Below the pieces are notes generated by a model that was not told where the DNA came from, made no database searches, and worked only from the letters and a program-made list of their open reading frames with translations. This document shows positions 1-64,000 of a DNA stretch of 64,000 bases, piece after piece (the stretch's first letter is position 1; every line of letters starts with the position of its first letter). Position numbers and translations under genes: made by a program. Source of the stretch: Pleurostoma richardsiae (lineage: Eukaryota; Ascomycota; Sordariomycetes; Calosphaeriales; Pleurostomataceae). Location: assembly GCA_030052745.1 (NCBI GenBank), contig JANBVO010000042.1:238844-302843 (forward strand), given 5' to 3'.

Positions 1-3000
1 CACTTCATCGGCAAGAAGATCAAGACTCATGAAGTCGAGCGGAGCACAGACAACCCCGATATTGCCACAGAAGATCAGGACAAAGCGCCAGAACCAGCAC
101 AGATGGACGACGGCGATGAGCTCGCCGGCCCTGTTGGCTCCAAAGTCACCGATTTCGAGAATCTTGACTTTGACGCGGAAGACGAGTCTCAGCTTCGGGC
201 AGCGGCTAGGGCGAATGCGCAGAATGCCATTGCCGAAGCGCAGCAGAAGGCGAGGGCATTCAATCAGGAATCGGCGCTCGACGAGGAGGGCGAGATGAAC
301 TTCCAAAACCCAACAGGCATGGGCGACGTCGAAATCGAGCAGCCGAAGCTGCTCAACGCTCAGCTCAAGGAGTACCAGCTCAAGGGTCTCAATTGGCTCG
401 TCAACTTGTATGAGCAGGGAATCAACGGCATCCTAGCCGACGAAATGGGTCTCGGGAAGACCGTCCAGTCTATTTCCGTCATGGCTTACCTCGCAGAGAA
501 GTACGATATCTGGGGTCCCTATCTGGTCGTCGCCCCGGCTTCTACGTTGCATAACTGGGAGCAGGAGATAAGGAAGTTCGTTCCTGAATTCAAGGTCTTA
601 CCGTATTGGGGCAGTGCCCCCGATCGGAAGACACTACGGAAATTCTGGGACCGGAAACATGGCACATACAAAAAGGAAGCCAGCTTCCATGTCATGGTTA
701 CTTCCTACCAGTTGGTTGTCTCCGACAATGCGTACTTCCAGAAGATGAAGTGGCAATATATGATCCTTGACGAAGCACAGGCTATCAAGAGCTCGCAGAG
801 CTCCCGTTGGAAGTGCCTGCTGGGTTTCCATTGTCGAAACCGCCTCCTTCTCACCGGCACGCCCATTCAGAACAATATGCAGGAACTGTGGGCTCTCTTG
901 CACTTCATTATGCCGTCTCTCTTTGACTCACATGATGAGTTCAGCGAGTGGTTCTCAAAGGACATCGAGTCCCATGCGCAAAGCAATACCAAACTCAACG
1001 AAGACCAGCTCAAGCGTCTTCACATGATCCTCAAGCCGTTTATGCTCCGTCGTGTCAAGAAGCACGTGCAGAAGGAGCTTGGCGACAAGATTGAATTGGA
1101 CGTCTTCTGCGATCTTACCTACCGCCAGCGCGCCTATTATTCCAACCTGCGCAACCAAATCAGCATTATGGATCTGATTGAGAAAGCTACCACAGGTGAC
1201 GATAGCGACTCGGGCACGCTCATGAACCTGGTTATGCAGTTCCGTAAGGTCTGCAACCACCCAGACCTGTTCGAGCGGGCCGAGACGACCTCGCCATTTT
1301 CCTGTGGGTATTTCGCGGAGACAGCATCGTTTCTTCGAGAGGGCAATAACGTGGCTGTCGGGTACTCGACGCGAAACATCATCCAGTACGAGCTCCCAAG
1401 GCTGGTCTGGCGTGACGGAGGCAGGCTTCATAAGCCCGGGGCCGACAACGCGAAGGCCGGCTTCCGGAACAAGTATCTTGACCACATGATGAACATATGG
1501 ACGCCAGATAACATTCGTGGCAGTGTCCAGGATACTGGTTCCTTCTCCTGGCTGCGCTTTGCAGACGCCAGCCCGGGAGAGGTGTATCATGCCAGTCACC
1601 AGGACGTGTTTGCCCGTGCTACTGAACTCGCACGGAGGGCTGAGCGCCTCGGTGCTATGAATGTGGCATACGATGAGGAGGACAGTGCATTCACTCCGGC
1701 CCATGCCCTCTTTCAGATTGTGGAACGGGCGGACCGCAGGCCTCTGGCTGACATAACCGCCGAAGGTGTGCTCAAGAGTCTCATGAATGTCTCCCGGTCT
1801 GCATTTTCCGATTGTGGCCTCGGCCGCCTCGAGCAAGCTGGACGGCCTGGTGCATCGGCACCGCCCATCGAAGTTGTATGCAGTAGTCGCGGGGCGAACA
1901 TCGAGCGCGAGGACACCCTATTCAATGTGCCCATGCGCCGCGCCCTCTATGGACCTAATTTGGTCGAGGAGAAAGCGCTCATCCTGCAGAAGGTGCGGCC
2001 AGAGAAGTATCCGCCAACGAAGCTACTGCCAGCACCCGATAATGAGAAGAAGCGGTTCAACAATATTGAGGTCCCTTCGATGCGTCGGTTCGTCACGGAC
2101 TCAGGTAAGCTCGCGAAACTCGACGAGCTACTCTTCAAGCTCAAAGAAGGCGGTCACCGCGTACTCTTGTACTTCCAGATGACTCGCATGATCGATCTGA
2201 TGGAGGAATATTTGACCTATCGCAACTACAAGTTCTGTCGTCTCGATGGGTCAACGAAGTTAGAAGATCGAAGAGATACTGTGCACGACTTTCAAACGCG
2301 GCCTGAGATCTTCATCTTCCTGTTATCTACTCGTGCTGGTGGTCTCGGTATAAACCTGACGTCAGCCGACACCGTTATCTTCTACGATTCCGACTGGAAT
2401 CCCACGATCGACTCACAGGCCATGGATCGTGCGCATCGTCTCGGTCAGACGAGGCAGGTCACGGTCTATCGTCTCATCACGCGCGGCACCATCGAGGAGC
2501 GCATTCGCAAGCGCGCGTTACAGAAGGAAGAGGTGCAGCGAGTGGTCATCCAGGGAGGTGGTGCCGGTGCCGGCGTCGACTTCTCCGGCCGTCGCGCTCC
2601 AGAGAACCGCAATAAGGACATAGCCATGTGGCTCGCCGACGATGACGACGCGGTGGAGAAAATGATCGAGCGGCGAGAGAAGGAGCTCCTTGAAAGTGGG
2701 GAGTCTGAGAAGAAGAAAAAGAGTAGCAAGCGTAAGAGAGTCGCTGACACGAGCGGTACTGGTGTCAGCCTCGATGACATGTATCACGAAGGTAAGGAGG
2801 CCATCCCGTTCTCGTTGGGCGTGTTATCGCGACTGTAGCTGTGAGGTGATACTGACGCAATCATCTTCTAGGCGAAGGCCATTTCGATGATAAACCGTCA
2901 GGTACCGCAACGCCGGTGGCGGATGGGGATGCGCGAGCCGGCAAACGAAAGCGCCCAAGTGGTAGTAAGAAAGCGAAGACGGCGAAGCAGCGGCTAGCGA

Positions 3001-3023
3001 TCGCCGACGGCGAGGTCGATTGA
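1..3023 (+). CDS. INO80: INO80 chromatin-remodelling ATPase, C-terminal part (5' end outside window)
   Basis: This is the Snf2-family ATPase subunit of the INO80 nucleosome-remodelling complex (nuclear; slides nucleosomes and exchanges H2A.Z). The reading frame is open from base 1, so the gene starts upstream. Exons are 1-2791 and 2872-3023, with an 80-nt intron (GTAAGG...TTCTAG, branch ACTGAC). The window encodes about 980 residues. Counting from base 1, Walker A DEMGLGKT is near residue 147, the INO80-type DEAQ box near 257 and [10 protein letters not shown] near 283. A long insertion of about 300 residues separates the two RecA lobes. Lobe 2 has [10 protein letters not shown] near 776 and DRAHRLGQ near 809. 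The split ATPase with a large insertion and DEAQ rather than DEAH separates INO80 from SWI2 and CHD relatives. The tail is Lys/Arg-rich, and exon 2 adds about 50 basic residues. Identity is secure; only the N-terminus is missing. Confidence 0.96.
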
Positions 3024-3472
3024 GCGGCGAGCCTCTTCGTTATAAGAAAACGACGAGAGCTTGTAGGATTGTGTTCTATTGTGCGGTTCGTTTACATGAA
3101 GATCGTTGAAAGTCGAACCATGGTTGGCGTTTAAGGCATAAAAGGGGGCAGACATAAACTGGCAGTGGAGGCAAGCGGAGGGGCCTCAGGATCGATCATG
3201 CATGGCAAATGTACATTAGAAATTAGACAGGCCGTGCTAACGCTGAAAGGACCTTGCCACATACATGACAGCCTCTTATCACAAGCCGCGTTAGGACTGG
3301 TGAGGTGAAATTTGGGACCGCCTCGAGAAGGACCCATGATATTGCTTTATTTCGAAGCGATGATAGTCGGATGGTCCATGTCCCCGCATTATCAAACTTG
3401 GAACAGCCTCATTGCCGGAGCACATGATCCTGGACCAACTATCACCGGCGAGCACTCTCGTCGTAACTCCAC
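3024..3472. other. Intergenic, convergent 3' ends
   Basis: A 449-bp gap between the stop of INO80 (+) and the stop of the promethin-like gene (-). It must hold both 3' UTRs and terminators. I see no conserved reading frame, RNA gene or repeat in it. Confidence 0.6.
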
Positions 3473-4039
3473 CTAACCTCCGTAGAGCCCTCCCTGCCCT
3501 CCATCCTCCCGCTTCAACAACGCCGATTCTCCGCTCTCGTTACCACTGACACCCCAGTCTCCGCCCTCGGCATGCTTGACTCCGGTCGGGACCACGCGGT
3601 AGTAGCACCACTGTGCGACGAGGAAGCTCGCGGCGCCCCAAGACCAGAGCAGCAGTGCGGCACCGAAGGAGACGCAGAGGGCGGGAATGAGCACTATTGC
3701 GGCGACGCCAATCCAGAAGAGAGAGAAGAGCAGCGCGGTGGCGAGAGCGAAGGTTACGGTCGAGAGGGCGAAAGAGGCGAACAGGAGGAGAGGGAGGAAG
3801 GAAAGGAGGAGCTGTGAGGCGATGAAGCTCTGTATGAAAGAGGAAGCAGGGTGGCAAGCGTCAACGGGATTGCTTGGCTGAGAGGGACAGGACGATGCAC
3901 GTACGAAGAGAAGCGGCCGCTCTGTTGCGAAGGCCCGCGTGTTATTCCATGCTTGCTGCCGGGCGGCGGGGTTGACGACACGGTCGGCTTGCCGTTGCGT
4001 GAAGGCGATGGCGCCGATGGCATAGTCCGAGATGGCCAT
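3473..4039 (-). CDS. Promethin/LDO-like lipid-droplet membrane protein
   Basis: Predicted small integral membrane protein of the promethin (LDAF1/Ldo16) type. Relatives act with seipin at ER-lipid-droplet contact sites. The ATG is at 4039-4037. The frame is open throughout (188 codons), but an excellent 75-nt intron lies inside it at 3904-3830 (GTACGT...CATACAG, branch TTGAC, phase 0). Splicing gives about 163 residues and joins RPLLF directly to SFIASQLLLSFLPLLLF, as family members read. The core is two long hydrophobic hairpins between about residues 45 and 125, ending in AQWCYYRVVPTG. A charged soluble tail follows. Family assignment is from the hydrophobic pattern and remembered homologues, so moderate. 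It converges on INO80. The in-frame intron means a retained-intron form would still translate. Confidence 0.62.
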   Translation of the reverse strand: MAISDYAIGAIAFTQRQADRVVNPAARQQAWNNTRAFATERPLLFVRASSCPSQPSNPVDACHPASSFIQSFIASQLLLSFLPLLLFASFALSTVTFALATALLFSLFWIGVAAIVLIPALCVSFGAALLLWSWGAASFLVAQWCYYRVVPTGVKHAEGGDWGVSGNESGESALLKREDGGQGGLYGG

Positions 4040-5305
4040 AGGCTTATGAAACTCTCGTCTTGTTCGATTGCTTGTTTCGACGCGTTGTTCTTCCGGGACC
4101 GGGCGACGTTCGCCTCCGGTGTCTGACTGCGATGTCTTGATCTATACGTTACGCGAGACAAACCCCTAAAAGGGGCCTTCAGGGCTTGCGGAGACTAACT
4201 TGCGAACGGCGAGGGCGTGGGTTGGCATCATCGTGGACGCCAACATAGCATGTGAGCTCGATCTGCGATTGGAGGTCGGCGGTTTGATGGAACGGCGTTA
4301 ACTCTCCCCGATCCAAGCCAATGAGCCTCAAGACGCCTAAGTTGTGGCTTCAGCCACATCTCGGTACACTGCTCTACTGTGGTACCGCACGATGAGATGG
4401 CACATGGAACTTTCAAAATACATGTTACAGGAGGCATTCATCATCCAGGTTTAGTATTCCCACCCGTCAGCATCCCATAGTGGCACGCTTTGAAAATCCT
4501 GCAATCTTAAGCAGCCTGGCACCATCCTGACCTTAGTGGTCCCGCCCAGTGACTGTCGCGCAGGTCTTGCTTGAATAGAGCATAAAAGCGCCAGCGACGA
4601 TGAAACTGCCTTCACTCGGCAAGAGCCCCTCCCACAGCCAAAGACCCATCTTGCAGTGACTAGGCCTGATAAGGAGTGACGCAAAGAGTCCCCACTTGTA
4701 GATTGATGAAGGTATCTTCATCTCCATCTCCATGTCGGCAGCAGCTCCAGCCTACCTTTTGAAGTTGAGACATTTACCCTATATGTACATATGTACACAG
4801 TGATCGCTCGTCGTAGGCTCTAAGAGGGCACCAGAAGAGTCTCACGGACAACGTAGCCCTAGTGCCATGTACCATTAGATTCAGAGACGAAAACATACTG
4901 CGTACCGCTTTTCGATAACAGAGAGGCCATCCCGGGAGAAGAGACGAGATGGACTTATACCTAGATGTAGTGTTGGAGAGAAAAGAGAAGAATTCCATTA
5001 AACTAGACTATGCCTGACCTCGGGAACATACACACACGATAAGTCATTGTCGCGCGCGGTTTATCAATCCAAGTGTCGCGAGGGAAAAGAACGCCATGCA
5101 TAGATACAACATCCCTGACCCAACGGCGCGCCTGCTATGCAGTTCGAGCGCGGTGTCATTCCATACACAGACGGGAACCTCCTGCCTTTTTGTTCCTGTC
5201 CAGATGTGGCATCGTACCTAAAACACTGTCTGACCTCGGCCTCATACGCACTACCCATGTACATACAACTAGACCAAGCAGCCAATGGCCCTAACCACAA
5301 GGAAT
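4040..5305. other. Intergenic, no gene recognised
   Basis: About 1.27 kb between the promethin-like start and the GH72 stop, both on the minus strand. It should contain the promoter of the former and the 3' UTR of the latter. Several 60-80 codon open frames exist on both strands, but none has homology, a good start context or splice partners. No tRNA or repeat seen. Confidence 0.55.
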
Positions 5306-6965
5306 CTACAGCAGCACCATCGACGCTCCGACACCCATGGCGACGAAAAGATACAAGCCGATGGCCATGTCGCCAAGCTTGAACACATTCTTCATCGGTA
5401 CGGGAGCAGCAACGTTGCTGCTGGCGGCACTTGAGCTTCCAGCGGTAGCGGTAGCGGCAACGCTGTTCGCGGCACTAGCGCTAGCTAGCGATGCCGAGCA
5501 GCTCGACGCGACGGAGGCACTGGTGACGACAGCCTGGCCATCGGAGTCGCAGGCGTACGACTGGGAGTTCTGGCTTCGGTAGTAGGCGTCTAGGACATAG
5601 CCTAGCTTCTCGGTATCATTGCACATAGAGAAGGATCCATAGACGCCAGTAGAGACGTTGGTGTTAATGCCAGCACAGCTGTCCGCGTCCTCACCGCAGA
5701 TGTAGCTGAAGATGTCACCGTAGGCCGACACGTTCAATCCCGAAGCGGGGACGCAGGTCAGAGTCGAGTACATGCAAGCACAGAGATCGGCATCGGGCGT
5801 GGGCGGAAGGGAGTTCGAGGCAGCCCAGTCGCTTGACACGCTCGGGCAGGACTGAGGAGAGTTGGTGGCAGTGTAGGCGCTCATGGCGGTAGAGCTAGGC
5901 GTCGCAGAGGCGATCCTGGTGGACAGAGCATTGTAATCGGCCAAGGTAGATGCCTTCCCGCCGGAGACGCTGACAAGGCCTGCGCCAAACCAGTCAGTAA
6001 CGGAGCAAAAAGAAAGGGAGTGTCAGAGGCTCAGGTGGTAACACGAACGTACCGTAGTCGTTGGCCTCCTCAAAGTACATGTACACGATACCGCCGGAGA
6101 TGACGCCCGTCATCTCGTCGGAGTAAAGAGCAGTCGTCTCCTCGAAGATACGCTTAGCAGCACCACCCTGGGTGTTGCAGCCATACTCCGCGAAGAAGAC
6201 AGGGACCGAGTAATTTGCGAAGAAGTCGACCTGGGCCTTGTATCCGGAGCCTTCGAAGGTGTTCTCACCGCACCACTCATAGATATTGTAACCCCAGTAG
6301 TCGATGGCCGAGTCCTGATCACCGCAGTTGAAATACTGGGCAATATTGGCACGGATGTCAGCGTCGTCGTTAGCAGCATAACCGACACCCATCCAGCGGC
6401 CGCCCTTAGAGGTGATGTATGCCTTAGTGTCGCGGACGGCGGCCTTGACGAAAGCAGACGCATCAGTGTTGGAGGCGTTGTTGGTGACTTCGTTACCGGC
6501 AAAGAAGCCAATGACGTTGTCGTACTGGCTCAGCTCATCCACAACGGCGGTGTATCGGGCGTACAGCTCGGTGTCCCAGGCAGGGGAGTCACGGTTGATG
6601 GACAAGCTGGGCTGGCTCAGGTCAGAGATGACGTAAATGCCGGCGTCGTTGAGCAATGACATGCATTCCGAGTGGTCCGCGGTGGGATCAATAGCATAGG
6701 TCCGGATAGTATTGGTGCCCAGTGCCTGCAGTAGAGGAATGTCGCGCTTGCAGCTTGTGGAGTCGGCAAGAGGGTCGACGAAGCTGGTGCCAGTGGTGGT
6801 GCCACCAGCACCGGTGTCCTGCTGGTAAGCGACACCTTTGATGAAGAACTGGGTGCCGTTCTCGTAGAAGAGCTTGGTGCCCTTCATGACGATTGGCTGC
6901 AAACTAGCGGCAGAGACCTGGCCCAGAATGGCCAGGGAGGCAACGAGAGATCTGGAGAAGGCCAT
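5306..6965 (-). CDS. GPI-anchored 1,3-beta-glucanosyltransferase, GH72 with X8 domain (Gel/Gas family)
   Basis: Cell-wall enzyme that cuts and re-joins beta-1,3-glucan chains at the outer plasma membrane. Exons are 6965-6053 and 5979-5306, with a 73-nt intron 6052-5980 (GTACGT...GCGCAG), giving 528 residues. I chose the ATG at 6965 because it opens a signal peptide ([19 protein letters not shown]); an upstream in-frame start would bury it. The GH72 catalytic domain spans about 22-330, with the acid/base Glu159 in [10 protein letters not shown] and the nucleophile Glu260 in FFAEYGC. A Cys-rich X8/CBM43 module follows, then an Ala/Ser-rich linker and a C-terminal hydrophobic tail typical of GPI attachment. 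The X8 module places it with the GAS1/GEL4-like branch rather than the X8-less branch. Intact. Confidence 0.95.
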
Positions 6966-9900
6966 CCTGGCTACGCGTCGTGGCAATTGAGTTGTGGTTC
7001 CCTGCGTGCTGTAATGAAGTCCTTGATGCCTCTTGAAATGATGGATGCACCACAGCGATTGGGGTGATATTCCGCAAGACAAGCACAACCGGAGTCGGCG
7101 GGTTGAAGAGTGCCCGGCTGACAACGAGTGATTTCAACGGGTTGGTATGTCGAGTGGGAGGTGAAGTCGGTGATGCGTCCTTGGGTCCGGGTTCCAAAGG
7201 AGGATAGGAGTTAACTGTTTCAACGAGAGTGCGAAGGGCGGCGGCGAAACGAGAGGGCGGGAGCAGTGTGCAAGTCCTCCCGAGATCCAAAGGGGGCCTT
7301 CTTCTCTCCAATAGATGAAGTTAAGGAGACGAAGTAGGGAAGAAAAGAAGGAGAGAAAGAGCGAGAGCAACAGATGGTTGTTGTGGATTGTTTCTTGGTC
7401 AAGAGTGAAGGGGGATGGACAGGAGTTGGAATGGATGGCGACAATAATATGAAGAAAACGCCTGCAGAAAGGGATGGCCTGGATCTTGCTCTGCCCGGCT
7501 GATGGATCACGGATCACGGATCACGGAGGACAGAGGGCAAGCAGGGAAACAGCCAGGCCCTCCCAATCAGGGACGACCATATCAGGTTTGGCGCGTGTCG
7601 CAAGTCCCCCTTCTCCAAAACGGGTCCACCGCGAGATTTGCTGGCGAGGCGCAGCAACTGACCAGCATGCCGGTACTCGCACGGTACAAGCCTGCGCGCA
7701 CTGGCTTTCGCATCCCCTGAAAGTACCTCCGCAGTAGCTCCAAAGTCCCATCGTCATCTCGCATGGCCGCTCAATTGACCCCACCAGCGTACACAGTGCA
7801 AGCCTCGTTCATAATTGCACCGTAAACATCCTGTTAGGGACTTTCGCCTGCTGTCTGCGTTGGTGCTAATATCAATAACCAGCTCTTTGTGTCTGCTGGC
7901 ACTGTGGCTGGTGACAAAGACCTGATACTGGTTTATTGGCGGTCCACTGACGCGCAGCGATGGACATCATCCACACCAACGAAAAAAGGGGGGTTCTCCA
8001 CCAATGAACCCTCTCTCGAGTGCTTCCCTCCTCCGTCTCTTAGCCCCTCCGACCCCATCGCCATCTTAGAGCCCCAAGATGTTCCAAGAATGCTGCCAAG
8101 AAATCATCAAATCCTGGGCACGCCACGCAGCCAATCTGTCCGTCCGCCTCTCCGCCAAAATCTCCTGTCTGACTCGTCCCCCTTTCCAGTCCCAAAGCCA
8201 ACACGGGACTCGTCACGTTGGATACTACTAGCAATCTCCAATCCACCATCCAGGCAAAACGGAAAGACCGGCGGCGGGCACTGCCGACCAGTGACTGACA
8301 GCTGGCCCGGTCACTCTGCCTGCTGGTGGTGCTCGGGAATTGCGGACCAGGTCATGGACGCGCGTCACTTCGCTGGAGACTCGTATTTCCCCCATCGCGC
8401 CCGGCCCCGGCTGGCGGTGATGGGCTCTCACCTCTTTTGGGCCGGACAAGGGAAGAAGAATGTTCGTGGTGCTGCTAATATCGCTGCCGTACCAACCGCA
8501 TTTCATCGAAGCCTGCGCCTTGCCCCGAGCCATTACGATGAACGCTTAAATCTCTCATAGGCTTTGCCCACCTCATACAGAACGGCGTCCCAGAGCTCGT
8601 ATATCTCCCACCAGATCGTCCTCAGGGGGCTACACATTGTGCCCGTAGTTCGCAGGCCTGGGGTTGAGACGGGCAAAGGCGAGGGCGAGGACGGGCAAAG
8701 ACAGGTCTTGCTGACGCAAGATATAGTCTCAAGAGTAAAGTCCGCATGCGCATACCATTTCCATTGATTACCCACTCCACTGGAGGAGTGCAAGGGATAT
8801 ATATGTCTTCTCTTCTATCTGTGTCGTCGAGCGTCTGTCATCCGTCTGCCCGCAGCCCCGCCACCCTTGGCACAGCCATCATCCTGACCTGTGTCATTCC
8901 TTGTTGGTGTGGTGACAAGCGTGGTCAAGTGCAAAGTCCAAAGGCGGCAGCGCTGACCAAACAGTCAGCCGTGACAAGGTTTGGAGAGTGCCTAACGTAT
9001 TCTCCTGCCTGCACCCGTGATGACTAGGCGTCTCGGAGAGACTACATTGTTGGAGGGCCCAGACTGTCTGTCCCGACCAGCCGCTCCAGTCCGGAGACGA
9101 CGTCACCGCGTCCAGGTCTTGGCGGCCGGCTGCCGTTTGCCGCCTGCCGGCACCATCCCCGTCTGCCGCGGACCTCATCCCACAGGCGCAATCTAGGCAA
9201 GGTAGAGAGGCAAAGAGGTACACCTGTGGAATCACTCAAGGGATATCCCAACCCGACAGCCCCGACAAGCGCACAATGGCAGAGTAGGCATGCTTGACAT
9301 GCGAGGTAAAACCGCCGAAGAAACATCAGATCCACGGGAAAGTCGTGTCGCGAAGCTTCCTCTCATCAACGTGAGGAGCGGATCTTCAGGGACTCGTTTC
9401 GCATCGTTTCACTGACCCACTACTGAAAATGCGCGACTCTTGTTGATCGATATAATCGGCATCTCGCAGCCTTCTTTCCTGACTCCTCGCGAGGGTTCGA
9501 AGGCCAGTCCTGGCTTCCGTCGCGGCTGTTTGTCGCCAAAGCGTGGTTCGTCGGGCCGCCGTCGCAAGCAACTTGCCCTGCGCCCGCTACAACCAATTAT
9601 AGCGGGAAAAGGAAGTTCAACGACACTCTTAAGTACGTCTCCACATCGTACTAGCCCACTGGGACCTGAGACCTCCAGGCTTGTTAAGCGTGTTATACTG
9701 TACAAGTGCAAGGTCCTGAGGACCCCCTGTTCAACGACCCCCCGCTGTCAGCGAACCATGTACGTGTTCGTACACAGACTGGCTAAGCTAACAGCTTATC
9801 TAAATGCATACAATTTGAAAGCTTGCCTAGCCTGTGCACCTCTCCAATATTAAGCACAGCAAGGATACGGAATGAAAGAGTGCAGTTTTCAAGGCCCCAG

Positions 9901-12338
9901 AACGGCCTCGCGGCGGGGGGACCTACAGGGAAGCCAGCTCAGTCAGTCAATGCGCAAAGGAATTCTCCATCGGATGGTAGGTAACTAAGTCCATCTCGAG
10001 CCTTACTCTCGGCCTTCCGTCGCCAAATCTCAAGCCAGCAGGCCGCGGCCCCTGTATTACCAAAACTGCTTAGTTGTCGTGGTTGTGACGGCTGTTGCGG
10101 GCCTGGTCGAGGTCCTCGCTGCTGCCACTGGACTTTGTGATCATGCAGCCATGTTCAGAGGCGGCACCACTCAGGTATGCCCTATTTGCCGTGCCCGATT
10201 TCGACACAGCACCGTTGCCGATAACATGAGTTTATGTTGAAATGGTAGTGTCTGATATCGTCCACGACACGGCGGTCATAGTGTTTCTCGGTTCAATCGC
10301 GGACTGAAACGTGCTGCTGCTCACGGGCCTGCCAGAGTCCGTAGATGAGACACCGTCGGGCGAGCCGCACAAGCAGGGTGAGCTCGCCTTTTCAATCGTC
10401 ACGATGTTTGATTGAGTCCTGATATATGACGAGATCCCATGGGAGCTTGTAGCATATGCGGGGCTAAGAGCACGACCATAGTAGTGCGCGATAGGCGTAC
10501 CTGGCAGGATAGAGAGCGACAGCACACTGGCACCAGACCTAGTGAGAGACTGTGACAATGTCTCCCAGGTCGACCTTGGGAGCGGCATGGATACCGTTTC
10601 TCACGTGCGCGGCCTTGAAAAGGTGACAGACACTCAGACACTTAAATTAGCAGACCCCGAGGAGCCTGTGACCGCGGCCGCAGCGCCAGGTGAGCAAAGA
10701 TGGTTTCGCGCCCGGGGAGTGTATGCTGTCCGACGCTGAAGCTGCCCACAGCTGGTACTGAATATTCATAACACTCTGTCAATTTAGTCTCAGGTATTCC
10801 GAATGAGCTATAAGCCTCGGTCAGGACTTGCTTGAGAAGCAGGCTAAGTATATGTCCTTCAGCCAAGAGTCGTGAGGGTGACTGACAACCCCAAGACCGC
10901 CGCTGACAGTTCTGACGATGCCTATGAAGTCTCGAACCAAAAGTCAAGTGCCGTAACTATAATCGACGAGAGCCGCCACGAGGAATAGTTAGTCAGGAAG
11001 ACTATGCTTAGCGTGCTGATGGTGGTGTATTTGCCTCAGACCCAGGAGAGGCTCCTTGGCCACTAATGTTGAAAACCAGGTTTACAAAGCCTCCCCTTTC
11101 TCTTCGACTCACAGCCTTTCAGGCAACCTCCTATTTGACTAGAAAGGATCCGAAAAGGAGCTTAAGTTCTACAGGAATCCTGGAATCAGCCCTCACGGAA
11201 GCCAAGTTGGGGAGTCGGTACCTATAAGTAGGAGGTCAGGGCCCAGTTTGCCCAAAGATAGGTAGACTGAAATCTACAGAAATTCAGACAACTAGTGAGT
11301 CCACATGGGAGCCTGTACATTACTAAAGACTAACAGTTTAAACTGAGTAGGGGACCGCTGATGTGCTCGAGTTCCTAAGGGATGTTGATAAGGTCTGCGA
11401 GCCAGAGAAAGTCCCATTTTCCAACGGTCGCCGCCCACCCTGAGGTCAACGAGCAGAACAGGGGTGATTCTAAATTCCACTGGCACATACAGGAAGAGGC
11501 CACCGCGGTCAGGGCTGTCTCATTCACAGAAAACTGAAGGGAAAAGGGAAGAGGCATGGCCAGAGGATTGTCGACGGAGACGACAGTGTAGGGTTGCTCT
11601 ACATTTATCAAGACAATCAGCCAGACCTATGTCAAACCTTCCCCACGATATCCTTCAATGTCATCGTTCTTTTCCAGGACATGTCGCATGGTACAAGCAG
11701 AAAGAACCCTCTCAATTCAGTATCATTATCCAAGAATTTATATGCATTAGATATCAACAATTACATCCAACGTCCTGCCATTTTGCCATCGAACTAGCAC
11801 ATGATAGATGATTGATTACCTTGCTACAAAATAACTCCAATCAGCAATTTATTTATTGCTTATACCCGCTGTGTCGGCCAGCATTGAATACCTAGCTTGA
11901 TGTGCTGTTGTTACCTAGCCATATTGATTACCGACGTTGTACTAAGAAGCTCGCCTCAACCGAGTCCCATAGCTAGTTAAGATATACTTACACCGCTATT
12001 CAAAACATTGATCGTGATCTCCAGGCGCTCGGAGCGCCAACGCCAGGCATAACCACGATGACGGGACGTCGCATTTGAAGTCACGGGCTCGCCAGATTGT
12101 TTACCTAGTCCCGGGTATGTTGGGAGGCTCCTAAGCACATTGCCTCACTAGCATTTATGATAAAGCTACCTCATAAAATTTGCAGACTCAGTGTCTCATT
12201 ATCCGGGTGTCTCGGCGAGAGATAGAAAGATAGCTGAGTAGTGTTGGCATTGCTAGTACGCTTGACTGCCCTCGTTCACTCTCCTGCCTCTCACTGCCTT
12301 GCTAGGAAGAGTCATCCGGACTCTACCGGCTCTCGTTT
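6966..12338. other. Large gene-poor interval
   Basis: About 5.4 kb without a supportable gene. The first 550 bp upstream of the GH72 start are pyrimidine-rich on the minus strand, typical of a long fungal 5' leader and promoter. Open frames at 7889-8560 (+), 9440-9853 (+) and 8894-9235 (-) lack domain similarity and have irregular composition. The minus-strand frames at 10947-10642 and 10588-10232 are Ser/Thr-rich and could be the remains of a secreted protein, but they do not join into a convincing model. I see no tRNA, transposase or long repeat. Confidence 0.5.
7504..7524. repeat. Short tandem repeat (GGATCAC)x3
   Basis: Three perfect head-to-tail copies of the 7-mer GGATCAC, upstream of the GH72 gene. 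Too short to call a minisatellite locus. It may be a replication-slippage tract or clustered factor sites. Confidence 0.8.
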
Positions 12339-13157
12339 TTACAAGGAGGCTGTCAAGATCTTGAATGTGTCATCACGTCCTCCGCGATATCGGTCCTCAG
12401 CCATTTTCCAGTTGATGATGCTCCAGATATTCTCTACGTAAGCGGCCTTTCCGTTGAGGTACTAATTGCGAAGCCGTCAGCCTAGGTTGCTAGCACAGTC
12501 GAGAGCGGCGTGGTAGAGGGAGGCAACGGACCTGCAGATAGTAAGCGTGCTCCCACATATCCACACCGAAGATGGGAACCTCTCCCCCGACAACGGGGTC
12601 CTGGTCCTTGGTAGTCACGATGCGGAGTCCTGTGCTCTGCTCGTTGACAAGCCAGCCCCAGCCACTGCCCTGTATGCTAAGCAGGGCAGCAGAGAAGGCC
12701 GCCTTGAATTTGTCAAGTCCCCCCCATGTATTGTTAATCTCGACCACCAAGTTCGGGGCGGCCTCAACCTCCGTGTCACTGCTTGACTGCGGGGCAAGAT
12801 TTTGCCAGAAGAGTGAGTGGTTGATGTGCCCCCCACCGTTGAATTTGATTGCAGGCTGGAGTGCGATCTGAGACGGGATGTCGTTGGCCTGGACGGCTGC
12901 AGAATAAGATTGAAGTGCCTTGTTCAGATTGGTGACGTATGTCTGGTGGTGCTTTCCGTGGTGGAGTTCCATGATCTGCTTCGAGATGCTTGGCTCGAGA
13001 GCCTATGACTCATCAGCATTTAGTCTGGGCGGAAGGGAAGCCGGGACAACTCCGAGGCCATCGCCGGCGCCATGGATGGAGTGATCATGAAATGTGAAGG
13101 AGGTCTTACATCGTACGCATACGGCAGGGCCGGCAGGGTATAGGTGAAAGCAGCCAT
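12339..13157 (-). CDS. Manganese superoxide dismutase, cytosolic-type
   Basis: Converts superoxide to H2O2 and O2. There are three exons: 13157-13110, 13002-12532 and 12461-12339. The introns are 107 nt (GTAAGA...CATAG) and 70 nt (GTCCGT...ATTAG), both phase 0, and the protein is 213 residues. Predicted Mn ligands are His30 (ELHHGKHH), His78 (HINHSLFW), and Asp164 and His168 in the signature DMWEHAYY. The glycine-rich GGGHINH and QGSGWGWL segments are Mn/Fe-SOD typical. From the only ATG in frame, the N-terminus (MAAFTYTLPALPYAYD) lacks a mitochondrial presequence, matching the cytosolic fungal MnSOD group. However, the frame stays open upstream without an ATG and encodes an Arg/Ser-rich segment (see findings). 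The first intron-2 donor base context is non-consensus. All active-site residues are present. Confidence 0.93.
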
Positions 13158-13306
13158 GGCTGAGGCCGTGCGCAGTTTTGTCGAATAACGCGTGATTCCC
13201 TCTCTTCTGGAATTGAGAACACCGAGTTGATTGAAGACGTCAACAAAGGTCTGCTGGGGATGGAGGCTGCGAGAGAAACGGGGAGAGGAGAGAGTGACAG
13301 AGTGTA

Positions 13307-13323
13307 TGTGTGTGTGTGTGTGT
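13307..13323. repeat. (TG)n microsatellite in MnSOD leader
   Basis: About eight TG dinucleotides in a row, next to a GA-rich tract, 150 bp upstream of the MnSOD ATG. On the gene's strand it reads (CA)n and probably lies in the promoter or 5' leader. Confidence 0.85.
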
Positions 13324-13496
13324 CTCAGTTCAACCGAAAAGACAGATGCCTAAGGTACGAGGTAGGGACACCTCTTTGCCCAGGGCTTGCAGCTTACTGC
13401 CCCAGGAGCCAGCCTGGGAGCGAGTCCACACTCATAGCCATCAAGGTGCCCACGCTGGGTGAAGGAAGAACCTGAGGTTCGACATAAGTTAAGGTA

Positions 13497-13755
13497 CCAT
13501 ACAAAGGTACTTAGGTAGGTAGGTAAGATCTACCTACCTATGTAGGTACCTATCTAGGTACCTTCGTCCATACAGGTCATGCATGGCCTCAACTACGTAC
13601 CTAGATGAGGTAGGTAGTTCCCTTCACGTTCTCTTTGTCAACCAAGCAAACGTGCCTGAGGTATCGTTACAACAACCAACCTACCTAGGTACTTGCAGTA
13701 TGGAGGTAGGTTAGGCAGGAAGGCAGGTAAATACCTACGCAGTAGGTAGTCTACA
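13497..13755. repeat. Cluster of TAGGTA / TACCTA palindromic motifs
   Basis: Roughly 250 bp rich in overlapping TAGGTA, ACCTAGGT and GTACCTA words in both orientations, for example AGGTAGGTAGGTAAG near 13513 and CTACCTACCT near 13531. The units are not evenly spaced, so this is neither a CRISPR nor a regular minisatellite. The same words recur near 30505-30566 and 50710-50760 and as single copies near 45755 and 57070. This is an intergenic, self-complementary repeat family. Function unknown. Confidence 0.75.
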
Positions 13756-16231
13756 ACAGGTGCTTGTTTGTAGTTGGCATGTCAAAATAATTTGCGTTCC
13801 AAGGTGACCATGTTGGTGTTAGTGGACCATTAGGTACCCCATTTCTCTTTTGAGAGCAATCCGACGCAAACTTGCTCAACTTGCACCCCCTCATGTCTAC
13901 CCAAGTACTGCAATTGGATTTCTAGGCTGTTCTTGCTTGTGGAACTTTTTGTTGGGGCAGGCTATATTGGATGGTAGCGGCATGTATATCTGGGTAAATA
14001 GGAGTGGACAGCCTGCCCGCTCCGCCCCAAGCATACCTCCTGCCTCCCATGTAGGCGATAGTGCACATCCGAGGGCCGGGTTGTTTTCAGCTCTATCTGT
14101 ACACTGCAACTAACAAGATTATGTTATATTCGGAGCTTTGGAAGCAAGGGAAGCCCTGGTCCAATGGCTGGTCTATTGCAAGTTTGTAGCCGGCCTGGTG
14201 GGATAGATACCTCCGGACGTGCCCTTCTTGGCTTGCTACTACGTGCAATCTTCTAGCCACCTGACCTATGCCCTTCATATAAGCTCTGTAAGCTTGAAAT
14301 ACCTCAGTCTCTACGAATATCTGCTCTAGCATAAGTCGTTTGTCTGCGAAGGGCGCCTTCTCTACAGCATACCTACTTGCCTCTCTCCGGTATATGACAC
14401 CACGATTTGTCTGTGCTGGATCTCTGGAATCCCACAAATCCCTAAACGATGTGCGGGACAGGGGAAAGATACGTCGACGCCACAGAGCGCTTTGGGGCTC
14501 TTGCAGTCTTGGGTTTTGTTCCAGATCCGCAGCCCAACCCACGAGACCCCAAATGCAGCACGCGCCAGCCTTGGACGCTCCTGTTCTATAACAACAGAGA
14601 TCACTCCAGCCCCGTCGCAACCCATATAGGCTTCCATAGTAACGATAGTTCGCGTGAATTCCAGACCTGTCAGCAGCTGGCCGTCATCATCTCGTACGTT
14701 TTCTTCCTGGACACCGCAGGACTTTATCTGACAAGCACACCAGACCTACTGGGGACCTGACAGGGCCACCCAGGGAGAGCAGCCTACTCTGCAAGTTCAG
14801 ATTATCAAGTAATCAATGGTGTATTGGGTCTGACGGGCAATATATGGAGCTGGAACTGCCAGATCCTCTTCTTCTACAAGTCGGCGCCTCCGGAATCATT
14901 GGGAGGCGTATTTCATTGTTTGGCGACTCCGCAAAACCCATGGGTCCGCCACTACTCCTAGCCGAAGGGATCGTTGGCTTCAATCATCTTTGAATCGGCT
15001 GCGATAACCTAGCCTGCCAAATCAGCTTCCGCTCAGCCGATGATATGATGCTTCACTCTCGGCCACAGCATCTGTCAACCGTATGTAACAATTTTTCTTC
15101 TGTGGAGTGGAAAGAGACTCTACATAGTACTAAATTGATAGTGAAGCTGCGATACGCTCTAATTATATTCACTATCTGTCTGCAAGCTCATACTATTTAT
15201 TCATCAAGCCCTAACCATGTTAAGTCAGACTTAAGATCACCTCAAACAACCATTCGAATCCCCGCATGGGAAAATAAGTGATTTGCTACCGTCTTCGGTT
15301 CAAAGCTGTCCACGATTCGAACCCTCTATTAAACTTCGCAAAGCTGTATTGAACGGTGAGAAAGTCCGGTGATAGATGCCGGCCGGTCGCGGCGTCGGTA
15401 ACGGCCATTGGGCCAATAGTCAGTCCATGCGGTTATAGGGAGTGATTAGACTGCCATATTAACATCTAGAGCTTGAGAGAACATAGACTCTGTACGCTAG
15501 ACGGTCCGATGCTAAGAAACCTGCAAGTATTCGGTCGCACAGGCGTAATACATGCAATGCTCGATTAGAAATAGTCCCAGAGTTGTGTAGCGGCCGATAA
15601 GCTGGAAATACGTGCCGTGCGAGGCTCGTTTCATCATTGCCGACAAAGCCATCGTTCTGCCAACTTCTAACAACTTCGTACTGTCAGAAAACAGCAATAG
15701 CATGAGAAGGGGAGCCACAGCGGTCCAGCAAGGCAAGGGGCGCTGTCGTGGGACATGACTCTGAGTCAAAAAACCTTGCACATAGGCAGAGTAAGGATAT
15801 CTACCTCACGTGCAGATAACTGAGGTCGGTGCGGTCGGTAAGGGGGGATCTCATCAGTCCTGATTCGGCGTGCCGGCAGAAAGGCGCCGAGGAGGCAGTC
15901 AGTCAATCAGCCAGTCGACCCACGGAAGTAACTCGTGACACTGGAGAATGCCAATCAAGGAAAACCAGGCTTGAAATCGTTAGCCAACACAGGAGGCCGA
16001 GCGGGTGGTGGCATCAGGGTCCAAAATGCTTATGGCCATCTTTCAGCGACAATTTCCTGTCACAAATAATAGGTACAATTAAGCACAGAAATGATGGGAG
16101 CCCAAAAGAGTCGATATCAAATTACTCTCTTTACGGCGTATTGAGGGTGGGAGCGGACTGAAGCCTCGACGAGCACAAGAGCGAAGGGACAAAGGAAGTG
16201 AATACCCATTTACTAAGTGGCATCTAAGAAA

Positions 16232-17409
16232 TCAGACAAGCGGAACCTCCCTTCCCGTCCTAGCACTCTCTTTCAAAGCCTCAATGATCCTCAACACATC
16301 CGCAGCTTGGCCAGCGGATACCGGGACGTCATCCTCTTTCCCGCTTGAGATAGCATCCCCGAAGAGTTCGAAGAGTTTGACGTACGTCTGCGGCTCTACG
16401 GTGGGACAGGGCGCATCTTCAAAAGAACCGTTCTCTTGGAGGGTACAAAGGCGACCCTCGCGCGATGAATCCTCCTTGCCAAAGTCTGGGTCCGAAGCCT
16501 TCTTTCCACCCCTCAGTTGATCTTCTTGGGGGTCGAGACCTGTCTTGTGGTAACTTCCTTTAGACCCGCGAACCCAGAAGCGCGGTTGCTTTGCCTCCAC
16601 GCTAAGGACACCGATCCGTACATGAACTAGGAGGCCGCGATCGGCGTAGCTCAGCACAGCATTGATACTGTCCGGTTCTTGATCAGACCCCTCTCCCGAG
16701 ACGAGCCGTCCGGTTCGCTGATCGACAAACTTGGCGTAGGCGGCAGTCGGTTTGCCGAAAAGCACATACACCTGGTCGATGAGGTGGGAGCCGAGGTCGT
16801 AGAGGACTCCACCGGCCTGGGCCATGCCTAACTTGCCCTTCCACGTCGCGGGCTTATCAACACGGTAGCGATCAAAGTGTGTCTCGAACTCATATATCCG
16901 GCCCAGGGTTCCGTCGCCGATGAGCTTGCGCACAGTCAAAAAATCCGAGTCCCAGCGGCGATTTTGGTAGACACACAGCATCCTTCGGTGCTCGCGAGCC
17001 AGGGCAGCAAGCGCTTCTGCCTCGGCAGACGTTGCAACGAACGGCTTTTCGACGAGGACATGCTTGTCACTCTCCAAGGCCTTGCTGGCCAAGGCAAAAT
17101 GAGTATCTGGTGGGGTAGAGATGATGACAACTTGGACGTCGGGGTCCTGTAACATCGAATCGGCGGACGTGAAATGCTTGAGCGAAGGGTAGTCGGCCGG
17201 GGCCGAATTACCGGGCGAAGGACTACGCTGGACAATAGCGTACAGCTTCAAGGACTTCGTGAGCTGGACGAAAGGAATGTGGAAGACCTTGGCTGACAGG
17301 CTAGCAGGAATCAGGCAGGTCAGCGGAATTCGTCCTATGGACGGCTGGAACGGCCGTACAGCTTCACTCACCCGTAGCCGATGACGCCGACATTGTAAGG
17401 ACCGGCCAT
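16232..17409 (-). CDS. Gfo/Idh/MocA-family NAD(P)-dependent oxidoreductase
   Basis: Dehydrogenase of sugars, inositols or related alcohols; exact substrate unknown. Exons are 17409-17372 and 17300-16232, with a 71-nt intron 17371-17301 (GTGAGT...TGCTAG), giving 368 residues. The short first exon supplies the start of the Rossmann fold, and the join reads GVIGYGLSAKVFHIPF, a complete nucleotide-binding loop. That join is why I chose this ATG rather than the unspliced frame. VLVEKPFVAT contains the EKP motif that carries the catalytic Lys of the family. The C-terminal half (about 125-340) fits the alpha/beta substrate domain, with GGVLYDLGSHLIDQ containing the usual Gly/His pattern. Soluble, probably cytosolic. 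No neighbouring gene suggests a pathway. Confidence 0.9.
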
Positions 17410-20048
17410 GCTGACTATAATATCTCGGCTTCGGTGTTGAGATGCGTAGCCTGACTGTGTGCAAAGGCTGTAACGGCGGCAGAGGCGTCAATCAGAGCAG
17501 AATACCAAGCACGAAGAGAGGCATGTCGATGGTGATGGGTGAGGGGCTACTTAAATACCAGATAAAACTCCCCGTACCTGCGGAGACTCCGGTTATGACG
17601 ACAACAGCGATACCCCCTCCGTGGGCCTCAGAGGACCTTGTGATGCTACAGATTGGACGGATCCTGGTTGTCTCCGAGGACCCGGGCTGTATCCATCTTG
17701 TCAAGTCAGGAGATTTCAGCCCATGCTCACGGGCATGGTGCTTTGCGTTCCTGTACGTCAAGATACAGAGCCGCCTGGTACGGAGGGCGGGGTCGGCCCT
17801 TTTTCACAAGTACCTGGGTATCTGCGGGTCTCGGCAGTACATTGTTCCGCCTCCAAAACACGCCGAACAAATGAAACTGCTCAAATTCATCGCGGAAGGC
17901 TAAGCTAAATCGGGGAATTTTAACAGTTCTTCACGGCTGACTAATCAAACCGGAAACGCGCCGCATCAAGCGCGGCAAGCCTTACTCGTGTCTCATGCGA
18001 GTCAAACGATATTCAGCATGGTTCGTGCGTGCTGCCATCGCCTCAGTGAGGAATCTGGATATTCAGTGGCCTTAGGTAAGTTGGCAACTCGCGAGATGGT
18101 TCTTGGGAGACTTCCCCGATTGACAACCCCTGCGTGCTAATAGCAAGTAATTAGAGGGAAACAGATTATGACGCGATTTCCTCCCACTGGAATGGACTTT
18201 GTTCCGTGAATCTTTTTTTCTCATTCTTGTTGAACTTTGTCGGACAGGGCCCGTTGAGTATGAGCAGGTGAGAGCCATAATCAACAGCTCCTGGAACTGT
18301 TGAGAGTGGCTCGTCCCCTGAATTCATCTCCAATGGAATCGGGGGAGGAGGCGGTTGGTCGTAACTACGAGAACGTAAAGTCGTTGTTTCGTCTCACAGT
18401 ATTTGCTAAAATGGAATCCATCTTACCAAAATGATGCGAGAAAGCTCGATTGGAAAGGAGTACACTCCTTCCTTCTTTGTCATGTCTAACAAACCCTTGA
18501 CTGCCCGGCTGTATCCCCTATGTAATTATCTTACCTCCATCCCTACCATATTGTTCAGATCACCAGGATCCATATCTTTTCATGCTTCTCTTCCATTTGT
18601 ATTGCTACAAAAATAGGAATAAGGTTGGAAGAGGTCACCTGTAAACATACCCATCACACCTCGTTACCCCATCCCTGCAGCTGAACCGAAGTAATGTGTG
18701 CTATGAGCTGTCTCTGACTGGTCATTATCAGGGCCTTAATGAACTTCCCACTGGACAAGATTCATAGAATTTCAAGCTGGAGGGGAAAAAAAATTACATG
18801 TCAGTCGGTTCTAAGGAGCCAAAATGAGGTCAGGGCGGACCGTGCCGTTCTGAAGTTCCCTACAGGTGCTATCTCATGCCCAACCAGTTTTCCAGCTCCC
18901 GAGGAGTAGTAGACTCAGCCCTCCAGGAGTGAAAGGGGATGTTCTCATTCGACTTGAGTGTCAAAAAACGCTAATCAATCACCTTATTCATTATGATTGG
19001 CAAGACCGACAGGGTAACGACGACGTTTCGCCACGTCACGCAACCATCTTAGGCTAGTCAACAGCGTTCTGTCGCAAGATCGGCATTTCTGTTTGTTCTT
19101 ATGGCGAGTACATGTCTTCCGCGCCAGCCGTGAGCCGGAAAGTCGCCTCCATGCGAGCGTTATCGGTGTCGGCTGTGGGTCGATCGCAGCTGTGGTATTG
19201 GTGCCCTACACGAGATGGAGAGAGCGAGACACAGAAACAGGAGCAGGAAAGAGAGTTCGGGCTGTATTTGCTAGACTCAGACCTCATTACATTGCTTAGG
19301 ATCTGGTACATAGCGAAACGGAAATTGGGCTTTCACGGACCGAAAGCGCAGAATAATTACGAGCTCGTCGCCTACGTCCAATTATCTACGAGGAAAGCGG
19401 TTGTCAATGACGCATTATCACGTCTCCGTCAGGAATACACGTCTAGGACAATTAGGAGCGCTCGGGGGCAACCAACTCTCCGAGTCGTCCCTATGTAGCG
19501 GTTGATCTACCCCCGGTTGATGCTTTCCTCTGCTTTAGGAGAGAGCTAACAATGAAGGCGCTTGCGCTTAATAGCAGGCCGGCAGTCCAGAGGATTATCG
19601 TCATCACGGCAATAAATCTTCAGGTTAATGCCTGGATGTTCTCAAGGTTGTGTCCATGTTCATCGTGTATTCTGTCTCTTTGTATAGGGGTAGGCTATAT
19701 CTATTTAACGAAGTTGCGCTTGAACATCTCTTGATCAATAGTTGATACCCGTGCCATGACTAGCATGACAGAGCAAGACATCTTGTGGCTTGGACCTTAG
19801 GAGAGTCGATGCCCTCAACGGAGGTCCACGACGTGCGTGAAAGAAACGAGGCTAAAGTCGTGAAATTGGAGGAATTCCAGGTGCTGTATGACCCCAGTGA
19901 TGCACAAACGAAGGCGGAGCCAAGAGTAACTCGGGAGTATCTGTAATCAGGCGGACAACGAAAGCGTAATTGGCAGGAACATTCGAAAACAGTAGAACAA
20001 AGAAAACAGAATAATATTGTAATGAAAGACTATCTTATCATGCCAGGC
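17410..20048. other. Gene-poor interval
   Basis: About 2.6 kb upstream of the oxidoreductase and downstream of the dioxygenase. The longest frame with an ATG, plus 19112-19498 (128 codons, starting MSSAPAVSRK), has no recognisable domain. I do not call it a gene, though it could be a lineage-specific one. The plus-strand frame 17442-17903 overlaps the oxidoreductase promoter and looks random. Confidence 0.45.
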
Positions 20049-21515
20049 TCAGCCAACCACTTCCCCTTCTGCATCTTCAAGGAGAAACGCTGCGGACCCC
20101 GAAGTGTACTTGGGTGGCCGATACTCTGTCACAGGAACGACAGGATACTTTCGCTCGACGGAGCGCCCGAGCCTCGACATCGTGCGCGATTCGCCATGGG
20201 CAACGTGGTCTTCCTCCTTGTAGTATCCGAAAGCGGCTCTCCAAGGGACACTCATGCTCTGGGGGATACTCCAGCCCAGTTTGGAGTTTCGGAGCCAGAG
20301 GCGGACTAGGTGTCGTCGGCAATTTGGCTCTCCGCCGTCCTCATATGAGTCTCTTGCATGTAGGAGAGCCCAGTTGTTGATGAACAGGATGTCACCAGGC
20401 TGACCTACGATATCAAGACGGTGCTGATTCGCTAGTTCTGCGACGATCTTGAGTGCCTCAAGTTGAGTAGCAGTCAGGCTTGGTACGGGTTCTTCGGACC
20501 GACAGACAGACGCGGTTGGACGAACTCCCAATCTCCCAGGATCAAGACTGGTCATGACTTTTCCATCGTGGTACTGAAGTATGGGAGCAAGAACATAGCT
20601 GGGGGGCCGGCCGGATCTATTGATGTCAACATTCAGGAGGCGGTCTTCGGTTTCCAGGACTCGACTCACATCTGGATTGGCCAAGTTGGGCTCATGAGAG
20701 CTCCAAGGGCATCCGGATTATCTCTTGCCAGCTCGTTGTAGATAAACCATGAGGATGCGACATATGTCGCACCTCTTTTTCTGGCGGACTCTCTGAATTG
20801 AAGGGCGAGTATGTCCGTGCCCATGTCAGAATGAAATGGCATACCGGTGTTGGTATGTATGCCATGTCTCTGATCATATGGAACTTTCCACTCAGCCGAG
20901 TCTGTGATATGTGCTACAATCTTTTAGCCGCGTCCTTGGTGTCATAATCCCAAGACGGTTCGTACTCAACGCGTTGCCTTTCCTATCCTGAAGGCCGACC
21001 ATGTCCCCAATATAACTGGAAACCCCCAGGTAGATTATGAGAGCATCCTCGGCGGAATAACGTTTCATGTCGAATCCTCGTAGGAGAGCGAAACCCTTGC
21101 CGCAATGCAAGTCGACGGCCACGCGGCACAGTCGCTCTTGCACTGTTGGAAGCGGGAAGGTTGCGGGAGTGACCTCGTCACCATCCAGTCCGAAGGCTAA
21201 CACAGAAGTCAGTCGCCATCGGCAAACGCAACTAGATCAGTCGGAGTTTGTGTACGGACTTTTGAATGCCTGGAGAGCGGTCTCAATTTCGGCAACCTCG
21301 TGGTGCTTCAAATGTAAAATGTATGTGGGCAACGCGAAGTCTAAGCCTGTCCATGTTAAAGGACCCTGCACAGAGTCTGGCACATCATGGAGGGATGATT
21401 GATGAGCCATAGCCTCTCCCACGTGCACAGCAGTCTTCGTTTCCGGAAGCAAAACATAATTGAGTTCCGCATCGCCGCAGTGGAGGCTCTCTGCGGTTGA
21501 GGGAGACTGCGTCAT
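20049..21515 (-). CDS. TauD/TfdA-type Fe(II)/2-oxoglutarate dioxygenase-like protein
   Basis: Clavaminate-synthase-like oxygenase that would hydroxylate an unknown small acid using Fe(II), O2 and 2-oxoglutarate. Four exons: 21515-21260, 21196-20966, 20913-20670 and 20616-20049, giving 432 residues. The introns are 63, 52 and 53 nt: GTCCGT...TTAG, GTACGA...GTAG, GTGAGT...ATAG. Each join restores family sequence: FKTFGLDGDEV, RKGNALTHITD and WPIQISGRPPSYVLAP. The iron triad is visible as HxD in MPFHSDMGTD and the distal His in NNWALLHARD. The Arg-rich RRHLVRLWLR should hold the 2OG-binding Arg. The C-terminal KYPVVPVTEYRPPKY is typical of the fungal branch. A TATA box lies about 154 bp upstream. 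No frameshift or stop remains after splicing. Confidence 0.88.
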
Positions 21516-24322
21516 TGTCTCGGGGAATTCGTGACGTTGCGGTGATACGTAGTAGAATAGATTCGAGTCCCTCTTGTGAGGGAGCGTTCGCGTCGCTCTT
21601 GGAGAGCCGAACTCGCCAGAAATATCGCCACATCCTGCTGCAGGGCCTCATCAACATGGGGTACCCCCTTTATAAGTCAGCAGGATCCGGCAAGCCATTG
21701 TCGACAAGCCTTAAAGGAGGACTCGGCCCGTTGAAGCTACGTTAGGGAGGGATCCTGATGACCGAGGTTGGGGAGTACAAACCAAACCTCCACTAGGTGC
21801 CTCTTGACATCATTGGTTGGGGGCACCGAAAGGACGATAATCGGACAAGTAAAAACGGCATCGTGGTGGAGTTGCATCTTCTTCCGGAGCAGACCAAGAA
21901 TTTGTCCCAAAGAGACGGCACGATAGCTAACCGAGTCTGACCAGAGGGAGCTGGATTCATTGCCGGCGATGGAGAGACGTATGAGGCTATCAGGAATATA
22001 GACTTTAAAGAGGTCCATGGTTGGTATTGTCCGCTCTTTCCCTGACTTCCTGAACGGATAGTCAAGTGGAAGATGTCAGCAAGGGATCGAAGCCCCTTTT
22101 ATCGCGTGCGATGCGGTGGCTGCGGAAGATTGAGGGTCATTAGCTACTGGGGTAAAGTTGGGCATCGTCTCTTGACATTTCTGTCTTGCCAGGGGCATGG
22201 CTCGGCATACACACTCTTTCCGACTGGTTGACAGAGTAACGTCTACTTTGTGTCGGGTGTCTAATCGCCATGTCGACTCTTCTCGGTCGCACAGTCACAA
22301 AGAGGACGAGAATATCTCCTCGTCCCAGTACCTAGGGAACCTGAAGGTTCCTAAGCCCAACGGATCTAGCGTCAAGGTCTGTACACTACCAATACCTGAG
22401 ATGTCACCTAATTCGCCCAAGATGCCTAGAGCTCCCGCTCGGGTTTCGGATCGACCCGTCCAGTCCACAAGTAGTCGGTATTACCAACTATAAGTCACTT
22501 TTCTCTGATCAAGCCCAGCAGGGGCCAGAAAAAGAGATGAAGACCAGATGGAGGTATAGGAGGGGATGCATTCGAACCATTCCACACCCGTGGTCAGCTA
22601 CGTCAGCCTCTACCCGTTCTCCTGCCGACACGATCACCGCCGCGAGGAACGTCGTTTCTTACCCCCCTCCCTCCCGTACAACACTTCTTCGACAGCCCTA
22701 TTCCCTACTTGTGCGCCTGAAAGCCAGTCCTCGTTAGTCCCGCATATAAGATCTTCAACCACTGGTTGTACAGCAACTTTTGCCGTACGACGCCTTTCGC
22801 CTCGTCTGAGAAAGTTGGAGATAGTTCTCCGTGTCAGTGATCTCCTTGCATGGGTTCAATCTCTCTGATTGGACTATGGTCCATGCAGCAAATCATGCCG
22901 CTCAAATCAGGTATACATCCACCTCTGAGCAGTGACAGACCATCACGCCGATTTCAGGAGACTATGAAGCATAGGCAGCATGCCATGCATCCACGTGGCG
23001 CGCCTAACAACAATTCCACTGCAAGCCAGGCACGCATCAGGATGGTTCGCCGGTCTCATCCCCGGTTTTATCGCCCTTTTCTTGTCCCTGATTCGAGGCC
23101 AGAGTTGGAGGCTCGTCGTGTTGGTTGCGACTCACCGGTTTCCACCCCGGGCCGCTTGGCTGAAGCCTATCAAAGGCACCTCGCCGGGAGAGCGTCGCCA
23201 GCACCTGCATCCGCCACAATTCGCAACTTCTAGAGGCATAACCTAGTCGATATGCAATGTGCTTATCAATGCAAAAACGGCCTAAACGAGGCTGGTATCT
23301 ACCAAGGCGATACTTTATCATATGTTTGCCCTCGAGCGAGTGACGTAGCCCAAATTGTTATCTCAGACCTACGCTCGCACCTTTTTCATTCCAGCAACTG
23401 CCTGTACCACAGGTCATCTCCGGTGATGCAAACATCCACATGAATTTATCAAGGGTATCGCTTACGGTGACCGGTAGAGCGATTAACCCCCTCCTTAAAG
23501 GATACCATAGTAGGAGCTGCCGATTCGGACCCCCTGGGAGATCTCGGACGGCGTCGGCGAACACCAAGAGCATTTGGGTGGGGGGAGTTGATCGGGAACC
23601 GCATCTTGCGGTCAGGCGCAGCTCCTGAACAGGTTCGAATCATTTAGCTCTAAACCAGATGGCGGTCTGTCGACGGGGACATGGTGTGTCGATGGCGGCA
23701 TGCATGCGCTGGGTTGTCACAGTGGCGTGCATGAAGGCTCTCGGATACTACTGGACAGTAGCCAGGCCGGTGAGCACACCATTTCAGACAAACCCCGCTC
23801 TGTCGGCCAGATTCCTGCTCTCGTAGCGCTGATGTCTCCTGCAAATACCTGGTCAAAGTGCAGTAAGGCAAGCGTCCGTCCGGGAAACCGGACTTTCACT
23901 CGCTGGGGGGCTCATATTGTGCCACGCACCACATCACCAACTTGTCAATATCCTTCCAGGTGACGCTATCGAGCCTACGGTCTCGGCCTATACGTAGTGT
24001 TTCTTTAGAGAGCTTCCTCCGTCAGTATACGTTCGTGGAGCCTCACCAAAAAGACGGCAGTGGGCCGCTCCGGGGGAGGTGGTTACTGCAGGAAGAACAC
24101 TTGGGGTAATGAAGCGACGGCGTGGAACTGCCCAGGGCTCCCACCCCGTCCAGGCCGAGATGGCCCAAAATGTTGCGGTTCGTTCTGACATCCCTCACAT
24201 ATTGTCTGAGAAATAGCCACGCTTGTGGTCTTGGGCGTACAACGTCCTGCTGCTTCCTCCGTCTGGCCTCATACTGCCTTGTATCTCCGTGCGGCTAACC
24301 GGTGTAGCCGATATACCAGACG
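21516..24322. other. Intergenic with one small unrecognised ORF
   Basis: About 2.8 kb between the dioxygenase (-) and the Zn2Cys6 regulator (+), that is, a divergent promoter region plus filler. A minus-strand ATG frame at 22018-21737 (93 codons, starting MDLFKVYIPDSLIRLSIAG) has protein-like composition and lies just upstream of the dioxygenase on the same strand. I do not recognise it. It may be a small gene or a fragment. Other frames look random. Confidence 0.4.
21669..21674 (-). promoter_or_regulatory. TATA box of the TauD-like gene
   Basis: TATAAA on the minus strand (plus-strand TTTATA), about 154 bp before the ATG at 21515, in a GC-richer context. Position fits a fungal core promoter. 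Not proven. Confidence 0.5.
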
Positions 24323-27085
24323 ATGCCGAGTTTCTATGGCAAGAGGAAACGTCAATACTCCAGTCTCGGCTTATCAGAGGACGAAGCATCAGTAGCCGAG
24401 GCTTCGTCGAGTCGTCGCAACGAAGAACAGAGCGTTGGGCCAACGCTCCTGGAGGAGAGACCGCTGCCCCCGAAGGAGCACCGTGGGAGGAAGAAAACTC
24501 ACCAAGATTGCGCATCGCATCACTGTCCGTCTTCGATCATCGAGCCACCCTGCCGAGTGGCAACAGCTGCGCATACCGTTCGAGAGGAAAGGATCGACCC
24601 GCTCATGCACCCGCTCGCGGCCTGCCATTCAGGGCGAACGCCGGCGACGGCGCAAGCTACCTCTTCTACTAGCATAGCATCAGCTCCCGAGCCCGCAGCT
24701 TGTCACTCGACCCGTCCTGTTTCGGGGGTAAGGGGAATCATGCTAGCGCAAGCATTCGGAGTCGTCCAAACGGCCAACAGCACCACTTCTGTTTTCGGTG
24801 GTCATCTGGGTCTTTCCGGCGGTGCTCTCACCAGCCTTTTACATGGTTCTTCCCTGGACCCAGTCAGCATGTTGTCCCTGTCGGACAGCTTCCCTGATGT
24901 CGGTGACACGGCGTCGCCGTCACCGGCACCTGCAGACCGTTCGCACACACATTTTTACAACTTTTGGACATTACCCCAAGCCATAACCGTCCCCCTCAAC
25001 TGCATAAGAATGCCCTGTATCCCCTTGGGGGGACGATATCCCTCCTCGCTTTCCTCACTAGCCCTCCCTACTCTTCTTCCGGTTCATTCGACCGTACCCT
25101 CGACGGTATCTCCTGCCCAAGCTTCTGTAAGCTCGTGGTATCCAAGCATGGGCATCGATACGGTCCACTGCCCTCAGTGGGATCCTAGTCGTGTTGTCCT
25201 TTCTGAGGGGACCTTGACATGCCCCTGTGACACATATCCTACTGTTCATTCTGATACCCACCAGTTCAATCGCACACGTCCTGGAGACGGCTCCGGCGTG
25301 TTAACACTTAAGTGCTACGCAGAACCCGGCGCAGCCGTCCCCTTGGCTGGAATGACCCCCTCAAGTGCCACAGAGCTCCGTGAACCCGCGCCAAATGACC
25401 TACCAAGGAATGGAACCGCTGCCGCCCAAACAAGGAGACGACGGCCTTTCACTGAGGACAAGCGCCAAGAGACGGGCAGAACTCGCGACATCGGCGCCTG
25501 TCACCGATGTAGGATGCAAAGATGTCGAGTGAGTTTCCCCGGTCGTTACGTTAGTGCCCTCCCACATACTGAAGCGGCTGTCAGTGCACACGGAACCCGG
25601 AAAATCCAGATGGGCCATGCGAACCGTGCCTCAAGTTCTCTAAGACTTCGAAGAAGACCATCCACCATGTTCCCTGCTCCCGCTATAAGCTGACTGAGAT
25701 TACACTCTTCCGGAAGGGCGGGCTTGCTATCACCCAAAGATGGAAGGGAGCGACGGTGAGGGACGTTGGTGACTGGGCTCCAGGAGAGCCGGATATACGC
25801 TACGTTCAGATGCAGCAGAATTTGTGCAAAACCCCGATGTGCTTCGCCGTCCGCAGGTTTGTCCCGTCAAGCACTGATAACATCAGCCGGAGTTGGATGG
25901 ACCGAGGACAGATGAAGAAGGTTGATCTAGCACCATATGCACTTGCGGATGTCGAGGCTGCCAGGGAGGTCTTTGGCAAATACCTGGACTCACATGCATT
26001 TGAGGGGCTCCTCTGGGTTATTGAGACGTCATTCAGAGACGACCTCGCCAGAGAAGTCTATACCATGGCATATAAGCATTTTGAGTCACTCAGCGTTAGT
26101 ATCTTCTCGTCAATAAGCTGGCTCCACACTGATTTGTCTGTTGGTCGGACACGCGATAGACAGCTTCAGAAGAGTGCCTACAAACTTCAAGACGGTATAT
26201 GGCGAATCTGTTCCGCCTGTGGTTTGCCATGAGTGTGTCCCTTGCAGTCGTCCACATGCTCCGGGAGGCTTGAGAATGTTCACTGATACAGCGAAGGGCA
26301 CACCACCGGTTCTTCATGGTTATGTGGACCGGAACATCTAGGCACAACCAAAGTCGACGATGAGAGCTACCCCTTAGGAGACAGGGTCTCGACGCCACGC
26401 TTAGTAGTTGCCCAGTTCAACAGCATCTACATCACCTGCTATCTTATGCCGCTGTCCGCCTTGATTCTCAAACAACTCGAAGCAATGTTCAAGAGCAAAG
26501 CGATGAATCATTGGTTCACCATCTTCCTAAGCACTTTCATTCTTCTGTACGAAATTTCGCACATCTCGGAGGACAGATACAGATATGCGAGGCAGAACAA
26601 CCACAAGGTTCGTTCTTGTCCCGTTAAAGATCCGTTCGGGCAGCTTTAGCGCTTGAATGACAGGAGCCGCCGGGCTGGGGGCAAATAAACTAATTGATAT
26701 TTGGGCGCAGGACGAATATTCTCTCCCTTTGTTTGTGCGGGAGCTCCAGGAAGGTGCAAATGTCATCCTACTCCACTGGCATTATCTCAACTGCGACATC
26801 GACCCCTTGACAGTCGACTGGTCAAACGCGCGTAAGACGTCTCTGCCCAATTTAGATAAAGACCAGCTCTCGTTCGTTGTTAGGGCCTGGGAGATGATGA
26901 GAAGCAGAGGTGAACATCCACATCCTTATAGACCTGTAAGATCAGAACAAACTAACAGCTACATACTATTTTCAGAAGAGGACGTGCGAGCTAATCTAGA
27001 TACAAACAACTACCGGTGGTCCCTGTACTTTACATCTCAAATGTTCGAGAAGAATTGGGCACCGCGCGCAACATATGCAGGGTAA
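24323..27085 (+). CDS. Zn2Cys6 fungal transcription factor (six exons)
   Basis: Predicted nuclear DNA-binding regulator. Exons: 24323-25528, 25585-26094, 26160-26232, 26297-26607, 26711-26909 and 26976-27085, giving about 802 residues. The zinc cluster straddles intron 1: ACHRCRMQRCR joins to CTRNPENPDGPCEPC, giving CX2CX6C, then CX2C and a final Cys (HHVPC). After it come segments typical of this regulator subfamily: DVEAAREVFGKYL, then FRLWFAMRHTTGSSWLCG across intron 3, and NHWFTIFLSTFILLYE. The end SQMFEKNWAPR is also typical. Intron 5 has a textbook ACTAAC branch and TTTTCAG. Intron 3 uses a GAAG acceptor and needs RNA support. The 400-residue, Pro/Ser/Thr-rich N-terminus before the cluster is unusually long and could contain an unseen intron or a later start. 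Target genes unknown; the TauD-like gene is its divergent neighbour. Confidence 0.82.
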
Positions 27086-27771
27086 AGGGGTTGTGAGGCA
27101 CTCCATCCATTCCTTTCCCAGTGCTGCGGAGTCAATCGAGGAGATTTGATGCCTTCAGGACGACCTGGAGATTCCAGCTTGGATGAAACCGTCTCCTGGC
27201 TGTTTCGATTGGCAACCATGCTGCTAGTAAAGCGAAGCACCAGGCACAGAAATAGGAATAGGAAGGTGAAGAAAGGAATTGGAGTTGAGAGGCGAATTCG
27301 CGTGCTGTCGAAACGGCTCAGACAGACGGAGCTGGAAAGGTACGTGTGCAAGAAAAGGGCAGGTTCGTTATATCAGGGGCATCTGTTTGAAGTCAAGCGG
27401 ACAGCAAAAGAATTCAGTCGTAGATAAGAAATAAGGTACGACATGGGCTTAGGCGGACGTTGGAGGTGATGTGATGTGCGCAATATGAATACCTTCGCCA
27501 CTGACAGATTTGCTTTGCTATTGAAGTCCTAGCAGACAGCTTATGTAATATGCCTCGCCTTTCACTCGTCGCTGCGGTTAATTACATGTTACACTCCGAA
27601 AATGCATGTAGCTAAGAAGTATCAAGATTATTAGCCAAAAGAAAAAGCAGACTGACAAGCTGGCATCTTTGTACCTTCTTCCGACCCTTATTAGTTGAGC
27701 GCTTGTCAACGTTCTACAGCGAAGCTCCGATAGAGAATCTCTGGCCGGGGAAGAACACTCGACTGGACGTC
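27086..27771. other. Intergenic
   Basis: 686 bp holding the 3' UTR of the regulator and the promoter of SEC72. A plus-strand frame at 27146-27427 rich in Arg/Lys/Asn has no start context or homology. Nothing else seen. Confidence 0.5.
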
Positions 27772-28389
27772 ATGGCGGACACGGACACTTTCACCCTCCT
27801 CCCGCTCAAGCTAGATCCGCAGTCTAAGGCGGTGACAAGCACGTCGCCCTCGCGCTCACTCGAGGCCGAACTAGCAACCCTCAACAGCCTTCATCGCTCC
27901 CTCCTGGGTCTCGAGTCACCTCACACGGTCCCCCCACCGCCCATACCTGTCAACCCAAAGCGGAGCGCCAATGTCGCCAAACTGCGCGACAGCGGCAACG
28001 CCGAATTCCGCAAGGGAAAGTACGTCGACGCCATCAAATTTTACACCTTAGGCCTGCAGATGGCTCTGACGCGGCCGCTCTGGGAGCCGCAGCAGCTCGT
28101 GAGGGAGGAGGTGGCCAGCCTGTACGCCAACAGGGCGCAGGCGCACATGGCGATGCAAGGCTGGGCAGAGGGTGCCGTGGACGCGGAGGCGAGCGTCGAG
28201 GCAAAGAAGATCGGTAATGCTAAGGCATGGTGGAGGCGTGGCCGCTGCCTGATGGAGATGGGCCGATACGACGAGGCGAAGGAGTGGGTTGGGCGAGGAT
28301 TGGAAATGGAAGGGGAAGAAGGCGAGCTGGTCGCACTGCTCAGGGACATCGATGGAAAGATTGTCAAGGGGGGGAGTGGCGGCGCCTGA
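27772..28389 (+). CDS. SEC72: SEC72-like subunit of the Sec63 translocation complex
   Basis: Cytosolic TPR subunit that helps post-translational import of secretory proteins into the ER, working with Sec61, Sec62 and Sec63. Single exon, 205 residues from the ATG at 27772 (GTCATGG context). An upstream non-ATG extension is ignored. The N-terminal 60 residues are specific to Sec72/Sec71-like proteins (TFTLLPLKLDPQSKAV). Then come TPR repeats: GNAEFRKGKYVDAIKFYTL (about residue 80), YANRAQAHMAMQGWAEGAVD, and AWWRRGRCLMEMGRYDEAKE. Length matches fungal Sec72 (about 200). Intact and ordinary. Other short TPR co-chaperones are possible but fit the N-terminus less well. Confidence 0.85.
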   Translation: MADTDTFTLLPLKLDPQSKAVTSTSPSRSLEAELATLNSLHRSLLGLESPHTVPPPPIPVNPKRSANVAKLRDSGNAEFRKGKYVDAIKFYTLGLQMALTRPLWEPQQLVREEVASLYANRAQAHMAMQGWAEGAVDAEASVEAKKIGNAKAWWRRGRCLMEMGRYDEAKEWVGRGLEMEGEEGELVALLRDIDGKIVKGGSGGA

Positions 28390-29142
28390 ATGGTGCTATC
28401 TTCTCTTCCGCCGGTTCCATTGTTGGCAGTACTTACCGAGGAAGATAACATTCTCAGCGCATAACCACCCACAGATGACAGGGTGTACAATGGCGTTGGC
28501 AAGGAGTTTTATGGCGTTCACAGCATACACTGTTGATCTGGGTTGATGGTACATGTTACCGTTACTGGGATAACTATGGAAGGAGCATGACGCGGTCATT
28601 CTTGCCATCGTTACATCGGTAAAGATGGAGTGTTTTGTGCGTCCAGACCGCAAAACGACGGCTATATAATCCGGTGCTTATATCAAAAAGAGTCTTGATG
28701 CTTGCTTGCCCAACTAAAATCATATTATCACACTCCCCAGCAAAAGGAAAGAAGCTGAAGGGAAATTACCCGCATCTGCCTTCTCATTCATAGACCACAT
28801 CTTACCTTGAGGTCTCATCCGGCCCCGCCGCCACGTCCTTGCATCTCCAAATAGTCTGGCAGACCACAAGACCCAATGAGCCAGAAACATTCTGTAACTT
28901 TCGTAGGAGGGGCATCGCAACCCACACATCAATACAAAGGAACGTGGATACCTGAAGGAGCCAACCTAAAGGTGCCATTATCCTCAGTAGGCCATATCTT
29001 CTCCCCTGACGGGTTCTCCTGCTGCAAATGCTCTGTTCCCATTCTTTGTTGCGAGAACTCGCGACCTTTTATGAGGCCCTCGAGTGCCACCCTTCATCTG
29101 GACCATTCCGTCTTCGGTTTCGGCATATAGGCATACCACAGC
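28390..29142. other. Intergenic, convergent 3' ends
   Basis: 753 bp between SEC72 (+) and the small minus-strand gene. Should hold both 3' UTRs. Open frames here are shorter than 90 codons and unremarkable. Confidence 0.5.
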
Positions 29143-29409
29143 CTACGCCTTCTCATTCACGGCGGCGGCAGTGCTTTGTGTACGCTTCCTCATAACGGCG
29201 TCCTGACCATGCATCCGCCGGTCCAGGGCGCGCTCGAGCTTAGCTCCCAGGGCCAGCTTAGAAAGGTTGGCGCTTTTCTCTTCTGATAGGGCTACGCGCT
29301 GGCTGGCAAGAGCCTTGTTTTCCATGCGATCAAGGCCCTTCTCAATGTCGCGAATTTCGGCGGTTGCAGAGTCGGTAGTCCGGACGGTGGGCGTGAAGGA
29401 GGGAGCCAT
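29143..29409 (-). CDS. Small conserved-looking fungal protein of unknown function
   Basis: 88 residues from the ATG at 29409 (MAPSFTPTVRTTDSATAEI). It is dominated by charged helical sequence (EIRDIEKGLDRMENKALASQ, then KLALGAKLERALDRRM) with a heptad-like spacing of Leu/Met/Ala, so a short helical hairpin or coiled coil. No signal peptide or membrane segment. A TTACAG acceptor lies about 30 nt upstream, so a 5' exon (coding or leader) is possible. I believe similar small proteins occur in other ascomycetes, but I cannot name a function. Confidence 0.6.
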   Translation of the reverse strand: MAPSFTPTVRTTDSATAEIRDIEKGLDRMENKALASQRVALSEEKSANLSKLALGAKLERALDRRMHGQDAVMRKRTQSTAAAVNEKA

Positions 29410-31053
29410 GCTGTAGGTGCTATATCGAACAGATGTGCGGGCCTGTAAGAGACAGGACACCATGTAAGTTACACTAGCTGGTACGAAAGATCGGCTGGTC
29501 TAGAGTGTAGACAGGTGGGTGGTGTCTCTGCAAGGGCTCAAGCGATGACTTGGGGAAGAACGCAGTGATGATCTTGCCAAAGCACATGTGTCGGTCGAGA
29601 GTAGAAGTAGGGTGAAGGCAAAGGCGGTCAAGCCACGAAGGGGAGACGACATACTGAAGGGGCCATGATAGGCCGCGCGGAATCGAGCGAAGTCCGCATC
29701 TTGGGATTTCCTTTGTCCTACACCGTTGTCTTGTCGTGGCCTCGCCGGTGCAGGGATGTGAAAGAAGAGAGTTGAGTGCTGTCGATGTACGTTCGTTGCA
29801 GGTTTGATCCGAAAGGGGATAATTTGAAGGCTGAAACGTGGAGCAAGAAACAGCACGCAGCAAATGTGACGTAGATTGCCAATGCCAGGGTATCACTAAG
29901 GTAAGGTTCGTAAAATAAAATAAAAAAACAGCCTCCAAATCGTCCTGTATCGTCGGTGCCGGGGAATGTACTTTGTAAGGTAGGTATTGCAAGCCGGGAG
30001 AGCGGAAAGGGAGTGAGAGTGAGGGCGAAAGGATGAAAGTAGAGGGTGGTTTGGCTTCGCATGCAATGAACCAGACCACGGAGAACACCGGGAGCAAGTT
30101 GTCTTAGCTTAGCGACCGGTACATAATTCACGTCGCCAGGTTGGTACACCCTTTCAGGTTTTCAGGTAACTGAGGTTAGTGTTGGATAGGTGATGTACCT
30201 AAGTGGAGCTCTTCCCCATCGACCTCAAACAAAAGGTGCGGCGCCGTATCCCCCTCCCGTGCGGCAGTGAGAGTACCAAATACCTTAGGCTGCTCAGCTC
30301 TGATAGCGATCAGCAGTGCTTTGTCCTTCTCTGCCTATCCAACCTGCCTTACTCATAAACTCCTTGACTGACCCATGTATATGAGATGATGCACTGGACT
30401 TATAGCTGGACGTGACAGGACGTCTCCCATATTTCCGAGCTGCAGCCACAGGTGCCTACCACAGACGTCGGGCGGAGCAGGGAAACGGCCAATGATAAGT
30501 GGTGGTACGGAGTACCTTGCCCCTAGTCAACTACCTTGGGTACCTTAGGTGTCTAAGGTACTTATGTCAGCTTCACGCATGGCTTCCGCGTGCTCTACAC
30601 GTGGCCCAAGATCGAACCATCCCGCTTACCTTCCGCCGATCCGCCCACCGCTCTTGGCCGAGGCCTGTTGCCACATGCCCATCCGTCCAGAGGCATCTTC
30701 TCTTCACTTCAGACCGGACTATGTATCATATTCAGGTATGTCGGCACGTCGGCACGTGTTCAGGCCTACAAAATGCAAACTGACAATTGATCAAGTTGAG
30801 TACATAGTATGTTAACTATTGAAGGACCCTCTTGTCCATTGCTAGCTTCATCTCCTCTTCGAGTGGAAGAGGCCAGCGGGATTCCACGGATAATCCCCTT
30901 TCTTTCTTTCGCCTCGCCTCGTGCCTCGAGTCCGCCCCTCCTATTTTGGCGCACCCTACCCTCCACCCTCAACAGCGCGGTTCAGAGACAATTCTTGCGT
31001 CTCTTCTCGACGGCATGTTCTGTTAACGTCACCTCTCGCCCGCGTCCATGGCC
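29410..31053. other. Intergenic
   Basis: About 1.6 kb. It holds the promoter and leader of the small minus-strand gene, and TACCTTAGGT-type motifs at 30505-30566 that match the cluster at 13.5 kb. The CT-rich plus strand near 30880-31020 gives spurious open frames. No gene supported. Confidence 0.5.
30505..30566. repeat. TACCTTAGGT / GTACC motif cluster
   Basis: At least four self-complementary words (GTACGGAGTACC, CTACCTTGGGTACC, CCTTAGGTG, CTAAGGTAC) in about 60 bp. Same family as the clusters near 13.5 kb and 50.7 kb. Confidence 0.6.
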
Positions 31054-31718
31054 CTAAGTGTCTCGTGATCTATGGTCTTTCCTTTTCTGTGAGGGTTTGC
31101 CTTTCTTTCCGCTGTAGTCCAGCCTGATGTCATATGAAGGCCTTCTCTCCGCGGCCGCCGGGGGCGCAGCCTCGTCCCGATCCTCATGCACACTAGGAGA
31201 CGTCGTTGCCGAAGCCGACACCCCCTTCCGGTGCAGGCGTGGTGGACCTGGACCCTTGCGGCTCCCACTGTGTCGTCGGTGATCACCGGGCTGACCTTCC
31301 CCGTTCGTCTCTGCGGACGAAGCTATTGACATGGTCAGGCACCATCAAGTCTACCGGCACCGGCTCCAGGTCACTCACGATGTCTGGTGCAGCTCTCGCA
31401 ACAGCCATGGTCGCATGTCTCCACCATCTCCCAAAGCTCTGTGAGATGGTTCTTGACCCACTTTGGATTCCTGAATGTACACCAGCCTTGCGTGTTGGGC
31501 CCCTGATTGCAAACGCAACACGTCCAGCTCCCGCCGTTGGCCTTGAACTCGCAATTCTGGAGGGGACATGCCATATGTGTCGGCTGCGATGTTGCGAACG
31601 TGATATTGGAGCATGGCGTCTCGTAGCCCGTCTCCAGATCGATCAGAGCTGCCGGGCAGTAATGCCAGGTCACCGACTGATGGGAGCAGGGGTGATGATG
31701 TGGATGGCCGTGACACAT
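31054..31718 (-). CDS. Small Cys/His-rich (probably zinc-binding) protein, tandem family member A
   Basis: First of three tandem paralogues on the minus strand. Exons are 31718-31379 and 31322-31054. The 56-nt intron has GTGAGT, a CCTGAC branch and a CAATAG acceptor, giving 202 residues. Without splicing it would end at 115 residues. It opens MCHGHPHHHPCSHQ, with a second block CPLQNC, then WTCCVCNQGPNTQGWC and CDHGCCESC. These Cys/His pairs are shared with members B and C in the same order and suggest at least two zinc sites, RING-like in flavour but not a recognised RING. Exon 2 adds a basic, low-complexity tail rich in Lys, Arg, Ser and Pro. No signal peptide or membrane segment. A TATA box is about 183 bp upstream. 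Fungal genomes carry families of short proteins beginning MC with a C-x-H motif; function unknown. Confidence 0.68.
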
Positions 31719-33145
31719 CTTCAGAACTCGCTGCAGCCCCAAGGAGGCTGGCTGTTGGTCTATGTGCGAGAATCGTGTGCCAAGGCAAAATTGGCGGTCC
31801 GCTGAGGCTCGCTAGCTTGCACCGCTTCTGAAGGAACCGCTTGTCTGCTTCTTCACAGCGTCGCTTGCACCAAGGATGGAACGGCCGCCGGTGTTTGCCC
31901 TTTATATACTCCCAGCTCCTACTCTGCTGCGCGCTCGAATGCTGCCATATTGTCTGCCACACCCTGCTTCCCATTTCGACCTCCATCACCACCATGTTGG
32001 TCTATCGCCTGCGCCATGGAGGCAGCTCGGCGGCGTGAAAAGAAGCAATATAGGTAGCCCTTTGCTACGCGACCAATCAGCGTTGTCTACGCCTTCAGCA
32101 ACGACATGATCGGCGGCAGAGTCTTCGGTGCCGGTCGATGCACACTGTGTGCGCCACAGGAGGAGCTCAGATCCGTGTCTCGGAACTTACAGTGCGCCTC
32201 CGCTTACGGGTGTACGAGATGATGCACCTCTTGCCATAGCGTACATTTTCGGAATTCGCTAGAAAAGGACAGGGAGCCAAAGCCGCGGGTCATGTGCGAC
32301 GTCTGTGACACTCTGCATCGCGATGCTGCATCAGATCATCCCCTACCAACAACAAGCTCCGTACGACCACGGAGCGAGTCGCACTGCCCGATCGTCTCCC
32401 AACAGCCTGGCTCTCGGAGATCTCTGTGGTTGCCCAGAGATCTCACTCATACGTCTCTCGGGAAATTGCCAATGGAGGGTCGGTCAGCGTCTCAAGAACA
32501 CACACCATCGACTCTCGTTGGTCTCTGTGGGCCGTCCGTGCGGCCTTGGACTCCGAAAATCATCGGCTTTTACCCTCCACAGTTACACCACAATCGCTCT
32601 GGATTGCATGTCAAGCCTCCTTTCCCGCCAGTCTCCGCTATGTGCCGACACGTCGAAGCTCTTATGATCCTACTGCCTCATCGACCTCGCATTTCATCTA
32701 GCGCAGCTTATCTTGCGAGACAGGGGAGTGAGGCGGGCTTTGCACCCATCTCGCTCTATATCATGTTCCTTCCCAGCTGACACGCCAGCCTCGCCAAGGC
32801 GTTGTCGCTGTCCGGTACAGCCTGATGACGCTGCACTGCTTTTTTTTCTTTCGCTCGAAATCCGATAGTGGCAACCTCGACATCCCTGTGGCTCCAGTTA
32901 CCATCATGAAATAGGGGCCGCGAGATCTCGCAACACTCGGCACTGTCACTCGCCATGCTGGAAGCTCCCCCACCGTTCACTGGACCACCGGCGGTAATCT
33001 GGTTGCTTCAATCGGCAATTGGATTCTTATCAATGACTCGGAGAGTATCTCCAAGGGATCTCGCTAACTTCCATGAATTGCTACGAGACGACTGAATCTC
33101 CTCATCTTCGGTCCAGAAGCACCTGAGCCCGCCTCAACGGACTGT
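31719..33145. other. Intergenic between Cys-rich genes A and B
   Basis: About 1.4 kb. I searched the minus strand for a fourth MC...CxHxCCxxC copy and found none. Plus-strand frames at 32292-32780 have no domain. Nothing else seen. Confidence 0.5.
31901..31908 (-). promoter_or_regulatory. TATA box of Cys-rich gene A
   Basis: TATATAAA on the minus strand about 183 bp before the ATG at 31718. No other ATG lies between, which supports that start. Confidence 0.5.
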
Positions 33146-33622
33146 TTACTCTGACACACCAGGATCGGCAGCCGGCTGGCATGCTTCGCAGCAGATGTGC
33201 TCGCATCTGAACTGGTTACCGTCAATGATCATAATGCAGCCACATCGGCCCTGCTTGTTCCCGCTTTTGCCGCACCAACAGCAGTTCCAGCATCTGTTCC
33301 GTTCCTCGAATGGGCACCTAGGTAAGGGGCACTTAGGCAGAAGTGGCGAGGCAGCTGCGGTCGAGGGATTGCCATGGAAGCTAGGTGGGACGGGATAAGG
33401 AATGGACTGTTGAGTGAGGTTCCGACACGGCTTCCTCTTCGGTTGGGAAGCACTTCCCTGACCTGGCTCGAGCCCACGGTCGGTACTCCTCTCGGCCTTC
33501 CTGCCGCCGACCATTTTGGCGGGCGACTCTGGTGGTGATGGCACGGCCGAAGCGTCTGCACAGTAAACAATGTGTGTCCTGACATGCTCGCAGGGGAGGG
33601 TATAGGTCGTTTGGTGACACAT
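33146..33622 (-). CDS. Small Cys/His-rich (probably zinc-binding) protein, tandem family member B
   Basis: 158 residues from ATG 33622, single exon. It opens MCHQTTYTLPCEHVRTHIVYC, whose first 12 residues match the common fungal MC...PCxH start. A long Pro/Ser/Lys-rich spacer (about 25-95) separates it from the second block, CPLPRC, then CWNCCWCGKSGNKQGRC and CEHICCEACQP. Order and spacing of the Cys/His groups parallel members A and C, so they are paralogues despite low overall identity. A TATA-like CTTATAAA lies about 168 bp upstream. A GTGTGT near the stop could be a donor for a tail exon as in member A; I could not find a clear partner. Function unknown. Confidence 0.66.
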   Translation of the reverse strand: MCHQTTYTLPCEHVRTHIVYCADASAVPSPPESPAKMVGGRKAERSTDRGLEPGQGSASQPKRKPCRNLTQQSIPYPVPPSFHGNPSTAAASPLLPKCPLPRCPFEERNRCWNCCWCGKSGNKQGRCGCIMIIDGNQFRCEHICCEACQPAADPGVSE

Positions 33623-34435
33623 GTCGAACAGGAAAGGATTCGGCATATATGCCTTTCGTCGCCTGTACACGAGGCCGATGAGTAGTCCGTTGCTTCAACG
33701 CAAGTGTTGCTCAAGTGAGTCTCGCCTGCTTGAGCCTGTCCTTGCCAACAGGTCTCTTTCTCAGCTCTTCGTGCGAAGCTGCCACTTGCCTTATAAAGAC
33801 CTGCAGGGCATCTCTTTCTCGCACTTTGAGACGGAGGCTTATTTCCTCTTATGCGGCTTTTACCTATGTCCATTCAAAGATCCGGACGGTCAGCTGAGAG
33901 TTGCCCGATCGCGCCTTGAATAACTCTCCTTCCACGTCGCTTTGCCCTTGGTCCGTTTCTTGTCGGAAACGGTGTTGTCATCAGCTGCACTCTGTTTCGG
34001 CCATGTCAGCTGAAGGAGTTCGACTAACACAAGGGAGTTCAGCAACAATGACCCTCAGCGGCAGGCGTCAGGTTGGACAAGCTTTGCCTTCTTGCTACTT
34101 TCGTTGTCGCTCAAGGCTTCTTGCTGTCCAATGAACATGATTGCCTCGCAGTGGGGTCTTACATGGTCTCATATCGGAGTCTCCATCACCTGACAACATA
34201 GCCAGCCCTTGATGTTTCAATTTCCTACGGTATCAGACAATGTCCCGCGAGGAAGCAAGCCCTGTGTCTGCTCCACACATTCATCTCACTACATTGACCG
34301 CGAGTATCAGTCGATAGAGGTGAGCAATGGTTAGAAGAGATGGTCATTGCATTGAAAGAGGCCAGAATCACAGACTATCCCCTCCCCTGGCCTTACAAGC
34401 CGGCGGGTCTTCCCTTACAATCATTATCAACATGT
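33623..34435. other. Intergenic between Cys-rich genes B and C
   Basis: 813 bp. No additional family member or other gene recognised. Confidence 0.5.
33790..33797 (-). promoter_or_regulatory. TATA-like element of Cys-rich gene B
   Basis: TTTATAAG on the minus strand about 168 bp upstream of ATG 33622, similar in distance to the element before gene A. Confidence 0.4.
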
Positions 34436-34822
34436 CTATTCCTGCTTCCGCTGGTCGGGCTGGCATTCTCCGCAACATATGTGGTAGCAGAATGTGTCGG
34501 GCGCCCCTCGCATCCGGTGACTGCAGAATCGAAAGACGTTGCCTCCCCGGTTACATCGACAGCAGATCCATAGCCGGTTAAGCTGGTCCAGGCGACACAG
34601 TCCAGCAATGCAATCAGGGCTTGCCAGGCATCCACCGCTGGCGCACGGGTTGTTGTAGTCAACGCTCTGGACTGGATCATACGACTGATCCTGGCAGGGC
34701 TGATGGTCGCCCGTCGCCGCATCCATGGTCGCCGCGGCACAGAAGATATAGTGGACGACGATGTCGATGGCTCGATTGCAGGGATGAAAGTGGTGATGAT
34801 GAACGTAGTAATAGATACACAT
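34436..34822 (-). CDS. Small Cys/His-rich (probably zinc-binding) protein, tandem family member C
   Basis: 128 residues from ATG 34822, single exon. N-terminus MCIYYYVHHHHFHPCNRA has a run of His where A has HPHHHPC. Then come CASGGC, WICCRCNRGGNVFRFC and CYHICCGECQP. The final block lines up with CEHICCEACQP of member B and CDHGCCESC of member A. The middle carries extra Cys (PDCIAGLC). No secretion signal is evident. The frame is open a little upstream, but only from GTG. Function unknown; shared architecture with A and B is the main evidence that the frame is real. Confidence 0.64.
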   Translation of the reverse strand: MCIYYYVHHHHFHPCNRAIDIVVHYIFCAAATMDAATGDHQPCQDQSYDPVQSVDYNNPCASGGCLASPDCIAGLCRLDQLNRLWICCRCNRGGNVFRFCSHRMRGAPDTFCYHICCGECQPDQRKQE

Positions 34823-37811
34823 GGCAGTTGCGCTCAGGATCGCTGTCACCACTCTGAGCTCCTAGTCTGAGAAGGTCTTAGCTGTCTTTAGGGCTGTACG
34901 AGCGTGCACGGCCTCGCTCATCTGCTTCCACGGGTCTCAGAGCTAAGTCGACGATGAGAGTGGTGAAGCAATTTTTTGGCAGTTGCATGGGCCTAGCTGA
35001 GTGCGTGTCTGCAACAGCAGCTCGCGGGCTAGGATTCTGTCTTTGAACTGAGCTGTTGAGCAAACTTTCGAGAGGCGTTGTAATTGAGCGAGAGATCCAA
35101 GCCTATATGCCCAGTGCCTTCTCTCCTGGGTGCAAGCGTTGTCCTAAAGTCAATTTGTGATGACGCCCGAGCAAGGTCGTAGAGCCTCGGCCGCCAGCAG
35201 AATGATTCGAAGGGCTCTTCACTTCCGAGCAGCAGAATGAGGGTGTGGTTTGCTTCCAAAGGGGATCTGCGCCTCCGGTAATACCCTCCAGACAACCTAG
35301 GCAGGGAGAAGGGCTCCTCATTTATATACTGTACCTCTTGCGGCCTCAGCGGTCGTCTTCGGTCATTTTTATGGTACTGTTCCCCAGCAAGACGGGACAC
35401 ATGGGGGCTTTCTAGACAAGCCAGCTCAGAATAGACGATGCCTCTTCCATTGTAGGATACACCGGCAGCCGCACGCACACGTCGCTATAAGTCCCATTCT
35501 GTGAAGAGCTCTATCAGCTGGTAGCGATCCGTGGCTTCAATATTCGACCGCCATTTGTCACATTGTCCGACTGCCCAGAGAGCAGTTGTGAAGAAGCTCA
35601 AGCACGTGGCGTCCTCGTGCCCACAATCTCCTGCATCAGACAAAAACGTGGTCAGCACCAAGACCGGACATAAGACACGAGACGGAACACAAAAGTGAGA
35701 CACTCAGACAGATTTAGGAAAGACCTGGCCATTTTGATTTAGGGTGGTCCGTGAAATCCTATAGCTTGCTTGCCCGAAAGCGGCAGTGGCGCAGTGCGGT
35801 GTCGTCTAGGCGTTGTATTAGACAGGGGGCTGAGGGCGGCATCCGCGGAGTGCTGTGTTGGATGCGCTTGGGGTTCGAAGTTTATGTCTGTGGCAACGGG
35901 ATCTTATGTGTCCGAGCCTTTTCGACTTCCTCTCTTGCTCGTCATCCACCTTGAGCGAACTGGACACAGTCGACTCCCTGTCCTGGCAAATGCCGGGCTA
36001 ACACACCGACCCAGGCCTATCTAAGGTACTTACATGTGGTTCGCTGTGGCAGAAACTTCGAGTACACCTCCTGGGCTGCAAGTCGAGAAAGCAGCAACAT
36101 TGCCTTATCTGCTAAGATTTGTTCTCCTAGCTCTTTGTCGTAATCAGGTAGCATAACTCCCAAGAGAATGACGAAGTTGCACCTACTTCGGACTGTGAGT
36201 AACCAGTTTTTCTATTATAGACGCGGCGGCACGAAGCTCGTGGGGCAGCAGAATGTAGATATTAAGCACTTAAAGTTCCCACAGTATATCAACATCAGCT
36301 GCCGCAGCGATATGTGGGCGATGATGGGGAATTCGATACCCAGGTTGCCGTGTGCATCGATTGATCAGCATCACGCACTTCAGTGAAAGTAAAACATAAA
36401 TAAGGTTGGAGTCAATGCCAGGCAAGCGTAGACTTCAGCAGCGGGTTGCACGAACTTAAGGTACCCCAGGCGAGTTGTGGCCAAAATAACAAGCTAGATG
36501 TTGCCGGTTCACGCTCTTACAAAGCCTTCTCCGCGCCTCGTAACAATGCAGCTTGTGGTTTAGTGGCATCCACGTGCTCTCCGATCTCTCATTCTCAGGG
36601 TATGATTTCATATGCACTAGAAGGCGGATTTAGGTTGAGGCAGCGTGGGAGACGCGTGGTTGACAGCTGCATTGAAACCTCACTTCGTGGCCCACTTTGC
36701 GGCGAGTCCAGACGTTCCATGGGGTGCCGCATATGTCATAGTGAGCTGACACAGCAGGCTTCGTAGGACAGTCTTTGTTTCCGGTTGCAGTTGCCTCCGC
36801 TACTTGGTGGAGAGGCGCTGGACCGCCTTCCAAATGTGTGGTGTCACAGCCATGTGGTCTGAATTGAGCGAGCTCTTAGAGTATCGGCAAATCCGCAGCC
36901 ATCAATGGTTCGTGACCAAACCGGAGGCAGGGAAAAAAATGTTAGTGAAATGTAATCCACAGGCTTACATGCTCTGGTGGCTGTTCAACGTGAGGAGCTC
37001 GATAACAGTCAAGATTAACAACGCGGAGGATTACTCCCGGTATTACGCTCGTTTCACAGCCACAGTCCCATTCTCACCCGGAAGACATCAATCAATCAAG
37101 ATCTACCGTGAATCTGTCGTCTAAGTGGTTGTTATTTTACTCGTGAGGGCTCAAGAAAGTGAGAGTGTGTCGGCATCTGAAACCATAGATGTCGAATCAT
37201 GTGAGGACTCTACTGACCGTTCACCTGTGGAGTATCACAAATAGGTCATCAGGAAAGCGATTGCAGCGCTATCAAGCATCATAACCTATGGCAGTTGCCA
37301 CTGCATATCTCTTGCAGATCAACCTCTATTTCATGGATAAGCATGTATCCGTTCACACGCTCCTCATGGGCTTCATTCAACCGCTGCACAGCACCCTTTC
37401 GATTTCTGGCCCTGGTTTCTCTCGCACCTTTGGATCGAACTACGTCACAAGCACATATTCGGGCGCTCGAAGTCTCGCTCCAGAAGCAGCGTGCTGAGTC
37501 CTAGATAGAATTCTAGGTTCCACCGCACAAACGGAGTTCCTATATGTATATACACAACAGCTATTGGCCCTTCATTGTCCGTCTGGGGTTATCTACATGA
37601 CTGATACTGTCACAGGAAGGTTTGGATGCATGCTAGCTGCCAGCATGGAGCGAACGGAGTCATCGCAAGACACCTTGCCATGCAAACAGCCGTGGATGCG
37701 GGTTTCACTACCCTCGCAGCAGAGAAGTCAGCTCAACACGGCTGATCGTTCCATCAATATGGCATGCCAGATGTGCTAGCATGGCTGTCCCCATCTAAGG
37801 TGGGAAAGTAG
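34823..37811. other. Interval with possible gene fragments, none resolved
   Basis: About 3 kb. Two minus-strand stretches look protein-like: 35703-35485 contains GDCGHEDATCLSFFTTALWA after a possible acceptor. About 36190-36040 reads GVMLPDYDKELGEQILADKA between a CTCACAG acceptor and a GTAAGT donor. They might be exons of one unrecognised gene, but I could not join them. On the plus strand, 36834-37124 (96 codons, MCGVTAMWSELSELLEYRQI) is an isolated ORF. None is called. Confidence 0.35.
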
Positions 37812-38619
37812 CTAGTCTGAGAGCGCTATCAAAGACGTATTCAGTGACGCCAGCTCTTTCTCTCGCCCTACCATACGCTTATACTCGACCCAGTCATCGC
37901 TCCTGGGAAATGGAGTGCCTGGAATATCAATGCCGAGAAACTCGCACAGGGGACCCCACCCATCTTTAACTTCGTACTCAAGGAACTTACGGCCCTTGCT
38001 AGACTGCCTGACAAGTTCGTTATGCTTACGAAACAAGATTCGCCCATTGGCCGGAAAGTCGTTGTCCCAGCAGTGGCAGTTGTACTTTCGAGCCAGAGCA
38101 GCCATGGGCGAAGAGTCATCAGAAGGTCGGTTGCAGTGGAGATGCCAGAGTGTGGACATAATAGATACGAACCAGGCATCCTCGGATCTGGTCGATAATA
38201 TAATTCTAGCCTCCGGGTACGCATCGATGAGCTCGGCCGGGAAGATGGTGGCAGGATAGTCGGAGACCCCCTGTTTTGGGCCTGGTTATCGAGGCTCAAA
38301 TTGCAGGTAGAATAGGTTGTGGGGAAGAGTGCAGCGAACCTCGAAGCCAACCAAAATGCGGTCAAAGTCCTCTCGGGTCCAGGACTTACCCCCTCTCTCG
38401 AACTTGTCCTCAATCGCCTGGATCCAGAGATCTTGGTGCTTGTTTCTGACCACATCTCTCATGTGGTAGACGGGAGAAATACCCATCTGGCCGAGAGCAT
38501 CAGCGATCGCTTCCCGGAGTCAGCACAACGCCAAGATCGCCTTGGAAACGATGTTGTGGAAAGGTCCCACTCTCACACTGGGTGCCAGTACGGGGGAGAC
38601 CGAGGACAAGAACCCTCAT
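37812..38619 (-). CDS. Fungal P-loop sulfotransferase-like protein
   Basis: Predicted member of the fungal sulfotransferase family (Pfam Sulfotransfer_4 type), which would use PAPS. Three exons: 38619-38577, 38509-38340 and 38270-37812, giving 223 residues. The introns are 67 nt (GTGAGA...GGAAG) and 69 nt (GTTCGC...AACAG). Exon 1 provides the nucleotide-binding loop LGLPRTGTQ, and the join gives TQSIADALGQMGISPVYHM. Later blocks are NKHQDLWIQAIEDKF, YPEARIILSTRSEDAWF (the Arg/Ser that contacts the 3'-phosphate in the family) and CHCWDNDFPANGRILFRKHN. The end is VKDGWGPLCEFLGIDIPGTP with FPRSDDW. Intron 1 uses an AAG acceptor. A TATA box sits about 75 bp upstream. True sulfotransferase activity has been shown for few members, so the substrate is unknown. 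Confidence 0.87.
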
Positions 38620-39422
38620 AGTGTCTCGGCTTTCCGAAAGCTGCATGTCCTAAATCTGCTTGGCTGATTCAACGACACCACCCGGGAGTCAGAATATATA
38701 GGGGCTTGGAGACTCCTAGATGTCTAGGCACCCGAGATTACCTGAGCGCCTTGAGTTGTTACTGTGGGAGAAAAGTGTGGCACAAGCTAGCTGCCACACC
38801 GACACATACTATATAATAATACACATCCCACTACCCGGACCCTCCTCCTCGGGACCTTTTTGGCGCTAGAATCACGTAGATCACCGTCAGCCCGAGACAA
38901 ACGCGGAAGGTCCTCAGCCTTGAATCTGGATTTGATATAGCACAATCGCTTCGATGCTATGACTCCGCTTGTTTGTCCTACGGGTTAACCCGAGAAGGGA
39001 AGGCGACTCAGCCCAAGATAAGCGGGTTTGACGAAGAGCTTACGGAAGAAATCCGCGAAGAGGCCCTTGGCTGCGGAAGATCCCGGCGCCAAATCAGGAC
39101 GTAGCTCCGGAGCCTGTCGCAGGTGAGATAGCTACCTACCGACCTTGGATAAAGTATTAGACTGGTGACAAGACATATGGGGCGAAGATGGCGAACGCAG
39201 TCGGCGAAGCTCCTCTCCCGGACGGGAAGGGTGGCGTGGGCTTTGCGGCGTGAGCTTTGCGGCGTGGGCGTGATTGATGACTCAGCTGGGTCCCGTCATT
39301 CGCACTAAAACGGTGTGAGAGATCCGTACGACTTCACCTTACCTCGGACAGGTATCTAAGGTGGTTACAAAGCAGTCCCCCACGCATGGCGTCCCGGATT
39401 TCCTTTTTATCTTATCGCGAAG
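38620..39422. other. Divergent promoter region
   Basis: 803 bp between the sulfotransferase-like gene (-) and the Zn2Cys6 regulator (+). Contains a duplicated 14-mer, GCTTTGCGGCGTGR, near 39240-39266 and TACCT/AGGTA words. No gene. Confidence 0.55.
38693..38700 (-). promoter_or_regulatory. TATA box of the sulfotransferase-like gene
   Basis: TATATATT on the minus strand, about 75 bp before ATG 38619. Good position for a core promoter and it supports the short first exon. Confidence 0.55.
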
Positions 39423-40856
39423 ATGCCTCACACGCGGTCGAGAACTGGTTGCTTCACTTGCCGTGAGGACGGATACAAGTGTGATGAGCAGCGGCCTTAC
39501 TGTGGCCGCTGCCTCCGCCTAGAGAAGGTCTGCAAGGGCTACGGCATCCGTCTCAAGTGGCGTGCTTTCGCGCCGCCAGCACCAGCACCAGCCTCTCTTT
39601 CGGCGCCAGCTCTAAGGCATCCCGAGTCGGCACCGCCGATGACTCAAACGAAGAGACGCCGCCGGAGCCGCCAATTGGCATCCCGAACGCTGTCGCCCTC
39701 GGCGGAGCAGCTCACCTCCGCTGCCTTAGCTGCGGTAGCCACTCCATCGTATATCCCGCCCGATGTTGATACCGAGTCCCGCTACCTGCTGCATCACTGG
39801 ACCGTTACTCTCGCGGCCAACCTATCCATGACTGCAGGCTCCGGAACCCGCAATCCATTCTTGCTACATCTCACGCCGATGCTCTTCCAGTCCCTTGCTC
39901 TGCGCTTCGCCATCTCCTCCATGGCCGCTAGTCATCTTGCTATTCTGCGCGGCGACGACAGGGCAATGGAGATGACCGCCGCCCGCCATCGCCTCCGCGC
40001 GGTCTCGTCCCTGCGGCGGACCATCCAAGCCGAGCATCCTGAGCTTTCGCTGGCCGCCATCCTCATGCTCCAGCTGTCGGATCGCCTATTCGCTGCTGAT
40101 ACTGGGGTCGACCACCTCTCCGGCGCCAAAGCTGTCATTGCTTGGGGACAGGGGTGCTCATCTCGCTGGGATGACTCGAGCGCTGCCCAGTTCATCCTCA
40201 GCCTGTGCTTCTACCACGACATTATGTCCTCCGTCGCTAGAGGCGCCAGTCCGTTGCTCCAGCTCCCACACTCATTTCCCATTGAGGGACTCTCGCGTAT
40301 GCAGGAGCTGACCTCTGTTCTTGAATTGGTTGGCATGATCAGTAGGCTACGGGTTCAAACGCCTGCTGTCGCTGATGCGTCCCTGGCCCCTGCCATCGAG
40401 CATGCCCTTGAGGAGGCAGGCGACTCGTCAGTGGTAGAGCAGGTCCTCGACGATGTCGGTCACACCACACAGGCATACAGGCACGCCGCCTTCATCTACC
40501 TTTATCGTGTCTGGCGCAACGAGGGTGCCCCGTACCCTCCCACTTCGGAAAACGCGCAGCGGTGTCTCCTCCACCTACTGCAGGTCCCAGTTACGTCCCC
40601 GCTCGTTTCCGCGCACGTCTGGCCTCTGTGGACAGCTGGCTGTGAATCGATCGATGACAGAAATCGTCAGCTTGTGCGAGACAGGGTCGACGCCATGTTC
40701 CACGTCAGACATCTTCCGTCGTTGCGAAGAATCAAAGACGATATGGAAGAAGTATGGAAGATCAAGGACGCGGCGCGCAACTTGACCGGTGTAGACAATG
40801 TAGACTGCGTCAAATTCATTCTGGCAAACCGACAGAGAGAAGCTGACCTCGCCTGA
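39423..40856 (+). CDS. Zn2Cys6 transcription factor
   Basis: 477 residues, single exon, ATG at 39423. The N-terminal zinc cluster is complete: Cys10, 13, 20, 27, 30 and 37 (CX2CX6CX6CX2CX6C) in RTGCFTCREDGYKCDEQRPY. A basic, Ala/Pro-rich linker follows (about 45-100), including the Arg/Lys stretch TKRRRRSRQ. The rest is helical (from YLLHHWTVTLAANLSM on) and matches the fungal-specific transcription factor domain 2 group. Nuclear. It lies between the sulfotransferase-like gene and the convergent PhyH-like gene, next to a transporter, so it is the natural candidate regulator of that small cluster (inference). Confidence 0.9.
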   Translation: MPHTRSRTGCFTCREDGYKCDEQRPYCGRCLRLEKVCKGYGIRLKWRAFAPPAPAPASLSAPALRHPESAPPMTQTKRRRRSRQLASRTLSPSAEQLTSAALAAVATPSYIPPDVDTESRYLLHHWTVTLAANLSMTAGSGTRNPFLLHLTPMLFQSLALRFAISSMAASHLAILRGDDRAMEMTAARHRLRAVSSLRRTIQAEHPELSLAAILMLQLSDRLFAADTGVDHLSGAKAVIAWGQGCSSRWDDSSAAQFILSLCFYHDIMSSVARGASPLLQLPHSFPIEGLSRMQELTSVLELVGMISRLRVQTPAVADASLAPAIEHALEEAGDSSVVEQVLDDVGHTTQAYRHAAFIYLYRVWRNEGAPYPPTSENAQRCLLHLLQVPVTSPLVSAHVWPLWTAGCESIDDRNRQLVRDRVDAMFHVRHLPSLRRIKDDMEEVWKIKDAARNLTGVDNVDCVKFILANRQREADLA

Positions 40857-40912
40857 GAGAAGATGTCAAGCCGATACGGGCGACGTCGCGGTCCGCATAA
40901 ACTATCTGCATT

Positions 40913-41803
40913 CTAGGGCTTCAGCGAGAAGTCGTGGTCATGAGCCCCCTTCAGATATTCGTACCCGTCGCCCATCCAGTCTACGCAGGGGACAACGTCA
41001 CCCCAGTCTATCTTGTCCTTGACCTTCTCGGGCAGCTTCATCTTGAGGTCGCTCCTGTACCAATGCGGAAATTGCACCGTCACCAACATCACTCGAGGAT
41101 CGTCCGTCTTGTTGGGCATCCCGGCGTGCCACAACCTGAAGTCACGAATGATCAGAGATCCTTTAGGAAGACTTGGTTGTATAGGCGGACTAATCTTCCG
41201 CCGTTCCTCCTGCAGATCATCCTTGATCTGTTTATGCTTTACGCTGTGGTCAAGCACGTTCCTGTCGGTGTCCACATGGCTACCGAGCCATACTTCGGTT
41301 GCTCCGTTCTCAGGCGACGTATCGACTAGGTTGATGTTCACGCAATAGCCAAATGGAACCTTGGGGAATTCGAAATCGATGTCGATATGCGGCGGCTGGC
41401 GACCAGTCGCCTTGAAGGCTGTGTTTGCGCTGTAGAATCTGAGCCGAGGCTTCGGGCCGAGCATGCACTGGATCACGTCTGTGGCCCATGGATTCGCAAT
41501 GACATCCTCGAAGACGTACGTCTCTTCCAGAACAGGCTCCTGCTGTATGTTGCCCGTACTGTCTCCAAAGTTGCGATGCGTGCTGGGTCTCCCGAACAGC
41601 TCCTGTGCTTCGGGGACCATGCGAGCATTGAGCTTGTCGAGATGAGCAGCATCCACGGCATTCTTCAATACGACCATGCCGTCCCGGTGCAATGCTTCCA
41701 CAGCAGCCTGAAGGTTGTGGGACCCCATCTTCCTACGTTGCAGCTCCTCCGTGGTGAGCTCAATCAGCGTGACCTTTGGGCCCGGCTTGCGTGTAACAAC
41801 CAT
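40913..41803 (-). CDS. Phytanoyl-CoA-dioxygenase-like (PhyH) Fe(II)/2OG oxygenase
   Basis: 296 residues from ATG 41803; an in-frame extension upstream begins only with GTG, so I did not use it. Core double-stranded beta-helix oxygenase. The HxD pair is His139/Asp141 in PPHIDIDFEF, and the distal His226 is in FRLWHAGMPNKTDDPRV, whose Arg should bind 2-oxoglutarate. NGATEVWLGSH is a typical PhyH-family segment. No peroxisomal targeting signal at the C-terminus (ends FSLKP), so a secondary-metabolite or nutrient role is more likely than phytanic acid oxidation. Convergent with the Zn2Cys6 regulator (56-bp gap) and divergent from the MFS transporter. Substrate unknown. Confidence 0.88.
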   Translation of the reverse strand: MVVTRKPGPKVTLIELTTEELQRRKMGSHNLQAAVEALHRDGMVVLKNAVDAAHLDKLNARMVPEAQELFGRPSTHRNFGDSTGNIQQEPVLEETYVFEDVIANPWATDVIQCMLGPKPRLRFYSANTAFKATGRQPPHIDIDFEFPKVPFGYCVNINLVDTSPENGATEVWLGSHVDTDRNVLDHSVKHKQIKDDLQEERRKISPPIQPSLPKGSLIIRDFRLWHAGMPNKTDDPRVMLVTVQFPHWYRSDLKMKLPEKVKDKIDWGDVVPCVDWMGDGYEYLKGAHDHDFSLKP

Positions 41804-42615
41804 GGTAGTGGGTGTGAGAACAGAGTCAGCCACCTAGCGGGAGAAGAGTCAGGCACGACGTTGAAGGTGTGTAGTAATATTACTCTTCGCCGGCGAGTCC
41901 ATGAGACTAAGCGGGACGTCGCAGCGGTCAAATACCTCGCAGACTCGATTCAACACCGAAAAGCGCCGGGCGCTCGGGCAGCTCATTCAGATACCCTCCC
42001 CCCGCCGCCAGTCCGTGCTTCAGAACCACCGATACCCCCCGCTCTGCCCCGGTGCGGGGTCTCCAGCGGAGCCTCGCTCATGCACAACTGTTAGATATGC
42101 CCAATGAGGTTAAACTCCGGTGAAGCCAGGCACATCCGGACCGGGCCCACACCGGATCCTCACCGGGTCCATGAAGCACTACTATTAGATGGGTTAGACA
42201 CGGAGTTGTCCGGACGGGTTCGCCTCGCCGGTTGCTTGTGATGACCGAGTAATTCTCGGGGGAGCTGCAGAGCGATGCCATTGGGCATTTCTCTTGACCT
42301 CATATTCAGTGGGCCAAGACACTCTCACCTACGCTTATCGCTCGCGGCGGCGGCGGCATGGCGGCATGACAGTCCGTACATCTCTACTGAGGTCTCTAAA
42401 TATTCCCCTATCTTTATCTACTTGGCTCTGACTGGGCCGGAGTTCAATGTGTTATCTTGATCCATCTGCTGGTCGTCCCCATCTTGTCAGTCGACGTCCC
42501 CCGGACTCGGAGGTCACGGCTATATAACAACAGTTCGACGGCGCCTTCAAGCCATTCCGCCAGGCACAGTACAACTGACTTTGTTTGATACGCCACTGTT
42601 CCGACCTTCATTATC
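41804..42615. promoter_or_regulatory. Divergent promoter of PhyH-like gene and MFS transporter, with CCGG cluster
   Basis: 812 bp between two divergent starts. Seven CCGG sites fall in 115 bp, at 42117, 42136, 42141, 42152, 42163, 42210 and 42228; two successive spacings are exactly 11 bp. CGG/CCG half-sites are what Zn2Cys6 proteins bind, and such a regulator is the next gene over. A TATA box (TATATAA, 42521-42527) lies 95 bp before the transporter ATG. The arrangement suggests co-regulation of both genes by the local regulator (inference). Confidence 0.55.
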
Positions 42616-44456
42616 ATGGCAGCATCCAAGTCCATCTCCGCCACCACTGATAAGAAGGGTGTTGACCTCTCCGTGGCCATCGACTCTCTTCAGCTAGAGG
42701 GCGAGAAGTCATACCAGTACACCGAGGTCGAGCATTCTCTAAGTTTCTGGGTCGCAATCCAACTACATTATCCAGCCGTGCTCTGGGCCCTCTTCATTAA
42801 TCTTGCTACTGTCCTGAAGGGGATGGATGGCGGTATCGTGGGGTCCTTGGTTGGGCTTGCCCCCTTCAAAGAGCAATATGGTTATCTCTACAGTGACACT
42901 TACATTGTTGCGGCGCACTGGCTAAGCGCGTTCAACTATGCGAACAAGCTTGGGGCGCTGGTGGGCGCCTTTACGGCTGGTTTTGCGTACGACCGCCTCG
43001 GCCCTCGCCCCTTAATGTCAATCTGCTGCTTGGCCTCGGTGGCTTTCATCTTTATCCAGTATCTCAGCTCCACACCCGCCCAGTTGTTCGTTGGTGAGCT
43101 TCTCAACGGCTGTATCAGTGAGTGGTTGTCGAAGATGTTTTTCTTCCCTGGAATATCCAGACGACGTGCACAAGGCAGCTGAAGTGGTCACGCTCTTGAC
43201 ATACCATTATTCGACTTGCTCCCCCAAACAGCCGTAAGACCGGTCTATGCTAACTCCAGATGCCATAGTCGCCTTCTACCCCATTTGTGCATCTGCCTAC
43301 GTGGGAGAAGTCTGCCCGCTCGCCCTCCGTGGGTTCGCAGCGTCGATGACCAACCTCGCTTTCGTCATTGGGCAATTCGTTGCCTCCGGCATCCTCAAGG
43401 GCACGAACTCCATTCCCTCCAAATCGGCCTACAAGATACCCATTGCAACTCAGTGGGCACTGCCCGGTATTATGCTCGTCTTCATCTTCTTCTGCCCCGA
43501 TCCGCCCTTCTGGCTCTGCAAGAACGGCAAGTATGACGAGGCAGAGAAGTCTATTCGACGCCTTGCGACTCCACCTGTAGACCCGACTCTCAAGCTAGCG
43601 TACGTCAAGGAGACTCTGCGTCTCGAGGAAGCTTTCAAAGGCGACGACGCGCCGAGCATCCTTGACTGCTTCCGCGGCCCGAACCTACGACGGCTAATCA
43701 TTTGCGTACGCTCCCCCACTCCTACGCTGGCACAGTATGCTGCATCCCTTTACCTGTGCCAGAGCCTGCTAAACTGGGAGCTAGGTCATGGCCTATGATA
43801 TGCAAGCGTTTACGGGGAACATTCTCTTCATCGACTACGCCGTGTATTTCTTCGAGATGGCAGGTCTCGACTCGTCCGATGCCTTCAGCATGAACCTCGG
43901 CCTCACTGCCATCGGTTTCTTGGGCACCTGCCTGTCATGGTGGCTCCTGTCATATGTCGGACGACGCAGTGCTTACCTGTGGGGATGTGCTGCGCTGACC
44001 ATCCTGTGCTTCGTAATCGCCACCCTGGACTTCGCGCCTCAGGCCAGCACAGCACCGACTTGGGCGCAGTGCTCACTAATGCTCGTCTGCAATTTTGTCT
44101 ACGACGTTACCATCGGTCCGTACTGTTTTGTCCTGCTGGCAGAGGTCTCGTCCGCCAAGCTTCGCGGCTTGACGATCGGTCTAGCAACCGTCACATGTCA
44201 CATTGTCTCCATTGTCTTTGCCGTCGCCATTCCATACGCCATGAACGAAGATCAGGGGAACTGGCGGGGCAAGATCGGGTTTCTTTTCGCTGGCCTCGGC
44301 GCTCTGTGCACGCTGTATTGTTTCTTCTGCCTGCCAGAGACGAAAGGCCGGACGTTCGAGGAGCTAGACATACTGTTTGAGAGGAGAATATCCAGCCGCA
44401 AGTTCAAGGACCACGAAATAAACAGCGGTGTGGAGGCAAGCGAGGAGCTGTACTGA
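42616..44456 (+). CDS. MFS sugar-type transporter (alpha-glucoside/hexose permease family)
   Basis: Plasma-membrane sugar:proton symporter family protein. Exons: 42616-43117, 43260-43705 and 43785-44456. The introns are 142 nt (GTGAGT...CTCCAG) and 79 nt (GTACGC...GCTAG), giving 539 residues. It starts with a cytosolic tail of about 55 residues, then 12 predicted helices. Family marks: AYDRLGPRP after helix 2, ASAYVGEVCPLALRG (helix 4-5 loop), CPDPPFWL in place of the usual PESPRWL, VGRRSAYL and the closing signature LPETKGRTFEELDILFE. The two joins restore NGCINAIVAFYPICAS and RRLIICVMAYDMQAFTGN. Intron 1 is longer than most here, so its exact acceptor should be checked. Divergent from the PhyH-like oxygenase and probably co-regulated with it. 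Confidence 0.9.
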
Positions 44457-44942
44457 ACACGGCCATCGCGGTCAGTTGTCTTCGGGAAGCACTGCTCTGC
44501 CCTGGCAAGTAGCTGAGCGACCGACCCCATGGCCATGTCACAGGCCCAACGAAATCTTGGGCAAGACCGCACAGTTGCTAGAGGGTGCTTCCAAGGTCTC
44601 TCCGTCCACAACCTCTGGGAGATCCGGGTGGATGGCAGGCGCTAGCTAGCCCGATCTGAGCTCACTATACGTCCACTTACGAACAAAAGACGTTTGCGAA
44701 AATCCCCCCGATGCATGTGTAGCTTCTATGGACCACTTTCACCCGCCTTCCCTAGAACTTACAGGTGCGCAACAATGCCCATGCGCCAGATTACAAGAGC
44801 CTTCCCGTCATGGCTAGTGTGTAGTCCTGTGTTCTCCCTCTGAGGAACAGCAACGGGCAATTGTCGGCACTGAACATCTGCACACGATCATCGCGGTACA
44901 CTACTGCTCTGATCCCGCGTCACCTGCCTTCCTTGTCGATGC
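44457..44942. other. Intergenic, convergent 3' ends
   Basis: 486 bp between the transporter (+) and the LysM gene (-). Both 3' UTRs expected. No gene recognised. Confidence 0.5.
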
Positions 44943-45503
44943 TTACGACAATGGCACGCAAATCGTCTCACCGACCGGTAAGCTACCGCAGTTGAGCCAG
45001 TTGTTCTCCCGCAGCAGCGCTTTCCAATCTATGTGATGTCCGTCTGCAATGTCCCAACACGTGTCATCTTTCACAATAACATGCGGTACAGCCCCCTGGG
45101 AGCAGCCAGCCTCTATCGCATCTGTCGTACGGAACATGTACCAAAAAACCGCGAGCAGGAACAGGCCCAGGAGCAAAAAGAAGTTGAGCAACGGCATGAG
45201 TTCCTGCCTCCACGACGGCCGGCGCCCTTGGAGAGGTGCCGAAGCACGTGGAGATTCCGTCCAAGAAGACGGGGGGGCTCTTTCGGGAGAAGACTCGACA
45301 GGAGAGGGCGGTCCGGCACCGATCGATGCAGATGCGGCGGACACGCGGGTCAGCTGACCGTAGCGGCTTCCGGGGACACCTTCCCAGTAGCTGCCATCTA
45401 TGTCCCTGTAGCTGTAGGTTTGAGTATCGGCATCGTAGCCCACGCGCTCCAGGCCTTCGGGCAGCCGCTCGTCGTCGGTGTCGTGGTGGGAGAAGCGCGA
45501 CAT
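44943..45503 (-). CDS. Single-pass membrane protein with extracytosolic LysM domain
   Basis: 186 residues from ATG 45503. No signal peptide. The N-terminal cytosolic region contains YDADTQTYSYRDIDGSYWEG, a motif common to a fungal LysM membrane-protein group, then a Ser/Pro-rich linker. One transmembrane helix at about 105-124 (LLNFFLLLGLFLLAVFWYMF) is followed by a single C-terminal LysM module (about 141-186). Its ends are KDDTCWDIADGHHIDW and LPVGETICVPLS, with Cys residues expected to form disulfides. LysM binds chitin or related glycans, so a wall-facing sensor or anchor is plausible. It is not a secreted LysM effector, because it lacks a signal peptide and has only one module. Confidence 0.85.
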   Translation of the reverse strand: MSRFSHHDTDDERLPEGLERVGYDADTQTYSYRDIDGSYWEGVPGSRYGQLTRVSAASASIGAGPPSPVESSPERAPPSSWTESPRASAPLQGRRPSWRQELMPLLNFFLLLGLFLLAVFWYMFRTTDAIEAGCSQGAVPHVIVKDDTCWDIADGHHIDWKALLRENNWLNCGSLPVGETICVPLS

Positions 45504-46433
45504 CACCGGTCGATGGTTTCTGCGTCAGCAGAGCTGAGACGGGATGGAAGAATGGGAAAGTGAAAACCGAGATGCGCGACGGACGATAAGGAGAAGCAGT
45601 GACACAGCTTTCAGAAGTGGTTCGATTTGAAGTCAAACAGGTAGACAGCTGATTCCGCGCACATTCATTATTACCCTGTAACGAATCCGTACAGCTGTTT
45701 AATTGCATAATTACTACCTGACATAACATTATGTCATTCATGTTTACGTGCCTAGGTAGGTGCCCAATAAGGCATCTGTCTCCGCCCGTCTGCGCACACC
45801 CACATCTCTGCAGCTAAAGGAGTAGTTGCCTGAAGCGTAGCGGGCTGCTACAACGAAGCCTCTTCGATAGTGGCGCGTGGCAGAAAGCCAGCATAGAATC
45901 TGATCGTTTAGGAAGTGAAGGCATAGGTGGCCTTGTTGACCCCTTACTAGTCATCGCTGTGCTGTTCGCTCTTGTCTCGAGGTATCATTGCACTCTGTTC
46001 AGAATTCATCAACACATATCGTCCTATCAGTGTCTTTTTCCCGCATGCGTTAGTCGCGCGTAGCTTATGAGGTTTGTAGGTAAGACGACATCCATTCGCT
46101 GGGGATTGGGAGGGTACTGAGGCGACAAACGCGTATTATACAGTCTATACAACTGTCTAGACTGTGAATAATCATGGCCTGAAAGCTCTTCTGTAACGTC
46201 GGATGACATCAAAACGTATACATGTCGTGCAACAGTCACAACAGGGCTTAACGCATATGTACCATGGAAACGCAGGGTACTGGCCATCATGCACCCTCCG
46301 CTTGCTAACTATCCCTCTGAGCTTCCTATCCTTTGCGTGCCATGGCAGGACGCTTATGACGCACAATTCACGCTTAAGAGCTCAGTCATGGTTGTGATCA
46401 TCCATATCGACCAAGTTGCCGCAGAAGGAGCTT
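45504..46433. other. Intergenic
   Basis: 930 bp holding the LysM gene promoter and the AA7 oxidase 3' UTR. One CCTAGGTAGG motif near 45754. No gene recognised. Confidence 0.5.
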
Positions 46434-48031
46434 TCAAGGTGACGGTGCTACACCTTGTGGGTAATAGAACAAGTCCCCAGGATCTAGCATAGCCTTGATC
46501 TTCTGCAGCTTCGCCAGGTTTGGCCCCCAGTAAACAGTTTGCGCGGTCGTTCGATCAAGGTTAGGATCAGGGTAGTTTATATACTGTCCCCAACTGCCCG
46601 GGTCCATGGTGGCCGTCAAGTTGGAGATAAAGCCTTGAATAAAGGAAAATCCCGAACTCGGGTATGTCCCTCGGTCGACGCGGTCATACCAATTGATCAT
46701 GAAAACATAGTCACGGTGCGCATACGCGGTCGAATCCGCGGAGACGCTGGCGACTGCGGAGTTCTTCCCACCGTGGAGGTCGATCTGCGCATACCAGTCT
46801 CGCATGTTTGACTTGCCGGAGTTAAACCAGGAGGCTACTAATTCTCTGATCTGGATACTCGTAAGGGGCTTGGTGTATAGACTCGAGGAATAGAACGTTT
46901 CGTGCTTAGAACAGCCTGTCAGGACCGAATTTTTAGCTGAGTGGTAGGTATGCATACCATGTCATACGGATGTGTCTGATTAAGAGCGATGCCGCTTCCA
47001 AAATGGCTAAGCTGATCTAGCCAGTCACCAGTCTGTGCCAGAGCCAGAGTTGCCCCCGTCTTTTCCAGGAGTGGCTGCAGTGTTGTCTGAAGGCCAGCCT
47101 TGTCACCATAGAACAGTCCTTCGAGGTTGGCAAAGGAACGAGTAATAAACAGGCGCATGTTGAGTTCATTGGGCATGTCACTCATAGCGTAATCCTGTAG
47201 TGCTCGAAGTCCTGAGACGGCGCTTTCTTCGGTCCATCTAACCGGCGCTGCAAAGAAGGTCACTTTCTCGGGCACCCGGAAGGTCTTGAACTGAAAGGAT
47301 GTGACAACGCCCATTGATGATCCTGCTCCGCGGATCGCCCAAAAGAGCTCGGGGTTGTCTGCCTGGGAACAGTTGACCACCGTAGAGTTGGCAAGCACTA
47401 CGGTCGCCGCCATCATCCAGTCAAGTGCAAGCCCCTTGGTATGGGAGCTAACGCCATATCCGCCGTGTAAAGCGTGACCGCCGACTCCGACACTACATGA
47501 TCATTAGCTCAATTGTCTTTACAATCCCCCTTGCTGTTTAGCTGGTCAGGAGACTCACCCTGGGCAGGTCCCATGACTGAAAGCCCTTCTCCCCTGAGCA
47601 TATAGTTCAGCCGCAACGTGCCCTAACCTGGAACCTCCTTGTACCGATGCAATGCCTGTGGTGTTGTCCAGGGTGACTCGATTCATTCGATCCATGGCTA
47701 TTGTAAGGTGGTCGTCTTCACCACCAAGACCAAACGATGCATAGCTATGGCCGCCACATTTTGCATTGGTCTTGTAGCCGACCTTTGCGGCACACGAAAT
47801 AGTGTCCTGGACGTGCCTGACGGTCCTGGGAACTGCGATAGCAGCGGGGTTGTACTGGAGGCGAAGATTGAAAGGCGCAACGTCGGACTGCCAGTCGACT
47901 GATCCCTCGCTGTCAGTAGGGACTCCACTAGTCCTGAGGCAATCATCAAGTAATGCCCGCTTATTGAGTTTCGTAGCTTGAACGAGTAGATTGAAGCCCA
48001 AGAGAGCCACGCTGGCAGCCCTGAAGTGCAT
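46434..48031 (-). CDS. Secreted FAD-linked carbohydrate oxidase (AA7, gluco-oligosaccharide oxidase type)
   Basis: Oxidises the reducing end of mono/oligosaccharides to lactones, producing H2O2. Exons: 48031-47559, 47492-46958 and 46904-46434, giving 492 residues. The introns are 66 nt (GTGAGT...TGTAG) and 53 nt (GTATGC...TCTAAG). A signal peptide is clear (MHFRAASVALLGFNLLVQA). The FAD-binding PP-loop domain contains both covalent attachment sites of this class: His95 in KCGGHSYASF and Cys156 in HGTCPG, joined by splicing to VGVGGHALHGGYG. The C-terminal BBE segment closes with DPGDLFYYPQGVAP. The second intron's AAG acceptor was chosen because it gives PYDMHETFYSSSLY in frame; the nearer CAG would shift the frame. 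Divergent from the decayed lactonase. A TATA box is about 113 bp upstream. Confidence 0.9.
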
Positions 48032-48951
48032 TCTGACCTGCAGGACTCGGGGGGGACCGTAGGATACAGTAAGCGCGCACTGGATAAGGTATTACCGTAG
48101 TTTGCTGGAAAAAGAGCTCGGCGGAAAGCAGTAGAGATCAACGTATATATACATCGGTGACTTGACACTCATAGGTCTGTGACAGGAAGTTCGAGACCGG
48201 CTTATGATACCCGTGGGCTAATAGGAGTGGCATCATTTCTAACAGCAGATATTTGGCCGAATTGAGCCACACTTAGAAACTATAAGCGCGGAAAATACGA
48301 ATATAGTCGAAGGATCGTTTACTAGAGAACAGTTTTGCCTGCTTCCTAATTGCATGAGCTCATCCCGTAGCACTAAGGTGTGAGAAAAAGATCTGGAACA
48401 ACCGGAGTAAATGAAGTCAGAGTTGCAGCAAAGCCGCCTGCTAAGTTCAGGGAGGCCGATTGTATTCTTTGATTGAGAATGTACAAAAAAAGAAAAAAAC
48501 CTGGAAAGCAAAAGTTCTCCAGCTAGGCTCGTCCATGGACATTTACCCATTTGAGGGGCCTGTAAATATGCAGGCGTCTTTAACCACGTCTTCGGCATTT
48601 ATACGAGCCTCTCAAAAGCGGACATGGGACTCCGCCATGTTTCCTCTTGCGTCTTGAGGAAGTTCTCTGTGCAGAACATTATGGATCGTGCCATCTCGTT
48701 GCAAAGGACTAGGTATAGACGGGACGAGCTGAGCACGGCACACCCAAGATCTACGTGCGCTCGTACTAAATGAAGACAGCGGCCAGCTTGATGCACATAT
48801 GCGGCGGTGACCCGCAGCTTCCCTCTCCGCTATCCGGTCTTCCCTAACAACCCTAGCCCCAGAGCCTCCTCTCCTCCAGACTCCTACCGAGTGCAGCAAA
48901 ATTGTTACTGACCAGGCCATCCTTGCCAACGCTTTATACCCCCACGCTGTC
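48032..48951. other. Divergent intergenic region
   Basis: 920 bp between the AA7 oxidase start and the lactonase-like remnant. Several short frames, none recognised. The missing N-terminus of the lactonase may lie here as an unidentified exon. Confidence 0.45.
48144..48151 (-). promoter_or_regulatory. TATA box of the AA7 oxidase gene
   Basis: TATATATA within GTATATATAC, about 113 bp before ATG 48031. Confidence 0.5.
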
Positions 48952-50132
48952 TAATGTTCCAGCCTGCTTGTGTCCCACTACAGCGGAAACCTATATAAGT
49001 TGAACTTAACCTCCTACGGTGACACTGTGAGCTTGACATTACGGCCCGGTGGCTTCATTTTGAGCTGGCTAACTGTCGATCCGGGATCCGGATATGTCTG
49101 CTGCACCGACGAGAGCCAGTACGGCAGTCCATTGTTCACTGCTCGGGCAGTCGGGGCGAAGGCAGACTAGGTGTGACAGGACAGACCACGACAAGTGGCG
49201 GTGAACTGCATAGCAGCCTCTATTGGGGCAATAACGGCAAAGGATATATCACGGTAGCCGAGTAGTACAGTTCCTCTGCGCCGTATTCGCTTGTTTGCTA
49301 GCAAGGGGTGCGGAGTCGGATGACTGACAGCTGCAGTGATGGTTATTCTATCAGCAAATACAGGCTTTCGCTCTCCTCCGGCTCGCCAACCATCCAAAAG
49401 ATCGAGTTCACCATGAATGCGACAGACACCGTGGCGTCGAGACAGGACGGACTTCACCTCCATGCCGTTTTCCCCGACCCGAGTGGAAATTACCTACTTG
49501 TTCCGGACTTAAGAGCTGATCTCATCCGCATATTTAGCATCCAAAACGGTTCAGGAAAACTAGTGGAGTGTCCAGCTACGCAGACGGGCACAGGCGACGG
49601 TCCCCGTCATGGATCATTTTCGGTCTCACAATTCGGAACAACAGTATTCAACATTGTCAATGAACTCGGCAATACCGTCACCGCGTCGGATGTAACTTAT
49701 CCCTCCAATTGATCTCTGACACTACGATTGACGCAGCCCCTGTCAACTTGTCCTGCTGCGAAGGCACCTCCACATGGATCAAAAGCCGCAGAAGTCCATG
49801 TTGCTGGGAACTCCGTATATGTAGCCAACCTTAACGACAGATCATTTGGCGCTCAAGAGGACTCCGCAGCCTCCTATGCCATCAATCCCATAACGGGATC
49901 TATCGAGTTCCTTGAGTCAACGAATTTTTATACGTACTTTCCCGGAACATTTTTAATCGACAAGTCTGGTGATATGTTTGCCATAGATGGACAGGCTTCA
50001 TCGACGGTTACTATTGTTGCTAGGAACACTAGAACAGAACGACGAGGCCACTTGCTAGCCATTCTGCAACTCGGGAACCCAGGGTCCGTCAATAATGGAA
50101 ACGGTTTGAGCGCGGTCGTCTGGATGGACTGA
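48952..50132 (+). pseudogene. 6-phosphogluconolactonase-like (Lactonase, 7-bladed propeller) gene, apparently decayed
   Basis: Blocks of the fungal lactonase family appear in order on the plus strand: LLVSHYSGNLYKLNL, then SGGELHSSLYWGNNGKGYI and ASRQDGLHLHAVFPDPSG. After these come TGDGPRHGSFSVSQFG, HGSKAAEVHVAGNSVYVANL and GLSAVVWMD. An intron at about 49263-49351 (GTACAG...CTGCAG) joins VAEY to DGYSISKYRL cleanly. Two breaks remain: a frame change near 49150-49170, where the frame runs into TAG, and an in-frame TGA at 49710-49712 inside a conserved stretch (VTYPSN, then SLTLRLTQ). No ATG opens the first block. A 47-nt intron removing the TGA is formally possible but would delete conserved sequence. 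Either a pseudogene or affected by sequence errors. Confidence 0.65.
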
Positions 50133-51122
50133 ACCACGGCAATCCATCCGCGCATCTTTCGCCGACCGCAGTTGATGACACCAAGGCTTTCAAGTCACGT
50201 GCTGTGCCTGCTACCGATATCCTCGACAGAGCCGCTTCAGAGAGGTAGTTACAGTGCAAAACGTGCCATCAATAGGGGATTGCCTCCTAATTTCCGCTTG
50301 AGCGAGACTCCAAGACTCCTCTCTTCTCACCCTCCTTGAGTAGCCGCGTGTGCAGCGTGGCTCCCAAGGCCGCTTCTAGCCATTTCCATGTGCCTCATTC
50401 ATTGGGACTCGAATATTATCGAGGTTGTTCTAGCAACGGTGGTAGCAAGGACGTTAGATTTATTCGTGAGAAGGTAACCGAGTTGAAGTGCGGGTAGTTG
50501 GCCATGGAATTCTCCAACGTTCGAGGCCTAGGTGATATCCGGCTGCAGAGAGTCGGGCTATAGTGACTTACAAGCCATAGCCTAACCGTTACGGGGGCTG
50601 ACCTAGGACAAAAGCTGATCCTGACGCCGCACGGTACACGAGTCGGTGCGGACGCACATTGATCCGGGGACCACCCGAAGTTACATGGTATGGTCGGCGG
50701 TAGGCTAAGTAGGTGGTAGTTACCTAGGTACCTTACTCTAGCCTCACCACCTTAGGTAATCTAATGGTGGTGGAGGAATAACGTAAGCGGGCGCGGTACA
50801 CTCGGAAGTCGCGAGGTGTGCGTAACTGGGCTCTTAAACTTCTCCAGCTTATTATTATAAGTATGGATTCCATTTGTCCATTCTTTTTGATCAAAGCAGA
50901 GTTCTTGTCGCCGAAGCTACGTGCCACCCATACCGACCACGTAATTCCCATCCGATCTGGCCGTCTGCCCCTGGTTCACGTCAGGCCACATTAGACGTTC
51001 CGTGCAATCCGGTGGTGTCCGGAGACGCTGCCTTGTTGGCGGTCCTGCTGCGACGCTTCCCCGCCGACTCCAGACACGTTTCGTCCCAGGGGCTGCAGGT
51101 TACCGGGCTGGTCGTTTTTGCA
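50133..51122. other. Intergenic
   Basis: About 1 kb upstream of YTP1. Contains a TACCTAGGTACC motif cluster at 50710-50760. No gene recognised. Confidence 0.5.
50708..50760. repeat. TACCTAGGTACC motif cluster
   Basis: About 50 bp with AGTAGGTGGTAGT, TTACCTAGGTACCTTAC and CCACCTTAGGTAA. Same self-complementary family as at 13.5 and 30.5 kb, here about 370 bp before the YTP1 start. Confidence 0.6.
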
Positions 51123-52872
51123 ATGGCTTCGACTCCGAACTTCTTCGATTCCTTCTTCTCTGCGTCCTTCTCTCAAGTCCCACTAGCTAAGGAGGGAGCG
51201 CTTCTCTCTCTCGCGGCATTGCTAATACCAATGGCTACCGGACATGAGCATGGTGAAGACAAGATCCCGGAGGGAGAAACAGTCTCGCAAGATCCAATAG
51301 TACGTCACTGACCTGCGACGAGTATGCTTCGGAGCCCCCAACTTCACCGGCTTGAGTTGCTCACATCTGCCGATGTTGCAGGACACGACACTATGGATAC
51401 ATATCTTCACCCAGATGCTAGCATTTGGCATCTTGTTTCCGCTGGGCATGGTTCTCGGTGTGAGTATGCCTTCAGGTGCTCGGGAACAATGGGGTTAGAG
51501 CTAACTTGAGTCGCCTCACTCTTCCAGATCATCAAGAACCGTTGGCACGTCCCCTTACAATCTCTCACTGCCGTCATTGCCATCCTTGGTTACGCCCTCG
51601 GCCACATGCATGGCGGCCGCCAGTTCCACCCCAGCAACGTTCATGCTAAATTCTCCGGCACGCTCTTTTTTTCCATGCTCGCACAGGTCGTCCTTGGCGT
51701 ATACCTCAAGCTACATCTCGAGAGGGGCTTCCATGGTCGCGTTCGTCCTGTGATCCGGGTCATTCACGGTGTTAACGGGAAGGCATTCCCTATACTTTCA
51801 TGGGCGCAGATGCTTTTTGGTGGAATCACCGCCTTGGGATTCTGTCAGGGAGACCACCTCGGGCAGTGTCTTGCGCATTTTATCATGGGTAGTGCTTTTA
51901 TCGCATATGGTATCCTGCTGACCATCGTGCTGCTAGTTGGGCAGCTGTGGCTGCGCCGGACCGGGCGTTCGCAGGAGTTTTTTGACAGTGTCGTCATTGC
52001 CGCCTGGGGCTGCGTCAACACTTTCACCGAGCACCGTTGGGGCACTGCATGGGTCAAGAACGATTGGCAACACACAACGATGGGTATTATTTGGTGGTCC
52101 GCTGGACTGGCTGGTGTGTGGCTCAGCCGTGGGAGAGACGGCTCTCCTAAGAGAAACTTTGTGCCAGGCTTCGTCATCCTCGTCACTGGCTGGGCCATGT
52201 CGGCACATCCTCAGGACCTACCCATCAGCGCCATGACTCACAAGATGTTCGGGTACACTTTAATGGCTGCCGGCTTCACCCGCATCATTGAAATCGCCTT
52301 CGTCCTCAAGGACAAAACAGGTGTTTCGGATGGCGGTTATGACACGAACAGCTTCCAGTACATTCCTGCCTTTGTACGTTCTCCCTGTTACCATCTTCTC
52401 CAAGCTTGTCCGACCGGGCCGTAGCTTAAGCCCCAAGCAAGACGCTAACCAGCCGTGATAGCTACTCTACGCTTCAGGATTCCTCTTCATGGGTGCTACT
52501 GAAGAACAGATGGCTCTTGTCGCCAATTCGGGCCTCGACCATGTCGCCTACATATTGATTCTCTATAGTCTTGCCTTTCTGCTTTTTCTCTTTGTAAACA
52601 TGCTTATCCACCTCTATGACCGGACCGCCAATGCGGACACATTCTCAAACAAAGCAGGGAGTAGCCGGGTACGCGTGAATGGTCATGCCATCTCGGAGTC
52701 AAGACAGCTTCGGGACGCGGAGGAGTTTGAACTTGATGGGTTGATGACAGATGACGAGGACGAGGAGCATGCAGCGAGGAGGACATTATTGAAAGAAGAC
52801 GGTGGGGATGAGGACATTGGTCTCGCAAGCCCAAGTACAGTGGGGAGGAACAGCGAGCGAGTAGCACACTAA
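51123..52872 (+). CDS. YTP1: YTP1-like multi-pass membrane protein
   Basis: Fungal polytopic membrane protein (DUF2427 plus Ytp1 domain) of unknown biochemical role. Exons: 51123-51299, 51382-51459, 51528-52373 and 52462-52872. The introns are 82, 68 and 88 nt, all phase 0, giving 503 residues. Joins read SQDPIDTTLWIHIFTQ, LGMVLGIIKNRWHVP and YIPAFLLYASGFLFMG. The N-terminal His-rich GHEHGEDKIP precedes DUF2427; later blocks are GHMHGGRQFHPSNVHAKFSG, NTFTEHRWG, WQHTTMGIIWWSAG and MSAHPQDLPIS. About ten hydrophobic segments, then an acidic cytosolic tail (LMTDDEDEEHAARR). The many His residues facing membrane segments resemble b561-like heme sites, but that is inference. The start is the first ATG in frame that gives a signal-like N-terminus; a nearby downstream ATG is possible. 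Confidence 0.88.
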
Positions 52873-55048
52873 TGCGGCTGCGACTTGCCATACCTCGGGA
52901 TGCAGGAACTGCACAAAAAACTCTGACGCAGGCGAGGGGACGGCAGCGTGATCTATGATGATCATCTCTGGCTGCTTATCCTGCTTGTCCTGGGCTTCTT
53001 CGCTCAGGAGGGGACACTGGATTATTCCCACGGAGGTCTAGCCACCTTACCATCTATTCACTGCACATCGTCATAGCCTCCGAATATAAGGTACTCTCGG
53101 GGCTGCGTCCAATTTGGACAAACACGGCTGCCTCTGCTATTCGCAGCATTATCGCTCTCAAATCTAATACTGGCATCTCTGGCGTTATGCAGTTAGGAGG
53201 GCACAACGAGATCAAAGCCACCGTGTTGCGACTCTTTGTGAGAGCTCATACTTTTCGAGAAGGAAAGCTCGGTGTAGGCACTTCATTGTAATTAATCTTA
53301 ACCGCTATCCTCTACACTCCCAGTCTATTTTTCCCCTCCTACATTGTTCGCTTCAATCTCTCTGTTTCTCCATCCTTTATCTTTCTCCCCCCTTATTTCT
53401 TTCTGTAAGCCTCGAAACACGACCTGGCTCCACCCCCAATTTTTCATCCTCGCCTGCTTGACTCGAGCTGCCCGACTAATTGAACGACACCTTCGTGGCC
53501 GGAGTAGCGGATAATCTCTTGATTTTGTCAACTCTGATCTCTTCGCTCTGTCAAAAAATAAGGCAATTATCCCTACACTCGAGTATAACGTTGCCACAGC
53601 AACTTTGATTGAAGCTGTCTAACTCTAGCGGGCGGGGCTCACCTACCCCTTTCCCCTGGGATCGTCCTGCAGTGACACATGGTTTCTTCTAGGGCAGTTG
53701 CTGAGACTGGGCTTTAAGCATTCATTCCGTTGTTTATGGTGGCCTAGCAGCTGGCAGTGTATTGAGATTTTGATAGAGTTCGCAGTTCATAACGCTACAA
53801 GCTTGCATGTCAAGATCACGGCGAAGGGTGAGGATGATACTTGCAAGTGCAGCCTCCGTCATTGGAGGAAGAAGGATCAGTTCATATTCCATGAAGGCCG
53901 TGTCCTAGCTACATGCTGTGGATATCGCCTTGGGTCGGCTCGAGACAGTCATCATGAACGGTCTTTAATATCCTGCAGGACTACATAATCATATGGGCAG
54001 CCCCCCTACTCCTCGTCAAAACTGTCCGACCTCAACCTAGCGAAGAAAATAAGGCAACACACCAGATTGTCACAACAGCTCTGTAACTGAAAATGATCAC
54101 AACCAGGGGTCTGGACGCTCTCCCGGGCCCACAGATGCGAAGTCCCTATACGGCGGCTCCTCGCATAGTATGGCATGCTTGGGTTACAACGGTAGGGTGG
54201 TGCGTGTCTAACATTAAATATAACCTCTCTGACCTCATATTAATGGCCGTAGATGTAGAGTATGCAGGACCGGAATGCATTCCGTACAGTCTGCGCCGAG
54301 ACCCAGATAAAGCTTCATTTCCATATCTCCGCTTCATCTGCAGTAGTCACTGGGCCTAGGCCACTATAATTGTCATCGGAAATAGGGCTGGCTGTACACA
54401 GAGAGAGGTGTACGATATATATTAATCATTAGCTATTTAACACCAGCAACGTAGGGTAGTCTGAATCCACGTGGAAGACACATCAAGTAACGCACATCGT
54501 AGATAAGGCGGTGGACTCTCGCTCAACTTGCGAAGAATAGCTTGTCACGCGTGCACAATTACCTATGTTCAACGCTGGACGCAATTCCCACGACTCGTTG
54601 TCAAGCTACTCCGAGTTCGACCCCTGGGTCTTGTAGAGTTCAGAGAAGCCGTGGCCGCAAACCCACCTATAATAATGCTATATACATACATGGCCCGATT
54701 GGGAGAGCCTCAACCACAATGTCACTCAACCGGATCCTTGTTCTAATTATGCAGCAATTGGAAATAAAGTGCCCAATGCGACGTATTAACTGAGCGAGTC
54801 TATGAAAAAAGAACTCAAATCGAGTGCATGTGGTTTAGTCGGTGGTTGAATATGAATGCTGATTAGGGAAGAAGCAGGATCCCCTGGCCAAGAGGAGAGG
54901 AGAAAGGAACAGAGGTGGCCGAGTTATGCTTTTGCGACAGAAAATGAAGATCGTCGAACTCTAGATCAAGCAAGTGAGGGACACACTACATCAAATGGAT
55001 ATGCATCTAGCTCTAGTTATGTGCTCCGCGGACAACCAAAATAATACT
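52873..55048. other. Intergenic, convergent
   Basis: About 2.2 kb between YTP1 (+) and the ARMT1-like gene (-). Composition drifts toward AT and many short frames occur (e.g. plus 53698-53988, 96 codons), none recognisable. Possibly old repeat debris. No RNA gene seen. Confidence 0.45.
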
Positions 55049-56873
55049 TTACTCCAGTGAGGAGCCTGGCGAGAAGGAGACAACGGCCCACTTCCCGCTC
55101 CAGGCCCATTTTCTCGCCCCTGAATCACCGCCACCATCCTCTGTCTGTCGAATACATTCATCCGTACCAGGCTTAAGTCCCACGACAACATCGGCCTTAC
55201 AAGTCCGTAGAGCGAGGACGTTTACACCCGATCCAGGACCCAGAGGGCCGATTGCCTCTGTGAAGGGTGTTACAGGATCCCATTTTGCCTGTTTCTGTCA
55301 GCCTTATCCTTTCTATCTGGAGTATAACAGCGTTGCTTACATCACCCGTGAGCTTTCGATAATTCAGGTCACCCTTAAATATCACAAGCTCACTCGTCCG
55401 GAGATCGTCCAACAGATCTCTTTCAACATTCGGAAGCCTCCAATAGCTTCCAGGCTCAGTCCAGTAGCGGTTGGGTCGAAGAATGACTTGGCCGTCAGCG
55501 TACATCCTGCTCCACTCCGTGAAAAGAAAAGACAGGTCGACCAGCTCCTTCTCGCAGAGCGGTTCAGGGGTTAGATTCTGCACTTGGTCGTCCTCCGACG
55601 GCGTCTCATAGAAGCGTTTTGGGTCTGCAAGAGCATTGAGGAGCGCTGCGAAGTCGCTGGGAATAACATCAGAGACAAACCAGGGAATAGATTTTGGGTG
55701 GAGAACAACGAGTGTGGCCAAGCCAGCCGAGAGAAGATAGCCTGCGAGAATCAAGTCGACGTAGAGCTCAAATCCAGCGTTGTCTAGGACGATATCCACC
55801 CGCCGCTCTGACTTGCCGTCGGCCTTCGCCTTCTTGAGCAATTCAAATGCCGTCGGAAGATCGTTCACCAAGATATTTTTCTCGGCAGCCTTTCTGGCCT
55901 TGGCACCTTGCAGCTTCTGGATGTCCTCGTACGTGAGATTGGTTAAGAGTGACAGGTCGGTTGCATTGCCCCACAAGCAGATTTCGCACATCTCGGCGAA
56001 CAAGACCTGCTCAGCCTCGACTTCCGTGACATTGCTGGCATGTTCTCCGATCTGCTTGACGAGATCCCGGTAGCGCGCCGCAAGCTCGAGTACAGCAGCA
56101 CGAGAGGAGCGGAACGTCTTAATCTTCTGCCTGGCGAAGACATCGTAGTCCCTCCAATGCGCTGACAGAGTAAAGGAGGTGCTGATCCGCCTACAGCAAG
56201 GAGTCCAGGCCGGTTCCCAGTCAGTCCACGAACGGACGAGCAGGCACTGACCTGGAGATGTTGGGACGGAGGGGACGGTTTGGTTAGGTGCCGTACCTGA
56301 ACAAGTAGCATTCGCAGAATAGCCAATTGACATCGAGCCAGCTCGGAGTTCTCCTCTGCTCCAGCTCCTTGTTATAGTCGGCGACGTCAGAGTAGCCATC
56401 GTCTCGGATTGGCCTAGCACATAATGCCACTGTCAACTCCGGAAAATATTCTTAATCCCTGTACAGACGGCAAGGCGATGGGAGGGTCGGGCGCATACGT
56501 GAGTTGTCGGTCATGCTGGACGTCGTATTTGAGTCGCGCGAGCTCTTCGACGATTCGCTTGCCCTCGTCGCGCTTCTCGCTCTCTTCACATTGTGATACA
56601 GAGCGGTAGACATCGTCAATAGCTTGCGTCTGTGGAAAGAGACGTGTCAGCCTCTGGAGCGCCATAGGCGAGGAAGTTTTAGAGACGGGAGAGGCCGCGG
56701 AGAGGTTGAGGGACACAGACAATGATGATGGGCCATCGCTCTCGGGCCGTCGACCAGGCGAAGGAAGTCTGGTCACCCGTGGAGTATCCCGCTACACATG
56801 AGCAGCGCATTAGCTCTGGCTGGGTTCCGGGGATGTCGACTCCGCTCTCACATATCTTAGTGTCGTACTCCAT
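55049..56873 (-). CDS. ARMT1/DUF89 damage-control phosphatase-like protein
   Basis: Metal-dependent phosphatase family (yeast YMR027W, human ARMT1), acting on sugar phosphates such as fructose-1-phosphate; cytosolic. Six exons: 56873-56852, 56791-56721, 56629-56499, 56413-56297, 56190-55341 and 55288-55049, giving 476 residues. Every join restores family sequence: RWPIIITQAIDDVYRS, DRQLTPIRDDGYSDVADYN, YLFRRISTSF and KLTGDAKWDPVTPF. Metal and catalytic motifs are VLDNAGFELYVDL (Asp-Asn pair) and FKGDLNYRKLTGD (Asp, Asn and Lys). The family C-terminal CKADVVVGLKPG is present. The first exon codes only seven residues (MEYDTKI). Intron 2 begins GTCTGT, an unusual but usable donor. Intact; length is normal for the family. 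Confidence 0.92.
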
Positions 56874-57348
56874 CGTCGCCGCTGGTAAAAGTGATAGATA
56901 TCAGATTGAGTGACAATCCTTATTCTTGCTGCCGCAGGTCAGTAGCATCGGTCTCCGCCCGCCAGTGTCACATGATCTCTACATGGCGCAGATAGACGTA
57001 CTCGACGTACTACAGAGCACCTGACAGCTACCCGAGTTGCACGGAAAGCGGAAGGCGTGTAGTGAAACCACCTAGGTAGATGCCGTGAACAGAGTGCCGA
57101 GATCATGGCAAGCAACGCTTCTAGGCACAGGATTCTGGGAAAGACAATGTACTGGCATGGTTCTACATAGTGGGTACACACGGGGGGTTATGAGATGGAC
57201 GTTACTGCTAAGGTGCCATCTAGTCAAAAGAATGACCGCGAACGGCCTATCTGTCATCAACTCAGCCATTTCTGAGCGAATCCCCAAAGCTTGTGCCCGG
57301 CTGTAACCTCCCGGGCGGCGGCGGGGGCACGGGCTGGCCCCCATGGTG
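56874..57348. other. Intergenic
   Basis: 475 bp between the ARMT1-like start and the GH64 stop, both minus strand. One ACCTAGGTAG motif near 57070. Nothing else seen. Confidence 0.5.
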
Positions 57349-58536
57349 CTACAACCCGGAGGCGGGGCCTACCCCGACGCCGCTCAGAGGTATACAGGCG
57401 CCGGCGCACGCATTGCTCCCGCCGACGGCGACGACAAACCTTTCCGGATCGCCAGCATTCACTTTGCCCGACTGGTCTGCGCCTCCTTCCGGCTGCACAT
57501 CGTCGTAGGCAAACGCGTAGCCTTTGCCGTCGACACAAGCTTGGTGGACGATTCTGCTGTAGTGGTTTGTCGGCTCTCTCTTGTAGAACGTCGAGGGTTC
57601 CGATGGGTGCTCTTCGACGTCCAGCAGCGTTGACCGCTGAAACGCCGCAGCCAGGCGGGGGATAATAGCATTTCGCGTTTGTGACGACCCTGTCACGAAG
57701 GGGCCGCTGTTGCAGCCTAGCACATCGGCGCTCGTGGGCCGCAGGAAGGCCTCTCCGGCGATGACGAGCTCGTCTTTGTCGTTGACGCTTCCTTGGACAA
57801 CACCCTGCGACGCCTGGGTGTTGATCTTCAACTGGCAGCCTCCGCGGTGCGGATGGTATTTCCGCCACACTTCCTCGACCATGGGCTCAAAGTAGCCCTC
57901 GAAAGCGGCGCTGACCGCATTACCGTGAGTGGGACTCAGCGCACGCAGTGGCGGCTGCCCCTCTCTCTGCACAATTAGTTTATCCCACGGCCGGCCATCT
58001 TTGCGCGCCTGTGATCGCAGGCCCTCGCACACCCGGTCGAGCCCGTCGGCCTTCATGCCAGAGACATGCTGCACAGCGCCGCCCACCGTCTGCAGGGTGA
58101 GCGCGATTGGTAGTCTCGGCACGAAATCAACGTAACTGATGTTGGCGAACAGCTGGTCGTTGTTCAGTGTAAACTCGGCAAAGGCGAAGTCTACGTCAGC
58201 GTTGGGATCGCCAGGGTTGAGCACAGACGGCTCGACCAACGCGGGGCCTGGGTTGAGCAGGAAGGTGAGCTTGCCACGGCTGAACCATATCCGACCACCA
58301 GCCATCTGCGGTACAACAACCGTCGTTGTGTTACCAGGCGGCCCCAATGGGATCGCGCAGTCCTCTGCGAGCGGGGACCCGATGCACGGGGGTTCCTCCG
58401 GGAAGTACAGACCCTTGCCGTCGCCTTTGAGAAGGACACGGACCCCATTGTTCTGTAGAGATATGCCTGTAATATAGGCACACACCTCGCTAGAGTCGGT
58501 CTGATTCTGGAGTTGGACAGCCAGAGAGTCTGGCAT
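57349..58536 (-). CDS. GH64 endo-beta-1,3-glucanase (thaumatin-like fold)
   Basis: Hydrolyses beta-1,3-glucan to oligosaccharides. Single exon, 395 residues from ATG 58536. Family segments in order: LAVQLQNQTDSSEVCAYITG, then GGRIWFSRGKLTFLLNPGPA and VEPSVLNPGDPNADVDFAFA. Next are EFTLNNDQLFANISYVDFV, then TNHYSRIVHQACVDGKGYAF and AYDDVQPEGGADQSGKVNAG. The acidic residues of the DADVDFAFAEFT and YVDF region fit the GH64 active-site cleft. No signal peptide, as in many fungal GH64 sequences of this subgroup, so secretion may be unconventional or the enzyme intracellular. The last 20 residues after VVAVGGSNACAGA are an extension. Coding GC is high, yet the AT-rich RIP block begins within about 100 bp of its start, leaving little room for a normal promoter. 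Confidence 0.9.
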   Translation of the reverse strand: MPDSLAVQLQNQTDSSEVCAYITGISLQNNGVRVLLKGDGKGLYFPEEPPCIGSPLAEDCAIPLGPPGNTTTVVVPQMAGGRIWFSRGKLTFLLNPGPALVEPSVLNPGDPNADVDFAFAEFTLNNDQLFANISYVDFVPRLPIALTLQTVGGAVQHVSGMKADGLDRVCEGLRSQARKDGRPWDKLIVQREGQPPLRALSPTHGNAVSAAFEGYFEPMVEEVWRKYHPHRGGCQLKINTQASQGVVQGSVNDKDELVIAGEAFLRPTSADVLGCNSGPFVTGSSQTRNAIIPRLAAAFQRSTLLDVEEHPSEPSTFYKREPTNHYSRIVHQACVDGKGYAFAYDDVQPEGGADQSGKVNAGDPERFVVAVGGSNACAGACIPLSGVGVGPASGL

Positions 58537-58851
58537 CTTCGCGCTCTCGCCCCTTTCTAAGCCGGCTCTTTTCAGTACGCTTTCGAGTTGACTGTAGTGG
58601 CGTAGGAGATTGTATTGAGCTAGATAAAGAAGAGTAATAAGAGAAATAGTTTATACGTTATAAAAATTTCTATTAACTTTAATTCTTTTATTTTTTAACT
58701 TTTTAAAATTTATTTATATAAAATAATACTAAAGTTAGTTTTATTTTTAAAATAATTTTAAATTAAATATAATTACTATTTAATTAATAATAATTTATAT
58801 AAAATCATTAAATTATAAAGTAACGACATTAGAAGTTATTTTACTAACTAT

Positions 58852-59019
58852 TATAAAATATATTATCTTTTTAAGATGAATAAACGTTAAAATAATTAAA
58901 GTAATTTTAAAATATTAAGATAAACTTTAATTAAATTCTAAGTAATTTAAAATAATTATATTTATAAATATTAAATTCTAAAATAATTAAACATTTTAAA
59001 ATAAAAATATTTAATTTTA
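58852..59019 (+). repeat. RIP-degraded LTR fragment
   Basis: About 165 bp aligning to the first 165 bp of the copia 5' LTR at 60363. Example: TAATTATATTTATAAATATT here against CAACTATATCTACAAATATT there. The differences are overwhelmingly C-to-T and G-to-A, including the terminal TG changed to TA. Either a truncated solo LTR or the end of a second element. Confidence 0.75.
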
Positions 59020-60362
59020 AATGGTTTTTTATTAATAATAACGTAGTATAAAGCCTTATTATTAATTAATATTAAAGAAAGGTATAAATTATTTAAAATA
59101 ATTAAAATATATTAAAGTTCTCTATTTATTTATTTTTATACTTTTTCTATCTACGTAATGCTTCTTTAATAAATTTTAAAGCTTAATTTTATCTTAAAAT
59201 TACTTTTTCCCTTCTTTTTTAATATAAAAGAATTAATGTATTCATAAAGTAAAAAAGAAAGATATAATATAAAAAGTAGTATATTATTAATTATAAAACT
59301 TTAAATTATTAGTTATTCTCTAAACGTCTAGCGGATAGCTTTAAAAAGAACCTATACAGGTCCCAAACCTTAAAAAAGGGCTGGCTAGTCACTGCTACAA
59401 TAAGTTAGTACTTATTACTTAAGTTAACACACAGGCAGTTAAAACTAACTACGTAAGAGTCTACATAGACTAAAGCATGACGTTCAAGTCAGGATATCAG
59501 GTAATATAGTAGTAAAAGCTTAATTCTCTATCTAAGATATCTATCTGCCAAGCCTACCTTATATAAGGTTAGGCTTAGCGTCTTACGTATTAGTTAAGTC
59601 TAGATACTCCTTAAGAGAGTACCTAGAATATTATAGTATACCCTTATTTAAATAAAAAGAAAAACAACGTTTTAGTTATTTAATTTAATGAAATCCCTAC
59701 CTTATTTATCTTACATTGTATTTCCTTCTTTTTATTAATTTTATAACTCTTTATTAAAGCTTATTAATTAATAATTGGGCCTAACTTTTTTCTTCTTAAC
59801 TCCACGTTTATTATAATTATCTTTTAGAAGGTTACGTTTTACTATTAAAATAGGAATACTAAAAATTAATATCGTAGAACTAATACCTCTTACTAATAAC
59901 TTCGACTTTAATTTAGGTATTTATTTAATTATAAAAGTAGCTTTGTTAACGTTTTTTTGAAAAGTACGGATTTCGGCTTTTATTTTATTAAAACGTACTA
60001 TTATTCTATTAATATCTTTAATTATATCGCGTATTTTATTTATAATTTTAGTTTATATTTATAAACTTTATACGTTATTATCGTATATCAAATTAAATTT
60101 CGTAAGCTTTTTATTAAAATAAACGACGTTCTCGTTAATTATCTTAATTTCACCGTCGAATCTTACTAAGTACTTCTTCGAAAAGCCCTTTTAATCGTTA
60201 AAACTTTTTTCAAAGCGTTTAACTTTACTCTCTGTATTTTTAACTTTTTTTTCGGTAAAGTTTACTTTATCTTATAACGCTTTAATTATTTTTATTATAT
60301 TAACGATTATATACTTTATTATTATATTATAACTAGTATCCGGTTATATTACTATTACGTTA

Positions 60363-60711
60363 TGTAAAATATATTACCTTTTTAGGTTTAATAAAACTTT
60401 AAAACAGTTAAAACAACTCTAAAACACTAGAATAGGCTCCAGCCGAATTCTAGGTAATCTAAAACAACTATATCTACAAATATTGAATTCTAAAACAACT
60501 AAACGTTCCGGAATAAAGATAACTAGTTTTATATTTCGGTAAGTAAGATATCCGGTTTCATATTTCGGTAAATAAGATATCCGGTTTTACAACTATTACA
60601 AATCCAAATTCAATAAGAATTATATATATCTAGAAGAAAGACTGTAGAATTAGAAAAATAGCTAGAGAGTATTACAATCTGAATCCATTTAACCCCTTAC
60701 CTACTTTAACA
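60363..60711 (+). repeat. 5' LTR of the copia element
   Basis: Begins TGTAAAATATATTACC and ends TTTAACA directly before the primer-binding site, so it has the expected TG...CA ends. Length about 349 bp. The start was fixed by alignment with the degraded copy at 58852. A 29-bp direct duplication lies inside. Confidence 0.75.
60532..60589 (+). repeat. 29-bp tandem duplication inside the LTR
   Basis: Two adjacent 29-nt copies beginning TATTTCGGTAA. They differ at only two positions, G-to-A and C-to-T, again RIP-type. Confidence 0.85.
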
Positions 60712-60723
60712 GGTTATGAGCCC
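60712..60723 (+). other. Primer-binding site complementary to initiator tRNA-Met anticodon stem-loop
   Basis: GGTTATGAGCCC immediately follows the LTR CA end. It is the complement of GGGCTCATAACC, the anticodon stem-loop of eukaryotic initiator tRNA-Met, as in Drosophila copia, which primes from a cleaved half-tRNA. It survived RIP and anchors the LTR boundary. Confidence 0.75.
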
Positions 60724-61295
60724 GGCTGCCCATACCTTTTACATCTAACAAGTCTATCTAATTACATTCAAGTTTTTAAACCTTATTTCACTTCAACCAA
60801 TCATATTACATTATTTTCCACGTTAAAATTAATTTATTTAATACGTTTTTATACTAATTACAAACACCTTTTATTATAAAATTGTACTCTTTTTCACGTT
60901 TTCTCCACGCCCCGTAACCCGATCACGTAATTTATAAGTATAATCAGAAGATAACTAGTTTATCTACTGTTTTATACTACAACTTGTTATAACGAAAAAA
61001 AATTCGAATTTTAGTAAGCAACTACAAATTAGAATTGTATAAAGAACGTAATTACAACTTTTATACAATCCTTAACTTTAACTACTTCTTAAAAATCGAA
61101 TATAAGAACCTTTTAACTATAAAAAATATATAATATAACTAATATATAATACTAATAATATCAGTTACCAACTTCCGAATCGGGTATAGCATCGATTTTT
61201 AAAATCGAAACGGAATCACTTTTCAAAATATAATACTATATAAAATCTCGACTATTAAATAAAAATACTAATAAATTAATTTATAACTATAAAAA

Positions 61296-62102
61296 ATATC
61301 TACCGAAAAAGTTTCTATCCAGAAACTTAAAGGCACTTCTAATTATAAAGTTTAAGCCCTTCGAACCACTACCTTCCTAACGAAAAAAAGCTTAAACGAT
61401 GCAATTAAAGCCGATAATTCAACCAACAACGCAAAAGCCCTTGTAACAATCCGTCTTCTAATAGAAAATAGCCCCCTACTGCAAATTCAACACCTAAATA
61501 CTACAAAATCGACCTAGAATTCCTTAAAAGATTTATATTCTTCAAAGGGATTTATATCGGAATTCCTTATTTATAAGGAATTCTTCGATTCCTACTTGTC
61601 TAAGTTTTCTTCTATAGAAGAATTCTTAAATAAAATAAAACAACTGTCAGACCAGTTGAAGGCTAAAAGCCTAGAATTACCTAAACAAGTAATAATTGTT
61701 TGGGTATTAAATAACTTATCTGAAACTTACGACGGATTTATATCTAACGTTACCTAAAACCTTAGAAATAATTCTAACGCTTACACGTTAGAAACGCTAT
61801 TTACATACCTTTTAAATAAATCTAGAAGACAGGAATTACGAGAATGTAATATCAACTCGATTGATAACGGTAATTACGCCTTTTATATTAAATATAAAGG
61901 TAAAAAGCTATATAAAATTATAAAAAGAAGGGTTTGTAAATACTACAAACTAACCTCATATAAAGTAAAGAACTGCTTCTTTCTATTCCCAGATAAAGCC
62001 CCAAAAGGCTAGAAATAGAAACAAAAGGAATTAACTAATTCCTCTTCCTAAAGTGACGAAAAATTATTTCATCCAAGGGATATTCGGGAAAACAACGAAG
62101 AA
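61296..62102 (+). pseudogene. gag region of the copia element
   Basis: Same frame as pol. Capsid-like sequence is readable: ALVTIRLLIENSPLLQIQHL, then IEEFLNKIKQLSDQLKAKSL and VLNNLSETYDGFISNV. A zinc knuckle lies at 61935-61976, where a Cys and the His of the CX2CX4HX4C box are now Tyr (TAC, TAT), the outcome of G-to-A or C-to-T change. In-frame stops are at 61353, 61515, 61755, 62010, 62016 and 62049. The likely start codon position (61296) reads ATA, consistent with a lost ATG. Confidence 0.8.
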
Positions 62103-64000
62103 GTGTTGTTTACCAACACTTCTACCCAAACAACTAAAGATTCGGATACAAGTTTAATCGATATTGACGACTTCGATATAAATAATATCGAATTTGAAGA
62201 TATAAAGGTATTTATAACTAATATCACTACTAATAACGAATTAATAACTAATAAAGAATTAAATAAACTAATCTCTTCTATTGATAATGTAAAAGAAAAT
62301 TTACGAAACTATAAGGTATTTAATATCCGTGAAAATATAAAATATAATATTAATTTTATATTAGACTGCGCTATAATAAGGTATATAGTTACGGATAAGA
62401 GTTATTTTTACTCGTTCTTTCCTTATAATAAAAGAGTTAATTAGGGAAATATAAAAACAATAGATATAAAAGGATATAGAAATGTATATATTGAATTTAT
62501 TGATTTTAAAATAAAAACTATATTAAAAAACTGTTTTTACATGTCTAAACTAGGTGTAAATCTAATATTACAAGGAAATCTTAATAAAGAAACTAAAACA
62601 ATTTTAACTTATACAAACGCTATCTTAATGCAAAATAATAAAATAATAACAAAAAGAAAGAAGATAGAAAACTTATACTATTTACTAGTTAAAATCATTA
62701 ATATAAAAGAATAAATCAACCAACTATTATATATAAAAGAAGATAATAGTATTTGGCACTAACGAATGGGTTATATAAACAATAACGTATTAAATAAATT
62801 AAAAGAATCTACTATTAGTTATAATAATAATAATAGCAATCATAATATAAATGATTGTAAAATATATATAAAAGCAAAGTTTACAAATAAAATAAATTAC
62901 AAAGTAAATAATAAACAATTAGATTACTTAGAAAAAGTAGCAAGTGATTTATACAGACAAATTAGACTATATATTTATGATAACTATAAATATTTTATTA
63001 CTTTCTTAGATAAATCTACTCGTTATTTAGAAGTAAAACTATTAAGAAATAAAAATAAAACCTTTAACGCTTTTTATAAATATAAACAAAGAGTAGAAAA
63101 TAATAAAAATAACTATAAAATAAGAATATTTGCTACAAATAACGGAAAGGAATTTATAAATAAACGATTTAAAACACACTTTACTGAAAATAGAATAATT
63201 CACCAGAATTCAGCACCTTATACTAAAGAACAAAACGGATTTATCGAACGAATAAATAGAACGTTATTAAATAAAGTTCGAGCTTTATTATATAATTCTA
63301 ACTTACCTTTCTATCTTTAGGGAGAAGCTTTATATACTACGGTATATTTATATAACCGTACACCTCATAGTGCAATAAACTATAAAACACCATATGAATT
63401 AAAAACAAAAGAAAAACCAGATATTACTAATATTAGAATATAGGGTTCTATTACCTTTTATAAAAATAAAAACGTACAAACTAAAAAACTAGACCCTAAA
63501 GCAAAAAAAGGAGTTCTAATAGGTTTTAGAACAAATCAATACCGTATTTAGGATTTAGAATTAAAAAGAGCTATATAGTCCAGAAACGTTAAAATCTTAG
63601 AAAATAAGTTTATCGAAAGTAATATAGATAACGATAAAATAAAAGGATTTCTAGAATCCTTTACAGATGAATTTATAGATTTAACTAGTAATAATAATAA
63701 TATATATGAAAATATACAAGAAGATATACAAAATCATAATACTTTGAGAAATTTTAAAGAATATCACCAAGATAATGATATAGATGAAATTGACGAACTA
63801 GCGTTAGTTTCGTTAACAAACAGTATAAATAATGAACCAAAAACATATAAACAAGCAATAACTAGTATAAATTCTAAAGAATAGATAAAAGGAATGATAA
63901 ATGAAATAATAAGTTTAGAAGACCAAAAAACTTATGAAATAATAGAAATACCTAAAGATGAAGAATTAAATATATTACGTGGAAAATGGGTATATAAACA
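62103..64000 (+). pseudogene. pol region (protease, integrase, start of reverse transcriptase) of the copia element
   Basis: Same frame as gag throughout. Protease-like FILDCAIIRYIVTDKSYF (about 62350), GAG-pre-integrase RMGYINNNVLNKLKE (62763), then the integrase core: TFLDKSTRYLEV (Asp), FATNNGKEF and NGFIERINRTL (Glu). In FATNNGKEF the second catalytic Asp appears replaced by Asn. YLYNRTPHSAINYKTPYEL follows. The end (GKWVYK) is the first reverse-transcriptase motif. In-frame stops: TAG 62442, TAA 62712, TAA 62760, and TAG at 63318, 63441, 63549, 63576 and 63882. Several of the TAG stops stand where copia proteins carry Trp. Inactive. Confidence 0.85.

Follow-up and report, generated by a model that had tools for sequence, protein, structure and literature searches.

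A tandem trio of small cysteine- and histidine-rich, putative zinc proteins in Pleurostoma richardsiae

The window, by which we mean the whole 64-kb stretch of DNA that was analysed, forms the last 64 kb of a contig of 302,843 bases (C74) in the 39.4 Mb genome of Pleurostoma richardsiae, which is assembled in 136 contigs. Three genes, here called A, B and C, lie on its minus strand with start positions at 31718, 33622 and 34822, respectively, and the resulting spacing of 1.9 kb (A-B) and 1.2 kb (B-C) agrees with a preliminary description of this DNA, in which three minus-strand genes had been placed 1.2-1.9 kb apart. Exon 1 of gene A (31379..31718, minus strand) comprises 113 codons plus 1 base and is supported by alignment, shuffles and intron consensus. 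Read without splicing, gene A would encode 115 residues and end at a stop codon at positions 31371-31373, with a GTGAGT donor just upstream of it. Splicing out a 56-nt intron (31323..31378, minus strand), predicted from the consensus of this donor, a branch-like CTGAC and an acceptor TAG alone, would join the exons into a frame of 202 residues. The likely exon 2 (31054..31322, minus strand) would encode a predicted tail of 89 residues containing 24 K/R/H versus 12 D/E and no Cys, and the extra basic tail exon that had been proposed for this member is, given the consensus intron and the predicted joined frame, plausible.

Gene B (33146..33622, minus strand; 158 amino acids) is supported by alignment, shuffles and the genome search, and differs from the other members in the longer linker joining its N- and C-terminal Cys blocks. 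Its frame stays open further upstream, with an additional Met 8 codons ahead of the start used here, and this start, which begins with MC, was picked for its likeness to genes A and C. Gene C (34436..34822, minus strand; 128 amino acids) carries PCNR where the other two have PC-x-H. Both B and C are single exons as read; a GTGTGT donor is present near the end of gene B and the donor scan gave none at the end of gene C. Donor-like sites lie within all three genes, so that the single-exon models of B and C are provisional and introns are possible.

Pfam matches were obtained for 8 of 10 frames taken from elsewhere in the window, namely a Zn2Cys6 regulator with Fungal_trans_2, PhyH, a GH64 glucanase, Ytp1/DUF2427, an ARMT1-like protein, a sugar transporter, GFO/IDH/MocA and TPR, and these neighbours are a fungal set. 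A RIP-like A+T-rich block lies at the contig end, about 23 kb from the trio. The DNA is G+C-rich and 116 stop-to-stop frames of at least 40 codons occur within 7 kb; because long chance frames are common here, open frames alone are not proof of genes.

TATA-like elements, which were noted after the fact, precede the three genes on the minus strand. The element AGTATATAAA is found at 31901..31910, some 190 bases upstream of the start of A, and again at 35321..35330, some 506 bases upstream of that of C, and a weaker one, TTATAAGG, is located at 33789..33796, some 174 bases upstream of that of B. Within the first 58 kb, the minus strand contains TATATAA three times, two of them ahead of A and C; the looser TATAWAR occurs 12 times, three of them here (two overlapping), and TTATAA four times. 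These elements give a weak hint of regulated expression.

The three predicted proteins have an ordered set of Cys and His residues in common. The N-terminal block consists of MC, then PC and then C, and a further PC is found in the middle of all three proteins. In the C-terminal block all of them contain C-x4-C, W-x-CC-x-C-x4-N-x4-C and C-x-H-x-CC-x2-C, so that the ligand order is C-x4-C, C-x2-C (within W-x-CC-x-C), a lone C, C-x-H and C-x2-C. The full layout in gene A is thus the MC start, HPC-x-H, C, PC, C-x4-C, W-x-CC-x-C-x4-N-x4-C and C-x-H-x-CC-x2-C. The preliminary description had recognized most of this order: the closing C-x-H-x-CC-x2-C is present in the three-way alignment as it had been given, the pair written there as C-x3-5-C exists with a fixed C-x4-C spacing in all three, and the W-x-CC-x-C block is followed by C-x4-N instead of the five-residue spacer. 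A PC followed by His holds for A (PCSH) and B (PCEH) and fails for C (PCNR), a difference that counts against the zinc reading.

A search of 8653 open stretches (at least 25 codons each) from the window and L001-L071 for a strict version of the motif (W.CC.C-x3-5-N-x3-6-C-x8-25-C.H.CC..C) returned no frames but those of the trio, which is counted many times because the stretches overlap. When the genome was scanned at the DNA level, C-x-H-x-CC-x2-C occurred at 14 places versus 10 for the reversed control, and W-x-CC-x-C at 214 places versus 107, a two-fold excess that may include further W-x-CC-x-C proteins beside CTG-rich repeats. Inspection of all 14 places of the former motif and 30 of the 214 of the latter revealed, besides the trio, only one frame that looked related (C13, see below).

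The three-way alignment contains 24 invariant columns, 14 of which are Cys. Local alignment scores of 131 (A-B), 135 (A-C) and 133 (B-C) compare with shuffled means of 46.6, 43.6 and 42.0, corresponding to z values of 9.8, 11.1 and 12.0; the shuffles preserved composition and the first two residues, and in none of 1000 per pair was the observed score reached. Reversed-sequence controls scored 55, 33 and 52, respectively. Pairwise BLASTP with composition correction, as a one-sequence search, gave E-values of 1.6e-6 (A-B), 1.5e-7 (A-C) and 1.2e-10 (B-C). In the search of the 39.4 Mb genome, C recovered B at E = 5.7e-5 and B recovered C at E = 1.4e-4, and gene A as a query recovered neither B nor C. 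When two-member profiles were run against the 8653 frames, B+C retrieved A at E = 0.002, A+C retrieved B at 2.4e-7 and A+B retrieved C at 0.073, values that are optimistic, since a chance low-complexity frame in L003, aligned without the ligand order, reached 0.004 with the three-member profile. By profile, the evidence linking A to the other two is weak, and neither the value for A nor that for C would on its own establish kinship; the shuffles do. The similarity thus goes beyond composition and the ligand blocks are common and equally ordered, except for the His after PC that C lacks; judged by their sequences, A, B and C are true paralogues of one family.

Conservation within this family is selective. 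Identical Cys columns number 14/16 (A-B), 14/15 (A-C) and 14/18 (B-C), that is 78-93%, versus 24/90, 21/89 and 26/102 of the non-Cys aligned columns (24-27%). A duplication followed by retention of Cys and divergence elsewhere, as had been suggested, is borne out by these figures together with the z values of 9.8-12.0, although "almost no other identity" was too strong a wording for the remaining 24-27%. Third codon positions differ at 66/106 (A-B), 67/104 (A-C) and 80/120 (B-C) sites, against first and second position differences of 51 and 50 of 106, 53 and 55 of 104, and 59 and 55 of 120, and identical residues are encoded by differing codons in 16/38, 20/35 and 19/40 cases, respectively. 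This pattern is consistent with selection at the protein level and gives no date for the duplication. The divergence may be due to age as much as to the fast evolution put forward in the preliminary description. A recent tandem duplication was rejected, given that no stretch of DNA similarity among the three segments is longer than 32 bases at E up to 1; the best DNA-level match of the segments (B-C, E = 3.8e-4) falls within the coding part, and no tandem repeat array was detected in positions 28000-37000. The trio appears as a set of old, strongly diverged tandem copies of one small protein.

Searches of the same genome, with one to six candidates per protein query, turned up a single interrupted relic and no further intact member, and these counts are lower bounds because the first look was narrow: A misses B and C, and equally diverged members would escape. 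The putative relic (G000:C126:678980-679303) is matched by gene A at E = 3.2e-4 and resembles it in HPC-x-H...W...C and W-x-CC-x-C-x2-GPN, but unlike the trio it contains three stops in the matched stretch (one TGA and two TAG). Its profile E-value of 0.0014 is borderline, considering the 0.004 of the chance frame in L003, so that its status as a relic is taken from the gene A match plus the motif order. It sits in DNA of ordinary G+C content. Four profiles detected nothing at E < 0.05 in C74:200001-240000, of which 38.8 kb lie outside the window, and nothing at E < 0.05 except the relic itself in C126:659001-699000. Two small frames, putative genes on C13 (near 534552) and C70 (near 261715), are relatives of one another (E = 3.7e-7 and 8.8e-7) and follow the trio in ligand order from W onward, whereas their aligned pieces lack the MC...PC block, the C-x4-C ahead of W and the second CC doublet; the C70 piece also matches C46 weakly (E = 0.0876). 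A gene A match on C49 (E = 0.03) was rejected on a Cys-density filter and three frames, and gene B matches on C69 (0.0245), C58 (0.0485) and C62 (2.82) on the Cys-density filter, none having the ligand pattern.

With an E-value limit of 10, and with HMMER filters that discard most weak matches, A, B and C had no match in either Pfam or NCBIfam, which fits the earlier statement that no function is assigned to this architecture. Sequence searches of the PDB gave three weak matches with C alone, the best at E = 0.048 to an ALK/ligand fusion, which were judged to be chance, and none with the trio profile. In bacterial and archaeal contigs 99 stretches fit narrow peptide patterns, and in viral contigs 178, with no confirmed relative in either set, and no such proteins are named in the titles or abstract openings found in the literature. 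Short fungal proteins that start with MC and contain C-x-H are common in Pezizomycotina proteomes. The trio is without a family name in the searched libraries, yet an ordinary kind of protein.

AlphaFold2 with the three-sequence alignment modelled the gene A protein with a mean pLDDT of 37.3, too poor to use, and the C-terminal block of C with a mean of 55.1, best at residues 11-30 and with short strands only; the latter low-confidence model had no Foldseek match in the PDB. Because the models are too poor, they neither support nor refute a zinc fold or a RING cross-brace. A Kyte-Doolittle scan over the first 40 windows of 15 residues showed that A and B lack a hydrophobic leader (highest means 0.47 and 0.63), whereas residues 19-33 of C are moderately hydrophobic (mean 1.72), so that C, judged by hydrophobicity, may possess a leader or an anchor.

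It is from the ligand spacing that we infer a zinc module, since zinc ligands are commonly spaced as in C-x-H-x2-C-x2-C and C-x2-C, and the pattern fits the folded zinc module suggested in the preliminary description. In our opinion the chances are slightly better than even (about 0.52) that the trio consists of intracellular proteins with a binding domain held by structural zinc, gene A having in addition a basic tail, with zinc, location and function all deduced from the predicted proteins. The conserved Cys and His residues would coordinate a minimum of one ion in the N-terminal cluster and one ion or two within the C-terminal block, the latter showing a RING-like order of pairs minus the last RING pair. 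The domains could be modules that bind proteins or nucleic acids, with surfaces that diverged around a retained metal core, and the basic tail of A may target the nucleus or nucleic acid. More tentatively, and with considerable doubt, the trio might represent an undescribed two-cluster zinc domain restricted to some fungi, its surfaces diversifying under conflict or nuclear-regulatory pressure around a constant metal core; the division into an N-terminal C...C-x-H...C cluster and a RING-like block without the last pair but with CC doublets is put forward with the same reserve.

Several other explanations have to be considered. That the three are chance Cys-rich open frames is hardly credible in spite of the frequency of long chance frames in G+C-rich DNA, and we rejected it on the cross-homology in one frame, the third-position excess and the absence of the strict motif elsewhere among the 8653 frames. 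A disulphide-rich nature, with the trio as secreted or wall-associated small cysteine-rich proteins and not zinc proteins, would account for the 14 common Cys columns, the small size, the divergence and the tandem duplication, and the A+T-rich block about 23 kb away would suit it too; the hydrophobic stretch of C makes this reading stronger and the intracellular one less sure. We nevertheless regard it as unlikely, given that A and B lack a hydrophobic leader and that adjacent CC pairs and a retained C-x-H are better suited to metal than to disulphides.

Still less probable is a divergent RING-type domain that would make the proteins parts of ubiquitin ligases: the order C-x4-C, C-x2-C, C-x-H, C-x2-C does resemble the first part of the RING cross-brace, but the seventh and eighth ligands are absent in all three proteins, even with the tail of A included, and Pfam is silent at E up to 10. 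A better, though less than even, chance is given to the C-terminal block belonging to a wider fungal W-x-CC-x-C...N...C...C-x-H-x2-C-x2-C superfamily together with C13 and C70, which are mutually related, have the trio's ligand order and include the only frame (C13) found besides the trio by a loose motif among the 8653 frames, a set in which the C70 locus is not included. Against it, profile-profile comparison aligned only 12-13 columns around W-x-CC-x-C with probabilities of 28% and 23%, and the trio profile scored the C13 frame at E = 1.5. Such a superfamily would be compatible with the reading as intracellular structural-zinc proteins.

If the zinc domain were confirmed across fungi, it would provide a name and a testable fold for uncharacterised fungal genes, as well as a clean example of paralogues keeping chiefly their metal core; if it proved to be merely another small zinc module, it would have little importance beyond annotation.

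Among known domains, RanBP2/NZF zinc fingers follow the pattern W-x-C-x2-4-C-x3-N-x6-C-x2-C, and the trio resembles them in having a conserved N and a C after W-x-C-x2-C, but its spacing is C-x4-N-x4-C, and in each of the three the closing C-x2-C is missing, the next common ligands being C-x-H-x2-C-x2-C; no Pfam match assigns them to this group. The eight ligands of RING fingers are arranged as four pairs, C-x2-C ... C-x1-3-H-x2-3-C-x2-C ... C-x2-C. No Cys follows C-x-H-x2-C-x2-C in A (tail included), B or C, and ligands seven and eight are thus missing, but in common with C3HC4 and related RING fingers the trio has C-x2-C and then C-x-H-x2-C-x2-C, in that order, from which it differs further by a first pair of the form C-x4-C, an extra lone Cys in between and its adjacent CC doublets.

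Ten identical letters, AGTATATAAA, lie on the minus strand upstream of both A (31901-31910) and C (35321-35330). Beyond the window, an interrupted relic resembling gene A is found in the fungus's own genome (positions 1477-1815 of stretch L056; G000:C126:678980-679303), on a contig other than that of the trio and in surroundings of ordinary G+C content.

A DNA-level scan of the whole genome for W-x-CC-x-C, part of the trio's C-terminal Cys block, gave 214 places versus 107 for the reversed control, and 30 of the 214 were inspected. Small dispersed frames reading W-x-CC-x-C...N...C...C-x-H-x2-C-x2-C occur near 534552 of contig C13 (L053/L072) and near 261715 of contig C70 (L073), and sequence comparison shows these two to be related to each other, a kinship that is claimed for this pair only.

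The contig end (58000-64000) is A+T-rich, with 22-32% G+C, and its dinucleotide bias is RIP-like (TpA/ApT 1.25 and (CpA+TpG)/(ApC+GpT) 0.53 at 60001-64000). Judged by eye, the window's final bases resemble a decayed copia-type reverse transcriptase, a reading based on RGKWVYK, which we take to be a motif of such enzymes.
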